64,000 nucleotides of DNA from Candidatus Zymogenus saltonus (GCA_016929395.1 JAFGIX010000040.1:1-64000), one strand, 5' to 3'; counted from the stretch's first letter, positions 1-64,000 are shown. The notes: generated from the sequence alone by a model not told the origin. Made by a program: numbers and translations.

Positions 1-85
1 GGCATTGCCTCTCCTTTCTAATTTGGAGAACAGTACCATCTTACATCCAACTATCCCCCTTGTCTACTTTTTGGGGTCCATTACA
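1..85 (-). mobile_element. Terminus of an IS3-family-like insertion sequence (cut by window edge)
   Basis: Read on the minus strand from position 85, the sequence begins TGTAATGGACCCCAAAAAGT and continues with AGACA, which resembles the terminal inverted repeats of IS3-family elements (TG ends, GACCCCAAAAAGT core). About 70 bases further in is a strong ribosome binding site (AAGGAGAGG) followed by ATG at 5-3, where a first transposase frame would begin and run off the left edge. Only the element end is visible, so family assignment rests on the terminal repeat and the spacing to the start codon. Confidence 0.5.
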
Positions 86-333
86 GATTTTAGGACGACG
101 GGGACTCGAATTTAGCGGTGGGGAACCAAGGGGACAGGAGCCGTGAACCTCCGCTCACTGAACAGGGCGGGGTTGTATTCGGCCCTCAAGATAACCCGCG
201 CCCTCTTATCTGCAGGGCTGGGCATACGTCCCCGGGTTTCGGGCGCTGGGGCGGGTTTTGTGTGTGTGGGGGAACAGAGATATGGCATATTACATTTCTA
301 ACGAGATTAGAAATTTCAATATAGTTAAAGCTT

Positions 334-522
334 TCACTTTTTATCAAGATCAAAAAACATACCTAACAATACAGAAGTAAACCTTTCCTCAAATGTTGGC
401 TTCCCCGATTGATCTTTAGCAGGTTTTCCATAATTATCAGAATCACGATTTCCGCATCTCCAACCTTTTTCATCCAGTTGATTCCAATATCTTTGGCCTT
501 CCCCTTTCCCTTTTATACATGA
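334..522 (-). pseudogene. C-terminal remnant of an unidentified gene
   Basis: A minus-strand frame, open from the stop at 523-525 to the TGA at 334-336, has strikingly protein-like composition (segments RYWNQLDEKGWRCGNRDSD and TFEERFTSVLLGMFFDLDKK) but no usable start codon upstream. It looks like the last ~60 codons of a broken gene, more AT-rich than its neighbours, lying between the insertion-sequence end and the sugar kinase. I do not recognise the family. The rest of 86-543 shows no gene that I can support. Confidence 0.4.
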
Positions 523-543
523 TTATTACGTTTGTACACTTTA

Positions 544-1551
544 TCACGTGTTGAATCCCTCACCCTTACCGCCTCGATCGAGCGTAAGTAACGAATCGAT
601 CTCGTCGACCGTCGGGAGCGCCGGGATGGCGCCGCGCCTGGTCGTGGTGATGGCGCCGGCGGCGTTGGCGAACCTGAAGATGTTTATCATCTCAAGGTCG
701 GACAAAGCGTAGAGGTCGGCGACGTTCAGGTCAAACATCTTCCACAGCATGGCGGCGGTAAAGGCGTCCCCGGCGCCTGTGGTGTCCCCGGCCGTGCTCG
801 ACGTCGATACGTCGAACCCGAGCACCTCGACGCCGTAGCGCGCCGTGACCCCCACCGAGCCGTCCTTCCCCTTGGTCACGACGACCAGCTTCGGCCCCAT
901 CGTGAGGATCTCCTTGGCAGCGGACTTCGGGTCGGCTTTGCCTGTGATGAAGTGCACCTCCTCCTCGGACAGCTTCACGATATCGGAAAGGGGGATTACC
1001 CCCCTTATCTCGTGAACCGCTATCGTCTTGTCGGGCCAGAGCGACATCCTGACGTTCGGGTCAAAGGAGACGATGGCGCCCAGCCTCTTGGCCTCGTTTA
1101 TTAGATAAAGGGTCGTCTCTCTGGATGGGCCCGATATCAGGCTGATGGAGCCGAAGTGAAAGGCGTAAATCCCCTTGAGGCAGTCCGCCGGGACGTCTGA
1201 TTTCGTTATCAGCATGTCGGCCGACGGGTGGCGGAAGAAGACGAAGTCCCGCTCGCCGTCGGGGGTCAGGCTCACGAAGGCGAGCATCGTCCTCGCCTCG
1301 GCGGAGTACGAAAGTCCGGTCGTGTCGACGCCGTTTTGATCGAGGAGGTTTTTGAGCTTTCTGCCGAAGGGGTCGTCCCCGACCTTGCCGATGAACCCGA
1401 CGTCCCCGCCCAGCTTTGAGATACCCACCGCGACGTTTGCGGGGGCGCCCCCTGCGACGGGGGCGAAGGCGGGCGCGTCCCCCACCGAGAATCCCCTCTC
1501 GGTGGAGATGAAGTCGATCAGAAGCTCTCCCATCGTCACGAATCGGGGCAT
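544..1551 (-). CDS. PfkB-family carbohydrate kinase (fructokinase-like)
   Basis: ATP-dependent sugar kinase of the ribokinase/PfkB superfamily, cytoplasmic, probably phosphorylating fructose or a related hexose. Numbered from the upstream TTG at 1563, the N-terminal signature GGAPANVAV is at residues 38-46 followed by GGDVGFIGKVGDDPFG, and the C-terminal signature DTTGAGDAF is at 260-268, where the last Asp is the catalytic base. About 335 residues is normal for the family. I chose ATG 1551 (giving MPRFVTMGELLIDF) because it matches usual family N-termini and has GGGA about 7 bases upstream. It is the last gene of a minus-strand run, and no sugar transporter is nearby, so the substrate is open. 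Confidence 0.85.
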   Translation of the reverse strand: MPRFVTMGELLIDFISTERGFSVGDAPAFAPVAGGAPANVAVGISKLGGDVGFIGKVGDDPFGRKLKNLLDQNGVDTTGLSYSAEARTMLAFVSLTPDGERDFVFFRHPSADMLITKSDVPADCLKGIYAFHFGSISLISGPSRETTLYLINEAKRLGAIVSFDPNVRMSLWPDKTIAVHEIRGVIPLSDIVKLSEEEVHFITGKADPKSAAKEILTMGPKLVVVTKGKDGSVGVTARYGVEVLGFDVSTSSTAGDTTGAGDAFTAAMLWKMFDLNVADLYALSDLEMINIFRFANAAGAITTTRRGAIPALPTVDEIDSLLTLDRGGKGEGFNT

Positions 1552-1627
1552 GTTTTTTCCCAAGAGATAAATCTAGAATGTTAAGGCGAGAAGGCCCGCC
1601 GTTTGCGAGAATCCCGGCATAAAAAAG

Positions 1628-2254
1628 TCACAGCAGGGTCACCGCCTTGGCTATTACAGCCCTGACGCCTGCTATCCAAGCGAGGTGGAGGGGGATCATC
1701 AGAAGGGTGCTTAAAACACCCACGACGACCTTGACCCAGACCCTCCACCGCCTCTTTTGGATGATGTATACGCCAGTGAGAAAAATCAGGGCGAGCCCCC
1801 CGTAACCGAAGACGACCATGATCGGCGCGCCCCCCCAGATCGTTGCGGCGGGCTGGAGTTTCCAGATGACCATCGGGAAGACGGAGGCCATCGCCTCGTT
1901 CATGGCGGCGTACGCCCCCATGAAGACCATCGAGACGAGGAGAATCGGTACGAGCCTCTTCCCCTCGACGAAGTCGCCGTGGACGAGCCTCTCCGAGAGG
2001 GTCATGGAGATGTACGTGGTGAACGACCAGAAGACGGCGAGGACCAGCGGAGCCGCCCCTATCCAGAAGGTGAAAGCGGACGGGTTGTACGAGTAGAGGT
2101 CGGTTACCTGCGCGACGACGTTTTCCCGCAATATCCCGAGGACCGCCCCCGTGACGAAGAAGAGGATAGTGAAGGCGGTTCCCCTCACCTTCACGCTGTG
2201 GAAGATGAGGGCGCCAGTCAGCGCGAAGCTCAATATTTCAAAGAGGAGGATCAT
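1628..2254 (-). CDS. Polytopic membrane protein of unknown function
   Basis: I do not recognise this 208-residue protein. It is almost entirely hydrophobic, with about six predicted membrane segments (near residues 5-22, 27-45, 62-82, 100-120, 143-163 and 175-200) separated by short charged loops, such as the KRRWRVW loop before the last helix. It sits 64 bases upstream of the sugar kinase on the same strand and may be cotranscribed with it. A conserved-looking RENVV segment near residue 43 lies at the end of the second helix. No clear ribosome binding site is visible at the ATG. Confidence 0.6.
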   Translation of the reverse strand: MILLFEILSFALTGALIFHSVKVRGTAFTILFFVTGAVLGILRENVVAQVTDLYSYNPSAFTFWIGAAPLVLAVFWSFTTYISMTLSERLVHGDFVEGKRLVPILLVSMVFMGAYAAMNEAMASVFPMVIWKLQPAATIWGGAPIMVVFGYGGLALIFLTGVYIIQKRRWRVWVKVVVGVLSTLLMIPLHLAWIAGVRAVIAKAVTLL

Positions 2255-2295
2255 TTGAATTTCCTGATGGTATTAATCTGGATTCCCGTTATCCT

Positions 2296-2616
2296 GTCAT
2301 TCCCAGCTTGACTGGGAATCCAGTCGATATTTCTCTGGATTCCCGCTATTCTGTCATTCCCAACTCGATTGGGAATCCAGTCGATATTAATCTGGATTCC
2401 CGTTTTCACGGGAATGACAATTTATTTTTGAGGAATGCCCCCTATCCTGTCATTCCCAACTTGATTGGGAATCCATCATTCTGTCATTCCCAGCTTGACT
2501 GGGAATCCACTATCCTGTCATTCCCAACTTGATTGGGAATCCACTATCCTGTCATTCCCAACTTGATTGGGAATCCAGTTGATATCTTTCTGGATTCCCG
2601 TTTTCACGGGAATGAC
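2296..2616. repeat. Cluster of small palindromic repeats (REP/MITE-like)
   Basis: Six copies of a 27-bp palindromic unit of the form GTCATTCCCAR-loop-YTGGGAATCCA start at 2296, 2353, 2449, 2483, 2517 and 2551. The last four are spaced exactly 34 bp apart. Two 25-bp relatives in the opposite orientation (GGATTCCCG-loop-CGGGAATGAC) occupy 2394-2418 and 2592-2616. The stems covary: copies at 2296 and 2483 have CCCAG/CTGGG, the others CCCAA/TTGGG. The cluster lies just beyond the 3' end of the FHA gene and upstream of the membrane protein. Confidence 0.9.
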
Positions 2617-2709
2617 AGTATAAACACGGGAATCACAGTACTTTTTTGTATGGATTCCCGCTTCCCAATGGAATTACAGCTATGAAATCAGCCCCGTGCG
2701 CAAATAGTC

Positions 2710-3810
2710 TCAGCGCATCCAGGGGAAGAGGAGCCTTAGCAGACTCCTATTCTGGGAATCGTCCGTGGTCCCGCCGCCGTAGGGTGATGTTGTGCCGCCT
2801 CCGTCCGGGGGGGTCGTTCCTGTACCATCATCGGGGGTTGTTCCCGTTCCGTCTTCAGGAGTTATAGGTGGAATTTCCTTCTCCTCAACCTTTGGCGTCG
2901 TCTTCTTCTTTACCGGCGGCTTCTTCACCTCCTCCTCCGGCTCCTCCTTCTTCTCCTCCGGCGCCGGTGGCAGCTCCTGGGCGACGACCGTAAACGATAC
3001 GGTTTTATAAAGCTCGTTGTCGAGGTATATCTTCCACGTCTGTGTCCCTACGGGGTAGAGGGCATCCAGTGTGACGACTCTTGTGAAGCTGGTCTTTTCG
3101 GCGGGCAGCGTTGTGCTGAATACGCCCCGGTTCTCCGACGGGAAAAGCTGGAATATACCCTCGTCGGTTATCCAAGTTTCCCAGTTCTCCGGCAGATATG
3201 GGTAGAGCATCTCCTGGTGATACTTGATGGGCTTTTCGCTCTTGCTTTCGTATTGAAAGTAGACGCCGAATTTCGTGTCGGGAATTCGGGGTATCGTCGG
3301 GCTTTCAAAGACGGTGGCGTTTCCCATGGGGTCGATCGTGATTACCCCGGCCTGAAAATTGCTGATCTTGCAGCAGTTCAGGGAGTCGTATTGCGGCCTT
3401 TTTGCGTAGCCGAAGAAGTAAATCAGGGCGGCTACTCCTAAAAGCACGACGAGAAACGAGACGGCGGCGATAATCGGAGCCGCAAGGCTGACTGTCGGCG
3501 GCGCCTCCTTGTCCCTCATGTCGTCTCCTTTGTACTCTATCCTGGCGCCTGGGAGCTCCACCACATCGCCGATCTTTAGGTGTACGCCGGAGTTGTGGAC
3601 CTTCTCCCCGTTGACCAGGCTTCCGTTTTTGCTCCGGTCGAAATAGGTCACCATCCCCCCGCCGACCGTGAAGTGTCCGTGCTCTCTGGAGACCTTATCG
3701 TTTCTGATGACGATGTTGTTGTTTGAGGCCCTTCCCACCTTGAAGGTCTGGTCTTCCGATTCGAGCCTCTTTACCTTTCCATCTTCATATGTGATTTTAA
3801 AAACTTTCAT
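2710..3810 (-). CDS. FHA-domain membrane protein with repetitive Gly/Thr/Pro tail
   Basis: This 366-residue protein starts with a forkhead-associated (phosphothreonine-binding) domain at about residues 22-93, with GR at 26-27, SREH at 41-44 and the NG pairs of the binding loops at 62-63 and 67-68. One membrane helix follows (about 109-133), then an extracytoplasmic beta-rich region (about 140-275) distantly like DUF2914. Next is a Lys/Glu/Pro stretch and four imperfect GTGTTPDD-like repeats before the end. The FHA domain would face the cytoplasm and read Ser/Thr phosphorylation, but no Ser/Thr kinase is in the window. The tail could cross the envelope. Confidence 0.8.
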   Translation of the reverse strand: MKVFKITYEDGKVKRLESEDQTFKVGRASNNNIVIRNDKVSREHGHFTVGGGMVTYFDRSKNGSLVNGEKVHNSGVHLKIGDVVELPGARIEYKGDDMRDKEAPPTVSLAAPIIAAVSFLVVLLGVAALIYFFGYAKRPQYDSLNCCKISNFQAGVITIDPMGNATVFESPTIPRIPDTKFGVYFQYESKSEKPIKYHQEMLYPYLPENWETWITDEGIFQLFPSENRGVFSTTLPAEKTSFTRVVTLDALYPVGTQTWKIYLDNELYKTVSFTVVAQELPPAPEEKKEEPEEEVKKPPVKKKTTPKVEEKEIPPITPEDGTGTTPDDGTGTTPPDGGGTTSPYGGGTTDDSQNRSLLRLLFPWMR

Positions 3811-3894
3811 GTTTATTCCCCCAATAAGGGTAAATATTTTATCTCATTTAAAATCCCGCATCTTCCATTATTTTAAGGAGAGACGTTTCCGGGG

Positions 3895-5409
3895 TTAAAA
3901 TGACTCGAAGAGGTGGATTATGGAGTTGCTGTAGTAATCGAGGATGTCCTTTCTGTCAGGATTTATCCTGATCTCCCCCTTTTTCTTTTTGGCGATCTTT
4001 CTCAGGCTCAGCACCTCAAGGGCGAGATCCATGCTCTTCTGCATCTCCTCGATCTCTATTACGCCGTACTCGAAGTTGACGAGCTCCATCGTACGGTCTT
4101 GTTCCATCTCCTCTATTTTCTGTTTCTCCTTAATCAAATCAAGGAAATCGTTTCCCATAACAATCCTTGCATCCTTGGCTATAAGCTCCTTTTTTATCTC
4201 GGTCATGCTCTTAATGAGGTCCGTCTCCGGGATCCTGTTTCTGCCGTCTTTTAAGATTGCGTAGGCCAAAAACGGCACCGGCGTTATCGGGATTACCGCC
4301 GCGACCCTCTTTAAAACATAGTCGGCGAATTTCTTGACTTCGGGAATACGCGTCTTTGTCGGGAGCGTTAATATGTTGCTGCAGTATTTCTCGATGTAGC
4401 GGTCCAGCGAGATGGGGGGGCCGAAGGCCACCGAGGTGTATCCGTATTTTCTGATTCCCTTGAATATATAGAAAAACCCGTTTCTGATGACGACCTTTGG
4501 GATTTTAAAGATTAACATCACCCCGGAGACGATCTTTTTCAATCCATGTTTTTCGGGCTTTGCCCCGGCTATCTCATTTAGCAGGTTCATGTCTTCGAGA
4601 ACGCGGTCGTAGTTTATCGCCGTGGGCACGAAAAGTATATCCTTTGTAAAATCGGGATCCAATTTAGTGCGAATTATATAGTCCATAAGGCCTACCTTTG
4701 AGGGAAGGATTCTGCCGTCTCTCGAAAGTCCCCCTTCAATAAATATCCCTTGGGTGATCCCGTTTTTGCTGATCAGTTGAACGTATTTCTCCAGAACCCT
4801 ATGGTACAGTGGCTCCCTGTACTTCCTCCTGATGAAGTATGAGCCGAAGCTCTTGAATATGTACTCCAAAGGCCAAATCCTGGCCCATTCCCCGACGGCG
4901 TACGACAGGGCTATATGTTCCGCAAGCATGTAGGCCACAAGGACATAGTCCGCGTTGCTCCTGTGATTCATAATATATATGACAACGCTGTTTTTTGGAA
5001 TCTTCGATATAACTCTAAAATTATCCCTGTCGATGACCACGTTATAGATTAGATTCAAGAGGAAGTGAGAAATAGTGTAACCGAATTTGTAATATGAGAG
5101 GATGTTGAAAAAGGGGAGTATCTCGTCGATATAACCCTCCACCCTTTCCAGTGCCTCCTCCCTGGAAATGCCGTTCTTCTCTGCGTATCTTTCCATCTCC
5201 TCCCAGATTTCCCTCTCCTTAAGAAGCTGGAACTTAATATACTTTTTCCTCGTTAATTTGAACCTGTCGAGTCTCACGCGGAAGCGTCTGATTACCTTGA
5301 GGCTTGATTTTCTGATAAGGTCTTTGCCGTATTTTTTTAGTTTCCTTCTGAAAAAAATACAAAAAATAAGGAAAAAGATCAGGGACATTAAGGCGATATT
5401 TACCCACAT
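3895..5409 (-). CDS. Glycerol-3-phosphate acyltransferase (PlsB type, short form)
   Basis: Membrane-bound acyltransferase for the first step of phospholipid synthesis, acylating the sn-1 position of glycerol-3-phosphate. An N-terminal membrane helix (about residues 3-20) is followed by a basic segment. The acyltransferase motif HRSNAD (HX4D) is at 149-154 and the substrate-binding block EGGLSRDGR at 225-233. It is about 504 residues, against roughly 800 for E. coli PlsB, so it lacks much of the long N- and C-terminal regions. It is a single gene with its own upstream gap. It could also act on other polyol phosphates or in lipid remodelling. Confidence 0.75.
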   Translation of the reverse strand: MWVNIALMSLIFFLIFCIFFRRKLKKYGKDLIRKSSLKVIRRFRVRLDRFKLTRKKYIKFQLLKEREIWEEMERYAEKNGISREEALERVEGYIDEILPFFNILSYYKFGYTISHFLLNLIYNVVIDRDNFRVISKIPKNSVVIYIMNHRSNADYVLVAYMLAEHIALSYAVGEWARIWPLEYIFKSFGSYFIRRKYREPLYHRVLEKYVQLISKNGITQGIFIEGGLSRDGRILPSKVGLMDYIIRTKLDPDFTKDILFVPTAINYDRVLEDMNLLNEIAGAKPEKHGLKKIVSGVMLIFKIPKVVIRNGFFYIFKGIRKYGYTSVAFGPPISLDRYIEKYCSNILTLPTKTRIPEVKKFADYVLKRVAAVIPITPVPFLAYAILKDGRNRIPETDLIKSMTEIKKELIAKDARIVMGNDFLDLIKEKQKIEEMEQDRTMELVNFEYGVIEIEEMQKSMDLALEVLSLRKIAKKKKGEIRINPDRKDILDYYSNSIIHLFESF

Positions 5410-5789
5410 ATGGACCCCTTAAAACGGTTATATAATGTTGGGATATAAATTTTTTATCACATATTTTCGGAAATCTCAATGTTATTAATAAATTGCCTTA
5501 AAAAAGAAAAAAGGGGGAATATCTATACACCCCCTTTAAATAATTTATGGTTGTTCTGCCTGTTCCATAAGGCTTCTCAAGAGCCTTTTCGAATTTTGGA
5601 GCAAAGACCTCTCGATTTACGTCAAATTATCACCCGCTCTTTGATAAAGAGGCATATCAGAAATCAAGACTTGTTTCTTCCGGCCCCCTCCCTAAGAGAG
5701 GACTTATCGTGAAGAAACGATTGATTTTCTGGTATTTGTGATGGTTTCTATTGTCTAATTTGTATCCATTAAGAGAAGCGGATCCCCTA
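5410..5789. other. Intergenic gap between plsB-like and rpsU genes
   Basis: AT-rich and without a convincing gene. It holds the promoter region of the minus-strand acyltransferase and, at 5500-5538, a terminator for transcripts arriving from rpsU. Nothing else is recognisable. Confidence 0.6.
5500..5538 (-). terminator. Rho-independent terminator downstream of rpsU
   Basis: On the minus strand AAAGGGGG pairs with CCCCCTTT around a 12-base loop and is followed by a T-rich run (TTTCTTTTTT). It lies about 250 bases beyond the rpsU stop, so the rpsU transcript may carry a long 3' tail. Confidence 0.7.
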
Positions 5790-5987
5790 CTAATATTGAA
5801 ATTTTCTCCTCCGCATCGCTTTTGCGGCCCTCTTTTTAGCCTCTGCCCTTTTTCTCTTCTTTTTGATACTCGGTTTCTCGTAGAAGCGCCTTTCCTTCAT
5901 CTCTTTGAAGAATCCGCTTTTTGCAAGTTTATTCTTAAGAACTTTCAGCGCCTTTTCTACGTCGTTGTCGAAAACTTTAACCTCCAA
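5790..5987 (-). CDS. rpsU: 30S ribosomal protein bS21
   Basis: Small-subunit ribosomal protein needed for efficient initiation. The 65-residue protein is highly basic in its C-terminal half, and the EVKVFDNDVEKALKVLK start and ERRFYEKPSIKKKRK segment are characteristic of bS21. The start is TTG at 5987, supported by a strong ribosome binding site (GGGGAGGTG) just upstream and by alignment with the usual family N-terminus. It is monocistronic here, with a terminator at 5500-5538. Confidence 0.95.
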   Translation of the reverse strand: MEVKVFDNDVEKALKVLKNKLAKSGFFKEMKERRFYEKPSIKKKRKRAEAKKRAAKAMRRRKFQY

Positions 5988-6427
5988 GCAGTTACACCTC
6001 CCCTCTTTGGATTGGGATAAATTTATCTGTTACTTTCCCCGATTTTACAATCTATTTTTAACAAGGCATAAGCGCAAATTGTTTCCGCCCCTTCCCTCCT
6101 AATCGCCCCCGCCTGCTTAAGCAAAAATTACTTTCGCCCTTTCTCGTTCCCAACTGACCAAACGCAAATTTGCTTTTGCCCCTGCCCATCTCCCTTTTTA
6201 GCATTTTTATTGGGGAAAATCAAGCATAAATGTTATATAAAAGCGATTTTGGGGGATTATTGTCTTTATAAGTGGTAGAATTTTATCTCTTTAACTTGAA
6301 TCTCACCGCTCTTGACATTTCCAAGATAATTTGTTATTTTTATTCAAAGCATGAAAAGATAGGACTTCCAAAATCACTATGGATATGCAATTTATTTGAG
6401 GTGACGAAAATCGCGGCAAGGGGGGAC
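5988..6427. other. Intergenic region with degenerate ~50-bp repeats
   Basis: No gene is supported between the divergent rpsU and queH. Three imperfect copies of a motif like GCAAAWWT-NN-CTTTYGCCC begin near 6072, 6121 and 6172, about 50 bp apart, each followed by a C/T-rich stretch. Bases 6272-6427 form an open frame continuous with queH, but its sequence looks non-coding. Confidence 0.4.
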
Positions 6428-7012
6428 GTGAAAAGGATTCTTCTCCATTCCTGTTGTGCACCGTGTACGATCTATCCGTTGAGGAGGCTCAGAGAGGGGG
6501 GCATGGAGGTGGTGGGCTTTTTTTACAATCCGAACATCCACCCCTTCACGGAGTTTGAGAAAAGGCTGAGCGCGGTCGTGGAGTATTACAGGGAGGTTGA
6601 AGCCCCCCTGATTGTCAACGCCGCCTACGATGTCTCCGATTTTCTGAGGAGGACCCTCTGTGCCGATGTCAAGAGATGCGAGGCGTGTTATCGGATAAGG
6701 CTGTCCGAGGCCTTTGAGGCGGCAAGGGGGGAGGATGTAAAGGTCGACGCCGTGACCTCGACGCTCTTTTTCAGCAAGTACCAGGACCACGATGTCTTGG
6801 TCAGGATAGCCGAGGAGGAGTCCGCCAGATCGGGGGTGCCTTTTCACTACGAGGACTACCGTGAAGGGTGGGATGAGGGGAGGAGGCTCTGTCGGGAGAG
6901 CGGTATGTACAGCCAGAAGTACTGCGGCTGCATAATAAGCGAGGAGGAGAGGTACGGCAAGAGAATAAAAGCCCTTATGGGGATAAAGGGAGGTAATCGC
7001 AATGATATTTAA
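6428..7012 (+). CDS. queH: Epoxyqueuosine reductase QueH
   Basis: Catalyses the last step of queuosine tRNA modification, reducing epoxyqueuosine to queuosine, and replaces QueG in many anaerobes. From GTG 6428 the protein starts MKRILLHSCCAPC, with the family's CC-x2-C motif at residues 9-13, a central LCADVKRCEACY with CxxC, and a C-terminal CRESGMYSQKYCGC cysteine group that ligates iron-sulphur clusters. I chose GTG 6428 because AAGGGGGG lies about 5 bases upstream and it reproduces the usual short QueH N-terminus; a longer frame from 6272 is open but unlike the family. Its 3' end overlaps the next gene by 11 bases. Confidence 0.92.
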   Translation: MKRILLHSCCAPCTIYPLRRLREGGMEVVGFFYNPNIHPFTEFEKRLSAVVEYYREVEAPLIVNAAYDVSDFLRRTLCADVKRCEACYRIRLSEAFEAARGEDVKVDAVTSTLFFSKYQDHDVLVRIAEEESARSGVPFHYEDYREGWDEGRRLCRESGMYSQKYCGCIISEEERYGKRIKALMGIKGGNRNDI

Positions 7013-7424
7013 GTTTTTGGCTTTGAGAGATAGGGGGAGGTGGCTCTATCTCCTGACTTTTTTTCTTGTTTCGCTCTTTTTTATTCTTTTAAGTCCTTTT
7101 TCCGGAGTAACCGGGGAGGATGAAAATCTGATTTTAGGGAAGGTCTACAACGACACCGACATTGTCCCGCCGATGCACGGGCCTGTTCCGATAAACATCG
7201 TTGTGGACGATTACTTTATGGGGAGGGTCGAGCCGGGGAAGAGCCTTGTCATAGGGTTAAAGCCGAGGAGAGTCCCTTATGTGGTGAAGGCCTACGTTTT
7301 CGATTACGACGGCAGCTCCTTCTTTGCGGTGGTCGATCTACCGCTGAGAAGCACTGTTATGGTCCCGGTGAGCCACAGGGGGGAGATCTCTCCCTTCTGG
7401 GTCGCCTTTGAGGGGATCCATTAG
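7002..7424 (+). CDS. Small secreted or membrane-anchored protein of unknown function
   Basis: I do not recognise this 140-residue protein. A basic N-terminus and a long hydrophobic segment (about residues 14-36) form a signal peptide or anchor, followed by an acidic cleavage-like region (GVTGEDEN) and a compact beta-rich domain with several VDDYF/VFDYD-type strands. It begins inside the last codons of queH and is followed closely by the DUF2905 gene, so the three probably form one transcript. Confidence 0.65.
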   Translation: MIFKFLALRDRGRWLYLLTFFLVSLFFILLSPFSGVTGEDENLILGKVYNDTDIVPPMHGPVPINIVVDDYFMGRVEPGKSLVIGLKPRRVPYVVKAYVFDYDGSSFFAVVDLPLRSTVMVPVSHRGEISPFWVAFEGIH

Positions 7425-7441
7425 GGTCGGGGGTCGGGATT

Positions 7442-7660
7442 ATGGGCACCGGCGATATAGGGAGGATGCTCGTAGTAATCGGCCTTCTTATTGTAGTTTT
7501 GGGTCTTTTCCTCATTTTTCATGGGAAGGTGCCGTTTTTGGGGAAGCTCCCCGGGGATATAATCGCAAAGAGGGAGAACTTTACCCTCTACTTTCCACTG
7601 ACCAAGATGATTTTGATCAGCGTGATTTTGAGTCTCGTTTTTCTGTTTTTTAGAAAGTAA
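7442..7660 (+). CDS. DUF2905 family small membrane protein
   Basis: This 72-residue protein has two membrane helices (about 8-26 and 52-69) joined by a loop containing LGKLPGDI and FYFPL-like sequence (LYFPLTKM), the hallmark of DUF2905. Function is unknown; family members occur across bacteria, often near queuosine or Holliday-junction genes. It lies 17 bases after the upstream gene. Confidence 0.85.
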   Translation: MGTGDIGRMLVVIGLLIVVLGLFLIFHGKVPFLGKLPGDIIAKRENFTLYFPLTKMILISVILSLVFLFFRK

Positions 7661-7696
7661 AGTCAAAAGTTACAGGTATTTTTTTTGGAGGTTATC

Positions 7697-8251
7697 ATGC
7701 CTGATAAGGGCGTATTCTGGGAGGGAATTTCGGAGGGGATTGCTGAGAAATTGGAAGGTATTATCGAGTTCATCCCGCTCCTCGGCAGCTATCTGAGGAG
7801 GGAGAACGATCGGGAGGTCGATAAACTGATCCGGGAACATATGGCCGAGAGATTCGACGGCCTGAAGAGGTCCGTGATGAAGGTCATGGAGGCCGGGGCC
7901 GAATCTGGCAGGCTTGAGGGTCTGGAAAAGCTCGATCGCTATTCAAGGAGACTCGACAAGCTGAGAGACACGGTTAAGTTCGCCGCCCACGGCTACTCCG
8001 GTCTTTTTGACAGAATCAAGGTCAGGGATGAGGAGCTGGAGGCGCTTTTCAACTACGACCTTCAGATGCTGGCCAAGATCGAAGAGACCGACAAACGTCT
8101 TTCGGAGATAGACAAGGTCCTCGATAACGACGAGAAACTGAAGGGAGAGATAGACGCCCTCGCGGATTTCATCTCGGAGATGGAGACGATCGTTCAGGAC
8201 AGGAAATACGCCGTGACGAAGGGCGGCCAGTTTAAGGGCGAAGAAGCATAA
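7697..8251 (+). CDS. Cytoplasmic coiled-coil protein, possible partner of the SPFH protein
   Basis: A 184-residue, charged, helical protein without a signal or membrane segment, apart from a short hydrophobic patch near residues 18-34. Long heptad-like stretches (roughly residues 70-170) suggest a coiled coil. No named family is recognised. Its size and helical nature are reminiscent of PspA-like partners encoded next to SPFH/zinc-ribbon genes, but I see no PspA signature. ATG 7697 has GGAGGT immediately upstream; a TTG at 7685 is possible but less likely. It lies 35 bases upstream of the SPFH gene. Confidence 0.65.
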   Translation: MPDKGVFWEGISEGIAEKLEGIIEFIPLLGSYLRRENDREVDKLIREHMAERFDGLKRSVMKVMEAGAESGRLEGLEKLDRYSRRLDKLRDTVKFAAHGYSGLFDRIKVRDEELEALFNYDLQMLAKIEETDKRLSEIDKVLDNDEKLKGEIDALADFISEMETIVQDRKYAVTKGGQFKGEEA

Positions 8252-8286
8252 AAAAGACAAATTAGGATAAAAGGAGGTCACCTCTT

Positions 8287-9462
8287 ATGTCTCAATTTTT
8301 GGAAGTTATCGAATACTTTTTTGAAGACGAAACCGAGATGGTTCATCGGATTCCCGAGTCCGGCTCTGCGGAGACGAAGCTCGGGGCACAGCTTGTTGTC
8401 AGGGAGAACGAGGCCGCCATCTTCTTCAGGGACGGGAAGGGACTTGATGTCTTCGGGCCAGGAAGGCACACCCTGACCACGATGAACCTCCCTATTTTAA
8501 CGAAGATTCTCGCGCTCCCCTTCGGACACACAAGCCCCTTTCGCTGTGAGGTCATCTTTCTCAACATGAGGATCTTTACCGATCTCAAGTGGGGGACGAG
8601 AAATCCCGTTGCCTTCAGGGACAAGGAGTTCGGGCTCGTGAGGTTGAGGGCTTACGGCAACTACACGTTGAGGATCACCCAGCCTTTGCTGTTTATAAAT
8701 ACACTGGTCGCCACGAAGTCGATGATGACGACCGAGGGCATATCCGGATATTTGAGGGACGTTATCGTCTCGCGCCTGAACGATCTCCTGGGTGAACATA
8801 TGAAGACGATTCTTGACCTTCCCCAGAACTACGGAGAGCTCGCCGTGGTGGCGAAGGTGAGGATAAAGGACGATTTCGAGAAATACGGGATCGAGCTGAT
8901 CGATTTTTATATAAACGAGATAACTCCGCCCGACGAGGTACAGCGTATTATCGACGAGCGCACAGGCATGGGGGTTGTCGGCAACATGAACGAGTTCCTG
9001 AAATACGAGGCCGCAAAGGCCGTGGGTATGCTTGGCGAGGGGGGTGAAGGAGCGGCTGCAGCCGGCGTTGGCGGAGGTGTGGGCGGAACGGCGGCGTCCG
9101 GGGCTGCGGCGGGAATGGGGGTAGGCGTAGGGGCCGGTCTCGGGATGATGGTGCCCGGAATGATCTTCAAGACGATGATGGAGGGTGGCGCCACGGCGGA
9201 GGCGATCAAGAAGCAGGGATTCGTGAACTGCCCAAAGTGTCACGCAAACGTCCAGCTGGACTCCAGGTTCTGCCCCAGCTGCGGGACACAGCTCGTCGTT
9301 GTCAACAGGTGCGGTAAGTGTGGGGCCGAGCTTCCACCGGAGGCCAAATTCTGCCCGGAGTGCGGCAAGGTGGTCGGGGAGGAGACGAAGTGCAAAAAGT
9401 GCGGGGCGACGCTCCCCGACGGGACGAAGTTCTGCACCGAGTGCGGGGAGAAGGTGGAATAG
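8287..9462 (+). CDS. SPFH/Band 7 protein with three C-terminal zinc ribbons
   Basis: A 391-residue protein of the virion-core-like (YdjI) SPFH type. The SPFH region spans about residues 40-235 (conserved-looking WGTRNPVAFRDKEF and INEITPPDEVQ). A Gly/Ala-rich flexible linker follows (about 250-295), then three CxxC-x10-15-CxxC zinc ribbons (CPKC/CPSC, CGKC/CPEC, CKKC/CTEC) to the end. Such proteins form membrane-associated oligomeric scaffolds. AAGGAGGT at 8271-8278 supports ATG 8287. It heads a cluster with three zinc-ribbon proteins downstream, a layout like Bacillus ydjGHI. Confidence 0.85.
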   Translation: MSQFLEVIEYFFEDETEMVHRIPESGSAETKLGAQLVVRENEAAIFFRDGKGLDVFGPGRHTLTTMNLPILTKILALPFGHTSPFRCEVIFLNMRIFTDLKWGTRNPVAFRDKEFGLVRLRAYGNYTLRITQPLLFINTLVATKSMMTTEGISGYLRDVIVSRLNDLLGEHMKTILDLPQNYGELAVVAKVRIKDDFEKYGIELIDFYINEITPPDEVQRIIDERTGMGVVGNMNEFLKYEAAKAVGMLGEGGEGAAAAGVGGGVGGTAASGAAAGMGVGVGAGLGMMVPGMIFKTMMEGGATAEAIKKQGFVNCPKCHANVQLDSRFCPSCGTQLVVVNRCGKCGAELPPEAKFCPECGKVVGEETKCKKCGATLPDGTKFCTECGEKVE

Positions 9463-9650
9463 CGGTCTGATTCGATTGGGGCGATTGCCTCGTCGTCCTT
9501 CAAAAGCGGTCTATTGTGAAACAAATGGATATGAGCCGTGCCCGACGTTTTGGACGGAATATCCTGTTTCCGCTTTCTGTTGATTTCGGATTTGATTGAA
9601 GGGTTTTGTAGCCCCGGAATATTAGCTTATCGAAGACGGCTTTACAATGA

Positions 9651-9696
9651 GGGGGGGCGATGTTTAGAGATATGGTTCGATTTCATCGCCCCCCCC
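9651..9696 (+). other. Perfect 12-bp stem-loop between SPFH and zinc-ribbon genes
   Basis: GGGGGGGCGATG at 9651-9662 pairs perfectly with CATCGCCCCCCC at 9684-9695 around a 21-base loop. No U-run follows, so a simple terminator is unlikely. It sits 49 bases before the next start codon. It could be an attenuator, a processing site or a small repeat. Confidence 0.7.
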
Positions 9697-9744
9697 AGTA
9701 TATAGAGGGATTGCTTTCAGGCGGTCTTGACGAAAATAAAATAG

Positions 9745-10485
9745 ATGATACTCACATGCTCTCAATGTGGGGCAAAGATAAAGATAGATCAGTTCAAGCG
9801 GTTTCTGACCTGCCCTTACTGCAAATCCTCCCTCGTCGTTGAGCGGGACCGAACAGTCGAATGCTACGTCTTGAGGCACGGGAGAAACGACATCTGGGTT
9901 AGGGGGGTAATTAGGGGGTGGTTTAAGAGGACGGGTGTGGAGGAGGACGTCGAGGAGATAAGGATCGATTTCAAGCTCTTCCCGGTATGGCACGCCTCTT
10001 TCGAGAACGGTCAGACCGTGACCCAGCCCGCGGCAAAGACGCTCCACACCGAGATATCGTCTGTAAAAATTCCCGCCGGGGATCTCAAGGCCTTCGACCG
10101 GGACACGTCTCTTATTGAGGTGATGACTCCTGACGTGAGTCACGAGGCGGCGGCAGTCTGGACCACGGATACCCACGATGAGAAGAGGGAGGTAAAGAGG
10201 CTCTGGCTCGTGTATCTCCCCATATACTTCATCGATTACAGGGAGAACGGCGAGCGCCACAGGGCGTCCGTCGTGGGGGAGTCAACAAAGATATACTCCG
10301 ACACGAAGGCGGTGGTCGATCCCTACAAGATCCCGGTAAAACACCTGATCTTCTTTACCGCCGCCTTCGCAACTTTTCTTATCCTGGGCTTTTCAATTTC
10401 AGAAGACATACTTATAAGGGGCATATCGATGGCCGCCGCCGCCCTCCTGTTTTCGGCGGCCTCGTGGTTTTACTTGAGGAAGTGA
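9745..10485 (+). CDS. Zinc-ribbon membrane protein (first of three)
   Basis: A 246-residue protein with an N-terminal zinc ribbon (CSQC at residues 5-8, CPYC at 23-26), a central beta-rich domain (about 35-195) and two closely spaced C-terminal membrane helices (about 202-220 and 226-243). The same ribbon-plus-domain plan recurs in the two following genes, suggesting divergent paralogues. By architecture it resembles YdjG-like proteins encoded beside SPFH proteins. ATG 9745 gives a frame that starts directly with the ribbon. Confidence 0.7.
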   Translation: MILTCSQCGAKIKIDQFKRFLTCPYCKSSLVVERDRTVECYVLRHGRNDIWVRGVIRGWFKRTGVEEDVEEIRIDFKLFPVWHASFENGQTVTQPAAKTLHTEISSVKIPAGDLKAFDRDTSLIEVMTPDVSHEAAAVWTTDTHDEKREVKRLWLVYLPIYFIDYRENGERHRASVVGESTKIYSDTKAVVDPYKIPVKHLIFFTAAFATFLILGFSISEDILIRGISMAAAALLFSAASWFYLRK

Positions 10486-10538
10486 TCCGTCGTTTGTTTA
10501 CTGGACGACATGGATTTTTTTCATAAATCTTTTTTGGT

Positions 10539-11561
10539 GTGAAATTGGAGCTGCAGCAAATCGGATCGGTCGATTCTGCCGAGAGACTCTTCACCATAGC
10601 GGTAACATGCCCCTCCTGCGGGGGATCGATATCGTTTGTCGAGGGGAGCAGGAAGGTGGTCTGCTCTCACTGCGGCCTCTCCCATATCGTCGTAGGGGGG
10701 GGCGGCCTTAAGCGATTCTATTTCCCGAAGATGATAAGGCGGGCCGATGCCCTGAAGTCGGTAAGGGAATTCGTGAAGTCAAGGACTAAAGGCGAGGAGG
10801 AGAAGAGGAGCATCCGCCTTATAGACGCGAAGCTGGTCTATGTGCCGGTCTATCGGGCCAAGGTGAAGGGGGGAGGTTTGTACATCGGTGAGGAGGGGGG
10901 GGAGGTGGTCTACAGGGAAACAGTGTCCGAGACCGGCGAGGTAATAATAGTCAGAAGCCCCAAGAAGCTGGTTAATGGAAACACATTCAAGGAGATCAAT
11001 TACTTTTTCCCCGCCTTGGACGTGTCGGAGCTTGGCACTTTCGGTATCTCCACCAAATCGAGCGTGTTAAAGCTTCACGTATTTGACGAAGACCTTGTAA
11101 GCGCAAAGTGGATGGTCTTTGATGCGGTCGAGGACCCGGAGATGGCACTGGAGAGGGCATGGGCCGTCCTTACCTCCTCCCTCAAGCCCCAGCAGAGGTT
11201 TAGAATTAACTATTTTGAGGTCGAGCGGATTGCGGAGGAGATATCTCAGATCAACTATCCCCTATACCTCGTTCGTTTTCTCCTCGACGGGGAGGCGATT
11301 CGGGTTGTTGTGGACGGTCTCGGTGGAGACGTCATCAGGGCGAGGATACCGAAAAAGATGAAGGCATTCAACCCCGTGCCCGGCGTCTTGATACTCTCCC
11401 TTGCCGCCTTTATCCTCTCCCTCTTTCCCGGAATTTATATATTAATTCCCATCGCCTTGTCGGTGTTTGCCGTCCTATCGGTCGGGACGGATAAGTTCCT
11501 CATGGCAATAAGGAGACTATTCGTTTCACCCAGACAAAGGGAGGACTACACCGTTGGATAA
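10539..11561 (+). CDS. Zinc-ribbon membrane protein (second of three)
   Basis: A 340-residue protein with an N-terminal zinc ribbon (CPSC near residue 22 and CSHC near 42), a long central region of probable beta structure, and a C-terminal membrane hairpin (about 280-318: VLILSLAAFILSLFPGIYIL and following). The start is GTG 10539. Its end overlaps the next gene by 8 bases, indicating translational coupling. Specific function is unknown; placed with the SPFH cluster by context. Confidence 0.7.
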   Translation: MKLELQQIGSVDSAERLFTIAVTCPSCGGSISFVEGSRKVVCSHCGLSHIVVGGGGLKRFYFPKMIRRADALKSVREFVKSRTKGEEEKRSIRLIDAKLVYVPVYRAKVKGGGLYIGEEGGEVVYRETVSETGEVIIVRSPKKLVNGNTFKEINYFFPALDVSELGTFGISTKSSVLKLHVFDEDLVSAKWMVFDAVEDPEMALERAWAVLTSSLKPQQRFRINYFEVERIAEEISQINYPLYLVRFLLDGEAIRVVVDGLGGDVIRARIPKKMKAFNPVPGVLILSLAAFILSLFPGIYILIPIALSVFAVLSVGTDKFLMAIRRLFVSPRQREDYTVG

Positions 11562-12225
11562 GGCGCCCTCAATTAGGCTTCTCCCCCTAAGGTGTCCCAG
11601 CTGCGCGGACGACATCGGGATCGGATCTATGGACGCGCTGTTTCTCTGCAGGAGGTGCCTTAACCTCTGGGATGAGAGTGGGGGGAAGCTTGAGAAGCGG
11701 GACGCTCAATTTATTGGAGAATCCGATTCAACTCCCTACTACATTCCCTTTTGGGTCTACGGACTTACAGTGGATACCCCGATGGGGAGGATAGAAGATT
11801 TTCACGGCTACATCCGTCATATCGCCTTCGCCAAGTCGATAGACTTCGTGGAAAACCATCCTTTAAAGCTCTACATCCTGGCAGCGTTGACCAGGACGGA
11901 GCCGCACCGCCTGAACATTTCAAAGAAATTCACGTACAAACAGTCTGTCCTTGAGAGGTCGGAGCCGAGGGAGGGGCATATATGGGGGCCCGTAATGGGT
12001 GAGGCCACGGCGAGGAATTACTCGAAGATAGTCTTCCTCTCAACCTTGAGCGAGGCCAGGAGAAACTCCGTCGATTTCGTGTCGGGCCTCAAAATCCACC
12101 TCACCGATCCGATACTCTCGTTCATCCCGTTTCGGGAGGACGGCGCCTACTACAGGGAAGGGACGTCACAAATAGCTGTTTCCAAGGGGCTGATTGCGGA
12201 AAACCCCAAGGTATTGAGCCCGTAG
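11554..12225 (+). CDS. Zinc-ribbon protein without membrane segment (third of three)
   Basis: A 223-residue protein with an N-terminal ribbon (CPSC near residue 14, CRRC near 32) and a middle domain like that of its two upstream neighbours (YYIPFWVYGLTVDTP), but lacking the C-terminal helices, so it is probably soluble or peripheral. It starts at TTG 11554 inside the end of the preceding gene. It is the last gene of the SPFH cluster, about 90 bases before lpxC. Confidence 0.65.
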   Translation: MDKAPSIRLLPLRCPSCADDIGIGSMDALFLCRRCLNLWDESGGKLEKRDAQFIGESDSTPYYIPFWVYGLTVDTPMGRIEDFHGYIRHIAFAKSIDFVENHPLKLYILAALTRTEPHRLNISKKFTYKQSVLERSEPREGHIWGPVMGEATARNYSKIVFLSTLSEARRNSVDFVSGLKIHLTDPILSFIPFREDGAYYREGTSQIAVSKGLIAENPKVLSP

Positions 12226-12281
12226 CGGAAAGGTTAGATGGAAAGTCATGCCGAAAAGGGGAGGACGGCTGTTGAAAAGGC

Positions 12282-12310
12282 TTGAACGGGGCATAATAGG
12301 GATATATAAT
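12282..12310 (+). promoter_or_regulatory. Sigma-70-type promoter for lpxC
   Basis: TTGAAC at 12282-12287 and TATAAT at 12305-12310 are separated by 17 bases. Transcription would begin about 12316-12318, at the lpxC ATG itself, where no ribosome binding site is seen; the transcript may be leaderless. Confidence 0.6.
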
Positions 12311-12317
12311 AGCAAAT

Positions 12318-13190
12318 ATGTATAAGAACCTTTATCAGAGGGGGATTGAGAGGGAAGCCTCGACGACGAGCGTGGGGATACATACCGGCAGTCCCGTAAC
12401 CGTGACCCTAAAGCCCGCCGCGCCTGGGTATGGGATCGCCTTCATCGCTCGGGACGGGGCCGAACCGGTCAGGATTCCCGCCCACTTTTCTATGGTCAAA
12501 AACACCATGCTGGCAACGACCTTGACCTCTGGCGATGTCAGCATCTCCACCGTGGAGCACCTCATGGCCGTCCTCTCCGTATTCGGCGTGGATAACGTAA
12601 ACGTACACGTTAACGGCCCGGAGCTTCCCGTTCTGGACGGGAGCGCGGTGGGGTATATATCCCTCTTGAACTCCGCCGGCGTCATGGATTATGCCGAGAG
12701 GAGGAGGTTTGCGAGGGTTACGGGCAAGGTCGGCGTGGAATCGGGCGGCGGCCTGGCGGTGCTTTCTCCGTGGGACGGCGGCCTCTACATCGATTACACC
12801 ATAGTGTACGAAAATCCCCACGTGGGGACGCAGCGGCTGGAGTTTGAAGTGACGGCCGATTATTTCGATAAGGAGATAGCCCCGGCGAGGACCTACGGCC
12901 TCCTCGAGGATGTCGAGTCCATGCACGAGCGCGGCCTGGCCCTCGGGGGGACGCTAGAGAACGCCTTGGTTATAAGCGATAAGGGGGTGCTAAATCCTGA
13001 CGGACTTAGGTTTCCGGACGAGTGCGTGAGGCACAAATGCCTCGACGCCCTGGGGGACCTGGCGCTCTTCGGGATGCCGATTATCGGTAAATTCACCGCC
13101 TATAAATCGGGGCACAAGCTGAACCACCTCCTTCTAAAGGAGCTCGCCAAAACTGGAAGATACGAGGTTGTCGAGGGGGCAGTTGACTAA
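12318..13190 (+). CDS. lpxC: UDP-3-O-acyl-N-acetylglucosamine deacetylase
   Basis: Zinc-dependent enzyme for the committed step of lipid A synthesis, acting in the cytoplasm. Family motifs are complete: TVEHLM with zinc ligand His81, ARTYG at 190-194, VRHKCLDALGD with zinc ligands His239 and Asp243, and the catalytic KSGHKLNH with His266. The 290-residue length is normal. The start at 12318 matches family N-termini, although there is no ribosome binding site and a promoter ends just upstream. It directly abuts the DUF4390 gene, which starts right after its stop. Confidence 0.95.
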   Translation: MYKNLYQRGIEREASTTSVGIHTGSPVTVTLKPAAPGYGIAFIARDGAEPVRIPAHFSMVKNTMLATTLTSGDVSISTVEHLMAVLSVFGVDNVNVHVNGPELPVLDGSAVGYISLLNSAGVMDYAERRRFARVTGKVGVESGGGLAVLSPWDGGLYIDYTIVYENPHVGTQRLEFEVTADYFDKEIAPARTYGLLEDVESMHERGLALGGTLENALVISDKGVLNPDGLRFPDECVRHKCLDALGDLALFGMPIIGKFTAYKSGHKLNHLLLKELAKTGRYEVVEGAVD

Positions 13191-13757
13191 ATGAAGACAC
13201 GACTTGTAATATTCTTAACATCTCTTCTTTTGATAATGCCTTTCGGGTCAAGGGTCCTCGCACAGAAGGCCTATATAACCAACGTCATCGTTACACCCTA
13301 CCGGGGCTACGTCTACATATACTTCAACATCGAAGGGTGCTTCACGCCGGAGATGGAGGAGGCGGTGAAGAGCGGGATAACGACGGCGTTTACCTTCCAC
13401 GTCAATCTCAAGAGGCACAGGGGAGGTTGGTTCGACTCCCTCGTCGAGAACAACACCTTCAGGCATGTCTTAAAGTACGATTCCCTCCTTGATAAGTTCA
13501 CCGTTATCAAGGAGGAGGACGGTATGAGGCCGGTCGTCGTCGAAGACTTTGAAGAGGCAAAGCTGATAATGGCCCGGGTCAGGAACTACCCGATTTTCCC
13601 TTTAAAGACGCTTAAAAAAGGCGAGACGTACCGCCTTGAAATAAAGGGGGAGCTTGACAAGGTCGATATCCCGAAGTCCCTCCGCTACGTGCTGTTCTTT
13701 ATCAGCCTGTGGGATTTCGAGACCGAGTGGTACGTTGAGGAATTCCAGTACAAATAA
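13191..13757 (+). CDS. DUF4390 family secreted protein
   Basis: A 188-residue protein with a signal peptide (cleavage likely after SRVLA, about residue 24) and a periplasmic domain with the DUF4390 features: a GITTAFTFHVNLKR segment, GWFDSLV, KYDSLLDKF and a C-terminal WDFETEW. Function is unknown, but the family is commonly encoded directly upstream of NtrY-type kinases, as here (18 bases away). It may act with the kinase as an envelope sensor component; that is inference from gene order. Confidence 0.85.
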   Translation: MKTRLVIFLTSLLLIMPFGSRVLAQKAYITNVIVTPYRGYVYIYFNIEGCFTPEMEEAVKSGITTAFTFHVNLKRHRGGWFDSLVENNTFRHVLKYDSLLDKFTVIKEEDGMRPVVVEDFEEAKLIMARVRNYPIFPLKTLKKGETYRLEIKGELDKVDIPKSLRYVLFFISLWDFETEWYVEEFQYK

Positions 13758-13778
13758 TAGGCTCTTTTCAGTTTAGTG

Positions 13779-16052
13779 ATGAAATTTAGAGGCAAAATAG
13801 GAACGAAGAGGATCTGGAAGGATAATATCTCCTCCGAGGAAGCGAGAAAGCGCAGGGAGAGGATTATAATCGTGGTCTCCGTCGTGGTCATCCTCTTCCT
13901 GACCCTTTTCGGCAATTACCTCACCCAGAAAAACCTCGATATCGGGATAGGCGAGAACCTCCTTTTGATCGCCCTTGTCGACATTAATATTATATTGCTC
14001 GTTCTCGTTATATTCCTCGTAATAAGAAATTTCGTAAAGCTCTTCTTCGAGAGGAAGAGGCAGCTAAAGGCCGCAAGGTTGAGGACGAAATTGGTGCTCG
14101 GGTTTGCCGGCCTGACCCTGTTTCCGACCGTTATAATGTTCTTTGCCGCCATCCTCTTTTTCTCGGGGGGCATGGACAAATTCTTCAACATTAAGGTAGA
14201 GAGCTCCCTCGAGGATTCCCTCGATATAGCAAAGACCTATTACAGCAGCTCCACGGAAAACGTGCTTGATTCGGCAAAGGAGATCGGAGAAGCGGCGGAA
14301 AACTCTAATTATTTCAAGAAGGAGGGACTTCCAAGGCTGAAGAGGTATGTCGAGAGGGAGCGCAGGGTGAGGGGACTGGATCTCGTAAAGGTATTTTCGC
14401 CGAAGATGGAGGAGCTCGCCTCGTCGGTAGGGGAGGATATACCGGAGAAGTCCCTGGAGCGGCTGAACATGTCGGTCTTCGAGCAGGCCCTTAAGGGGGA
14501 ATCGGTGGCGACGATTCAGATAGTAGGTTACGGGGACGTTATCTGGGCCCTCTACCCGATAAAGAGGGGCAACTCCGTCGAGTCGATCGTCATGACGGCG
14601 AATTTCGTGCCGAAATCGCTAATGGCCAAGATGAGGGAGATAGAGACATTCCTTTACGAGTATAAGAGGAACAAGCTCTATAAGGAGCCGGTCGTTACCA
14701 GCTACCTCATTACCCTTGCGGTGATTGCGCTCTTGGTGGTCTTTATCGCCACGTGGCTCGGATTCTATCTCGCAAAGGGGATTACGGTCCCGATCTCGAT
14801 GCTCGTTGACGGGACGAAAAAGGTGGCGGAGGGGGACCTCGACGTATTTGTGGACGTCATCTCCAAGGACGAGATAAGCCTCCTCGTGGACTCCTTTAAC
14901 AACATGACCCAGGACCTTAAGATGCAGTCGAGGAGGCTCAAAAGGGCGTACAACGAACTGTCCAGCTCTAACCTGGAGCTGGATCAGAGAAGGCGCTACA
15001 TGGAGATAATCTTGAGGAACGTGACGGCGGGGGTGATCTCCATCGACAAGGACGGGATTCTCACCACCGTGAACAAGGCCGCCGAAAGGATGATAGGGAT
15101 AAAGACGTCGAAGGTGATCAACCGTCCCTATGGCGAGGTGCTCCGTCCCGTTCACTACAAGATAGTCATGAGTCTTATCGAAGACCTGAAGAACTCCAAG
15201 GAGGGCTTCGTCCAAAGGCAGGTGGAGATCCCCCTGGAAGACAGGACATTGACGCTTATGGCCAACATGAATGATCTCGTTGACGAGGAGGGAAACTACA
15301 TGGGTATGGTGGCGGTCTTTGACGACATAACCGAGATAATGAAGGCCCAGAAGATGGCCGCCTGGAGGGAGGTGGCAAAGAGAATCGCCCATGAGATAAA
15401 AAATCCCCTGACCCCCATTCAGCTCTCGGCCCAGAGGATAAGAAAGAAATACCTCGACAATATAGACGGGGACGGCGAGGTCCTGGACGAATGCACAAGG
15501 ACAATCATCACGCAGGTGGACGAGATGAAATCGCTGGTAAACGAGTTCTCCCTCTTTGCGAGGATGCCCTCCGCCAAGCCCAAGCCGAACGATCTGAACA
15601 AGATCGTGAAGGAAGCGATGAATCTATACAAGGACGCAAATCAAAACATTATATATAAGTTCAAGGAAGACAAGGACATACCGACAATGAACCTTGACGG
15701 GGAGCAGATAAAGCGGGTTCTTATCAACCTCATGGAAAATGCGGTGGAGGCCATCGACAAGGAGAAGGGGAAGAAGAAAGAGGAGCGAAAAGGGGAGATC
15801 AAAATCGAGACTTCTTTTCTAAAATACCTTAACGTGGTTCGTCTTACTATTTCGGATACAGGAATGGGAATTACGCCCGACGGTAAAAACCGTCTCTTCG
15901 AGCCTTACTATTCCACGAAGAAGAACGGAACGGGACTCGGTCTTACCATCGTAAACACGATAGTGTCCGACCACAGGGGCTACATAAAGGTCATGGACAA
16001 CAAGCCCAAGGGCACCAAATTTATCATAGACCTTCCCGTGAGCACATCATGA
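13779..16052 (+). CDS. ntrY: NtrY-family sensor histidine kinase
   Basis: Membrane sensor kinase of about 757 residues. Three N-terminal membrane helices (about residues 28-48, 60-85 and 105-128) and a fourth near 308-330 bracket an extracytoplasmic sensor region. A HAMP domain (about 330-385), a PAS domain (about 405-515) and the kinase core follow: H-box AKRIAHEIKNPLTP, N-box NLMENAVEA, G1 SDTGMGI and G2 GTGLGL. ATG 13779 is preferred over GTG 13776. The stop overlaps the response regulator start (ATGA). The signal could be nitrogen status or envelope state. Confidence 0.92.
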   Translation: MKFRGKIGTKRIWKDNISSEEARKRRERIIIVVSVVVILFLTLFGNYLTQKNLDIGIGENLLLIALVDINIILLVLVIFLVIRNFVKLFFERKRQLKAARLRTKLVLGFAGLTLFPTVIMFFAAILFFSGGMDKFFNIKVESSLEDSLDIAKTYYSSSTENVLDSAKEIGEAAENSNYFKKEGLPRLKRYVERERRVRGLDLVKVFSPKMEELASSVGEDIPEKSLERLNMSVFEQALKGESVATIQIVGYGDVIWALYPIKRGNSVESIVMTANFVPKSLMAKMREIETFLYEYKRNKLYKEPVVTSYLITLAVIALLVVFIATWLGFYLAKGITVPISMLVDGTKKVAEGDLDVFVDVISKDEISLLVDSFNNMTQDLKMQSRRLKRAYNELSSSNLELDQRRRYMEIILRNVTAGVISIDKDGILTTVNKAAERMIGIKTSKVINRPYGEVLRPVHYKIVMSLIEDLKNSKEGFVQRQVEIPLEDRTLTLMANMNDLVDEEGNYMGMVAVFDDITEIMKAQKMAAWREVAKRIAHEIKNPLTPIQLSAQRIRKKYLDNIDGDGEVLDECTRTIITQVDEMKSLVNEFSLFARMPSAKPKPNDLNKIVKEAMNLYKDANQNIIYKFKEDKDIPTMNLDGEQIKRVLINLMENAVEAIDKEKGKKKEERKGEIKIETSFLKYLNVVRLTISDTGMGITPDGKNRLFEPYYSTKKNGTGLGLTIVNTIVSDHRGYIKVMDNKPKGTKFIIDLPVSTS

Positions 16053-17410
16053 AGAAGAAGATATTGATAGTAGACGATGAGGAGAGCATCCGGAAATCCC
16101 TTTCCGGGGCGCTTGCCGACGAAGGTTATGCGGTCTTTACGGCGGCCAACGGAGCCGAGGCGTTGGAGCTTGTGGAGACGGAGCGTCCCCACCTTATACT
16201 CCTTGATATATGGATGCCCCAGATAGACGGGATCGAAGCGCTGAGAAAGCTGAAAGAGGACTTTCCCGAGGTAGCGGTGATAATGATTTCCGGCCACGGG
16301 AGCATCGAGACGGCGGTCAAGGCCACAAAGCTCGGCGCATACGACTTCATCGAAAAGCCCCTGTCCCTCGAAAAGATCGTCATCACCATTGACCACGCCC
16401 TGAGAGAGAGACACCTGGAGAAGGAGGTCTCCCTTTACAGGCAGAAATTTGACCAGACGTCCACCATAGTCGCGGAGAGCGGCTCGATGAAAAAGCTCTC
16501 TGACGAGATAAAGAGGGCCGCCCCCACGGACAGCTACGTCCTGATAAGCGGGGAGAACGGCACTGGAAAGGAGCTCGTGGCAAGGCAACTCTACTCGATG
16601 AGCATGAGGAAGGACGGGCCATTTGTGGAGGTGAATTGCGCCGCCATCCCCGAGGAGCTGATCGAGAGCGAGCTCTTCGGCTACGAGAAGGGCGCCTTTA
16701 CCGGGGCCACCGGGAAAAAATCGGGCAAGTTCGACATGGCGGACGGGGGCACGATCTTCCTCGATGAGATAGGCGACATGAGCCTCAAAACACAGGCCAA
16801 GATTCTTAGGATTCTGCAGGAGCAGAGATTCGTGAGGGTCGGAGGGAACAAGACCATTCGCGTCGACGTCAGGGTCTTTGCCGCAACGAACAGGGACCTC
16901 TTGAGAATGATAAAGGAGGGCACATTCAGGGAAGACCTCTACTTTCGCCTGAACGTGATACCCCTCTATGTCCCTCCCTTGAGGGAGCGGTTGGAGGACA
17001 TACCGGTCTTGATCGATCATTTCATAAACGAGTTTGCCAGGCATGATATGAGTCAGAAAAAGAAGATCGATAACAAGGCAATGGAACTGCTAAGAATCTA
17101 TCACTGGCCGGGAAACGTGAGGGAGCTCAAAAACCTCGTCGAGAGGCTGATAATCATGAGTCCTGACAACGTTATCGGGCTTAACGATATCCCGGCTTAC
17201 ATCAAGGCCGGGGTGGGTATAGAGCCGGGTGGTTCCCTCTTTTCGGGCGACAACATAAAGGATGCGAGGGACAACTTCGAGAGGGTTTTCATAGAGAAGA
17301 AACTCAAGGAGAACGACAACAACATCTCGAAAACGGCAAAAGCGTTGGGGATGGAGAGGAGCCACCTCCACAAGAAGATCAGGGCCTACGATATCGAAAT
17401 GAAGAAGTGA
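16049..17410 (+). CDS. ntrX: NtrX-family sigma-54-dependent response regulator
   Basis: Cognate regulator of the preceding kinase. The receiver domain has phosphoacceptor Asp53 and the conserved KP at 103-104. The AAA+ domain has Walker A GENGTGKE (168-175), the sigma-54 contact loop GAFTGA (215-220) and Walker B GTIFLDEIGD (234-243). A Fis-type helix-turn-helix ends the protein (about 415-450). It activates transcription from sigma-54 promoters. The start overlaps ntrY by 4 bases. A terminator lies at 17550-17584. Confidence 0.94.
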   Translation: MKKKILIVDDEESIRKSLSGALADEGYAVFTAANGAEALELVETERPHLILLDIWMPQIDGIEALRKLKEDFPEVAVIMISGHGSIETAVKATKLGAYDFIEKPLSLEKIVITIDHALRERHLEKEVSLYRQKFDQTSTIVAESGSMKKLSDEIKRAAPTDSYVLISGENGTGKELVARQLYSMSMRKDGPFVEVNCAAIPEELIESELFGYEKGAFTGATGKKSGKFDMADGGTIFLDEIGDMSLKTQAKILRILQEQRFVRVGGNKTIRVDVRVFAATNRDLLRMIKEGTFREDLYFRLNVIPLYVPPLRERLEDIPVLIDHFINEFARHDMSQKKKIDNKAMELLRIYHWPGNVRELKNLVERLIIMSPDNVIGLNDIPAYIKAGVGIEPGGSLFSGDNIKDARDNFERVFIEKKLKENDNNISKTAKALGMERSHLHKKIRAYDIEMKK

Positions 17411-17549
17411 GGAGTTTGTCGGCTCCCGGAAGGATTATCTAAAGTAAAATCGGCTCTGGGACTATAAATTTTTGGAAGGTTTTCATCAAGGGGCTTTTTA
17501 ACTTCATTTTTAAGGGCTTCATTTTTAATAGCCCGTTAAATCCTATGTT

Positions 17550-17584
17550 ACAGGCCGGCATCGGCCTGTTCTTCTCCTTTTTGC
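17550..17584 (+). terminator. Rho-independent terminator after ntrX
   Basis: ACAGGCCG pairs perfectly with CGGCCTGT around a GCAT loop, followed by the T-rich TTCTTCTCCTTTTT. It is about 140 bases after the ntrX stop. Confidence 0.85.
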
Positions 17585-17712
17585 CATGAAGTTTATGTGC
17601 CTTGTTAAATAGGGGGGACTCGTAAACCGGGCATTATGAAAACGATCGAAGTTTCTCCCCCTCAGCGGATTGGGGAGCCCCCTTGATCGCATATAAATTC
17701 AAGTCGGCTTAT

Positions 17713-17742
17713 AAAAAAGTCCTACCGGCCTTGACCGGAGGA
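17713..17742 (-). terminator. Rho-independent terminator after the DEAD-box helicase
   Basis: On the minus strand TCCT-CCGG pairs with CCGG-(T)-AGGA around a six-base loop and is followed by CTTTTTT. It lies just beyond the helicase stop. Confidence 0.8.
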
Positions 17743-17765
17743 GCTTTTTGGGCGTCGATGATCAA

Positions 17766-19058
17766 CTAACCTCTCCTCTTTCTGCCGCTTTTTCTTTTTT
17801 CCCCTCTCTTCTTTGCGTCTGGCGGACGCCTTTTTCTTAACGGCCCGTCAACCTCTCTGCCGAAGTCATCGTCGTCCGCGACCACAAATGGGAGCTTTCC
17901 GTCGATGAGCTTCTCGATAGGCTCCAGGTAGTAGACGTCGTCCTCCGAGGCCAGAGATATGGCCGTGCCCCTCTTTCCCGCCCTTGCGGTCCTTCCTATC
18001 CTGTGGACGTAGTCCTCGGGATTCTGGGGCAGGTCGTAGTTGATGACGTAACCGACGTCCTCGATGTGAAGCCCCCGGGATGCGACGTCGGTGGCGATGA
18101 CTATCTTTATCTCCCCCCCCATGAAGCGTTCGATGATCTTAAGCCTCTTCCTCTGGGGTATATCGCCGGTCAGGGCAAACGCCTTTATTCCGTTTTCGGT
18201 CAGCCGCTCCTCTATCATCATGACCCCGCTTTTTGTGTTGGAAAAGATAAGGAGCCTTTCGGCATCGGACCTTTGGACAAGTCCTAAGAGAAGACGAAAC
18301 TTCTTCCTCTTCTCGACGTGATAGAGCGTCTGGCTGACCTCGTCCACCGTAATGCTCTCAGGGGTGGCCGATACCTCAACGGGGATTTTCATATATTCGT
18401 ATGTCGCCTCGATAACCCTGAAGTTTATCGTGGCGGAAAATAGCATCGTCTGTCTGTTTGAGTACTTGGGCAGCCTTTTCAACATAAAGCGTAAGTCCCT
18501 GATAAAGCCCATGTCGAGGAGGCGGTCCGCCTCGTCAATGACGAGAATCTCGATCCCTTTCGTCTTCAGGATGTCCTGCTTCATGTAATCGATGAGGCGA
18601 CCCGGCGTCCCGACTACGATGTCGACGCCTTTCTTGAGGCACTCGGCCTGCTTTTTATAGTCCACTCCGCCGAAGACCGCCACAAAGGTAAGATCGGTAT
18701 GGGTGCCTAATGAGCGGGCCTCTTTTTCTATCTGAACGGCCAGCTCCCGCGTGGGGGCGATTATCAAGGCCCTCGGAAGAGATGATGATTTTTCCCCGGT
18801 CTTGAGGAGCTTCTCGAATATTGTTATAAGAAAGGCGGCGGTCTTGCCCGTTCCTGTCTGGGCCTGACCGATAAGGTCGAGCCCCCCCAGGGTGTATGGG
18901 AGGGCCATCGATTGGATATTCGTCGGTTGCAAAAATCCCATATCTTTGATGCCCAAGGCTATAGAATCTTTCAAGTTGAATTCTTCAAAGGTCTTTATCG
19001 GAGGGAGGTCTAAATCCGGGGTCTTGTCGTATTCCTTAAGGAGTTGTGTGCTAGGCAT
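17766..19058 (-). CDS. DEAD-box RNA helicase (RhlE-like)
   Basis: ATP-dependent RNA helicase of 430 residues, cytoplasmic, probably in RNA decay, ribosome assembly or cold adaptation. It has the Q motif (FNLKDSIALGIKDMGFLQPTNIQ region), motif I AQTGTGKT at 66-73, PTRELA, TPGRL, DEAD, SAT, and the C-terminal ASRGLHIEDV and HRIGRTARAGKRG motifs. The last ~30 residues are a very basic Arg/Lys tail, typical of RhlE-type helicases and probably an RNA-binding extension. It is monocistronic, with a terminator directly downstream. Confidence 0.93.
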   Translation of the reverse strand: MPSTQLLKEYDKTPDLDLPPIKTFEEFNLKDSIALGIKDMGFLQPTNIQSMALPYTLGGLDLIGQAQTGTGKTAAFLITIFEKLLKTGEKSSSLPRALIIAPTRELAVQIEKEARSLGTHTDLTFVAVFGGVDYKKQAECLKKGVDIVVGTPGRLIDYMKQDILKTKGIEILVIDEADRLLDMGFIRDLRFMLKRLPKYSNRQTMLFSATINFRVIEATYEYMKIPVEVSATPESITVDEVSQTLYHVEKRKKFRLLLGLVQRSDAERLLIFSNTKSGVMMIEERLTENGIKAFALTGDIPQRKRLKIIERFMGGEIKIVIATDVASRGLHIEDVGYVINYDLPQNPEDYVHRIGRTARAGKRGTAISLASEDDVYYLEPIEKLIDGKLPFVVADDDDFGREVDGPLRKRRPPDAKKRGEKRKSGRKRRG

Positions 19059-19472
19059 ATCTTCTTTAACTATTTAACTGTAAATATCAGCTGTCGATCC
19101 AACGGTCGTGTCTTATTTCACAAATAAAATTCTGAACAACTAAAAAGAAGTGTCGCAAATTTCATTTTTATTATTTTACTCTATTCCCACCCGAAAAGCA
19201 AGCCTTTTAACAGACCTTTTTCTCGATCAAGCCGGATGGAAGAGGCCGTTGGTTGACCGTCGATAAATATCTTTATGGGGAAGCAAAGATGAAAAAGTCA
19301 CCCCCATTCAAACGCACTCGAAAGGCGTAATAGACTATTACGTGGCTTCAAAGGTCCCTAAACAAAGCCTAAATCTTAAGCGTTAAGAGACTATTCTGGC
19401 GCTTTGTCCCTCTTTTTTTCCCTGACTTTATTTTCTAAACCGGATATTCTCTATATTATATAGTGGAAATAT
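19059..19472. other. AT-rich intergenic gap
   Basis: It lies upstream of the helicase and downstream of the first patatin gene. No gene and no convincing promoter or terminator could be identified. Confidence 0.5.
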
Positions 19473-20558
19473 TTATTTACGCTTCGGTATTCTCTTGCGG
19501 GAAGTTACTATGGGGCACTTGAAGCTGACTTCAAATCCCTCATAAATCCTTCCTATCTCCTCTGGTTTATTTCCTAATATCTTTTCTCCCATCTCTTCCC
19601 CATATTTCTCGAGATCATCAATTTCGCTTGCATCATCCAAGTCGACTTTCTTTTTCAAATTAACCTGGAACCTGCGGAAATCGAGAGCTTCGAAGAAGGA
19701 ATTTACTAAAAAAACCTGTTGTTTGGCCGCCGACTGCATGAAGGCGCCAAAAACCAAATCAAACATTTTAAATAGTAACTTCTTGTTTTTACTTTTTTTA
19801 GTAAAAATTGGTGGTTCATCTCCAGTACCCAGGCTGATAAGCGTCGTCTTTTCGGGTTTCCATCCCCAAATACACTGTAGATACACGTATATCTCGTATG
19901 CGGCGAGAAAACAGGGATTATTGTATGATCCCACACCGCCGTCCATATATAGCCCGTGCTCGCCCTCGATGAAAGGGAAATATGTAGGAGCGGCGCTCGA
20001 CGCCAGAACCGCCTTAACCACGGGCCACTCTGTAAAATTCTCATCTGGCGTAAAATTCTCATCTGTATCTGGTTTCATTTCCGGCGCATTCCACGGTTTT
20101 ATATAGCGTGTTCTGTTTGATGTAATATCAAAGGTAGTGAAGACAACGTCTATTGGGGGATTTAAAGAGAAGAAATAATTCATATTTGTTCCATGACCGA
20201 TCTTCTTACTTAAAATAGTATTCAGAAGAGATTCCAGCTTCTTGTTAGAGTAGTGCTCCCCAGTAACGACCATTCTTAGAAAGGCGCTGCCTGGGAAGAA
20301 TTTTTTAAAGACATCCCTTCCTAGATTTCTGTAAAATCTGGTGAGATCTCTGGCTGGAATTCCTGCGGCCAATGCGGCGGCGATTATTGCGCCGGTGGAT
20401 GTGCCCGCGAACAGATGTACCTTTTCGTTGAGGGTATTCTTTATGTATCCAGTTTTTTTTAGATAATCCTCCAGCATCCATAGCGCCTTGGTGGCAATGA
20501 TGCCCCTTATCCCGCCTCCGTCAATTGATATTGCGACGTTTTTTTTGAATGGATCCAT
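19473..20558 (-). CDS. Patatin-like phospholipase (copy A)
   Basis: Lipid acyl hydrolase of the patatin/cPLA2 fold with a Ser-Asp dyad. From ATG 20558 the oxyanion-hole loop DGGGIRG is at residues 13-19, the nucleophile elbow GTSTG at 52-56 (Ser54), and the catalytic Asp lies in a MDGGVG segment near residue 215. There is no signal peptide, so it is probably cytoplasmic. ATG 20558 has AAGGAG at ideal spacing; a longer frame reaches 20621. It is paralogous to the gene at 22055-23071; a DUF6765 gene lies between them, all on the same strand. The N-terminal half also resembles CapV-type defence phospholipases, but no nucleotide cyclase partner is near. Confidence 0.88.
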   Translation of the reverse strand: MDPFKKNVAISIDGGGIRGIIATKALWMLEDYLKKTGYIKNTLNEKVHLFAGTSTGAIIAAALAAGIPARDLTRFYRNLGRDVFKKFFPGSAFLRMVVTGEHYSNKKLESLLNTILSKKIGHGTNMNYFFSLNPPIDVVFTTFDITSNRTRYIKPWNAPEMKPDTDENFTPDENFTEWPVVKAVLASSAAPTYFPFIEGEHGLYMDGGVGSYNNPCFLAAYEIYVYLQCIWGWKPEKTTLISLGTGDEPPIFTKKSKNKKLLFKMFDLVFGAFMQSAAKQQVFLVNSFFEALDFRRFQVNLKKKVDLDDASEIDDLEKYGEEMGEKILGNKPEEIGRIYEGFEVSFKCPIVTSRKRIPKRK

Positions 20559-20781
20559 GATTTTCTCCTTTATAAACAGTATTGAAAGCCCGCCTTTTTG
20601 AAGAACAGTGGTGTGCCTCAAGTGACTTGTTTAAAGTGTGCCCTGTCTTTCGCATGTAACAAGAACTGTCGTGTGGTCTTACAACAAAATAGTATCTTTC
20701 AATGATGATTATCAAAAATATCAATAGGCTGAAGATTTGATGTTTTTCAACCGCTCTTCGGTTTCAGAAATTTCTATTTCG

Positions 20782-21861
20782 TCACGGCAGCCTTTCGAGC
20801 ACGAAGTGTCGCTGCAGCAGTGCGGCCCTGTGGAAATGGTAAAACGGTGATAAGAAGTATTCCTTTTTCAAGGTGAATCTATTCCATCTTCTGTCGGTCT
20901 TGGAAAAGTCTTCCCAATTGTAATCTTCCTCCTTTGGTGTGTCTAATGCGGTTTTCCTCCAATCCTCCTCATTATATTTAAACTTATTGTGATCATCCAG
21001 ATCGTCAAACATATTTATGAAAAATTCTCTCCATTTATCACAGCGATCGTCAACGTCTTTTCCCTCGTACTGAAATTGTTCAAATATTTTCTCTTTGATC
21101 TTTTCCCAGGGGATATTGGGAGATTCCGGTTTTGGCTTTTCGACCTTTGACAATTCACGGTGGATCGATTCTGCAGCTTCCGTGAATACTTCCGCGTTTA
21201 AGCGAGGGGAATTATCGACGTGTGATATACTATGGTAACCCCACTTTAAAAATGCCCTGTCCGGCAGTTTCCCGGCTTCCGCATGACCGGTACAGGGCAA
21301 CGCTTTGCGCAGATTTATTTGGAAACTGGGCTTATCTTTATTTTTCTTGTATATGTAAATGCCTTTCACCTCGTTTTCAGTATCGTTCCTTCCGGAGAAA
21401 TCTTGGTGCGCCCATGTGTCCGCATAAGTGTGCAGGGCTATTCCTATGCGGCAGAGGCGAAACAGCTTAAAATCCCTTATCATGGGCTCCCAGCATTTAC
21501 ACTCCTTTTTCCCCTTGCAGGCTTCTTTTAAAAGCATTTTGGCGAAATCCGACCCCGGTTTTGTTATAAATCCAAATCCCCATCCCGGCGGCTCGTAAAA
21601 CAAAGGTGGAATAAAGTGAAAAGGAATGTATACTTTTTTTTGTTCAGACCACTTTGCTCCCAGCAACCACATTAAACCTTTGTGTGCCGTGCGCACAGGG
21701 TCTATTCTAATATTGTTTGGGGCGTTTACAGGTATCTGGGTTCCTTCCGTCGCATCGTCGACGTATTGTGACGCGTAGGCTATTGTGAGGGCGTCTTTCG
21801 AGCTGAAGCCTGCGGCCTTTGCCAGGACTCCGATACAGTAATAGTGAAAGTCCTTTTGCAT
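20782..21861 (-). CDS. DUF6765-like protein between two patatins
   Basis: A 359-residue protein starting MQKDFHYYCIGVLAKAAGF with an IAYASQYVDDATEG segment, which I associate with the DUF6765 family. It has several His/Asp-rich patches (HTYADTWAHQDFSG, WGYHSISHVD, FHYY) suggesting a zinc-dependent hydrolase fold like zinc-dependent phospholipase C proteins; this is inference from residue pattern. It has no obvious signal peptide. The flanking patatin paralogues suggest a shared lipid-directed job. Confidence 0.65.
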   Translation of the reverse strand: MQKDFHYYCIGVLAKAAGFSSKDALTIAYASQYVDDATEGTQIPVNAPNNIRIDPVRTAHKGLMWLLGAKWSEQKKVYIPFHFIPPLFYEPPGWGFGFITKPGSDFAKMLLKEACKGKKECKCWEPMIRDFKLFRLCRIGIALHTYADTWAHQDFSGRNDTENEVKGIYIYKKNKDKPSFQINLRKALPCTGHAEAGKLPDRAFLKWGYHSISHVDNSPRLNAEVFTEAAESIHRELSKVEKPKPESPNIPWEKIKEKIFEQFQYEGKDVDDRCDKWREFFINMFDDLDDHNKFKYNEEDWRKTALDTPKEEDYNWEDFSKTDRRWNRFTLKKEYFLSPFYHFHRAALLQRHFVLERLP

Positions 21862-22054
21862 CTTGCCCTCCTGTTAAATATTGATTATTAAAAAATCAGC
21901 CAGACCAAATTCCCCAAAGGTTGGAGAAAAGGCCTCCTGTTACGTAAAAGTATTGAAGGTCATCTTTTATAAAAAATGATCGAGCCTCAAGGTTCACCGA
22001 TGAATTAAGAGACCGTTTAAGCCCGCGTTTTTTTACCTCTAAGACCAGGATATA

Positions 22055-23071
22055 TCATTTCAGCTTTAAGCATTTCCCGCCGGGGTGTTGAATAGGCTCT
22101 TTTTCCTCCCAATCATTTTCCTTGATCTTCTTCCCCAGCTCCTCCCCGTACTTTTCAAGGAGCTCGATGTTTTTAGGGGAGGCGTCGTCCAGCTTTATAT
22201 ACTCTTCTATGTCGACCTGAAAGCGGCGGAAATCAAGCTCCTTGAAGAAGTTCTGTACAAGAAAAACCTGCTGGTCGTTGGAGGACTGGCGAAAGGAGTC
22301 GATGATGGGCATGATCCAGCCGAAGGCGGTTTTGGGTATATCTTCTATCGGCTTTTCTTTACCCGTTCCTATGCTTATGAGGGTGGTGTCCTTCGCATTC
22401 CAGCCGAGGCAGTATGCAAGCTCGAAGGCCGCATAGTAACAGGGATTTCCGTATGCCCCGAATCCCCCGTCCGCGTAGTGGCCGTCCACGGGGAAAAATA
22501 ATGAGGGCACCGCGCTGGACGCAAGCACCGCTTTGACAACGGTCCACTCGGTAAAATCGACCTCCTCTTTACTCTCTTTTTTGGCGATCTTCAATTCTTC
22601 TTTGGTCGGCTTGTTCCACGGCTTGATGAATCTGGTGCGGTTTTCAAAGATGTCGATGGTTGTGATGACGAGGTCTATTGGCCGCTCTCCTTGACAAAAA
22701 TCCTTCATCTTTCTGTCGCCGATGAGCCTTTTCAATTCCTCCTCAAGTACCTTATTGGTATAGCGGTGACTGCAAAACGGCCACGGTCGAAGGGGGCTTT
22801 TCTTGAACACCGAAACGCCCAGACTTGTATAGAGGTCAAATATCTTTTCGGCCTTTACCCCGGAGGCAATACACGCGGCGATTATCGCCCCTGTAGAGGT
22901 TCCCGCCACGAGATGAAAGGTATCGACAAAGGATTTATTATTCTTCAAAAGCTCAGCCTCGAGGTCGATCAACGCCCTTGCGGCCGCCACACCCTTGATC
23001 CCGCCGCCGTCGATCGATATAGCGACGTTTTTCCGAAACTTTTCCATCGGCCTTTTCTCTTGTTTGGCCAT
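22055..23071 (-). CDS. Patatin-like phospholipase (copy B)
   Basis: Second patatin-type lipase of the cassette, 338 residues from ATG 23071. Oxyanion loop DGGGIKG is at 21-27, nucleophile elbow GTSTG at 57-61 (Ser59), and the catalytic Asp lies in an ADGGFGAYGNP segment near residue 210. ATG 23071 is chosen for the GGAGG about 7 bases upstream; the open frame extends to 23113. It aligns along most of its length with copy A, including the FRRFQV and LDDAS segments near the C-terminus, so the pair arose by duplication. Confidence 0.88.
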   Translation of the reverse strand: MAKQEKRPMEKFRKNVAISIDGGGIKGVAAARALIDLEAELLKNNKSFVDTFHLVAGTSTGAIIAACIASGVKAEKIFDLYTSLGVSVFKKSPLRPWPFCSHRYTNKVLEEELKRLIGDRKMKDFCQGERPIDLVITTIDIFENRTRFIKPWNKPTKEELKIAKKESKEEVDFTEWTVVKAVLASSAVPSLFFPVDGHYADGGFGAYGNPCYYAAFELAYCLGWNAKDTTLISIGTGKEKPIEDIPKTAFGWIMPIIDSFRQSSNDQQVFLVQNFFKELDFRRFQVDIEEYIKLDDASPKNIELLEKYGEELGKKIKENDWEEKEPIQHPGGKCLKLK

Positions 23072-23413
23072 TTTTTTCCTCCTTCTGTTTATTTGGTGAA
23101 TCGAGATTCCCAAAGACTTAAGAAGGTTATAGTCTTTCCTTTCATTAAAAACCCTTGGTGCCCTTTATCCGGACGGGAGCGTTTCAACATTTCGGAGCAA
23201 GCCAGACCAGTGAGATCGGTTTTAGGTTATTCTTAGCCAATCGTAAATCCGTCGTGTCATCGTGGATATTTCGCCCTCTTTTTCGTCGACCTGTTTAGGT
23301 CCACTGTAAGCCGGTTGTCATCGAAGATATTAAGAGGAGAGACAGAAAGTTTTTTTGCCGTTACGTAACACCATCCGCCGGGCCGTTTAACGGTATAACC
23401 ATATATTTAGCAT

Positions 23414-23448
23414 AGCAAAAAGAACTATATGCTATAGTTCATTTTGCT
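23414..23448. promoter_or_regulatory. 35-bp inverted repeat (possible operator)
   Basis: AGCAAAA-A-GAACTATA, a TGC loop, then TATAGTTC-A-TTTTGCT: 15 paired bases with one A/A mismatch. No U-run follows on either strand, so an operator or structured RNA is more likely than a terminator. It lies about 340 bases upstream of patatin copy B. Confidence 0.5.
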
Positions 23449-23627
23449 TGAAAAACAATCTTAAAACATACCTGTACTGCGGGAATTTTCGATCCGAACC
23501 GGTTTTGATCTATTGTAAATTGGTAGACTAATTTATGGTTCAGGCTCAAGATGAGAAAAAGTGTGGAGCATCAACCTGTAAAATACGTGAATGAAGACAA
23601 TTATGGGGCACAAAGAAACATAATTTT

Positions 23628-23660
23628 TGACATATTAATATATAGTATATTCATATGTCA
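23628..23660. promoter_or_regulatory. 33-bp AT-rich inverted repeat
   Basis: TGACATAT-T-AATATA, a TAG loop, then TATATT-C-ATATGTCA: 14 paired bases with one mismatch. It lies 38 bases beyond the DUF1175 stop. No U-run follows, so it may be a protein-binding site or a 3' stabilising structure. Confidence 0.45.
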
Positions 23661-23697
23661 AGATAATAATGACTAAATCACAATAAATGTCGCATGA

Positions 23698-26606
<2,909 letters not shown>

Positions 26607-26636
26607 AACGATCCTCCTTCGTTATTTTGGCTGTTT

Positions 26637-27233
26637 TTAGTGGGACTCGGCCGTAAACGACTCCGGCAGTACTCCCTGCTTGAGAAGGGTGTTGCTGAAT
26701 CTGAGGCAGACTATTTCCAGGACTTTTTCCCTTTCCGCCGCAGGGACCGTCTCCATGAGCTCTGTCAGGTCGTCAAAAAAATCGTTCAGTTTTTGGTCGA
26801 CGTCCTTTTTGACTTCATCGTAGGATTTTGGCGTATCTCCCAGAGATTGCCGAAGCGTCAGATACTGCTCCCTCTCCGTTTTCAGTATGTCGTCAAGGGA
26901 GTCGACTTTTTCCTCCCCCTCCGATTCTTCACCGGATTCATCCTCGGAGTAGTAGTAGTCGTAAGTCTCGATTGGGACGTATAGGCGGTTTCGCGCCCGG
27001 ATGAAGAGCTTCCACTCCTTTTTTGTCATCTCCCCCTTCTCGAAGGCGAGATCTGGAGGCTTTGAAGCATCTTCGGAGAGTGCGGCGACGATGTCGGCGA
27101 ACACCCCCCCCTTTTTCACCTTATCTGTCGTATCCCCCGTCGGGGATACCTTTTTCTCTCCCCCGCAGGATACGATGACAATGGGCACTAAAAGCAGAAC
27201 CGGAAGAATAAATCCTCTTTTTATTGATTTCAT
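26637..27233 (-). CDS. Lipoprotein of unknown function with acidic middle
   Basis: A 198-residue protein with a signal peptide and lipobox IVSC (Cys23). A very acidic stretch (EDESGEESEGEE, about 98-109) follows a motif-free helical region, and the C-terminal half is helical and charged. Its ATG overlaps the TAA of the ABC ATPase by one base, so the two are translationally coupled. It is followed by the YfaA-like and DUF1175 genes, suggesting a four-gene envelope operon. No family is recognised. Confidence 0.65.
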   Translation of the reverse strand: MKSIKRGFILPVLLLVPIVIVSCGGEKKVSPTGDTTDKVKKGGVFADIVAALSEDASKPPDLAFEKGEMTKKEWKLFIRARNRLYVPIETYDYYYSEDESGEESEGEEKVDSLDDILKTEREQYLTLRQSLGDTPKSYDEVKKDVDQKLNDFFDDLTELMETVPAAEREKVLEIVCLRFSNTLLKQGVLPESFTAESH

Positions 27234-28135
27234 TATAACCTCCCCGAATCTGTGGCACTATTTTTTTTTATGGTACTTGTTGTCCTTTTTAAAACGGACA
27301 GGATCTCCCTTAAGGCGTCCTCGGCCTTGAAGGTATCGGTGCTGACGTCCCATCCCCTCTCCTTGAGGCGGACCAAAAGCTCCGTTACCTCCGGCATAAA
27401 GCTCCCAAGCTGTTCTTCGGCCCTTTTGTCGGAAAAGAGCTCCGAGGACGGACAATCCGCCGTGATCTTTCCGCCGCTCAGGATGATTATCCGGCCGGCA
27501 GCGTTTATAATCTCCTCTATTACGTGGGAGATCACTATTACCGTTTTACCCTTTCTGTTGAGCTCCTTTATGTTTCCAATAGTATCCGTCCTCGACTCTG
27601 CGTCGAGTCCCTGGGTGGGCTCGTCGAATATAAGGATTTCGGGATCGACTGCCAGTATCGATGCGATGGCAACCTTTCTTTGCTCACCGCTGGAAAGCGT
27701 GAAGGGGGAGCGATCCTTTAGGGCGTCATAATCGAGATTGACAAGATCGGCGGCCCTCCTCACCATCTTCTCGATCTCCTCTTCGTCGGGCTTCTCCTTT
27801 TTGTGTCTCAGGCCGAACTTCAGCTCCTTTTGAACCGTCTCCTCAAATAGTTGGTGCTCGGGATACTGAAATACCAGCCCGACCATCTCTGTTAAGGCCC
27901 CCGTCTTTTTCGTGTCCGGCCCGACAACGAAGTTCCCAACACGGACGCTCCCCTTAGTCGGGGTAAGAATACCGTTCAGGTGAAGCGCCAGGGTCGTCTT
28001 CCCGGAGCCGGTCTCCCCGATCAAGGCGATAAACTCACCCGCCTCGATATTGAGACTCACCCCGGAAAGGACCTCCTTTTCAATGGGCGTCCCCCGATTG
28101 AAGTGCTGGTACAGATCTTTGATTTCTATAAGCAT
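27233..28135 (-). CDS. ABC transporter ATP-binding protein, ECF (EcfA-like) type
   Basis: A 300-residue ATPase. Walker A GETGSGKT (about 39-46), Q-loop with YPEHQLFEETV (typical of energy-coupling-factor ATPases for vitamin or metal uptake), signature LSSGEQRKVAIA, Walker B ILIFDEPTQGLD and the H-loop ISHV are all present. The last ~60 residues exceed the usual domain. No transmembrane EcfT or substrate-binding S component is in the window, so the partner must be elsewhere. It is translationally coupled to the lipoprotein gene. Confidence 0.85.
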   Translation of the reverse strand: MLIEIKDLYQHFNRGTPIEKEVLSGVSLNIEAGEFIALIGETGSGKTTLALHLNGILTPTKGSVRVGNFVVGPDTKKTGALTEMVGLVFQYPEHQLFEETVQKELKFGLRHKKEKPDEEEIEKMVRRAADLVNLDYDALKDRSPFTLSSGEQRKVAIASILAVDPEILIFDEPTQGLDAESRTDTIGNIKELNRKGKTVIVISHVIEEIINAAGRIIILSGGKITADCPSSELFSDKRAEEQLGSFMPEVTELLVRLKERGWDVSTDTFKAEDALREILSVLKRTTSTIKKNSATDSGRL

Positions 28136-28141
28136 AAAGCT

Positions 28142-28396
28142 TTAGGACGTCTTAAGTACCGTATCTCCCGGCCTTACCCTCTCGCCTACCTTGATGCCAA
28201 CGAGCGAGCCTGTGGCGGCTTCCGCAACCTTTTTGTTGTCCACCTCCATCGACTCAACCACCTCTGTGAAGTCGGTGGTGGCGCCCCTGTAATGAAGCTC
28301 ATCCCCAACCTTAATACCTTCGGTTACCTTGATGGCGGCAACGCTCGGCTTGGCGAAGAATTTGACTATTTCACCCACCTTTACTTCTTCAGACAT
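28142..28396 (-). CDS. Small EF-Tu domain-2-like protein
   Basis: An 84-residue beta-barrel protein resembling domain 2 of translation GTPases (VKVGEIVKFFAKPSVAAIKV, KVGDELHYRG, VGIKVGERVRPGD). Such stand-alone proteins are usually annotated as elongation-factor-like, often beside U32 peptidase genes. Here it lies between selA and the ABC ATPase. It has no GTPase domain, so a direct translation role is unproven. The gene ends 6 bases before the ATPase gene begins. Confidence 0.8.
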   Translation of the reverse strand: MSEEVKVGEIVKFFAKPSVAAIKVTEGIKVGDELHYRGATTDFTEVVESMEVDNKKVAEAATGSLVGIKVGERVRPGDTVLKTS

Positions 28397-28533
28397 CGGT
28401 TTCCTCCTAAAATCAAAAACAATAGAGATATTTAGATTGGCACTTTTGATTTTACCTTTGAAACTAATATCATGTTAAAAATATCTAAACAGGCCCTGCG
28501 GCAAATCCAAGGGAGAAGACAACCCCTGCCGAT

Positions 28534-29970
28534 TCAGATCGCCTCCATTGCCTTGAGAATCCCATCGGTCAGGTTCGGGATATCGCTCTCGGTTATCGTC
28601 CTCGGGTCGATGATCACCCTCTCCTGGGCGATTCGGGCGATTATCGGCGGGTCCTGCGCCCTCATCCTCTCCTCCAGCTTTTCCGGGCCGATCTCGATGG
28701 GGAATATCAAGACTACCCTGGTGGGGATGTCCGCCGTGGGAAAAGACCCGCCCCCCGGCTGAGAAAAATCGTCCGCGCTCACCACGTCGAACCCGGGGTG
28801 CGGCACGCTGTTTATCTTCCTTACTATCCTTTTCACCCTCATCTGGGTCTTGTCGTACGGCATTGTAATCATCGAGAGGGCGGGTATTTTCTTCAAGGCA
28901 ACCTCGACGTCCCTGTACATTAAAAGCGTGGCCTCCGCCGCCGCCAGGGTGAACTTGTCGATCCTCAGAGCGCGATTGAGGGGGTTTTGTCTCACCTTTT
29001 TAATAGTGTCCTCTTTGCCCAGGATGAAGCCGGCCTGCCCGCCGCCCAAGAGCTTGTCCCCGGAAAACGTCACCACATCCACGCCCGACTTAACCGTTTC
29101 AATAACCGTAGGCTCCCTCGGGAGCCCGAACCGGGACAGGTCTACCAGACACCCGCTCCCCAGGTCTTCCATCACGGGGATCTTCTGTTTATTGGCGAGC
29201 TTTACAAGGTCTGATGCGGGGACATCTTCCGTGAAACCGACTATTTTATAGTTTGAAGTGTGCACCTTCAATATCATTCCGGTCTCCGGCCCGATGGCGG
29301 ACTCGTAGTCGGAGAGTCTCGTCCTGTTTGTCGTTCCCACCTCTTTCAGCATTGCGCCGCTTTTTTCTATTACATCCGGGATCCGAAAGGCGCCCCCGAT
29401 CTCCACAAGCTCGCCGCGGGAGACGATTACCTCCTTCCCGTTCGCAAGGGTGTTCGCGACGAGGAGGACGGCCGCGGCGTTGTTGTTTACGATGATGGAC
29501 GACTCGGCCGTCGTGATCTCGTTTATCAGCTTGGCAATGTGATCGTAACGGGACCCCCTCTCGCCCTTCTCCAGATCGAACTCGAGGTTTGAATACCCCC
29601 CCGCTATCCTTATGACGTTTTCCAGCACATCCCTTCCGAGGGGCGCCCTCCCGAGATTCGTGTGGAGGACTATCCCTGTGGCGTTTATGACCGGTCTCAA
29701 GGCCGTCTTGTGGGATACCAGAAGCCAGTCCTCGATGAGGGAGATCATGGACGGCTCGGATATCTCGACTTCCTCATCGTCGGAGAGGAGTCTCTCCCGG
29801 GTGATGGAGATCGCCTCCCGAACGGCCCTCTTCACCGCCTTCTTGGAGTACTTGTCGGCAAGGTCTTCCACCTTCGGGTGGAGAAGGAGTTTGTCCACCG
29901 CCGGAAGTGAGGAGAGTTTCTCTTTTAAGGCCGAAGCGTCCTCTTCTTTTTTCGCTGCTTTTTCAGTCAT
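28534..29970 (-). CDS. selA: L-seryl-tRNA(Sec) selenium transferase
   Basis: PLP enzyme that converts seryl-tRNA(Sec) to selenocysteinyl-tRNA(Sec) using selenophosphate. The 478-residue protein has the family segments INATGIVLHTNLGRAPL, GSRYDHI, VNNNAAAVLLV and the PLP-lysine motif SGDKLLGGGQAGFI (near residue 306). Length is normal. Its presence implies that the cell makes selenoproteins, although selB, selC and selD are not in the window. It is not tightly coupled to neighbours (137-base gap to the EF-Tu-like gene). Confidence 0.93.
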   Translation of the reverse strand: MTEKAAKKEEDASALKEKLSSLPAVDKLLLHPKVEDLADKYSKKAVKRAVREAISITRERLLSDDEEVEISEPSMISLIEDWLLVSHKTALRPVINATGIVLHTNLGRAPLGRDVLENVIRIAGGYSNLEFDLEKGERGSRYDHIAKLINEITTAESSIIVNNNAAAVLLVANTLANGKEVIVSRGELVEIGGAFRIPDVIEKSGAMLKEVGTTNRTRLSDYESAIGPETGMILKVHTSNYKIVGFTEDVPASDLVKLANKQKIPVMEDLGSGCLVDLSRFGLPREPTVIETVKSGVDVVTFSGDKLLGGGQAGFILGKEDTIKKVRQNPLNRALRIDKFTLAAAEATLLMYRDVEVALKKIPALSMITMPYDKTQMRVKRIVRKINSVPHPGFDVVSADDFSQPGGGSFPTADIPTRVVLIFPIEIGPEKLEERMRAQDPPIIARIAQERVIIDPRTITESDIPNLTDGILKAMEAI

Positions 29971-30087
29971 AATGGTAAGAATCCGAAAAAATTGGAAATA
30001 ATGGTTTTTCTATCCTCCCGAAGGCTCATTGTTATAAAGACGATACTATTTTATAGCATAAATAAACTTTTTTTCAAGTAAAATAAA

Positions 30088-30140
30088 GAGATGGAAGAGA
30101 TTGAGGGGATTGAGGAGATTGGAGAGATTACAGAGATTAG
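30088..30140 (+). repeat. GAGATT-type simple sequence repeat upstream of folK
   Basis: A purine-rich stretch made of degenerate 6-9-bp units (GAGATT, GGGGATT, GAGGAGATT, GGAGAGATT, ACAGAGATT) lies 39 bases before folK. It may vary in length by slippage. Confidence 0.6.
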
Positions 30141-30178
30141 TATTGCGGTGGATTTCACCGACGTGCTATAAAAGGGCC

Positions 30179-30691
30179 ATGAGAAAGAATACCGCATTTT
30201 TGGGGCTCGGGTCGAATATCGGGGACAGGGAAAAAAACCTCGAGACGGCCGAGACGCTGATCTCCGGGATAGAGGGCGTCGACGTAATATCCTCGTCTGC
30301 CATCTACGAGACGGAGCCGGTGGGCGTCACCGATCAGCCGAAGTTCCTGAACGGCGTTTTAGAGATAGAGACGACCCTCTCCCCGGAGGAGCTGCTGGTG
30401 AGGCTTAAGGGAGTAGAGGGGAGGATGGGGAGGGCCGATACGGTCAGGTGGGGGCCGAGGATCATCGATATCGACATCCTCCTCTTCGGCGATCGGGCCG
30501 TAGAGACCGTAGTCGATGATATGGAGCTAAAAATCCCCCATCCTGAGATGACGAAGAGGGGGTTCGTCCTCGTTCCTTTGGCGGAGATCGCCCCGGACGC
30601 GGTTCATCCCGTGTTGAAAAAGAGCGTGGCGGAGCTTCTCGACGATCTGGGTGATATAGGAGGTGTAGTGAAATATCGGGAGGAGGATTAA
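30179..30691 (+). CDS. folK: 2-amino-4-hydroxy-6-hydroxymethyldihydropteridine pyrophosphokinase
   Basis: Folate-pathway kinase (HPPK) that transfers pyrophosphate from ATP to the pterin. The 170-residue protein starts MRKNTAFLGLGSNIGDREKN, contains QPKFLNGVLEIET and the catalytic RWGPRIIDIDILLFG segment with its metal-binding Asp pair, followed by PHPEMTKRGFVLVPL-like sequence. ATG 30179 is chosen over upstream in-frame codons because it begins the conserved domain, with AAAAGGG just upstream. It is a single gene, convergent with the radical SAM gene. Confidence 0.93.
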   Translation: MRKNTAFLGLGSNIGDREKNLETAETLISGIEGVDVISSSAIYETEPVGVTDQPKFLNGVLEIETTLSPEELLVRLKGVEGRMGRADTVRWGPRIIDIDILLFGDRAVETVVDDMELKIPHPEMTKRGFVLVPLAEIAPDAVHPVLKKSVAELLDDLGDIGGVVKYREED

Positions 30692-30826
30692 ACTTGAAAT
30701 TTAACCGCTCATCTTCACGGCTTCGTGAATAATTCGGGGCCGACCGTCCTTTCAAGAATTCAATGGTCAGACGGTGTGGTAGCTTGAATAATACACCTTT
30801 TAAAACAGTTTATCCCCTTCGCAGAT

Positions 30827-31783
30827 TTAAGAGGAAGTCTCTTCTCCTAATATTTCGGATAATCTCTCCGTCCTGTCCATATCCTCGAACAGGAGCCTGC
30901 ACGTCCCGCAGGGGGAGCGAAGGAGGAGCTCGTCCCTTAAAGTCTCGGGCCTTTCATCCAGGAGGTCGAACATCGCCCTGGGGCCGATTGTGTAAATGGC
31001 CTTGAGGAAGGGATCGGAGTCGTATCTCTTGATAATATCCTTCAGGTGTGTCTCCCTCATGTTGCCGATGTGAAGGGGGTGCTCCCCCTCGATGTTTGCC
31101 GCCTCCCCGCAGCAGGCGTACACGTCCCCCCCAGGGACGATGAAGGGCGTCCTTAAGGAGAGGCAGGGGGCAATCGGGTTTTGATCTGGAAACTCCTCCG
31201 GCGCCATCTTCTCCGTCGCCTCCCCGATGTACATCACCGGCGCGAACTGAACGATGTCGAGGTTCGGAAGCCCCTCCTCCTCAAACCAGGTTTTCAATCC
31301 TTCTTCCGTGTCGTCCGCCTTCATAGTCGCCCTGACGATGTAGGGGATCTTCAGGGATTCGGCCGCCCTTGCGGCGTTGACCACGTTTTTTATCGGGATG
31401 AACTCGTTGTGAAAGGTGTCCGCGGAGAGCCCTATGCCTATTGTGTCTCTGAAGTCGGAAAGGACTTCCCTTGCCGCATCAAGACTCTTCGCCCAGAAGG
31501 CGTTCGTCACGATCGTGTAGGGGATACTTTTATCTCTCAATCTCTTGACCGCGCAATAGAGGAGATCCCTTACGATGAAGGCCTCCCCGCCGGTGAGCCC
31601 CACCGCCTCGATCTTCGGCGTCTCGGCGATCTGGTCTATGAAGTCGCTGATGTCGGAGGTGTCAAAGTCGGAGTCGGCCTCCGGTTTTGCCCCCGACCTT
31701 TTTGAGGCGGGCCATGCGCCGCAGTGCCTGCACCGGGCGTTGCAGCGACGGGTGAGGAGAAATGATATGGTGAGATGATCCAT
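30827..31783 (-). CDS. Radical SAM protein with C-terminal cysteine pair
   Basis: A 318-residue radical SAM enzyme. The iron-sulphur motif CNARCRHC (Cys14, 18, 21) starts near the N-terminus, followed by GLTGGEAFI (SAM-binding GGE). The C-terminal part holds CC near residue 205 and CGTC near residue 295, which may bind an auxiliary cluster as in truncated SPASM enzymes. ATG 31783 is preferred to TTG 31792. The adjacent gene 31828-32301 on the same strand may supply its substrate or partner. The reaction is unknown. Confidence 0.8.
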   Translation of the reverse strand: MDHLTISFLLTRRCNARCRHCGAWPASKRSGAKPEADSDFDTSDISDFIDQIAETPKIEAVGLTGGEAFIVRDLLYCAVKRLRDKSIPYTIVTNAFWAKSLDAAREVLSDFRDTIGIGLSADTFHNEFIPIKNVVNAARAAESLKIPYIVRATMKADDTEEGLKTWFEEEGLPNLDIVQFAPVMYIGEATEKMAPEEFPDQNPIAPCLSLRTPFIVPGGDVYACCGEAANIEGEHPLHIGNMRETHLKDIIKRYDSDPFLKAIYTIGPRAMFDLLDERPETLRDELLLRSPCGTCRLLFEDMDRTERLSEILGEETSS

Positions 31784-31827
31784 TATATCCAACCTGGCCG
31801 ATTCGGCGAATATTTAGAAATTTGGAT

Positions 31828-32301
31828 TTACCTTTTAGTCTTTTCCTTGAGCTGGGGTGGGAGGTAGTCGTTGAATATGGTGAACTTGTGCTCGACGAAC
31901 CTAATCGACTTTATCTTGGTGAAGACCATCCTCCCGTCGATCTCTTCGGTCCAGTTCAGCCCCTCAGGAAACATGCAGTCCTGATAGAAGCCCGGCCCGA
32001 GGGGAGGAAGCACCACCTCGGCTCCCTCTCTTCCATCCTCGTCCGGAACCCTGATCCCCCTGTACTTGCAACCCTTTTCGGTGAAGAACCTGGCCTGCCA
32101 GTAGGCGGGAGAGGTCTTGTCCTCGCTCATGTGGTAGTCGGGCCCGGCGTAGATCGTCATCGAGCAGGGGGTAAAATCGCCGAAGGCGGCCTCGAGGTCG
32201 TCGACCCTGTCGGTGAAAACCTTTCTCTTGCCCCGCCACATCGGCTCGTCCCAGAAGACCACGATAAGGGGAGTCACTGTAAGCTTCCTCGGGGGTTTCA
32301 T
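31828..32301 (-). CDS. Hypothetical protein upstream of the radical SAM gene
   Basis: A soluble 157-residue protein with no signal or membrane segment and many aromatic residues (FWDEPMWRGKRKVF, YQDCMFPEGLNWTEE). I do not recognise the family. Cysteines occur at CSMTI, KGCKYRG and DCMF. It is encoded 45 bases upstream of the radical SAM protein on the same strand and likely cotranscribed with it. Confidence 0.55.
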   Translation of the reverse strand: MKPPRKLTVTPLIVVFWDEPMWRGKRKVFTDRVDDLEAAFGDFTPCSMTIYAGPDYHMSEDKTSPAYWQARFFTEKGCKYRGIRVPDEDGREGAEVVLPPLGPGFYQDCMFPEGLNWTEEIDGRMVFTKIKSIRFVEHKFTIFNDYLPPQLKEKTKR

Positions 32302-32511
32302 ACTTTCTACCTTTCATCTGTTTAAGTCCAATTCTATATAACACCTGACGTATAAAAAGTCAATATCGCCGGATTTTCAATGGAATTTGACCCTTTGCCA
32401 ATCAATATTATTTCTTGACCAAAAATCGTGGAGATGATAGCCTATGTGTCAATGAGAAATTGTTTTGAGACCTGTTGCCGGGGCGGCGAGGCCGCTTAAA
32501 AGGTAGACGTT

Positions 32512-33207
32512 ATGAAAAAATGGATAAAACAGATAAGGGAGGGGAGGGACAAGGGGGGGCGGGACAGGGTCGGCGGAGACGATATTTTAGACGATAATGC
32601 CAAGGACGAGAATATAGCGACCCTTTATGAGGTGGTCGAGGATTATCTGAAGAGCCTCGATCACAACCAGCTCATGGAGGTCACCGACGAGTTTCTCGAT
32701 CGGTATGAGAGGCACGCCGATGAGATCGCCAGGATAATCAAGGTACGGCCCAAGGGTAAGGTCTTGGATAGAAGGGGTGAGGTCGAAAGAGAAACGGGAG
32801 TAAGCAATAAGGGGAGTGAAATTTCCGGGGGAGCCTCTGAGGGGGAAAGAAGGGGGAGAGTCATGGGGGACGATAATATGAAGTATTTTTTGAGGGAGTG
32901 GATGGATGTAATCAGGGAACAGGACAACAGGAGGTTTGAGACCAAGCTGAAGCACCTCGCAGAAAAAAGCTCCGCGGAGACAAGGAGGCTGGAGGATATT
33001 CTGGCATTGAAGGTAAAAAGGATCGAGTCGGACGTTTCAACTGCCGCGGATCACCAGATGGGCCTCGTTGCCATGCTCCAAAACGAGATACACGAGCAGA
33101 ACCGGCGCCTCTTTACCGTCTTCAACAGGGTTTGGATATTGATTACCGGACTGGTGGTCGCTTTTCTCCTCGGGGGGGCGGCGCTTCTGGTTGCGCTTTT
33201 GAAATAG
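32512..33207 (+). CDS. Tail-anchored coiled-coil protein of unknown function
   Basis: A 231-residue highly charged protein with a single C-terminal membrane helix (about 206-229) and long helical segments (about 30-75 and 125-200) separated by a Gly/Ser/Glu low-complexity linker (about 95-118). The topology is a cytoplasmic coiled coil tethered by its tail. No family is recognised. It stands alone, 180 bases upstream of the histidine kinase. Confidence 0.65.
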   Translation: MKKWIKQIREGRDKGGRDRVGGDDILDDNAKDENIATLYEVVEDYLKSLDHNQLMEVTDEFLDRYERHADEIARIIKVRPKGKVLDRRGEVERETGVSNKGSEISGGASEGERRGRVMGDDNMKYFLREWMDVIREQDNRRFETKLKHLAEKSSAETRRLEDILALKVKRIESDVSTAADHQMGLVAMLQNEIHEQNRRLFTVFNRVWILITGLVVAFLLGGAALLVALLK

Positions 33208-33390
33208 TTAGAATGGATTTTTAAAGTTTATTTAATGTGAGGAGTTTATATCAGCGGAATCCGTTTTAACCGATCATCTTGATTTCGAGTCAAAACCATA
33301 TACATCGTTTTCATTTTTTATGCCGGGGCCGTCAAGACGCCTTGTCATTTGTTTTGGGCCCCCCTTCAAAAACCGTATCCGGCCTGAGTG

Positions 33391-35757
33391 ATGGATAAAA
33401 AAAGGCGAAAGGTAAGGATCTCTTTAAAGCTTTTTCTCCTTTTCACCTACGTCGGGCTCATTCCGATCATCTTTATCTCCTTTTACACCTACTACGAGAT
33501 CAATCGAGTCGTGGCCATCGAGGCGGAAAACCGGCTTGTCGAGGTCGGGACGGGATTGAGCGGCAACATCACGAGACTGATCAACGGCTCCTACAAGACG
33601 ATGAAGCTCCTTGCCAGAAATCCGGTTATAGCTGACGATAACAAGACGGCGGAGGAGAAGGGGTTGGAGTTGAAGAAAATGGAGAGCTTCTCCCCCGATA
33701 TAATGGACCTCTTTATTTTAAGTGGAGGGGAGGTTACGGCCAGGGGAGGCATTCACGGTTTTCCTGCAGACAGGGTGGAGGCAAAGGCCCTCCTGCGGGA
33801 CTCTCCAAGGATAACAGGGCCTTTCGTCTCCTCCAAGCTCTCGACCCCCGCCTTTATAGTGTCTGTGCCGATTTTGCCGCCTGTGCCGGTTTCCGAACGG
33901 GGAGAGAGGGAAACATCCGTCCTTGTGGGCGTCTTCAATCTGGAGGGTTTGTGGGACGTGACAAATCTAACCCGAATAGGAAAAACGGGCCGCGCCGTCG
34001 TCATCGACAGTGAGGGCAGGAGAATTGCCGGGGTGGGAACCGATATGATGTTTACGAAGTTTACCGACGAGAACATCAACAGGATCACCACGGTGGGAAA
34101 GGGTATAGTTCATTATACTGACGACAACGCAGTAAAGTATATCGTTTTCGGGACACTTGTTTCCGGCCTCAAGGATATAGGCCCGGAGGGGCTTCGGGTG
34201 GTGGTCTTCCTCGAAGAGGACGAGGCCTTTCTGATCGCAGACAAGATACGAAAAGGCCTCCCATATGCGGTGATTGTCATCCTTATCGCAACCTCGATCG
34301 TGTCATTCATATTGTCGGACGCAATATCCCGCCCGATAAAAAAGCTCACCCGGGCGACGGAGCTGATCGCAAAGGGGGAGTTTTCAGAGGAGATAGTGCC
34401 GACTTCTTCAGACGAGATCGGCGTCCTTACCGACTCCTTCAACCGCATGGCCAGGGAGCTGAGCGATTCGAGGGATTTCATCGAGAGCTACAACAAGGAG
34501 CTCGAGAGGCTTGTCAGGGAGAGGAGCCGCAAGCTGAAGGAGTCGGAGGAAAAATACAGGATGGTTGTGGAGGGTTCCGGGGACGGCTGGGTGGTCTTCG
34601 ACAAGGACGGGGAGATAAAGTTTGCAAACCGGAGCATGGGCAGTCTCGTGGGAAAAGAGCCGGTTGAGCTTTTGGGGAGAAAGCTCGACGAGTTTATCTC
34701 CCTTGCGCCCAAAGGGGTAGATGCAAAGGGGGCGATTCACGGCAAGGTTTTGGAGGATGATTCGGGAAAGCCGATAAAAATCGAGATGGTCGGGATTGAC
34801 GGAGACAGGAAGTATCTCGAGGTCGCAATATTTTCGCTTTCCGGCGAGGAGAGTGAGGGCCGGGGGGAACACAAGGAGGGAACACCACTCTTTCTCGCTC
34901 ACCTAAAAGACGTTACCGATATTCACACCCTCGAAACTGAGAGTGAGAACCTCAAGCTCGAGCTCATGGAGCGGGCGAAGCACTCCCAGATCGGGGTATT
35001 GGCCGAGGGGCTCTTTCACAATCTTAACAACCCCCTTCAGGCCCTGGTGAGCCTTTTAAAGGTAAACTCTGAAGACCTCGAGAGCGAGCTTACACAAAAG
35101 GGGAAAAAGGAGATTGTCGATTTGAGCGAGTGGAGACAAAATCTCATCTCCGACTCGAGGGAGGCGTACAACCTCTCTAAGAAGCTCTCGGATCAGGTCA
35201 GAAACCTCATGGCAAAGGTAAGAAACGAGGGGAAGAGGGAGGTGGAGGAGCTGGATATTAATCAAATATTGGCGGAAGAGATAAAATTCCTGGAGGCGGA
35301 TCTCTTCTTCAAACACAAGATCGTAAAGGAGCTGATATTAGACGAGAAGATCCCCCCGTTTAGAGGGGTGCATTCCGATTTTTCCCAGAGCTTTGTCAAC
35401 ATTATCCTGAACGCCGTTGACGGCATGAGGGAGGCCGAAGAGAGAAAGCTGACCGTTAAGACCGCGGTCGGTAGAGACGATATCGTGGTGACGTTTCAGG
35501 ACACGGGTGTCGGGATAGACGAGCGGGACATCCCGAATATCTTCAAACCTTTTTTTACAACCAAGAGGGATCAAATAGGGAGGGGGGATTCTGGGACGGG
35601 GCTGGGACTCTTCACGGTGGACTTCCTGTTGAAGCCCTACGGGGCGGCCTACAACGTAAAGTCGAAGCCGGGAGAGACCTCTTTTGAGATAAGGCTCCCG
35701 ATATCGAAGGGCCGGAACAAAAAAGGCGTGAAAAAGAGGGAGCTGAAGGGCGTTTGA
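33391..35757 (+). CDS. Sensor histidine kinase with HAMP and PAS domains
   Basis: A 788-residue membrane kinase. Two membrane helices (about 12-30 and 287-306) enclose an extracytoplasmic sensor region, probably a Cache-like fold. A HAMP domain (about 307-362), a coiled coil and a PAS domain (about 385-510) follow. The H-box is the variant FHNLNNPLQ near residue 550; the N-box (NIILNAVDGM), G1 (DTGVGI) and G2 (GTGLGL) are intact. No response regulator is adjacent; the next gene is a cyclase. ATG 33391 follows a GTG at 33388. Confidence 0.88.
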   Translation: MDKKRRKVRISLKLFLLFTYVGLIPIIFISFYTYYEINRVVAIEAENRLVEVGTGLSGNITRLINGSYKTMKLLARNPVIADDNKTAEEKGLELKKMESFSPDIMDLFILSGGEVTARGGIHGFPADRVEAKALLRDSPRITGPFVSSKLSTPAFIVSVPILPPVPVSERGERETSVLVGVFNLEGLWDVTNLTRIGKTGRAVVIDSEGRRIAGVGTDMMFTKFTDENINRITTVGKGIVHYTDDNAVKYIVFGTLVSGLKDIGPEGLRVVVFLEEDEAFLIADKIRKGLPYAVIVILIATSIVSFILSDAISRPIKKLTRATELIAKGEFSEEIVPTSSDEIGVLTDSFNRMARELSDSRDFIESYNKELERLVRERSRKLKESEEKYRMVVEGSGDGWVVFDKDGEIKFANRSMGSLVGKEPVELLGRKLDEFISLAPKGVDAKGAIHGKVLEDDSGKPIKIEMVGIDGDRKYLEVAIFSLSGEESEGRGEHKEGTPLFLAHLKDVTDIHTLETESENLKLELMERAKHSQIGVLAEGLFHNLNNPLQALVSLLKVNSEDLESELTQKGKKEIVDLSEWRQNLISDSREAYNLSKKLSDQVRNLMAKVRNEGKREVEELDINQILAEEIKFLEADLFFKHKIVKELILDEKIPPFRGVHSDFSQSFVNIILNAVDGMREAEERKLTVKTAVGRDDIVVTFQDTGVGIDERDIPNIFKPFFTTKRDQIGRGDSGTGLGLFTVDFLLKPYGAAYNVKSKPGETSFEIRLPISKGRNKKGVKKRELKGV

Positions 35758-35823
35758 TTTTTTTTAAACGGCGATAGGTTTGTGAGGATACGGGGGGGAG
35801 GAGACAGATGAGAGGAACCGATA

Positions 35824-37290
35824 ATGGATGGGAGTAAGGGGGTCAAGGGCGTCAATGTAAGGGGGAGGGGATTTGTGCCCCCTGCATACGGGAAGGGAAT
35901 GAAGCTAAAGTACAAGATGGCCCTTACGATGTCACTGGTCATATTTGTCGTGATGGGGCTTGTGACGGCTATTACGGTTAACCGGGAGGTGGCCGCAAAG
36001 AAGAGGGACGCCGACCTCAGGATAGCCGGGATCGTAACGGTGATCAAGCTGACAATGGGTAAAATGCCGACGGATGACTTCAATCGGTGGGTGAGATCCC
36101 TCTACTCCGTAAAGTACGAGACGGTAAATTACAATCTCGACCTTATTTACATCGTCATCGAGAACGGCGACGGCGAAGATATCGTCTCTTCCGTGAATCC
36201 GAGGGCGGGACTTGAGGGGGCAGGCTCCGAGGCTTACGAAGGCCTTACAGGGCTAAAAAACCTCGAGGTGAAGGGATTGAAAAAGGTCGAGGCATCGGTC
36301 ATGGATAAAAACACGGGGGACTTGAAATATTCGATATATTTGGGTTATTATCTGAAGAACCTTCAAAAGGGAATCTGGGAGATGGCGGGAAAGTCCCTTG
36401 CGGTTACGTTTCTCTTGATCGTTTTTGCTGTGACCTTGTCGTTTTACTTCTCAAACAGGCTCACCCGTCCGATAGACTCCCTTGTATCCGGCATGGAGAT
36501 GGTGGCGGGGGGCGACTTTGCGGTGAGGGTTCCGGCAATCACCAAAGACGAGATCGGTTTCTTGGCGGAGAGCTTCAATAAAATGACCGAGGGGTTGAAG
36601 GAGAGGGAGTTCATCAAGGACACCTTCAAGAGGTACGTGACTAGAGAGATAGCGGACCAGCTCCTCTCCCAGAAGAACAAAATAGTCCTTACCGGGGAAA
36701 AGAGGGTGATAACCGTCCTCTTTGCCGACATAAAGGGCTTTACAACCATAGCCGAGAAGACGCCGCCGGTGGAGCTGGTCTCCACCCTTAACGACTATTT
36801 CTCCGTTATGATAGACATCATCTTCAAATACGAGGGGGTTCTCGACAAGTTCATAGGGGACGCCGTCATGGCATTCTGGAACGCCCCCCTGGAGCAGAAG
36901 CACCCGCCCTTGAGGGCCGTTATGACCGCTCTGGAGATGCAGGGCGCTCTTGGTAAGCTGAACGAGAGGCGCGAACGTCAGGGGAAACATCCCCTATACA
37001 TGGGGATCGGGATAAACACCGGCGAGGCCGTGGCGGGGATTATCGGCTCCGAAAGGAAAATGGAGTACACCGTCATCGGGGACACCGTAAATGTCGCCCA
37101 GCGTCTGGAGTCGATAACCGAAAAGGGGCAGATACTTGTGAGCGAAACCACCTATATGAAGGCGAGGGAGAGGCTTGAAGCGGTGGAGCTTGGCCCCCAG
37201 GCCTTGAAGGGGCTCAAAAGGGATATAAAGGTTTTCAACATCTTGGGAGTAAAAAAGGGAGAAGGAGAGAAATATGACAGGAAGGCATAA
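35824..37290 (+). CDS. HAMP-linked class III adenylate/guanylate cyclase
   Basis: A 488-residue membrane cyclase. After a Gly-rich N-terminus come two membrane helices (about 33-53 and 192-212) flanking an extracytoplasmic segment, a HAMP domain (about 213-265) and a catalytic domain (about 290-485). Metal-binding Asp residues are in FADIKGFT and KFIGDAVMAFW; the Lys of DKFIGD and the Asp of YTVIGD indicate adenine specificity; the transition-state Asn and Arg are in GDTVNVAQRLE. It overlaps the downstream lipoprotein gene by 17 bases and lies 66 bases after the kinase gene. Confidence 0.9.
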   Translation: MDGSKGVKGVNVRGRGFVPPAYGKGMKLKYKMALTMSLVIFVVMGLVTAITVNREVAAKKRDADLRIAGIVTVIKLTMGKMPTDDFNRWVRSLYSVKYETVNYNLDLIYIVIENGDGEDIVSSVNPRAGLEGAGSEAYEGLTGLKNLEVKGLKKVEASVMDKNTGDLKYSIYLGYYLKNLQKGIWEMAGKSLAVTFLLIVFAVTLSFYFSNRLTRPIDSLVSGMEMVAGGDFAVRVPAITKDEIGFLAESFNKMTEGLKEREFIKDTFKRYVTREIADQLLSQKNKIVLTGEKRVITVLFADIKGFTTIAEKTPPVELVSTLNDYFSVMIDIIFKYEGVLDKFIGDAVMAFWNAPLEQKHPPLRAVMTALEMQGALGKLNERRERQGKHPLYMGIGINTGEAVAGIIGSERKMEYTVIGDTVNVAQRLESITEKGQILVSETTYMKARERLEAVELGPQALKGLKRDIKVFNILGVKKGEGEKYDRKA

Positions 37291-38080
37291 TAGAATTGGA
37301 CAAATATTATTGACCGCTCTTTTTGGAGCGGCCTTGATATTGGGTTTCGCCTGCAGCAGGGAAGAGGAGAGCCTGAAAATCGTGATCGAGGATTCAACGG
37401 ATACGGAGGCGTCGAAGGAGGTGGGGGACGGCATAGGCGGAGACGACGGGGATATCGCGAAAACGGCCCCCGAGACCGAGCCGGGGATGGAATTGGGGAT
37501 GGATGCGCCGCCTGTGGTCGATGAGCCAAAAACGCCCCCGGAGACCCCGGAGTCGGAGGGCGCCCTTGCCATGAGGGTTCTGGACGTGATGGCAAAGGCG
37601 GTCGACGACGATGACTTCAAGAGGATTGCCAAAGCCATCCCCGTCAGGGTGATGATCTTCGGCCTTCCCAAGAACAGGGCCTGGAACGTAAGGGTTATGT
37701 TCCAGGATACTGAGCTGATGACGGTGGTTATTGACGACAACTCCAGGGAAGTTCTCAAGAAAAATGTCCAGAAGGAGCACGACATCAAGACCTTGGCGAG
37801 GAGAACTAAGCCGGGTGTTCGCAGGATGGAGGAGCAACTCGACAAATTGAACCTTGGATATGCCGGGGCGCTTGGGGCCGCCCTCGAAGATGAGAGGTTC
37901 CCGAAGATAGACTATGCCAAACACGTTGCCGTTGCCGTTTTATTAGGGCGGGGGAGGGATAGACCTGTCTGGCACGTCGTCTTTATGCCCGGGGAGGACA
38001 AGCTGAACATCATTGCGACAATAGACGACTACGGAAACGTCCTGAGCGTCAGGGAGGAGGAAAGAAAGGTCAAGAGGTAG
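37274..38080 (+). CDS. Lipoprotein of unknown function, partner of the cyclase
   Basis: A 268-residue protein with a signal peptide and lipobox GFAC (Cys27), an acidic Pro/Glu-rich stretch (about 35-90) and a C-terminal globular region (about 95-265) with no recognised family. It begins inside the last codons of the cyclase gene, so the two are translated together. It may modulate the cyclase or kinase sensor in the envelope; this is inference. The ATG at 37274 has GGAG about 5 bases upstream. Confidence 0.65.
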   Translation: MTGRHNRIGQILLTALFGAALILGFACSREEESLKIVIEDSTDTEASKEVGDGIGGDDGDIAKTAPETEPGMELGMDAPPVVDEPKTPPETPESEGALAMRVLDVMAKAVDDDDFKRIAKAIPVRVMIFGLPKNRAWNVRVMFQDTELMTVVIDDNSREVLKKNVQKEHDIKTLARRTKPGVRRMEEQLDKLNLGYAGALGAALEDERFPKIDYAKHVAVAVLLGRGRDRPVWHVVFMPGEDKLNIIATIDDYGNVLSVREEERKVKR

Positions 38081-38169
38081 GAGTTTTTCCATTAATTATT
38101 ACGATTTTGCTTGAAAACTCCTTCTCTTTTAGATATAAAAAACCCTTTTATGTTTCAGAGGGAAAACGC

Positions 38170-38194
38170 AAAAAAACCTGCATGAGGTTTTTTG
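38170..38194 (+). terminator. Rho-independent terminator after the cyclase operon
   Basis: AAAAAACCT pairs with AGGTTTTTT around a GCATG loop; the 3' arm provides the T-run. It is about 90 bases after the lipoprotein stop. Confidence 0.85.
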
Positions 38195-38294
38195 GTTGTT
38201 ATCATCGAATGGCGGGAGAGGCCGATCTTCCACCGTCGATGATGATTTTGGGATATTTATCCTCTTAACAGCATAATACAGGAAGTTTTTTCAA

Positions 38295-39980
38295 ATGGGT
38301 GAAATGTTGCAGACAGTAATCTTCGGGATCATGGGGGGGCTGGGCCTTTTCTTTCTCGGCATCCGCACGATGAGCGACGGCCTCCAGAAATACGCCGGAG
38401 ACCGCTTGAGGAATTTCTTGAAGAGCATTACGAAAAACCGTGTGATAGGGATGTTGACCGGTTTGTTCGTCACGGCCATTATCCAGTCGAGCTCCGCCAC
38501 GACCGTAATGACGGTCAGCCTCGTCAACGCGGGGCTCATCAACCTGGTTCAGGCAATAGGCGTCGTACTCGGCGCCAATATCGGCACAACGGTAACCGCT
38601 CAGATGATCGCCTTTAAGGTGCAGGACTACGCCCTCCCCTTGATAGGAGTCGGGGTTGTCCTTAAGCTCTTTGCAAAGAGGGAAAAGTTGGTTTACTTCG
38701 GAGAGGCCATGATGGGCTTCGGGCTGCTCTTCTTCGGGCTCTCTACCATGAAGGACGCCTTTGCCTTTATGAAGGGTTCGGAGGCGGTCTTCAATTTCTT
38801 CGCAAATCTCGACGGATTCCCCTTCGTCGCCCTCATTATCGGGACTGTTTTCACCATGATGATGCAGAGCTCTTCCGTAACCGTGGGGATAACAATGGCC
38901 CTTGCCAGCACGGGCCTGATCTCTTTTCCCACGAGCGTGGCCCTGATACTGGGCGACAACATCGGGACCACGATCACTGCCGAATTGGCGTCGATCGGGA
39001 CAAATGTCGCGGCGAAAAGGACGGCAAGGGCGCACACTATGTTTAACGTTATAGGCGTTATCTACATCTTTCTTTTGATGCCCTATTTCATTAAGCTTGT
39101 GAATTTGATAACACCGGGAGAGGTAGGCTTTGTTATTACGACCGCCGAGGAGGCGGCAAAGTATAATATGGAGATTGGTGATGTCCCCTATGCCGCCAGG
39201 CATATTGCAAATGCCCATACAATGTTTAACGTCGTAAACAACGTACTCTTCTTACCAATGATCGGTGTCCTGGCGAAAATCTCGACTTTTATGATACCGG
39301 GCGAGGAGGTAAAGCCGGAGTTTCACCTGAAATACCTTGGCGGCAATGTCGTCTCCGCGCCGAGCATCGCCATAGGGGAGGCGAGAGACGAGACTATCCA
39401 CATGGCCAAGATATCTCTCGATATGCTGGACGAGAGCATGAGGGCCCTTTTTGACGGGGACATGAAACGTCTCGAGAACGTCAGAAAGATGGAGGACACC
39501 GTGGATATGCTCCAGCGGGAGATCACCGACTACTCCGTCAGGATATCCCAGGAGTCGATCACGCCGGAGATATCGAGGGAGATCACCTCGATCATAAACA
39601 TGGTGAACAATATCGAGAGGATCGGGGATCACTGCGAGAACCTGACCCAGCTTATCGAGCGAAAGAAGGCGGAGAAGTTAATTTTTTCCGACGTCGCCAT
39701 CGAGAATATCCGGGAGATATATCAGGTGTCGAGGAAGTTTCTCGATTTCGTTATCAACAGCATGGAGACGAAAGACATATTTATAAAATCCGAAGCGGAC
39801 CGATACGAAAAGAGGATAAATTACCTTGAGGACACCTTCAGAAACGACCATGTCGACAGGCTCAACAAGGGGAATTGCCAGGTAGACCCGGGGCTGATAT
39901 TTATAGATATGTTGACCAACTTCGAGAAAATCGGTGACCATACGTTTAACATCGCGGAGGCCGTGGTCGGAATCAAGTAG
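38295..39980 (+). CDS. Na/Pi cotransporter family protein with PhoU-like domain
   Basis: A 561-residue membrane protein of the SLC34/NptA family. The repeated QSSSA-type motifs IIQSSSATT (residues about 63-71) and MMQSSSVTV (about 194-202) mark the two inverted transport repeats over about eight helices in residues 1-340. The last third (about 345-555) is a helical PhoU-like domain that may sense phosphate or regulate transport. It probably imports phosphate with sodium. It is a single gene between a terminator and the ileS promoter. Confidence 0.88.
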   Translation: MGEMLQTVIFGIMGGLGLFFLGIRTMSDGLQKYAGDRLRNFLKSITKNRVIGMLTGLFVTAIIQSSSATTVMTVSLVNAGLINLVQAIGVVLGANIGTTVTAQMIAFKVQDYALPLIGVGVVLKLFAKREKLVYFGEAMMGFGLLFFGLSTMKDAFAFMKGSEAVFNFFANLDGFPFVALIIGTVFTMMMQSSSVTVGITMALASTGLISFPTSVALILGDNIGTTITAELASIGTNVAAKRTARAHTMFNVIGVIYIFLLMPYFIKLVNLITPGEVGFVITTAEEAAKYNMEIGDVPYAARHIANAHTMFNVVNNVLFLPMIGVLAKISTFMIPGEEVKPEFHLKYLGGNVVSAPSIAIGEARDETIHMAKISLDMLDESMRALFDGDMKRLENVRKMEDTVDMLQREITDYSVRISQESITPEISREITSIINMVNNIERIGDHCENLTQLIERKKAEKLIFSDVAIENIREIYQVSRKFLDFVINSMETKDIFIKSEADRYEKRINYLEDTFRNDHVDRLNKGNCQVDPGLIFIDMLTNFEKIGDHTFNIAEAVVGIK

Positions 39981-40322
39981 GCTGACGCCCCATGACCCTA
40001 AGGATTATTGTCTGCAACAGTTCGCTCATTTGAAAGCTTCCTGAATTAAGCTGGCAATAGGGATGGAAATTGCGGACGGAGACTTATTGTGATAATTTAC
40101 GCCGAAAGATAACATTATACACCCTGTTTCATCCTTCACTTGCCGAAATGGATTGATAAAAGGGCTCTATACAATATTTCTCCTTGTCGGTTGTTTTAGA
40201 ACCCTTTTTTCTTGACAAAAAGTCGTATTGAATTATATATAATAAGGTTTATCCGAAAAGGGCAGTGGACTTTTGCATCTTTTTTCTATATATAGAAGGA
40301 ATCTAAAAGGAATCGTGGAGAT
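39981..40322. other. ileS upstream region
   Basis: No gene is supported in this stretch. It contains the ileS promoter at 40212-40243 and otherwise no recognisable element. No T-box or other riboswitch is seen. Confidence 0.6.
40212..40243 (+). promoter_or_regulatory. Promoter for the ileS-lspA-lgt operon
   Basis: TTGACA at 40212-40217 is followed by the AT-rich TATATA/TATAAT at 40236-40243, an 18-base spacer to the first option. Transcription would start about 70 bases before the ileS ATG. Confidence 0.6.
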
Positions 40323-43121
40323 ATGATGGACTACAAAGAGACTTTAAACCTTCCCAAGACCGAATTTCCCATGAAGGCCAACCTCCCCAAGCGGGAGCCC
40401 GAGCTCCTGCAGCATTGGGATTCCATAAAAATATACGATCTCATAAAAGATGCATCGAAGGGGAGGGAGAAGTACATCCTTCACGACGGTCCGCCCTACG
40501 CCAACGGCAATATCCACTTGGGGACGGCCTTGAACAAGGTCTTGAAGGACATCATAGTGAAGTCGAGATTCATGATGGGATACGACAGCTACTACGTCCC
40601 GGGCTGGGACTGCCACGGCCTTCCGATCGAGCATCAGGTGGATAAGGAGCTCGGCGATAAGAAGCTCACCATGACGAAGAGCGAGATCAGAAAGCGCTGC
40701 CGCACTTTTGCGGAAAAATATATCGACATCCAGAGGAGCGAGTTTAAGCGCCTCGGTATCTTCGGGGAGTGGGACGATCCTTACCTGACGATGGATTACG
40801 AATACGAGGCAACGATCATAAAAGAGTTAGGGAAATTTGCCCTCTCCGGTTCCCTCTACCGCGGGAAAAAGCCGGTCTACTGGTGCGCTTCCTGCGTGAC
40901 CGCGCTCGCCGAGGCGGAGGTGGAATATATGGACCACACCTCCACATCCATATACGTCAAGTTCCCTATGATAGACGACCTCTCTAACGACTTTCCGGAG
41001 CTCAAGGGTAAAAATGTGTCGGTAATTATCTGGACGACGACTCCCTGGACGATCCCGGCCAATCTCGCCATAGCCTTTCACCCGGACTACGAATACGTGG
41101 CGGCCGAAGTCAAGGGGGGCGAGGTCTTTATCCTCGCCGAGGAGCTGGCGGACATCGTCTTGAGCTCTTTTAAGATGGGAGACTACAAGGTTCTGGTCAA
41201 GTTTCCCGGAAAGTCCCTCGAGGGGAAGAAGGCGAAGCACCCCCTCTACGACAGGGAGTCGGTCTTGATCCTTGCTGACTACGTCACGCTGGACGCCGGA
41301 ACGGGGGCCGTTCACACCGCCCCGGGCCACGGCCAGGACGACTACTTCTCCGGCCAGAAATACGGGCTGGAGGCCTATGCGCCTGTGGATGACCTTGGGA
41401 AATTCACCGACGACGTTCAATACTTCGCCGGAAAATTCGTCTTCGACGCCAACGAAGACGTAAACAAGAAGCTCGCCGAGACGGGGACCCTGTTGAAAGA
41501 AGAGGAATTTGGACATCAGTACCCCCACTGCTGGCGGTGCAAACAGCCGATTATTTTTCGCTCCACGCCCCAGTGGTTCATCTCCATGGAGGAAAACGAC
41601 CTCAGAAAACAGGCGTTGAAGGAGATCGACAAGGTCCGCTGGATCCCCAAGTGGGGGAGGGAGCGGATATACGGGATGATTCAAAACCGTCCCGACTGGT
41701 GCATATCCAGGCAGCGGTCCTGGGGGGTTCCCATTACGGTCTTTTATTGCACGGAGTGCGGAACGGAGCTGATAGACGAGGCCTCTCTCAAAAGGGTGGT
41801 CGATCTCGTTAAGGAGGGGGGCGCTGATGTCTGGTTCGAGAAGGATGTGAGCGAGCTCGTCGCCCCCGGCACCGAGTGCAAAAACTGCGGCGGGAAAAAT
41901 TTCAAGAAGGAGGAGGACATCCTGGACGTCTGGTTCGACTCCGGAACGAGCTACGCCGCCGTATGCGAGAAGAGACCGGGGCTCAAGGAAGTCGCCGACA
42001 TGTACCTTGAGGGTAGCGACCAGCACAGGGGATGGTTTCACTCCTCGCTTCTGGCCTCCGTGGGAACGAGGGGGAGGGCCCCATATAGGGAGGTCCTGAC
42101 CCACGGCTTTTTGGTAGCCGGAGACGGTAGGAAGATGAGCAAGTCTCTGGGAAACGTGATGTTTCCGAATGAGGTCATAGATAAATACGGGGCGGAGGTG
42201 TTGAGGCTCTGGGTGAGCGCCGAGGACTACATGGACGACATTCGCGTCTCCTGGGAGATACTGGACAGGCAGTCGGAGGCTTATCGGAGGATAAGAAACA
42301 CGTCGCGGTTTATACTGGGCAACCTTTTCGACTTTGATCCCAAAACGGATTTGGTTGATGGGGAGGCGTACGCGGGCCTCGACCGCTATCTGCTTATAAA
42401 ATACAACAAGCTTATAAAACGGGTTCTCAAGGCGTACGAAGAATTCGAGTTTCACACAATCTATCACTCAATCCACAACTTTTGCGCCGTGAACCTCAGC
42501 GCCTTTTACCTCGATATCTTGAAGGACAGGCTCTACACCAGCGCCGCTGAATCCAAGGCGAGAAAGGCCGCCCAGAGCGCCATGTATACGATCCTTAACG
42601 GGCTTGTGAGGCTGATGGCCCCCATCCTTGTGTTTACCGCGGAAGAGATTTGGGGGGAAATCCCCGGAAACAATGGATCGGGGAGCGTCCACACGACGTC
42701 GTTTCCCAGGGCGGACGATTCATTTGTAAACGACGACCTGGAGAGGGAATGGGACGGGGTCCTCGAGATTCGGGGCGTCGTTACAAAAGCGCTGGAAGAG
42801 GCGAGACGTAATAAGTCGATCGGACATTCTCTGGACGCCCTCGTGACGATCTCCGCCAAGGGTAAAAAGCTGGAGCTCTTGAGAGCCAATTCCGAGATAT
42901 TGAGAGACGTATTTATTGTTTCAAGGGTGGAGATTGTCGATGCGCCCCTCGAAGACTCCTTCGAGAGCGAGGAGATTGAAGATCTCTTTATATCGGTTAA
43001 AAAGGCTCCGGGGGAAAAATGTCCCCGCTGCTGGAGCTACACCGAAGATATCGGGAAGGATGAAAAGCACCCGGAAGTATGTTTGCGCTGCGCCGGGAAC
43101 CTCAAGGAAGGAGGGAGTTGA
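40323..43121 (+). CDS. ileS: Isoleucyl-tRNA synthetase
   Basis: Class I aminoacyl-tRNA synthetase of 932 residues, charging tRNA-Ile. The HIGH motif is in PPYANGNIHLGTALNK (about residues 57-72), the editing domain includes TTTPWTIPANLAI, the KMSKS loop is GRKMSKSLGN near residue 602, and the C-terminal zinc site is CPRC/CLRC in the last 40 residues. The bacterial form and length are normal. ATG 40323 has GGAG immediately upstream. Its stop overlaps the lspA start (TGATG). Confidence 0.97.
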   Translation: MMDYKETLNLPKTEFPMKANLPKREPELLQHWDSIKIYDLIKDASKGREKYILHDGPPYANGNIHLGTALNKVLKDIIVKSRFMMGYDSYYVPGWDCHGLPIEHQVDKELGDKKLTMTKSEIRKRCRTFAEKYIDIQRSEFKRLGIFGEWDDPYLTMDYEYEATIIKELGKFALSGSLYRGKKPVYWCASCVTALAEAEVEYMDHTSTSIYVKFPMIDDLSNDFPELKGKNVSVIIWTTTPWTIPANLAIAFHPDYEYVAAEVKGGEVFILAEELADIVLSSFKMGDYKVLVKFPGKSLEGKKAKHPLYDRESVLILADYVTLDAGTGAVHTAPGHGQDDYFSGQKYGLEAYAPVDDLGKFTDDVQYFAGKFVFDANEDVNKKLAETGTLLKEEEFGHQYPHCWRCKQPIIFRSTPQWFISMEENDLRKQALKEIDKVRWIPKWGRERIYGMIQNRPDWCISRQRSWGVPITVFYCTECGTELIDEASLKRVVDLVKEGGADVWFEKDVSELVAPGTECKNCGGKNFKKEEDILDVWFDSGTSYAAVCEKRPGLKEVADMYLEGSDQHRGWFHSSLLASVGTRGRAPYREVLTHGFLVAGDGRKMSKSLGNVMFPNEVIDKYGAEVLRLWVSAEDYMDDIRVSWEILDRQSEAYRRIRNTSRFILGNLFDFDPKTDLVDGEAYAGLDRYLLIKYNKLIKRVLKAYEEFEFHTIYHSIHNFCAVNLSAFYLDILKDRLYTSAAESKARKAAQSAMYTILNGLVRLMAPILVFTAEEIWGEIPGNNGSGSVHTTSFPRADDSFVNDDLEREWDGVLEIRGVVTKALEEARRNKSIGHSLDALVTISAKGKKLELLRANSEILRDVFIVSRVEIVDAPLEDSFESEEIEDLFISVKKAPGEKCPRCWSYTEDIGKDEKHPEVCLRCAGNLKEGGS

Positions 43122-43648
43122 TGAGGGCCTCTAAAAAAGCAAATATAGTAAAGTATTCGATTCTTTTAATCATAACGGCTTTTGTTATCGTTGCAGATCA
43201 GGTGACGAAGAATTATATAGACAAGAGCTTCAGGCTGGAGGAGATGCTGACGATAATCCCGAACTTCCTCGACATTCATTATATATTGAACACCGGCGCC
43301 GCCTTCGGGATCATGTCCCGTCTTCCGGGTGGTATGAAGATCCCGTTTTTGATCGGGGTCTCGATTATGGCCATGCTTCTTATCTTCTATCTCCTTATTA
43401 AGGCAAAAAAAGACAAGATAGTCTATATCGTCTCTCTTTCCCTGGTCTTTGCCGGTGCGGTCGGAAACCTCATAGACAGGATCATGCTCGGCGGGGTCAG
43501 GGACTTTATAAGTATGCACATCTACAGGCTCCATTGGCCGGTGTTCAACGTTGCCGACTCCGCCATAACGGTAGGGATCGTGCTTCTGGCCTATGAGCTT
43601 ATTATTGCGGAGCCCAAGCGCGAAAGGGAAACCGAGGCGGGGCGATAG
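43121..43648 (+). CDS. lspA: Lipoprotein signal peptidase
   Basis: Membrane aspartic peptidase that cleaves prolipoproteins after lipid attachment. The 175-residue protein has four membrane helices and the conserved ADQVTK, NTGAAFG, GNLIDR and FNVADSAI motifs, the last two carrying the catalytic Asp pair. ATG 43121 overlaps the ileS stop and has AAGGAGGGAG upstream; a longer frame starts at 43079. It is in one operon with ileS and lgt, so the lipoprotein maturation enzymes are made together. Confidence 0.95.
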   Translation: MRASKKANIVKYSILLIITAFVIVADQVTKNYIDKSFRLEEMLTIIPNFLDIHYILNTGAAFGIMSRLPGGMKIPFLIGVSIMAMLLIFYLLIKAKKDKIVYIVSLSLVFAGAVGNLIDRIMLGGVRDFISMHIYRLHWPVFNVADSAITVGIVLLAYELIIAEPKRERETEAGR

Positions 43649-43656
43649 GAGAAAAT

Positions 43657-44436
43657 ATGCATCCATACCTTTTAAATATCGGCAAGTTCACCCTTTACAC
43701 CTACGGCTTTTTTGTTGCTCTGGCGTTCCTGTTGGGTTTTTCACTTTTTCTCTACGAGGTGAGGAGAAGAGGATTCGATCTCGATACCGGGGTTGACATC
43801 GGCTTCTGGGTGCTGCTCTCCGCCATCCTTGGGTCGAGGGTGGTCTACGTCGCCGTGAATATCGACTACTACATCAATCATCCTCTCAGAAGCCTGATGA
43901 TATGGGAGGGGGGGCTGGTATGGTACGGCGCCTTCTTCGGAGGGCTGATCGCCGCATTTATATACTTGAGGTCAAAAAAGCTCGATTGGTGGCTCTGGGC
44001 GGATATGGGAATCGTCCCCCTGGCCCTGGCCCAGGCTGTGGGCAGGATAGGCTGCCTCATGGCGGGATGCTGCTACGGAAAGGAGACCACCCTCCCCTGG
44101 GGGATCGTGTTCATAAAATCCACCATCGCCCCCAACGGTATTGCCCTCCATCCGACTCAGATTTATCACATGCTCTTTAACTTTACGATTTTCCTGTTTC
44201 TCTTCTTCAGGAGAAAGAGATCAGCCTTCAAGGGCGAGCTGGTGCTCCTTTACGTCATCCTTTACGGGTCGACGAGGAGCATCGTCGAGATCTTCCGCGG
44301 CGACCCGAGGGGATTCTTCTTCGATGGAATGATCTCCACGTCCCAGCTGATAGGTCTCATAACGGTTGCCGCCGCCGTTCCCCTCTATTTCTACTTCAGG
44401 GCCAAGAAAGCGCCCGAAGAAAAGGGGAAAAAGTAA
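43657..44436 (+). CDS. lgt: Prolipoprotein diacylglyceryl transferase
   Basis: Inner-membrane enzyme that adds diacylglycerol to the lipobox cysteine. The 259-residue protein has about seven membrane helices, the Lgt signature GRIGCLMAGCCYGKET, HPTQIYHM and a C-terminal TRSIVEIFRGD. It lies 8 bases after lspA. Substrates in the window include the lipoproteins at 23.7, 26.6 and 37.3 kb. Confidence 0.96.
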   Translation: MHPYLLNIGKFTLYTYGFFVALAFLLGFSLFLYEVRRRGFDLDTGVDIGFWVLLSAILGSRVVYVAVNIDYYINHPLRSLMIWEGGLVWYGAFFGGLIAAFIYLRSKKLDWWLWADMGIVPLALAQAVGRIGCLMAGCCYGKETTLPWGIVFIKSTIAPNGIALHPTQIYHMLFNFTIFLFLFFRRKRSAFKGELVLLYVILYGSTRSIVEIFRGDPRGFFFDGMISTSQLIGLITVAAAVPLYFYFRAKKAPEEKGKK

Positions 44437-44461
44437 TCGGCGACGCCGCTGCCGAAATATT

Positions 44462-44492
44462 AAAACGGAAAACGGAAAACGTAAAACGGAAA
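44462..44492 (+). repeat. Short A/G-rich tandem repeat before the 44510 gene
   Basis: Four degenerate copies of an AAAACGG-type unit lie directly upstream of the start at 44510. They may shift the ribosome-binding context by slippage. Confidence 0.5.
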
Positions 44493-44509
44493 GTGAAAGG
44501 AAATAAATA

Positions 44510-45046
44510 ATGGGTAAAAATGGAAAAAAAGAGGGAAGGCTGGAATTTATCTTTCCCGACTATCGTATTTGGGAGGATGTGCCGTTCGGGTTCTGGTATG
44601 TCGGCTTCTTCGCCATGACGCTGGGATTTTTCAACCTGTCGATAAACTTCTTCTCCCACTTCGCCTTGCTACTAGGCTGGTTGACCAATACTGTCAGGGA
44701 TTTTCCGAGAGAGCCCGGGGGACTCGACCTCGCCCTCTCGGGAGTTTTCGCCCTCTATTATCTTGTAAGCGCGCCCATCTTATTCTATTTGGCCTGCCTG
44801 TACTGGAATTTCCGCGAAGGCATAAGGAAGCGCCTCAAACTACTTTTTATAATAGACGCCGCTGTATTTGTAATATATAACATCGCGAACTTGAGCGGGC
44901 TATATCTCTACGAGAATCCGTACCTCAAGCTCAAGGCCCCGATATATATAATCCTCGTTGTTGCCGCACTCTACTTTGTCTCCACAAACGTGGAGGAGGA
45001 TGCGAGGTCTATAATAAAAAAGTCGGGGAGGGAGGCCAAGGCCTGA
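44510..45046 (+). CDS. Membrane protein of unknown function
   Basis: A 178-residue protein with about four membrane segments (near residues 25-50, 75-100, 112-130 and 142-160) and a short charged C-terminal tail. I do not recognise the family. It starts 73 bases after lgt and probably belongs to the end of that operon. GAAAGG lies about 9 bases before the ATG. Confidence 0.6.
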   Translation: MGKNGKKEGRLEFIFPDYRIWEDVPFGFWYVGFFAMTLGFFNLSINFFSHFALLLGWLTNTVRDFPREPGGLDLALSGVFALYYLVSAPILFYLACLYWNFREGIRKRLKLLFIIDAAVFVIYNIANLSGLYLYENPYLKLKAPIYIILVVAALYFVSTNVEEDARSIIKKSGREAKA

Positions 45047-45339
45047 TCTTTCTATTATGCTTTTATGGAGCATCCATTAAATATGGAGTCATTATTAGTG
45101 AATAGATGTTGAAAAAAAGAGTCTACATAGTATTATATTCTTTACACCTTCATTTTTTAAAAGTCTCAAAAATATAGGAATTGTTCTTAAAAGCCTCGAT
45201 TCTATTCAAAGATATGCTTTTCTGTTTTGACTTTTCAATCAATATAGTAGGGATTATATAATAAATAGTAATATTTTACTGAATTTGAGTAAATGATATA
45301 TAGATGTTTTAATAGGTCCGAATTTTAAAAGAATTGAAT

Positions 45340-46689
45340 ATGATTAAGAGGCTCAATATAAAAGATAATTTTTATGCTATTCTTTATCGCTTAAGGACAG
45401 CAAATCCGATACGTTTGGTTGTTTTTGGGTATCTTTCTTACATTTTTATAGGATTTGTTCTTTTATGCATGCCATTCATGCATAAAATTTATGTTAATCC
45501 CCTTGATAATCTATTTATTGCCACTTCCGCAGTTTCGACAACCGGATTAACGACAGTTATTGTGAGTGATGATTATAATTTCTGGGGGCAGTTGGTCATC
45601 CTTGTTCTTATTCAACTGGGCGGAATCGGATATATGACTTTTAGTTCGTTCGTTATATTGTCTACAAAGAAATACCTTGATGGTCGCACAAAGAATATTG
45701 AGCAGACTGTGTTTAGCATTCCTAATAATTTTAAAATTGAAAAGTTTGTATTAAGCGTAGTACGTTTTACCGCAGTAATCGAAATTCTCGGAGCGATAGG
45801 GTTGTTTTTTGTTTTCTGGCAGAAAGGTGTAGTGAATCCCCTTTGGAGCGCGATATTTCACAGCGTTTCCTCTTTCTGTACAGCCGGCTTTAGTCTATTT
45901 CCCAATAGCTTCGAGGGATTTGCGAATAACTTCTATATCAACGCAATTATTTCGGTTTTAAGTATATTAGGAGCGATGGGATTTATCGTATGTGTGGATG
46001 TTTGGCGTCTCATAAAGGGCAAACAAAAGCGTGTTACTCTGACCACAAAGGTTATTTTCACAATAACATTTTGGCTCTTATTAATCGGGTCGGTTTTAAT
46101 GTTTTTAACTGAAAGCTTCGGAGGCGATATTACTCCTGAAAATAGGATTTTGTTTTCGTTATTCCAAGCCATGACCGCTTTTACAACAGTGGGATTCAAC
46201 ACTGTCAATATTAGTACTATGTCTAAATCGGCTATAATGCTTATTTGTATTTTGATGATTGTCGGCGCTTCGCCCTCGGGTACTGGCGGCGGATTGAAAA
46301 CTACTACGTTTTCGGCTATTTGGGGATTGATGAAAAGTGCTATTAAAGGCGAAAAAGATGTACACATTTTTAGTGAAATAGTGCCAGAAGACCGTATTAA
46401 GACAGCCATTGCGACGCTAAGCTTTTATATTTCTACACTTATTATCGGCACATATTTGCTTACCTTGACAGAAAACGGAGAATTTTTAGATATTTTTTTT
46501 GAAGCAGCCTCTGCTCTCGGGACGGTCGGTTTGAGCATGGGGATCACAACAGGATTGACTATTTTGGGTAAATTGATTGTGATCCTTATGATGTATATAG
46601 GCCGTGTGGGTCCTCTTACTTTTGGTATGGCGCTATACGTAAAACCCGAGCTTATTTTTGATAATGAGAGGTCGGATCTTGCAATTTAG
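45340..46689 (+). CDS. trkH: TrkH-family potassium channel subunit
   Basis: A 449-residue polytopic K+ translocation subunit. The four pore loops are visible as STTGLTTV, FCTAGFSLF, TTVGFNTV and GTVGLSMG, each with the selectivity-filter glycine. ATG 45340 is chosen over TTG 45334. The regulatory partner TrkA is not in the window. The gene and its flanks (about 45050-46920) are visibly more AT-rich than neighbouring genes, with codons such as AAA, ATT and TTA favoured, suggesting horizontal acquisition. Confidence 0.92.
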   Translation: MIKRLNIKDNFYAILYRLRTANPIRLVVFGYLSYIFIGFVLLCMPFMHKIYVNPLDNLFIATSAVSTTGLTTVIVSDDYNFWGQLVILVLIQLGGIGYMTFSSFVILSTKKYLDGRTKNIEQTVFSIPNNFKIEKFVLSVVRFTAVIEILGAIGLFFVFWQKGVVNPLWSAIFHSVSSFCTAGFSLFPNSFEGFANNFYINAIISVLSILGAMGFIVCVDVWRLIKGKQKRVTLTTKVIFTITFWLLLIGSVLMFLTESFGGDITPENRILFSLFQAMTAFTTVGFNTVNISTMSKSAIMLICILMIVGASPSGTGGGLKTTTFSAIWGLMKSAIKGEKDVHIFSEIVPEDRIKTAIATLSFYISTLIIGTYLLTLTENGEFLDIFFEAASALGTVGLSMGITTGLTILGKLIVILMMYIGRVGPLTFGMALYVKPELIFDNERSDLAI

Positions 46690-46923
46690 GTTTTTTAAAG
46701 ATATAAAGTATGTGTATGAAGTTTTGAAGGGAATCAAAAATATTGTACTTCTTGTGCTATTTTTTTGAATCTCATTTATTTTAAATAAAGCCAATGCCGG
46801 ATAGCAAGATTTACACTCAACAATAACCTTATCATATTTCATAAACATATAGGACTAATTACTCCCACCGAAAAACAACGATTGAAGCAGCCTTTGATAT
46901 TCAAGATCAGCTTATGAAAATAC

Positions 46924-47919
46924 CTAAGCCGGGATCGACTCCGACTCCCGCGTCTCGTAAAGCTCAATCGCCTCCGCGGGACATACCGGAACGCATAGCC
47001 CGCATCCCATGCACTTCTCCGGGTCGACTGCGGCGGTCAGGTCTTCTGTCATCGCAAGCGCCCCGAAGAAGCACCGCTCGATGCAGGATTCGCAGCCGGT
47101 GCATAGGTCGGCGTCCACCCTTGCCGAGAACCTGCTCGGGGCGACAATCTTTACGCCCTCGTTGATGAATATCGGCAGCGTCTGGCAGCAGTCGCTGCAG
47201 CAGTTGCAGATGAAATTCTGCTTAGACTTGCTGTTCATGATGACGTGGACAAGCCCGTCGTCGTCCGCCTTTCTTATTAAGGCCTTCGCCTCGTCCCTGG
47301 TAAGCTCCCTTCCCGTTCCCCTCTCGATGGAATAGTCGGCGGACTTGTCCACCTGAAGGCAGACCTCCAGGGGCGCCCCGCACTTCCCGTCTATCGTCCG
47401 GCAGGTGCAGTTGGTCACGGCGAACCTCCTGGCGTTGTCGAGGATCGTCATTACGTCGTCGATCGCCTCTATTTTCGATTCCGGTGTGATCGTCTCCCCG
47501 ATGGGGACGATGCGGGTGAAGGGGTCTTTTATCACCTGCTCCACTATCTTGGCGTAGCCGGGCCACTCCTCGTTCATATATTTCAGCCACATGTCGTGAT
47601 ACGACTTGGGGGCCTCCGGCCAGAGGATCGTGGCATCGTGGAACTGAACGAGGTCGCGGCACATCCTGTAGATCGTGCCGGTCTCCTTTTTCGACTTGAA
47701 GATAAGGCCCTTGTGAAAAAGCTCGTCAAGCATCTTCTGGGTGGTCTCCTTGTCCTTTCCGATCTTTTCCGAAAGCTCTTCCGCTGTCCCGGGAGTCGCC
47801 ATCAACAGGATCGCCTCCTCTTTATTTGCGATGAACTCGAATAGCTGGGGGATCATCTTAGATCCAGAGGTCATTATCCTGTCGGACATCTGTTCGTAGA
47901 TACTCTTTTCTTCAGTCAT
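46924..47919 (-). CDS. 4Fe-4S ferredoxin-type protein with N-terminal winged helix
   Basis: A 331-residue cytoplasmic protein. The first ~80 residues look like a winged-helix DNA-binding domain (TPGTAEELSEKIGKDKETTQKMLDELFHKGLI). Cysteine groups follow: CTCR-x6-C-x6-C near residues 170-185, CNCCSDCC near 240, and two classic 4Fe-4S motifs (CTGCESCIERC and CMGCGLCVPVC) at about 270-315. It may be a redox-responsive regulator or an electron-transfer subunit. It is monocistronic. Confidence 0.8.
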   Translation of the reverse strand: MTEEKSIYEQMSDRIMTSGSKMIPQLFEFIANKEEAILLMATPGTAEELSEKIGKDKETTQKMLDELFHKGLIFKSKKETGTIYRMCRDLVQFHDATILWPEAPKSYHDMWLKYMNEEWPGYAKIVEQVIKDPFTRIVPIGETITPESKIEAIDDVMTILDNARRFAVTNCTCRTIDGKCGAPLEVCLQVDKSADYSIERGTGRELTRDEAKALIRKADDDGLVHVIMNSKSKQNFICNCCSDCCQTLPIFINEGVKIVAPSRFSARVDADLCTGCESCIERCFFGALAMTEDLTAAVDPEKCMGCGLCVPVCPAEAIELYETRESESIPA

Positions 47920-48149
47920 TTTTTACTCCGTCAATAGTGGGAGAAAACATTTGAAAATAGCCTATTTGTAGATTCAAGGAATACACCAAATATCTAATTT
48001 AAGGGCATTAACTGAAAAACGCGCCAGAAAGTGAATCAGAGAACAATTGAAGGGGCACGCGAAACATCATTTGTGCCATAGTAACATTTAGCCATGTTTT
48101 TTGTCAAGAAAGTATGGGGAGGAAGACTTGAATTAACGGGATTATAAAT

Positions 48150-48187
48150 AAAAAAAGGGAGGAAGAATGGCTCTTCCCCCCTTTTTT
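48150..48187 (-). terminator. Rho-independent terminator after hppA
   Basis: On the minus strand a GA-rich arm (GGGGGGAAGA) pairs with TCTTCCTCCC around a short loop, followed by TTTTTTTATTTAT. It lies about 20 bases beyond the hppA stop. Confidence 0.85.
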
Positions 48188-48206
48188 CAAGGCTTTGATT
48201 TAAGTC

Positions 48207-50297
48207 CTAAAAGAACTTCTCCAGGACGCCTTCGCCGAATTTTACGAGGGCAGGAGCGATGACAAGGGACACAACGCTCATCAGCTTTATCAGGATGTTC
48301 ATTGAGGGGCCCGATGTATCCTTGAAGGGGTCGCCTACGGTATCGCCAACGACGGCCGCCTTGTGGGGACCAGAGCCTTTGCCTCCGAAATGTCCCTGCT
48401 CGATATACTTTTTGCCGTTATCCCAGATGGCTCCGCCGTTCGCCATGAAGAGCGCCATGAGGACGCCCGTGGCGGTCGCTCCGGCAAGCATTCCTCCAAG
48501 GGCCTCTTTGCCAAGGAGAAATCCAACAAGGGGCGGCATGATTACGGCCGCAAGCCCGGGAACGATCATGTACTTGAGGGATGCCCTTGTGGCGATGTCC
48601 ACGCAGCGGCTGGGGTCCGGTTTCCCTTTACCTTCCATGATCCCCGGTATCTCACGAAACTGGCGTCTGATCTCCTCGACCATGCTCATGGCGGCCTTTC
48701 CGACCGCGGTCATGGTCTTGGCGCCGAGGAAGAAGGGTATACTGGCCCCGATCAATATTCCTACCACGACAAACGGGTGGATCAGATTTACGACATCGAT
48801 CATTGCGGTTTGGGTGTAGGCGGTAAAGAGGGCAAGCGCCGTCAAAGCGGCCGATCCGATCGCGAAGCCCTTGCCGAGTGCCGCTGTGGTGTTGCCCAAT
48901 GCGTCGAGGCTGTCGGTAATCTCCCGAACGTTCTTTCCAAGGCCCGCCATCTCGGTGATTCCTCCGGCGTTATCGGCGGCGGGACCATAGGCGTCAACGC
49001 TCATTGTAATTCCCACTGTTCCCAGCATACCCACGGCTGCGATGCCGATTCCGTATATGCCGGCGAACTTGTATGAGAAGAGCGTTGCGACGACGATGAT
49101 AATGATCGGGATTATGGTGGACTCCATCCCCAAGGCGAGGCCCGTGATGATGTTTGTCGCCGGTCCCGTTTGGGAGGCCTCCGCAACACGGATTACGGGG
49201 ACATTCTTCGTAAACCAGGTGTTTTCCGACGTGTACCATTCCGTAACAAGCCCGATCAGGATACCCGCGAAGGTTCCCGAGAGGATTGCGACAAAGGCGC
49301 CGTTGCTTCCGAAGGCGTTGGCTACGAAGTAGTTACCAATCAGGAAGAGACCTGCGGCGAGGAACGTCGAGTATCTCAGTGTTTCGGCCGGGCCGATTTT
49401 CCTGAATATCTTGACGGAAAATATTCCCACCAGCGAGCAGAGAAGACCTAATGCCACAACCACAAGGGGAAGCGCCATCAGGCCCTGTTTAAGAAATGTA
49501 GCGGTTTCTTCATTTACATCTATTCCGGCGTTTAAGACGCTCTGGAGCGTGGCTATTGAAGCTGTCGCGCCGATGGCGATGGTGGCGATTATCGCCCCAA
49601 CATAGGACTCGAAGATATCGGCGCCCATACCGGCTATGTCACCCACGTTGTCGCCCACGTTGTCCGCGATGACTCCGGGGTTCCTCGGGTCGTCCTCGGG
49701 GATTCCGGCCTCGACCTTTCCCACGAGGTCAGCGCCCACGTCGGCGCTCTTTGTATAGATTCCGCCGCCGACCCTGGCGAAGAGGGCGATGGAGCTGGCT
49801 CCCATGGCGAATCCGTTGATGTATTGGGCGGTCTCGAGGTCACCGAAGACTATGAAGAAGATCCCCACGCCCACAAGCCCGAGGCTGGCGACCGAAAGTC
49901 CCATAACCACGCCGCCCATGAATGAGATCGTGAGGGCCTTTTCAAGGCCGCTCGTTGCCGCCGCCTGAGATGTCCTGACATTTGCCCTTGTGGCGGCCTT
50001 CATTCCGAAGAAGCCTGCTAACATAGATGAAAAGGCGCCGGAGATATAGGCTATTGTGGTCATCCAGCTTTTATCGACAAAGAGACCCAATAAAACGGCA
50101 ACGGCAGCGAGAAATATGAGGAGTATCGAATACTCTCTCTTCAAGAACACCATCGCTCCGTCGTGTATCTGCTGGGCAAGGTCCCGCATCAACTCGGTGC
50201 CGTCGTCCTGCTTCTTGACGAACATGTAAATGAACAGTGCCGTCAAGAGTCCTAAGAGACCAATTATCGGCGCAAAATACGCCAACTTGTAACTCAT
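48207..50297 (-). CDS. hppA: Membrane-bound cation-translocating pyrophosphatase
   Basis: Pyrophosphate-driven H+ or Na+ pump of about 696 residues with 15-16 membrane helices. The substrate site is clear: [20 protein letters not shown], then [16 protein letters not shown]. The segment [13 protein letters not shown] has Ala where K+-independent enzymes have Lys, which indicates the K+-dependent class; such enzymes are often Na+ pumps. ATG 50297 is chosen because GGAGG lies 5 bases upstream. It recovers energy from pyrophosphate made in biosynthesis, as expected in energy-limited anaerobes. Confidence 0.95.
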
Positions 50298-50355
50298 ACT
50301 TTCCTCCACAATAAATAGACTGTAGTAATGTGGACCGCCACTCCGAGGTTTTGAA

Positions 50356-51012
50356 CTATTCGTTAAACCTGTTCATGGCAAAATCCACTCCGTCGTGTAG
50401 AATCACGAAGAGGGATTCTTTCGCCCTCTCTATTATATCCTCAAGCTGAAGGGCCTCGTTTGATGAGAACCGGCCTAAAACGAAATCGGCGGTGTTCTCA
50501 TCATCGTCCCTTCCAATTCCAATTCTAAGTCTTATGAAGTCCGATGTGCCAAGCTCGTCAATGATCGATTTCATTCCCCTGTGCCCACCGGACCCCCCCC
50601 TCGGGCGAATCCTGATCCTCCCGAAGTCAAGGTCGACATCATCGGAAACGACGATGATATCCTTGGGCGAGAGGCGGTAGAAATCCAAGACGGCCGATAC
50701 GGAGTACCCAGATCTGTTCATATATGTCTGGGGAAGGGCCAAAAGCAGCGTCTCGTCCCCTGCTTTATCCTTCCCCCCACCGTTTTTACCCTTCACTCCC
50801 CCGTCATTACCCTTACCCCCCCCGTTTCCATCGCCCCTTTTGTCTCGTTCAATCTCCCCGATCTTGCCTATACCGATCTTGGTGTTGAACTTTCGCTTTT
50901 TTATCGATATTCCGATCTCCTCCCCGAAGGAGGAGACGACCATAAACCCGACGTTATGTCTGGTTTTTTTGTATTCTCTGCCCGGGTTTCCAAGCCCAAA
51001 GATGGCCTTCAT
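50356..51012 (-). CDS. pth: Peptidyl-tRNA hydrolase with a Gly/Lys/Asp-rich insertion
   Basis: Recycles peptidyl-tRNA. Catalytic residues Asn9, His19 and Asn99 are present ([21 protein letters not shown]), and [15 protein letters not shown] and [11 protein letters not shown] are typical. Between about residues 57 and 86 there is a low-complexity stretch rich in Gly, Lys, Asp and Asn, absent from ordinary Pth proteins and lying between the substrate-binding strands. At 218 residues it is longer than most by about this amount. The DNA there is a run of G-rich tracts. Function should be intact if the insertion is a surface loop. Confidence 0.9.
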
Positions 51013-51229
51013 ATCTATAAAAGTAACCCACGTTTTGGGTTTAATCGCCGAGAAAAAAGATCAAAAAATATCTATCTCTCTCTCGAATTATCGGATCCGA
51101 TCGAGGTCAGCCGTAATACTCCAACCTTTTAGAGATTCCAACGGTGCCCCAAGTCTTCCAAACGAATGGATCGCCCACTCCCTGAAAAAATCCAATTGGC
51201 CACTCCGATGGAAATCGCGGCAACAGTGT

Positions 51230-51901
51230 CTACTCTTCTCCTTCCGCTTCACCCTCGGTCGTTTCTTCCCCTTCGCCCTCGGCGGCTGCCTCCTCGGCCT
51301 CAAGCTCCTCTTCAACGGCTTCCTCGTAAAGTTTGGGCGCAACCACAATGACAATCGTGTAGTTGACGCTCGTATCGGTTTGGCAGCCCTTTGGAAGCTG
51401 GATGTTGCCTAAGTGAATGGAATCTCCAACATTGAGTTCTGAAACATCAACCTCTATATATTCGGGGATGTCGGCAGGGAGGGCGGATATCTCCAATTGC
51501 CTCCGGATCTCCTGCAGAATCCCGCCCATCTTTACGCCCTGCGGCTTTCCGACGAAATGTATTGGAACCTCTGCGGTCAACTCCTTTTCCATGTCGATCT
51601 TGTGAAGATCGATGTGGAGGTATTCGCGGGTCAACGGGTGAACCTGGAGCTCCTTTAAAATGACGATGTTGCCATCGAGTCTCTTTCCCCCTTCGTCCTC
51701 TCCGATTATATTGAAGAAGGGGTTTGTGGTTTCGAGACCCTTCATGGTCATTTTAAGATCGTGGGTGTTGGTTTTTATCATCAGGGGCTCGGTCTTGTAC
51801 CCGTAAATGATTCCAGGGACCATACCGCTTCCCCGCAGCTTTCTGGCGGCTCCTTTCCCCGAAGATTCTCTCGTTGAAATTTTCAATTTTTCAATTTCCA
51901 T
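51230..51901 (-). CDS. rplY: 50S ribosomal protein bL25 (CTC/TL5 form)
   Basis: 5S rRNA-binding protein of the long two-domain CTC type (223 residues). The N-terminal L25 domain (about 1-92) ends in the LKELQVHPLTREYLHIDLH segment, a beta domain (about 95-185) has VPIHFVGKPQGVKMGGILQE, and an acidic Glu/Ala/Gly tail finishes the protein. It lies in the usual prs-rplY-pth order. Confidence 0.94.
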   Translation of the reverse strand: MEIEKLKISTRESSGKGAARKLRGSGMVPGIIYGYKTEPLMIKTNTHDLKMTMKGLETTNPFFNIIGEDEGGKRLDGNIVILKELQVHPLTREYLHIDLHKIDMEKELTAEVPIHFVGKPQGVKMGGILQEIRRQLEISALPADIPEYIEVDVSELNVGDSIHLGNIQLPKGCQTDTSVNYTIVIVVAPKLYEEAVEEELEAEEAAAEGEGEETTEGEAEGEE

Positions 51902-51983
51902 CTCTTGTCACCTTTTTTTAGTAAATAAGGGCCTAAAAGCCCATCTCAACATATTTAAGAATAGATATTGAGTCCTTTTTTAA

Positions 51984-52946
51984 TTATCTTTTCTGCTTTT
52001 GGTTTTTATAGAAAAGCTCGCTTACGGATTTTCGTTTATGGATCCTCTTTATTGCTTCCCCGAAGAGTTTTGAGACCTTTAGCACCTTTATTTTGCCGGA
52101 TTTTTTTGCCTCTTTATTGAGGGGGATGGTATTTGAGACTATAATCTCTTCTATGGGCGATTTGTTTATCCTGTCCACCGCCGGGCCCGAAAGGACGGGG
52201 TGTGTGAGGACCCCGTAGACGTTGTTAGCGCCGTTGTCCTTCAGGGCCTCCGCGGCCTTGACCAGCGTTCCCGCCGTATCGACCATATCGTCCAATATTA
52301 CGGCGTTCCGGCTCTTTACGTCACCGATTATATGCATCACCTCGGCGACGTTCGGCCCCTGCCTGCGCTTGTCTATTATTGCGAGTCCCACTCCGAGTCT
52401 CTGGGCATAGGCCCTTGCCCTTTCAACGCCGCCGGCGTCCGGGGATACGATTATCATATCCTTTCCGAATTTATCCTTCAGGTATTCGAGCATTACCGGG
52501 GACGAGTAAAGGTGATCCACGGGGATGTTGAAAAAGCCCTGGATCTGTCCCGCGTGGAGCTCCATGGAGATAACCCGCTGCGTTCCGGCGGCAATAAGGA
52601 GATCCGCCACGAGCTTTGCCGTGATGGGCGCCCTCGGAAATACCTTCTTGTCCTGCCTGGCATAGCCGTAGTAGGGAATGACGGCGGTGATTTCTTCCGA
52701 CGACGCCCTCTTCAAGGCGTCGATCATAACGAGGAGCTCCATGAGGTTATCGTTCACCGGGGGAGAAGTCGACTGTATGACAAAGACCTGCATTCCCCTG
52801 ACGCTCTCGTGTATCTCCACCGAGCATTCGCCGTCGGAAAAGGCGCCAACCTCCGCCTTGCCCAGAGGTATTCCCAGAAAATCACATATCTCCCGGGCTA
52901 TCTGCGGATTAGAATTTCCAGTAAATACCCTAATCTTCTTGTTCAA
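51984..52946 (-). CDS. prs: Ribose-phosphate pyrophosphokinase
   Basis: Makes PRPP from ribose-5-phosphate and ATP for nucleotide, histidine and NAD synthesis. The 320-residue protein has FTGNSNPQIAREICDFL at the start, PYYGYARQDKK, the metal-binding MELHAGQIQGFF loop and the PRPP loop VDTAGTLVKAAE. The family is well conserved. It lies downstream of tRNA-Gln and about 80 bases upstream of rplY on the same strand. Confidence 0.96.
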   Translation of the reverse strand: MNKKIRVFTGNSNPQIAREICDFLGIPLGKAEVGAFSDGECSVEIHESVRGMQVFVIQSTSPPVNDNLMELLVMIDALKRASSEEITAVIPYYGYARQDKKVFPRAPITAKLVADLLIAAGTQRVISMELHAGQIQGFFNIPVDHLYSSPVMLEYLKDKFGKDMIIVSPDAGGVERARAYAQRLGVGLAIIDKRRQGPNVAEVMHIIGDVKSRNAVILDDMVDTAGTLVKAAEALKDNGANNVYGVLTHPVLSGPAVDRINKSPIEEIIVSNTIPLNKEAKKSGKIKVLKVSKLFGEAIKRIHKRKSVSELFYKNQKQKR

Positions 52947-53023
52947 CTCTATTCCCTGTCGCTATTTTTTAATCTATGATTTACCCGTCTTTATCTTGTG
53001 TTATTGGCCTATATTTATCCAGT

Positions 53024-53098
53024 TGGCTGGGGTGGGAGGATTCGAACCTCCGAATGCGGGAGCCAAAGTCCCGTGACTTACCGCTTGTCGACACCCCA
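53024..53098 (-). tRNA. tRNA-Gln (anticodon UUG)
   Basis: On the minus strand the sequence begins TGGGGTG, pairs with CACCCCA, and ends in G plus encoded CCA. The anticodon arm CGGGA-CTTTGGC-TCCCG gives anticodon TTG, and the T arm GGAGG-TTCGAAT-CCTCC is complete. It sits just upstream of prs. Confidence 0.95.
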
Positions 53099-53639
53099 AG
53101 ATGTAAAGATTCTATCTCCCAGGTCTACCTGTCTCTTTTTTGATCCGAAGCGGAATAAAACATCGAATCCCTCGATAACACGAAAATTTTTATGATCGGC
53201 TAACCGGCGCATTCCATTGCCATGAATCTTTGTGTGGTCGAGTGTTCAAGTTCCCCCCTGTGCCGCAGCTGTTTTTGAGATAATCGATTACCAGGCGTCT
53301 CCCGTTTTAAAAAAGTAAAAAATGCTATAACGAAATACGATATAGCCCCATTAAAATTGCCGTTGCCCAAATTTTTCGAGAATTATGAGGAGGCTTACGG
53401 CTCAACGGCGGATATTCTTTAAAAGTAAAAGGCCGTCAATAAATAATCACCGCAAACAGCACCTTCCGCCGATAGGGTTTCCCCCTTCCTCCCCCTGTCG
53501 ACGCTCACCCCAACGTCCCTTTCCCCCTCTCTCTTATCCCCTCCCCCCTGCTTCCCGTCCACCCTGTTTTACCGAGGGATCTTCGGTCCCGTGTTGCAGT
53601 TCTCAAAGAGGCCGATCAATTTACGGATTTGGTAATAAT
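53099..53639. other. Intergenic gap between tRNA-Gln and spoVG
   Basis: This C/T-rich stretch shows no gene that I can support. Low-complexity pyrimidine tracts occupy about 53480-53560. No clear promoter or terminator was identified. Confidence 0.5.
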
Positions 53640-53951
53640 CTAATATTCGTCATCAAAGCTTTTCTCTGTATCTTCCCCTCCTACAGGGGCTCCCCCCTTT
53701 TCAAGCTCATTTTCATATTCTCTCAGGACAACTTCTTCTATCATCTCCCTGGTCTTGTTGTTGAGGGGGTGGGCGATGTCCCGAAAGGTTCCATCTTTTC
53801 TCTTTTTGCTCGGCATGGCCACAAAGAGTCCGTTGTTTCCATTGATGATCTTAAGGTCTCGAATGATGAAACAATCATCGAACGTTATGGTTGCGTATGC
53901 TTTTAATCTCTCTTCACCTACTGGGAAAACTCTGACCTCTGTAATCTCCAT
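53640..53951 (-). CDS. spoVG: SpoVG family RNA/DNA-binding regulator
   Basis: A 103-residue protein beginning MEITEVRVFPVGEERLKAYATITFDDCFIIRDLKI, with NGLFVAMPSKKRKDGTFRDIAHP, both diagnostic. SpoVG proteins bind nucleic acids and act as global regulators; here no sporulation genes are present. ATG 53951 is preferred over 53963 because GGAGG lies at ideal spacing. It is downstream of ispE on the same strand. Confidence 0.92.
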   Translation of the reverse strand: MEITEVRVFPVGEERLKAYATITFDDCFIIRDLKIINGNNGLFVAMPSKKRKDGTFRDIAHPLNNKTREMIEEVVLREYENELEKGGAPVGGEDTEKSFDDEY

Positions 53952-54024
53952 TGATGCCTCCATAGCCTTGTGTTACTTGAAAAGTTCCTTCGTGCTGAAA
54001 ACCGTTAAATTTCCTAAAAAACGC

Positions 54025-54939
54025 TTAGTAGAAGAGATTTTGCGCCAAAAAAACTGTCCAATCATTTTTTGAACGTATCTCCTCGAAAGCCCTTTTTGCT
54101 TCGATCCGGTTTCCGAAAACGCCGAAAACGGATGACCCACTGCCAGTGAGCATTGCTTTTAATGAGCCGAGCCTTTCGATCTCTCTCTTGATCCGGCCCA
54201 CTTCGGGAAGATAAACACTATACCCCCCCCCATCTCTATCCCGGTCGTTCCTTTTGTCGTTAACAATCGGCTCGACCCCCACCACGGTCTCGAAGTCGTT
54301 TACCATTCCCTCGATAAGACCGCCAAGAGTCCCATTAAACTTCGGAATAATAATACTTTTTTTGTTAAATGTCAATACTAAATCAATCATTTTATACGCT
54401 AATTTTGTTGAAACGGAGCCGGGCGGTTTGACGACAACCATCCATGTCTCCGGGATGCCCTCGATCTTTTTGAGGTTCTCTCCTATCCCCGTGACCAGAG
54501 CCGGGGAGCCGAAGATGAAGAACGGTACGTCCGACCCTATTTTCACCCCCAAGGTGAGGAGTTCGTCTAGGCCTAAGCCGAGGTTCAGATGGTCGTTCAG
54601 CTTGAGCATCACCGAGGCGGCGTTGGAGCTGGCCCCCCCTAGGCCAGATTCCAGGGGGATGTTTTTTTGTATATTTACCTTTATACCTATGTCGACGTTT
54701 GCTTCTTTAAGGAGGGCCTCGATGGCCCTGTAGACCGTGTTTGAGGGGCCTTGCGGGACTTTAGTGTTGTCCGATTCGATCTCTATCCGACTACCCTCGA
54801 AGGCAACGGTGATATGGTCGTATATATCGATAGCGCTCATTACCGTTGCGATTTTGTGATAGCCGTTGGGGAGTTTTTCGCCTACCTTGAGAAAATAGTT
54901 CACCTTGGCGGGAGATTTGAACTTTAAAATCTCAGACAC
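54025..54939 (-). CDS. ispE: 4-diphosphocytidyl-2-C-methyl-D-erythritol kinase
   Basis: GHMP-family kinase of the non-mevalonate isoprenoid pathway. SPAKVNYFLKVGEKLPNGYH and the ATP loop PLESGLGGASSNAA are clear, and the C-terminal TGSGSSVFGVF is present. A short charged insertion (NDKRNDRDRDGGG, near residue 230) is not usual for the family and overlaps a G-rich tract. Its start overlaps the engB stop by 8 bases, so the genes are coupled. Confidence 0.93.
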   Translation of the reverse strand: MSEILKFKSPAKVNYFLKVGEKLPNGYHKIATVMSAIDIYDHITVAFEGSRIEIESDNTKVPQGPSNTVYRAIEALLKEANVDIGIKVNIQKNIPLESGLGGASSNAASVMLKLNDHLNLGLGLDELLTLGVKIGSDVPFFIFGSPALVTGIGENLKKIEGIPETWMVVVKPPGSVSTKLAYKMIDLVLTFNKKSIIIPKFNGTLGGLIEGMVNDFETVVGVEPIVNDKRNDRDRDGGGYSVYLPEVGRIKREIERLGSLKAMLTGSGSSVFGVFGNRIEAKRAFEEIRSKNDWTVFLAQNLFY

Positions 54940-55522
54940 CGACGACCTCCCTTATCCTTGACCAGAGCTTCTCCTTGCCGGTACCCTTGAGAGACGAGAA
55001 GAGAACGATGTCATCCGGCCTGCATTCGAGGGTCTCGGCCATCTTGATGAGCCGTCCGTCTATTTTGCTGCGCTTCTCCTTGTCCGCCTTGGTGGCCACG
55101 ACGAGGGAGGGGATGTTGGTTTCCTTGAGCCACAGGAGAAAGGAAAGCTCCTCCTCTTCCGGCCCGCGCCTTATATCGACAATCACGACGACAAGTTTTA
55201 GGGCTTCGTTTCCGGTGAGGTATTTTTCCACCATTGGGCGCCACGCTCTCCTCATCCCGGCCGGGACCTTGGCGTAACCGTAGCCGGGGAGATCTACGAA
55301 GACGAGCCGGTCATTGATGTTAAAGAAGTTTATCTCCCTCGTCCTGCCCGGCGTGGAGGACGTCCTGGCGAGCTTCTTTCTCCCCACAATGCTGTTGATC
55401 AGGGAGGACTTCCCCACGTTGGAGCGCCCGGAGAAGGCCACCTGCGGCCTTTCGCCCGGCCCCCTCAGAAAATCGCCCGGGTCGGTCGCCCCCCTGATAA
55501 ACTCCGCCTTTGTGATTTTCAT
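54932..55522 (-). CDS. engB: Ribosome biogenesis GTPase EngB/YsxC
   Basis: GTPase of 196 residues assisting 50S assembly. G1 GRSNVGKSS, G3 DLPGYG and G4 TKAD are all present, along with the SFASKTPGRTQ-equivalent ARTSSTPGRTREINFF. It lies 12 bases after the nucleotide-triphosphatase gene and overlaps ispE. Confidence 0.94.
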   Translation of the reverse strand: MKITKAEFIRGATDPGDFLRGPGERPQVAFSGRSNVGKSSLINSIVGRKKLARTSSTPGRTREINFFNINDRLVFVDLPGYGYAKVPAGMRRAWRPMVEKYLTGNEALKLVVVIVDIRRGPEEEELSFLLWLKETNIPSLVVATKADKEKRSKIDGRLIKMAETLECRPDDIVLFSSLKGTGKEKLWSRIREVVGV

Positions 55523-55534
55523 GGCTAAAAAAAC

Positions 55535-56131
55535 CTAATATTTTCGCCAGCCGTTGGACATCTCCTCCAAAATCTTGTTCAGCAGGATGTCCCTGTTCAA
55601 CCTCGTGATCTCAAAGAGCCTGACGTCTTCCCTGCGCTTTATACCGGTTATGAAATCGTATCCCGTCGATTTCTTGGAAATTGTCGCGACGACCGTTCCG
55701 GCGGAGTCCATTGCCCCCAAGACCGCGCTCCTGAATTTTTTCGATATGCATTCCATCTTCCCTATCTCGTCTATGATCGTGAAATCAAGGCCTTTCAAAA
55801 TGGAGGGAACGGCGACCTCCTCGACATTTTTCAGAAAGACGGTGTAGCTTCCCATCCTCGCGGAACCGATGTTTGACGCTTTTCCCGGGCTTAATAAGCT
55901 CGACTTTACCGCCAGCGGGACCCTCTTCGAGCCGGCGCCGAAGGGGACGGTTATTATGTCGAATCCCATCCTTTCGCCTTCGCTCCTCACCTCTTTCGTG
56001 ACAAAGCCCGATTTTTCGCCCGGGATTTTATCTATGAGATCGATGATCAGGGTCGTCTTTCCGGAGCCGGGGAGCCCTGTAATGAGGAAGTGTTGTCTCG
56101 GCTCCCCTTTGCGGCTTTTGATGTTTTTCAT
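55535..56131 (-). CDS. THEP1-type nucleoside-triphosphatase
   Basis: A 198-residue P-loop protein with Walker A GLPGSGKT (residues 19-26), a Walker B-like TIIDEIGKME and a strand pattern matching the NTPase THEP1 family, which hydrolyses nucleoside triphosphates in vitro. Its physiological role is unknown. It is the first of three coupled genes with engB and ispE. Confidence 0.85.
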   Translation of the reverse strand: MKNIKSRKGEPRQHFLITGLPGSGKTTLIIDLIDKIPGEKSGFVTKEVRSEGERMGFDIITVPFGAGSKRVPLAVKSSLLSPGKASNIGSARMGSYTVFLKNVEEVAVPSILKGLDFTIIDEIGKMECISKKFRSAVLGAMDSAGTVVATISKKSTGYDFITGIKRREDVRLFEITRLNRDILLNKILEEMSNGWRKY

Positions 56132-56889
56132 CGGTTTAGGATGAAAATATTAAATAGAAAATAGGTTCAAAGGTACATGGAATGATCTTTAAAATTTATT
56201 CAGACTATAAACATTCAAATTAATCTCTATATTGGAATGGCACAAGTGCGGGAACCTTTTGGATAGGCCGAGCGGGGTGTTGACATGCAACTGGAACGGG
56301 GACTTAATCTCATCATCAACTTTCCGGAATCCCTAAACAATCCGGATTTAGGGCAGCATTTAACGCCGGGGGCGGCCGTATACAACCGCAGCGTTCTAAA
56401 CCTGAAGCCTTTGATCTACTTTAGAACTGTATATTCGGCCGCCAAAAATCAATAATATGAATCCCGGAATCCCGGCAAACGTTTCCTTGAAAACTATATG
56501 TGATGGAAAACGAAGAAGCTTATCCGCCCTTAATGTCAATATAAGAAGAGCCGTTAAACCGGCTCTTAATAGATTTACTGAAAGACACTTTGGAGGTAGT
56601 TTTTAGCCTTATTACAAATCCTGCTTTCTCCGCCCGTCCGTCTCGGCCGCCGTTAGGTTACTTATCGTCTCCACCAAATCTTATTGCTTCCCTTATTACT
56701 TTGCCTGTCTTCCCGACATCCTATCCCCTTCCCTTTAGATTGCTTTACCGACCTTCCCTAGTTAGATTACTTTGCAGTTCTCCCACTAAATATTGCCGGC
56801 CCTCCATTTATTGATCGAGATATTAGACGGCGGACGGGACATACGGGACAGCTCGGCGTCTAAAAAACCACCGCTCCTGCCCGCAGGGA
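56132..56889. other. Long intergenic region, pyrimidine-rich
   Basis: No gene is supported. The region separates the THEP1 gene from the small ribosomal gene. It contains one stem-loop (56546-56567) and, from about 56600 to 56800, degenerate repeats of an ATTACTTTGCC/ATTGCTTTACC kind in C/T-rich context, similar to those at 6072-6200. Confidence 0.5.
56546..56567 (-). terminator. Possible terminator stem-loop downstream of the bS22-like gene
   Basis: AAGAGCCG pairs perfectly with CGGCTCTT around a 6-base loop. On the minus strand it is followed by CTTATATT, a weak U-rich tail, about 320 bases after the small gene's stop. Confidence 0.4.
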
Positions 56890-56988
56890 CTACCTGCCCC
56901 TCCTGCGCTTGTGCCGCATCTTGTCGCGAAGCTTTTTATACTTATGCTTTCTCATCTTCTTCCTGCGCTTTTTAATCACACTTCCCAA
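56890..56988 (-). CDS. Small basic ribosome-associated protein (AURKAIP1/COX24 domain)
   Basis: A 32-residue, extremely basic protein (GSVIKKRRKKMRKHKYKK, then LRDKMRHKRRRGR) typical of the bacterial AURKAIP1/COX24-domain family, related to the bS22/mitoribosomal mS38 group at the decoding site. The start is TTG 56988 with GGAGG 6 bases upstream. It stands alone, with a large gap to the THEP1 gene. Its size means automated callers often miss it. Confidence 0.88.
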   Translation of the reverse strand: MGSVIKKRRKKMRKHKYKKLRDKMRHKRRRGR

Positions 56989-57156
56989 ACGGTTACCTCC
57001 AGAATTAAGATAATCTAAACTTCTATCAAATTAAGACTGATATATCAAGATAATTTTGTGAAAAATTGAAAATAATTTCGATTTTCCTTTTGTACAAAGA
57101 ATGTCCCAAAAAATGTAAAAACGACATATTTTTAGCCTATTTATCTAATTAATCGG

Positions 57157-57185
57157 TTGACACTCCACCTTATATCTGGTAAATT
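57157..57185 (+). promoter_or_regulatory. Promoter for the alpha/beta hydrolase
   Basis: TTGACA at 57157-57162 and TAAATT at 57180-57185 are separated by 17 bases, with TGG extending the -10 box. Transcription would begin about 65 bases before the hydrolase ATG. Confidence 0.6.
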
Positions 57186-57259
57186 TTTTACTATACATAT
57201 TATTTATATTGTATCATATTTACTGGTTGCTTTTTTAGGTCTGAACAGATTGGAAAGAT

Positions 57260-58120
57260 ATGAGATTTAGAAGGAAAAAAGAGATTAAATGCTCAACTGC
57301 TGGAAAGAACGACGAGCTCAGGACCGTAGACATTGACGGACTGACTATTTCGTACAAGATCAGCGGCTCCGGGCCGCCCCTGGTTTTTTTCCACGGCTGG
57401 GTAGGGCACGAAGACACCTTCGGCCTTTGCCACGAGGGTTTCGGACGGTACTTTACCGTCTATCGTCCCGCCTGGCCCGGATACGGCGGAAGCACCCCGA
57501 TGCCCGGTTTTACCGTCGAGGATTTCGTGGAGGTCGGAAGGAAATTCATGGACAAGCTGGGATTAAAAAACGTCACCCTGATAGGCAACTGTCTCGGTGG
57601 TAACGTGGCAATGGAGTTCGCCCAGCGCTATCCGAAATATTTGTCTAAAATGGTCTTGATCGAGATCCACGCGTACTTCCCTAACTACCTCTATCCCCTC
57701 CTGACACCGGGGCTGGGGGCGTTCATATACTGGTTCGTTTTCAAGAACATAACGATGTTTAACTTCCTCAACTCCTTTATTCCCCTTCAGCGAAAGGATC
57801 CAAGCGACGATTTTCCCTATACATGGGAGGGGTTTGAGAGAACGCGTATAAGGAGCTCTCTTGGCTTTTTGCGGGCGATCTACAGGTACTCCAAGAAAAT
57901 GGGGGACGATTATGTCGACAACTACAAGGTGGACGTGCCCATCCTTTACGTAGAGGGGGGAAAGACCTTCGGTCCGGTGGACGCCTTTTCTCAGAAGGTG
58001 AGGGAGCACTTCGATAACACCGAGATCATATCGTTGCCGGAGGCGGAGCACAACCCTGTATGCGAACAGCCGGAGTTATTCAACGAGCGGGTCCTCAGGA
58101 CGATGGGATTTGACGCATGA
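57260..58120 (+). CDS. Alpha/beta hydrolase with cysteine nucleophile
   Basis: A 286-residue alpha/beta-fold hydrolase. The oxyanion HG is at residues 45-46 (FFHGW), the nucleophile elbow is GNCLGG with Cys111 in place of the usual Ser, an Asp is likely in the ILYVEGGKTFGPVD region, and the catalytic His is His264 (EAEHNP). The Cys elbow recalls dienelactone hydrolases and PHA synthases. There is no signal peptide. It is a single gene convergent with the adenylate ligase. Substrate unknown. Confidence 0.82.
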   Translation: MRFRRKKEIKCSTAGKNDELRTVDIDGLTISYKISGSGPPLVFFHGWVGHEDTFGLCHEGFGRYFTVYRPAWPGYGGSTPMPGFTVEDFVEVGRKFMDKLGLKNVTLIGNCLGGNVAMEFAQRYPKYLSKMVLIEIHAYFPNYLYPLLTPGLGAFIYWFVFKNITMFNFLNSFIPLQRKDPSDDFPYTWEGFERTRIRSSLGFLRAIYRYSKKMGDDYVDNYKVDVPILYVEGGKTFGPVDAFSQKVREHFDNTEIISLPEAEHNPVCEQPELFNERVLRTMGFDA

Positions 58121-58545
58121 GGGGAGTAGGTGGGCAGGAAGTTATTGGGGATCGGCAAGGGGGATTTACAAGGAGGGATTGGTAAGGGGGGCCGGCAAGA
58201 TGAGTCTACAAGAAGAGATTAGGGGGGAAAGGAGAGGTTGGCATGGGGGGGTCGGGTTTCTGTGTCGTGTCTTTTCAGGGTGTTCTGCGATAAAAAAACC
58301 TTAACGGGATTCGTTTAATCGATCTACTGTAATTGCCCCGGCCCGATTCCTCAAGTAGGGTCGCAACTTTTTTTCATCGAACATTTCATTTTCCTATCAA
58401 ACCTTTAGAAAGCCGTGCCTCGTCTCGAAGACGCGGGAGGATGAAGTGCCCGGCAAATAAATCTGTATTAAAAAGAAGTTCGGCGGTGTAAAAAACATCA
58501 CGTCTTTTCCGTCTGTCGAGAAGGCGGGCGGAGATTTATGGGGTG
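58121..58545. other. Convergent intergenic region, G-rich at the left
   Basis: No gene is supported. Bases 58110-58262 are dominated by runs of four to seven G on the plus strand, including a 40-bp imperfect tandem duplication listed separately. The right half shows no recognised element. Confidence 0.6.
58141..58220 (+). repeat. Imperfect 40-bp tandem duplication, G-rich
   Basis: Units 58141-58180 and 58181-58220 align end to end, sharing CGGCAAG and CTACAAG/TTACAAG-type blocks and ending in GGGATT/AGAGATT. G-runs recur in both and beyond, so plus-strand G-quadruplex formation is possible. Confidence 0.55.
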
Positions 58546-60096
58546 TCAGGAGCCTTGGTATTTTTCCGTCAAGAGGTATTTCTTGATTTTCCCCGTGGGG
58601 GTTCTGGGTAAGTTTGTGGTAAAGATGAACTTCTTTGGCGTCTCGATGGCATCGAGTCTTTCTGAGCAGAATCGATGAAGACCTTTTTTTGTTATGTCCA
58701 TTCTGGGATTTCTCATCACGACGGCCGTTAGTATTTCCTCCCCCCGCTTGCCTTTGAGGACGATCACGGCGCAGTCAATTACCGCCTCATTCGATTTTAT
58801 GACGTTTTCCACATCCAGTGAAGAGATGCTGCTGTTCCCAATGGTCAACGTGTCCTCCCTCCTCCCCACAACGTAAAGGAATCCGTCTTCATCGAGTCTG
58901 CCTATATCACCGGTGTGGAACCAGCCGTCCACAATGGTCTCCCTGGTTTTTTTGTCGTCCTTCAGGTATCCGGCCGTCAGGGCGATGCTCTTTGTCGCAA
59001 TCTCCCCGTTTTCCCCGATGGACATGTCTTTGCCGTCGTCATTTACGATTTTAACCTCCGCTCCAAAGTAGGGGGTGCCGACCGATCCCGGCTTTCTCCT
59101 CTTCTCCTCCGGCCCGATATTGGTCAACAACCCGCATTCCGAAAGCCCGTAGTATTCGTAAACGTTGGGGCAAAGACGCTCGTATATTTTCCCCAGGAGT
59201 TTTTCAGAAAGGGGGCCTCCCGTGAAGACCAAGCCCCTGAGAGAGGAGAGGTCGTATTTGTCGAGGTCGGGGAGCTTCATGATGACGGAGGCTATGATGG
59301 GGATCCAGGTCGTGATGGTGACCTTCTCCTCTTGGATTACCTCGAGGATCTTTATCGGATCGAAGTTAATGATCACGTTTTTCGCCCCGGTGAAGAGCCC
59401 CACCCCGCACCAGCTGAAACCCGACCTCCCCGTTATCGGCATGACGGTAAGGATAATGTCTTTTTCGGTCACATCGTGGGCGAAGGCGAAAATGGGAAGC
59501 GCCGCGAAGTTGGCGCCGTGGGTTATAAAGAAGGGTTTCGGCAGTCCCGTCGTTCCCGATGTCATGTTGATGAACTCGTTGTCTCGGCCCGTCACGGCAA
59601 CATCCGGCTCACCCTTTGACGCCCCGGATATTAATTCTTCATAGGATATGGCAAATTCGGGAAGGAGGTCGCCGACGTATATATAGCGCCTGACATTGGG
59701 GAGGGAATCGACGGCCCTGTGGAGCAGATCCCTCGAGTCTTCGCAGAAGATTACGGTTTCGGCATCCGACAGGTTTATGTAATTGACCATTTGCGGCCGT
59801 TCCATCCTGCAGTTGAGGGGAACGCCTATGACACCTATCTTTGCCAGCGCCCCGTATGTCTCGAATATTTCGGCCCGGTTATCGACCAGGAAGGCGCAGG
59901 TGTCCCCTTTTTTCAACCCCATTTGGAGGAGTCCGTTGCCGAGGCCGTTGACGCGGTCGTTAAATTCGGCGAAGGTAAACCTCCTTCCCGTCTTGACGCA
60001 GTATATCGCTTCCCTGTCACCGTATTTTACGGAGGCGATCCTTGGGAAATTTCCTACTCCTATCTCTTGTTCCGAGTGACTCATTTTTCTATTCAA
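58546..60096 (-). CDS. Class I adenylate-forming ligase (acyl-CoA synthetase family)
   Basis: A 516-residue enzyme that would activate a carboxylate as an acyl-adenylate and then transfer it to CoA or another acceptor. The phosphate loop MTSGTTGLPKP (near residue 182), the YGLSECG motif, GWFHTGDIG and the hinge GRREDT are present, and the C-terminal Lys lies in TPTGKIKK. It starts 9 bases after the S26-type peptidase gene, so it probably belongs to the peptide-natural-product operon, where it might acylate or cap the product. A free-standing fatty-acid role is the alternative. Confidence 0.88.
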   Translation of the reverse strand: MNRKMSHSEQEIGVGNFPRIASVKYGDREAIYCVKTGRRFTFAEFNDRVNGLGNGLLQMGLKKGDTCAFLVDNRAEIFETYGALAKIGVIGVPLNCRMERPQMVNYINLSDAETVIFCEDSRDLLHRAVDSLPNVRRYIYVGDLLPEFAISYEELISGASKGEPDVAVTGRDNEFINMTSGTTGLPKPFFITHGANFAALPIFAFAHDVTEKDIILTVMPITGRSGFSWCGVGLFTGAKNVIINFDPIKILEVIQEEKVTITTWIPIIASVIMKLPDLDKYDLSSLRGLVFTGGPLSEKLLGKIYERLCPNVYEYYGLSECGLLTNIGPEEKRRKPGSVGTPYFGAEVKIVNDDGKDMSIGENGEIATKSIALTAGYLKDDKKTRETIVDGWFHTGDIGRLDEDGFLYVVGRREDTLTIGNSSISSLDVENVIKSNEAVIDCAVIVLKGKRGEEILTAVVMRNPRMDITKKGLHRFCSERLDAIETPKKFIFTTNLPRTPTGKIKKYLLTEKYQGS

Positions 60097-60105
60097 GAAC
60101 GGGAT

Positions 60106-60525
60106 CTAACGAATTATGAAACGCTTGAGACCTCGCCCGATCCACCCCTTTACGATTCCGAAGGTAAGATTGGAGGAGCTCAGACAGGCGTGGATTCGGC
60201 CGAATCCGGGTTTTATAAGATCGCTGCCCCCGCGTTTTATCATAACGACCTTGAGGATTCCGTCGCCGTTGAGGATTCGGGGGGTATCGGGACTGGTCAT
60301 GTTGTCCCCCTTGGTTGTAACCGTGAGGTCTTTTTCGTTTTCAATGATATTGATAACGCGATGGGCCGTGTAGCTCTCCTCTTGAGAAAAGCAGACTATG
60401 TCGCCGAGTTTGATGTCTCCCCCCTTTCCGTTTACCTTTTTGACGATGAGAGTGTCACCGGGCCTCAAGGCCGGGTACATGCTGTAGCCGCAGAAGGGGA
60501 TGGACCTGATATTTACCGGTCTCAC
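60106..60525 (-). CDS. S24/S26 (SipW-like) peptidase, probable leader protease
   Basis: A 139-residue protease-like protein. The catalytic Ser15 is in GYSMYPALRPGD, and the segment TAHRVI carries His55 where bacterial signal peptidase I has Lys, which indicates the Ser-His (SipW/ER) type; TKGDNMTSPD is the third motif. No clear membrane anchor is seen, so it may act in the cytoplasm or peripherally. It is encoded 14 bases after the Cys-rich precursor, the usual place for a RiPP leader peptidase. Confidence 0.75.
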   Translation of the reverse strand: MRPVNIRSIPFCGYSMYPALRPGDTLIVKKVNGKGGDIKLGDIVCFSQEESYTAHRVINIIENEKDLTVTTKGDNMTSPDTPRILNGDGILKVVMIKRGGSDLIKPGFGRIHACLSSSNLTFGIVKGWIGRGLKRFIIR

Positions 60526-60539
60526 AAATAGTCCTAAAG

Positions 60540-60797
60540 TTATGGTTTAAAGCCGCCTACGCATCCGGCTCCGGAGGGGATACCTCCACCCCTGCATCCC
60601 AGGGCGTTATAATTCCCATCCAAGCATTGACCCGCATAAGGATTCCCGCCCCCGCCGCAGTTTCCCGTGGCCTGTCCGCCGCCGCCGCATGAGCTGGAGG
60701 CCCGATTTCCGCCGCCGCACATTGATTGTCCCAGAGCTTGGGCCTTGTCAACATCGAGGTCTATCACCATCGGAGGCTCATAAATTTTCTTCTTCAT
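60540..60797 (-). CDS. Candidate RiPP precursor peptide with periodic cysteines
   Basis: An 85-residue peptide with a charged leader (KKKIYEPPMVIDLD) and a Gly-rich core. Six cysteines at 27, 37, 47, 58, 68 and 79 are 10-11 residues apart, most followed by GGG. The YxxPxV pattern in residues 6-11 resembles leader elements bound by PqqD/RRE-type domains in other RiPP systems. The leader contains DKAQALGQ, where the peptidase could cut. GGTGAG lies about 8 bases before ATG 60797. It is followed by the peptidase and preceded by an HPr-kinase-like gene and two radical SAM genes. No close family is recognised. Confidence 0.82.
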   Translation of the reverse strand: MKKKIYEPPMVIDLDVDKAQALGQSMCGGGNRASSSCGGGGQATGNCGGGGNPYAGQCLDGNYNALGCRGGGIPSGAGCVGGFKP

Positions 60798-60879
60798 AAA
60801 AATAGCTCACCTATAGTTATTTTTAAAGTAATACCTTGGTTATTTAAAAAATCTCTGACCATATTTGCTTTACACGTTA

Positions 60880-61041
60880 TTAATTACCGCCCACCCCGGA
60901 TCCGCTGTAAATTGTCCCTCCGCTGCGGCAATTCCCCTCGGCGGCGGAGCCGATTCTGTATTGTCCGACGACCGAATCTCCTTTCGAATATCTCCCTTCA
61001 GAGGCGGCTTCCGTCTCGATTGACCGACAGCTAAGATCCAA
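60880..61041 (-). CDS. Possible second precursor or decayed peptide (53 codons, TTG start)
   Basis: Between the P-loop gene and the precursor a minus-strand frame of 53 codons, from TTG 61041 to TAA 60880-60882, encodes a Gly/Ser-rich peptide with two cysteines at residues 5 and 38. Its end, AEGNCRSGGTIYSGSGVGGN, resembles the GNCGGGGNPYAGQC part of the main precursor. There is no strong ribosome binding site and no ATG, so it could be a pseudogene. The frame is continuous with that of the preceding P-loop protein beyond its TGA. Confidence 0.35.
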   Translation of the reverse strand: MDLSCRSIETEAASEGRYSKGDSVVGQYRIGSAAEGNCRSGGTIYSGSGVGGN

Positions 61042-61053
61042 ACCTTGCCGGGC

Positions 61054-62085
61054 TCAATGATCGTCGGACATTGACATGAATTCTTTTCGCCTATCTCCTC
61101 TTTTATATCCTCCCTCTCCGAAGAAAGTCAAAGGATTTATGTAACGGGTAAAGTGGAGATTATAAAAGGGAAAACGCTCCACAATCTCCTTGACCGATAT
61201 AAAGGTCTCCTTCGCCTCTTTTCCCGGAAAATATCTAAAAAAGTGGATGTGATTGTGCATAATCCTCAGAATCGCCTCTCCTGGCTTCACCTCTTCCACG
61301 AAGTTGTCCTTATCTTTTATCAGGAAGAAAAACCTCTTTGCCTGGATAAGCTCCCCCCTGTTCTCTCTGCTTGGCACCTGGGTAAAGGGGGATGGCATCG
61401 TACAGTAGTCCTTCCCCCGCCTAAAGCAGAGCGATCCGTCGTCGGCCAGAAGCCTCTTCCTCCCCATTAGATCGGCGATGGTGCTCTTTCCCGCCCCTGA
61501 CCCGCCGAAAAAGATATAACCCCCGCCGTCGATCTCCGCCGAACAGGCGTGAAGCATCATCCCATTGTACAGCGGGGCGAACAGCCCCACAGCCGCCTGA
61601 ACGGCCAGGGATACACTGGAGACGGTATCGCTGAAGTCTCCCTCTAATATCAGGACTTCGCCTTTGGGTTTTTCGTAGTCCGCAAACAGGAGGAACGAGT
61701 TATGATAAAAAACGGCCATCCTGTCCCTGCTTAAAAGGGGGATCAAAGAGGGCGATCCCAAAGCGGCCCCGTTCCCCCTTGAGCTCCTCAACAATGTTTT
61801 GGTCCTACGCCGTCTCCAGCCAGGTGAGACCTCGGTGAACGGGAAGCGTCCCTCGATTTTTAGAAAATAGTCCCTCAGTGCCCCGGCCTCGCCTCCACCG
61901 AAAAGCTTATCCAATGGGACGTCCGGGCGTTCCCGCACCACGAGGGGGATATTCATATTCCCCTCGGCTGAGAGGTAATCGGGGAAGATTTTACCGATTG
62001 CCCCCGCATATCGATCCGATTCTTTCCCCGTAAATTTTATTTCGAGCTTTACGCCTCCGATGTCGATGTTGGTCGAACCCATCAT
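61054..62085 (-). CDS. HPr-kinase-like P-loop protein of the peptide cluster
   Basis: A 343-residue protein with an N-terminal region of no clear family and a C-terminal P-loop kinase domain like HPr kinase/phosphorylase: MLHACSAEI at about 177-185, Walker A GGSGAGKS at 194-201 and LLADDGSLCF at 212-221. Such proteins occur in RiPP clusters (HprK-related and ScmC-type), where they are thought to phosphorylate or bind the peptide. The gene lies 41 bases after the second radical SAM gene and upstream of the precursor. Confidence 0.75.
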   Translation of the reverse strand: MMGSTNIDIGGVKLEIKFTGKESDRYAGAIGKIFPDYLSAEGNMNIPLVVRERPDVPLDKLFGGGEAGALRDYFLKIEGRFPFTEVSPGWRRRRTKTLLRSSRGNGAALGSPSLIPLLSRDRMAVFYHNSFLLFADYEKPKGEVLILEGDFSDTVSSVSLAVQAAVGLFAPLYNGMMLHACSAEIDGGGYIFFGGSGAGKSTIADLMGRKRLLADDGSLCFRRGKDYCTMPSPFTQVPSRENRGELIQAKRFFFLIKDKDNFVEEVKPGEAILRIMHNHIHFFRYFPGKEAKETFISVKEIVERFPFYNLHFTRYINPLTFFGEGGYKRGDRRKEFMSMSDDH

Positions 62086-62126
62086 CCTCTTTTCACAATA
62101 TTATTATACAAACATCCTTTTAGAAA

Positions 62127-63251
62127 TTATTTCTTTGTGCCAAATTTTCGATCTTGATCATCATCACTCCAGATAATCCTCGTCTCCGGGAAGAGGCCCA
62201 TCTCGTACGCCTCCTGACAGATGCGGTCAGGGGCGGAGAGGTCCCCGTGAAGCACGTAGGCGTTCGCCCTGCACGACCCGAGGCACAACCCCTTAAGGAT
62301 GCACATCCCGCAGATCCCCTTCATATTGTCGGGCACGATCCTCCTCAACTCCGATAAGACGGGGCTGTTTCTCCACACATCTTCCAGATTGTCCTCCCTG
62401 ATGTTCCCTATGACAAGGTCCGGCACCTCCTTCCCTATCCCGCAGATCGATATGTGCCCGGATGCGATTACGCCGATTATGTTGAGGATGTGGCATTGGG
62501 CGTTGTTCCCCTTGAAAAAGGAGTCTATCTTCTTGAAGGCCGTCGGGATGGTGAAAAACGTCTTGATCCGATACTTCTCGTTCAACTCTTTCTCGGCCCA
62601 TGAGGATAGCCTGATAAGCTCGTCGACCGGGATCGTTTTTCCCCCCTCCGTCAGCTTTTCCCCCCTCCCTACCGGCATGACCGGGTTGAACTTGACCGAG
62701 TCGGCGTTGAGGCGCCTTGCCATGGCGACAACCCCCTCGATGTCCCCGGAGTTGTCCCCAATCAGGCTCATGATGATCTGCACCTTTAACCCCTGGCTCA
62801 CCATATGTTCGACGCCTCTTACCGCGTCTTCCCAAGACCCCTCAACGCCCCTAAAGGAGTCGTGAAACCGGGGGTCGGAGCCGTCGATGCTGACGCTTAT
62901 CGAGGAAGCGTTGCTGCGCTTTAAAAAGGCCGCCGTTTTTTCGTCTATCAATGTCCCGTTTGTCTCGATATCCAGCACAAGCTCTTCCGACGACACCACC
63001 TCGATTATCTCGAATATATCCCTGTTCAGAAACGGCTCCCCACCGGTGAGTTTGATATTGAAAAGGCCTATCGGCCTTCCCTCCTTGATGATTTTCCTTA
63101 CGTCGTCCGCCGTTATCCCTTCTGGGGCCTCTTCGGTCTCCGGCACGAAGCTCGGGGTCAGCCAGCAGTGGGAGCACTTGAGGTTACAGCCGGAGGTTAG
63201 GTAGAGATAGGCCGAATTCAATCGATAGCTCGGTTTTTCATCCGACACCAT
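62127..63251 (-). CDS. Radical SAM/SPASM maturase
   Basis: A 374-residue radical SAM enzyme. The cluster motif CNLKCSHC (Cys22, 26, 29) starts near the N-terminus, LTGGEPFLN carries the SAM-binding GGE, and the C-terminal SPASM region has CHILN, ICGIGK, CGMCILKGLCLGSC and a late ICQEAY cysteine that would hold auxiliary clusters. Such enzymes make thioether or C-C links in peptides. ATG 63251 has GGAG 7 bases upstream and overlaps the previous gene by 14 bases. Confidence 0.88.
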   Translation of the reverse strand: MVSDEKPSYRLNSAYLYLTSGCNLKCSHCWLTPSFVPETEEAPEGITADDVRKIIKEGRPIGLFNIKLTGGEPFLNRDIFEIIEVVSSEELVLDIETNGTLIDEKTAAFLKRSNASSISVSIDGSDPRFHDSFRGVEGSWEDAVRGVEHMVSQGLKVQIIMSLIGDNSGDIEGVVAMARRLNADSVKFNPVMPVGRGEKLTEGGKTIPVDELIRLSSWAEKELNEKYRIKTFFTIPTAFKKIDSFFKGNNAQCHILNIIGVIASGHISICGIGKEVPDLVIGNIREDNLEDVWRNSPVLSELRRIVPDNMKGICGMCILKGLCLGSCRANAYVLHGDLSAPDRICQEAYEMGLFPETRIIWSDDDQDRKFGTKK

Positions 63252-64000
63252 CTTTAAGCTCCTCGGAGTAAAGCTTGTAACAGCAGAACGGATCCCTGGC
63301 GAGCATTGTTCCGTAAGTGTAATACGCCGAGGCGGGGCACCCGGCCGTGCACAGGGGGGCGTACCGGCAATCCTTGCAGGTGGAAAGGCTTGTTACAGGC
63401 GTCGAGAATCTCCTTCTGAACTCCACGAAGGTCTCGGACTCCCTCCAGATGATATCGAGGGGGGTGTTGAGGATATTTCCGGCCGTGATCTCGGGGAGGC
63501 GGTCGCAGGGGACCGCCCAGCCGTCGGGCCTTATGGCGCACTGGTTCCTTAAAGCGCCGCAGCCGGAGAGGAAGTGGGTGTCCGGATCATAATCTTTAAG
63601 GTCATACTGCTTTATGTTTCTTATCCCCTCGAAAATATCGTCCATCTCAAAAAAAGTTCCGGAGATAAACGGGTAATCCGCCCTTATCTTCTTTAACTCC
63701 TCGACTATCCCTTTTACCTCAAGGGCGTTTAGCTTGAGCTCCTCCATATATTTTAGGCCCCGCCCCTCGTATAACAGGTAGTTGAACTTCATGCTCGAAA
63801 TTCCCGTCTCTCCCGCTAGTTTTGCTGCGGCCCTAAGCTCTTTGAAATTGAGCCGGGTTACGGTGCAGTAGGCGCTGACATCGTGCCCGAATCGTATAAG
63901 GTGCTCGATCCCGTTAAGGGCCGCCTCGAAAGCCCCGATTCCCCTCAGGAGGTCATGGGAGCCTGGGGTAGCCCCGTCGATGCTGACCATTATGTCGTCC
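63238..64000 (-). CDS. Second radical SAM/SPASM protein (N-terminus beyond window)
   Basis: The visible 254 residues start within the radical SAM barrel (DDIMVSIDGATPGSHD, matching the usual SIDG strand) and end with a SPASM region: SGCGAL, CAIRPDGWAVPCDRLPE, CKDCRYAPLCTAGCP and FCCYKL. The CxxxCxxC motif must lie beyond position 64000. The frame is open to the edge. It overlaps the start of the next maturase by 14 bases, so the two enzymes are coupled. Confidence 0.85.
   Translation of the reverse strand, partial: DDIMVSIDGATPGSHDLLRGIGAFEAALNGIEHLIRFGHDVSAYCTVTRLNFKELRAAAKLAGETGISSMKFNYLLYEGRGLKYMEELKLNALEVKGIVEELKKIRADYPFISGTFFEMDDIFEGIRNIKQYDLKDYDPDTHFLSGCGALRNQCAIRPDGWAVPCDRLPEITAGNILNTPLDIIWRESETFVEFRRRFSTPVTSLSTCKDCRYAPLCTAGCPASAYYTYGTMLARDPFCCYKLYSEELKDGVG

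Follow-up and report, generated by a model that had tools for sequence, protein, structure and literature searches.

A probable RiPP operon of the Scm type with a Cys-periodic precursor in Candidatus Zymogenus saltonus

In a 64,000-nucleotide stretch of Candidatus Zymogenus saltonus DNA (the window, part of contig C40 of a 3.76-Mb genome), we find a minus-strand operon that is very probably a RiPP operon of the Scm type, with an 85-aa peptide as its precursor. This reading, put forward in the initial annotation from the window alone, is upheld both by the operon itself and by homologues of the precursor that accompany pairs of ScmE and ScmF enzymes in relatives. A precursor family that tracks these enzymes across a phylum makes the Scm-type cassette, whose product was previously unidentified, testable in the laboratory, and lasso-type accessory enzymes and S26 proteases are now linked to radical-SAM peptide chemistry. 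The cluster probably yields a small, chemically cross-linked peptide.

Operon architecture and relation to Scm cassettes

The operon extends beyond the window, up to contig position 66213 (the contig itself runs to 70078), and is ordered NTP_transf_5, PqqD, second PqqD, ScmE-like, ScmF-like, HPr-kinase-like, 85-aa precursor, S26 and acyl-CoA-ligase-like. By ascending coordinate, its features are:

58546..60096, minus strand: AMP-binding acyl-CoA-ligase-like enzyme, 516 aa (PF00501, 220 bits)
60106..60525, minus strand: soluble peptidase of the S26 (Ser/His) type, putatively removing the leader, 139 aa (TIGR02228, 56.9 bits)
60540..60797, minus strand: precursor peptide, 85 aa, leader MKKKIYEPPMVIDLDVDKAQALGQSM followed by six CxxG units (plan common to 25 curated relatives; G087 orthologue)
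60798..61053, minus strand: 256-bp gap from kinase to precursor (aligns weakly with the additional precursor-like gene of L072)
61054..62085, minus strand: HPr-kinase/PEPCK-like P-loop protein, putative peptide kinase, 343 aa (invariant residues, profile, fold)
62127..63251, minus strand: ScmF-like radical SAM/SPASM enzyme, 374 aa (TIGR04251, motifs, F clade)
63238..64000 and on to contig position 64398, minus strand: ScmE-like radical SAM/SPASM enzyme, 386 aa (TIGR04250, E clade)
Contig 64438-64716, past the window, minus strand: PqqD (PF05402)
Contig 64703-65065, past the window, minus strand: second, weaker PqqD (PF05402, 25.4 bits against a gathering threshold of 23.4)
Contig 65065-66213, past the window, minus strand: NTP_transf_5 nucleotidyltransferase (PF14907)

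All six genes that the initial annotation had described as packed on one strand are present on the minus strand where it placed them, and the packing itself is mostly as described (spacings of 9-41 bp, or overlaps of 1-14 bp), except for the 256 bp between kinase and precursor. The domain calls were likewise borne out (AMP-binding, S26/S24, Radical_SAM and SPASM), the weak match of the HPrK P-loop becoming firmer by profile and fold. The transporter that was thought perhaps to lie beyond 64000 did not appear: the contig continues with the two PqqDs and NTP_transf_5, followed by a divergent CoA-ligase gene, and no transporter gene stands next to the operon in the neighbourhood read past 64000. 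Just downstream of the operon, an alpha/beta hydrolase gene lies on the opposite strand (57260-58120; PF00561, 66 bits) and, being convergent, is probably outside it.

Both radical SAM/SPASM enzymes of the operon retain intact CxxxCxxC and SPASM CX2CX5CX3C motifs. The models nearest to them are those of the Scm system, all below cut-off: the ScmF-like protein scores 373.8 bits with TIGR04251 and the ScmE-like protein 235 bits with TIGR04250 (cut-off 400 for each), and the cassette reaches 54/100 with the ScmD model and 17.8/125 with the ScmC model. In a tree of 63 relatives, obtained with a quick method and no bootstrap, an E clade and an F clade separate with an SH-aLRT of 99 each, and the window pair branches outside the subclades that hold canonical ScmE and ScmF. 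One cassette, L041, passes all four models (ScmD 112/100, ScmE 560/400, ScmF 527/400, ScmC 205/125) and carries two precursors of the window type. We class the window operon as a divergent sister of the Scm cassette and not as a strict equivalog, because it falls below the strict cut-offs yet has phylogeny, gene set and precursor type in common with L041. The resemblance to Scm cassettes first suggested by two SPASM enzymes beside a P-loop kinase thus agrees with the clades, the gene set and the L041 precursors, and the early impression that the precursor fits nothing recognised gives way, as canonical Scm cassettes carry one like it. To our knowledge, the NCBI Scm models were built without an identified precursor. 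Searches of plasmid and viral sequences with canonical ScmF came back empty.

The accessory proteins retain residues and folds of their families. In the kinase-like protein, H179, G199, K200 (the Walker A lysine) and D215 are invariant, a profile search finds HprK and PEPCK structures, and the predicted model (pLDDT 84) has PEPCK and HprK as closest folds at modest TM-scores, so that we regard it as a putative peptide kinase and distant counterpart of ScmC. The S26 protein exceeds its model's cut-off of 51.85, is SEC11-like with invariant S15 and H55, and has no predicted TM segment; the NTP_transf_5 protein retains K108-G109, R123, D127 and D129. Natural fusions join PqqD to PqqD (L036, L056), HPrK to S26 (L057, L058, L059), S26 to HPrK (L039) and S26 to NTP_transf_5 (L044). 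The AMP ligase directly follows S26 in the window, L072 and L037; no cassette outside the window's own family was seen to have it, and L036 lacks it. An ABC exporter occurs in many cassettes outside that family and not in the window operon.

A precursor family with a repeated Cys core

The window precursor has a lysine-rich leader that contains a YEPP motif and reaches the first Cys with A-L-G-Q-S-M; six CxxG units follow at intervals of 10-11 residues. Its orthologue in a genome of the same genus (G087) aligns without gaps at 70.6% identity and keeps 6/6 Cys and 6/6 Gly at +3; between the two, Cys, Gly+3 and position +6 are unchanged and +1, +4 and +5 vary, with a dN of 0.21 and a dS of 1.27 by NG86 (0.29 and 0.50 by YN00). 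An orthologue conserved in this way, together with the dN/dS values, means that the peptide is no chance ORF, and the comparison of the two sequences indicates that purifying selection maintains C, G+3 and the residue at +6.

Across 25 curated relatives, the window's own precursor included, we found a shared plan in which a YxxP leader, which we take to resemble the leaders of lasso peptides, precedes units of roughly ten residues with the pattern CxxGxx[A/P]. Gly stands at +3 of Cys in 128/144 cases, Ala or Pro at +6 in 93/144 units, and neighbouring Cys are 10-11 residues apart in 91 of 119 cases. None of the precursors that were tested matched an NCBIfam, Pfam or PHROGs model.

The relatives searched all come from one phylum, the exception being L003, whose phylum is unstated. 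The initial annotation would have fallen had homologues of the peptide never occurred beside radical SAM genes, but they do occur there: the same gene set surrounds ScmE/ScmF pairs in 25 loci (ScmE, ScmF and PqqD all present), and 23 of these have a like precursor. The one at L036 looks frameshifted, and those at L049 and L055 are short, weaker matches. Two cassette loci, L053 (G290) and L047 (G156), have no clear precursor, and each genome encodes one elsewhere. At the level of genomes, the precursor model matches 25 of 26 that are ScmF-positive, a number with some circularity in it, given that the training rows came from most of these same genomes; the unmatched one (G147) shows nothing but an isolated ScmF-like gene, on a short contig. 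The weight therefore falls on the controls and on leave-one-locus-out models. Two of 26 control genomes are matched, both explicably: in G087 the cassette is divided between contigs C201 and C283, and in G005 the match sits at a contig end. A leave-one-locus-out model, trained without sequences of the window's family, recovers the window peptide at 6.4e-8.

In G087, a second precursor-like gene lies between kinase and precursor (L072:4413-4838), with a single in-frame TAG right where leader meets core (AVGQ*RC) and, past it, an open core with many CxxG units; the TAG may reflect recent mutation, assembly error or readthrough. The window gap at 60798-61053 may be a decayed remnant of such a gene, as it aligns weakly with the L072 gene at the same place. 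A 53-aa ORF at 60880-61041, weighed as another candidate precursor, was ruled out, having neither leader nor Cys repeats. In G051, the precursor beside the cassette appears frameshifted (L036:11457-11660), and an intact-looking one is found on a different contig, with no recognisable cassette genes nearby (L073:9841-10047). A 20-kb stretch of G033 (L044) holds two adjacent Scm-type cassettes and three precursors; its enzymes look as if mixed and matched, since E and F of the first cassette fall in different subclades. The same locus combines AYA/VYA leaders with its S26-NTP_transf_5 fusion, and 'AYA' leader ends were dropped as a mark of cassettes lacking S26.

Proposed maturation and alternative chemistries

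In the scheme that we infer, from reaction type and acceptor atom to cleavage site, step order and biological role, one or both PqqDs would bind the YxxP leader and present the precursor to the ScmE-like and ScmF-like enzymes, which would act along the core repeatedly, one round per CxxGxx[A/P] unit. Each Cys sulfur would be joined to a nearby carbon, our best candidate being the alpha-carbon of the Gly at +3, so that the window peptide would hold as many as six small thioether rings. The soluble Ser/His S26 protease would cut the leader off just before the first Cys, a guessed site at which the leader end would suit a signal-peptidase-like enzyme. The HPrK-like kinase and NTP_transf_5 would add phosphate and a sugar or nucleotide; such tailoring of a lasso peptide has been proposed for PsmK and PsmN, and in lasso clusters precursor phosphorylation is the work of a kinase, and hexosylation of the resulting phosphopeptide has been tied to a nucleotidyltransferase homologue (PMC9266682).

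Taken whole, from leader binding and cross-linking to leader removal and tailoring, we consider this scheme the probable explanation, if by no wide measure. It leaves the AMP ligase without a place, and the unreached Scm cut-offs, the lack of an exporter in the operon and the frameshifted-looking precursor beside the L036 cassette speak against it. We give thioether formation by the two SPASM enzymes an even chance: one Cys is fixed in each unit, glycine is recorded as a thioether acceptor in sactipeptides (PMC8326336), and the best solved relative of the ScmF-like protein is the sactisynthase SkfB. The conserved Gly alone is no proof of an acceptor role.

The same operon and precursor could instead undergo a change that is not a thioether, such as C-C links, dehydrogenation or side-chain oxidation, with the Cys serving as disulfides or metal ligands. 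SPASM enzymes do form C-C and other bonds (PMC8326336), a related survey found a repeat peptide converted to cyclopropylglycine (PMC9062424), and AhbD, NirJ2 and the mycofactocin maturase are among the next-best models of the window enzymes; yet the Cys is the one nearly unchanging landmark of the units, single in each and unpaired, and the kinship with SkfB also argues for sulfur chemistry, so that we think such a change rather unlikely. We are less doubtful of a division of labour, which we hold to be possible though short of an even bet, with thioethers made by one radical SAM enzyme and some other kind of modification by its partner, for example at the A/P position. E and F form two deep, separate clades and both occur in nearly every cassette, which argues against simple redundancy, and most units bear A or P at +6; against it, the ruminococcin C pathway is known to have two thioether synthases (PMC8188230). 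A PQQ, heme or mycofactocin pathway as the home of the two enzymes, with the peptide incidental, is extremely improbable and refuted in practice by low scores and neighbourhood. Both are detectably homologous to PqqE, AhbD, NirJ and the mycofactocin maturase, but they lie far under the family cut-offs (for the ScmF-like protein, PqqE 100/381, AhbD 161/500, mycofactocin 124/265), the Scm E and F models score far higher, and the operon holds no partner gene of those pathways; the initial annotation's concern that the maturases might be of PQQ or heme type is thereby laid to rest.

Returning to repeated radical-SAM cross-linking of the core, we tentatively suggest, at somewhat less than even confidence, that Scm cassettes and the window variant form an unrecognised RiPP class, in which CxxGxx[A/P] units, each 10-11 residues long and at most about ten in number, are individually cross-linked by radical SAM chemistry and the peptide receives lasso-style tailoring by kinase and nucleotidyltransferase. 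The product might adopt a regular rod or solenoid fold, since small residues recur at every third position.

Comparison with known systems

Open-literature searches on Zymogenus, on ScmF and on combinations with HPr kinases, signal peptidases or Desulfobacterota returned nothing relevant, and SynChlorMet went unmentioned there, which is weak evidence that no Scm precursor had been identified. The available part of a survey of SPASM RiPP clusters (PMC9062424) describes no CxxG/HPrK cluster, and prior notice is possible.

Among established families, ranthipeptides (SCIFF, freyrasin and PapB type) likewise pair a radical SAM/SPASM enzyme with a multi-Cys core, but the window core has only one acidic residue and therefore no repeated Cys-to-Asp motif, and the PapB model stays below cut-off (ScmF-like 83.5/340, ScmE-like 77.9/340). 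Sactipeptides (subtilosin, SKF, ruminococcin C and streptosactin) also have a maturase of the radical SAM/SPASM type next to a precursor that contains Cys, whereas the window core is built of regularly repeating units of 10-11 residues, each with a single Cys, PqqD stands as a protein of its own and the thioethers are inferred. Those lasso peptides whose clusters encode a kinase and a nucleotidyltransferase (paeninodin, pseudomycoidin) share the PqqD-type binder, the HPrK-like kinase and the nucleotidyltransferase; unlike them, the window operon uses radical SAM enzymes and an S26 protease, and Pfam and NCBIfam scans of the nine operon proteins found neither lasso protease nor macrolactam cyclase. 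Whereas it differs from SynChlorMet (Scm; TIGR04248-TIGR04251) in its second PqqD, its added AMP ligase, its lack of an ABC exporter and its scores below the cut-offs of all four models, the window operon shares with that system two SPASM enzymes of the E and F clades, PqqD, an HPrK-like protein and a precursor of the L041 type.
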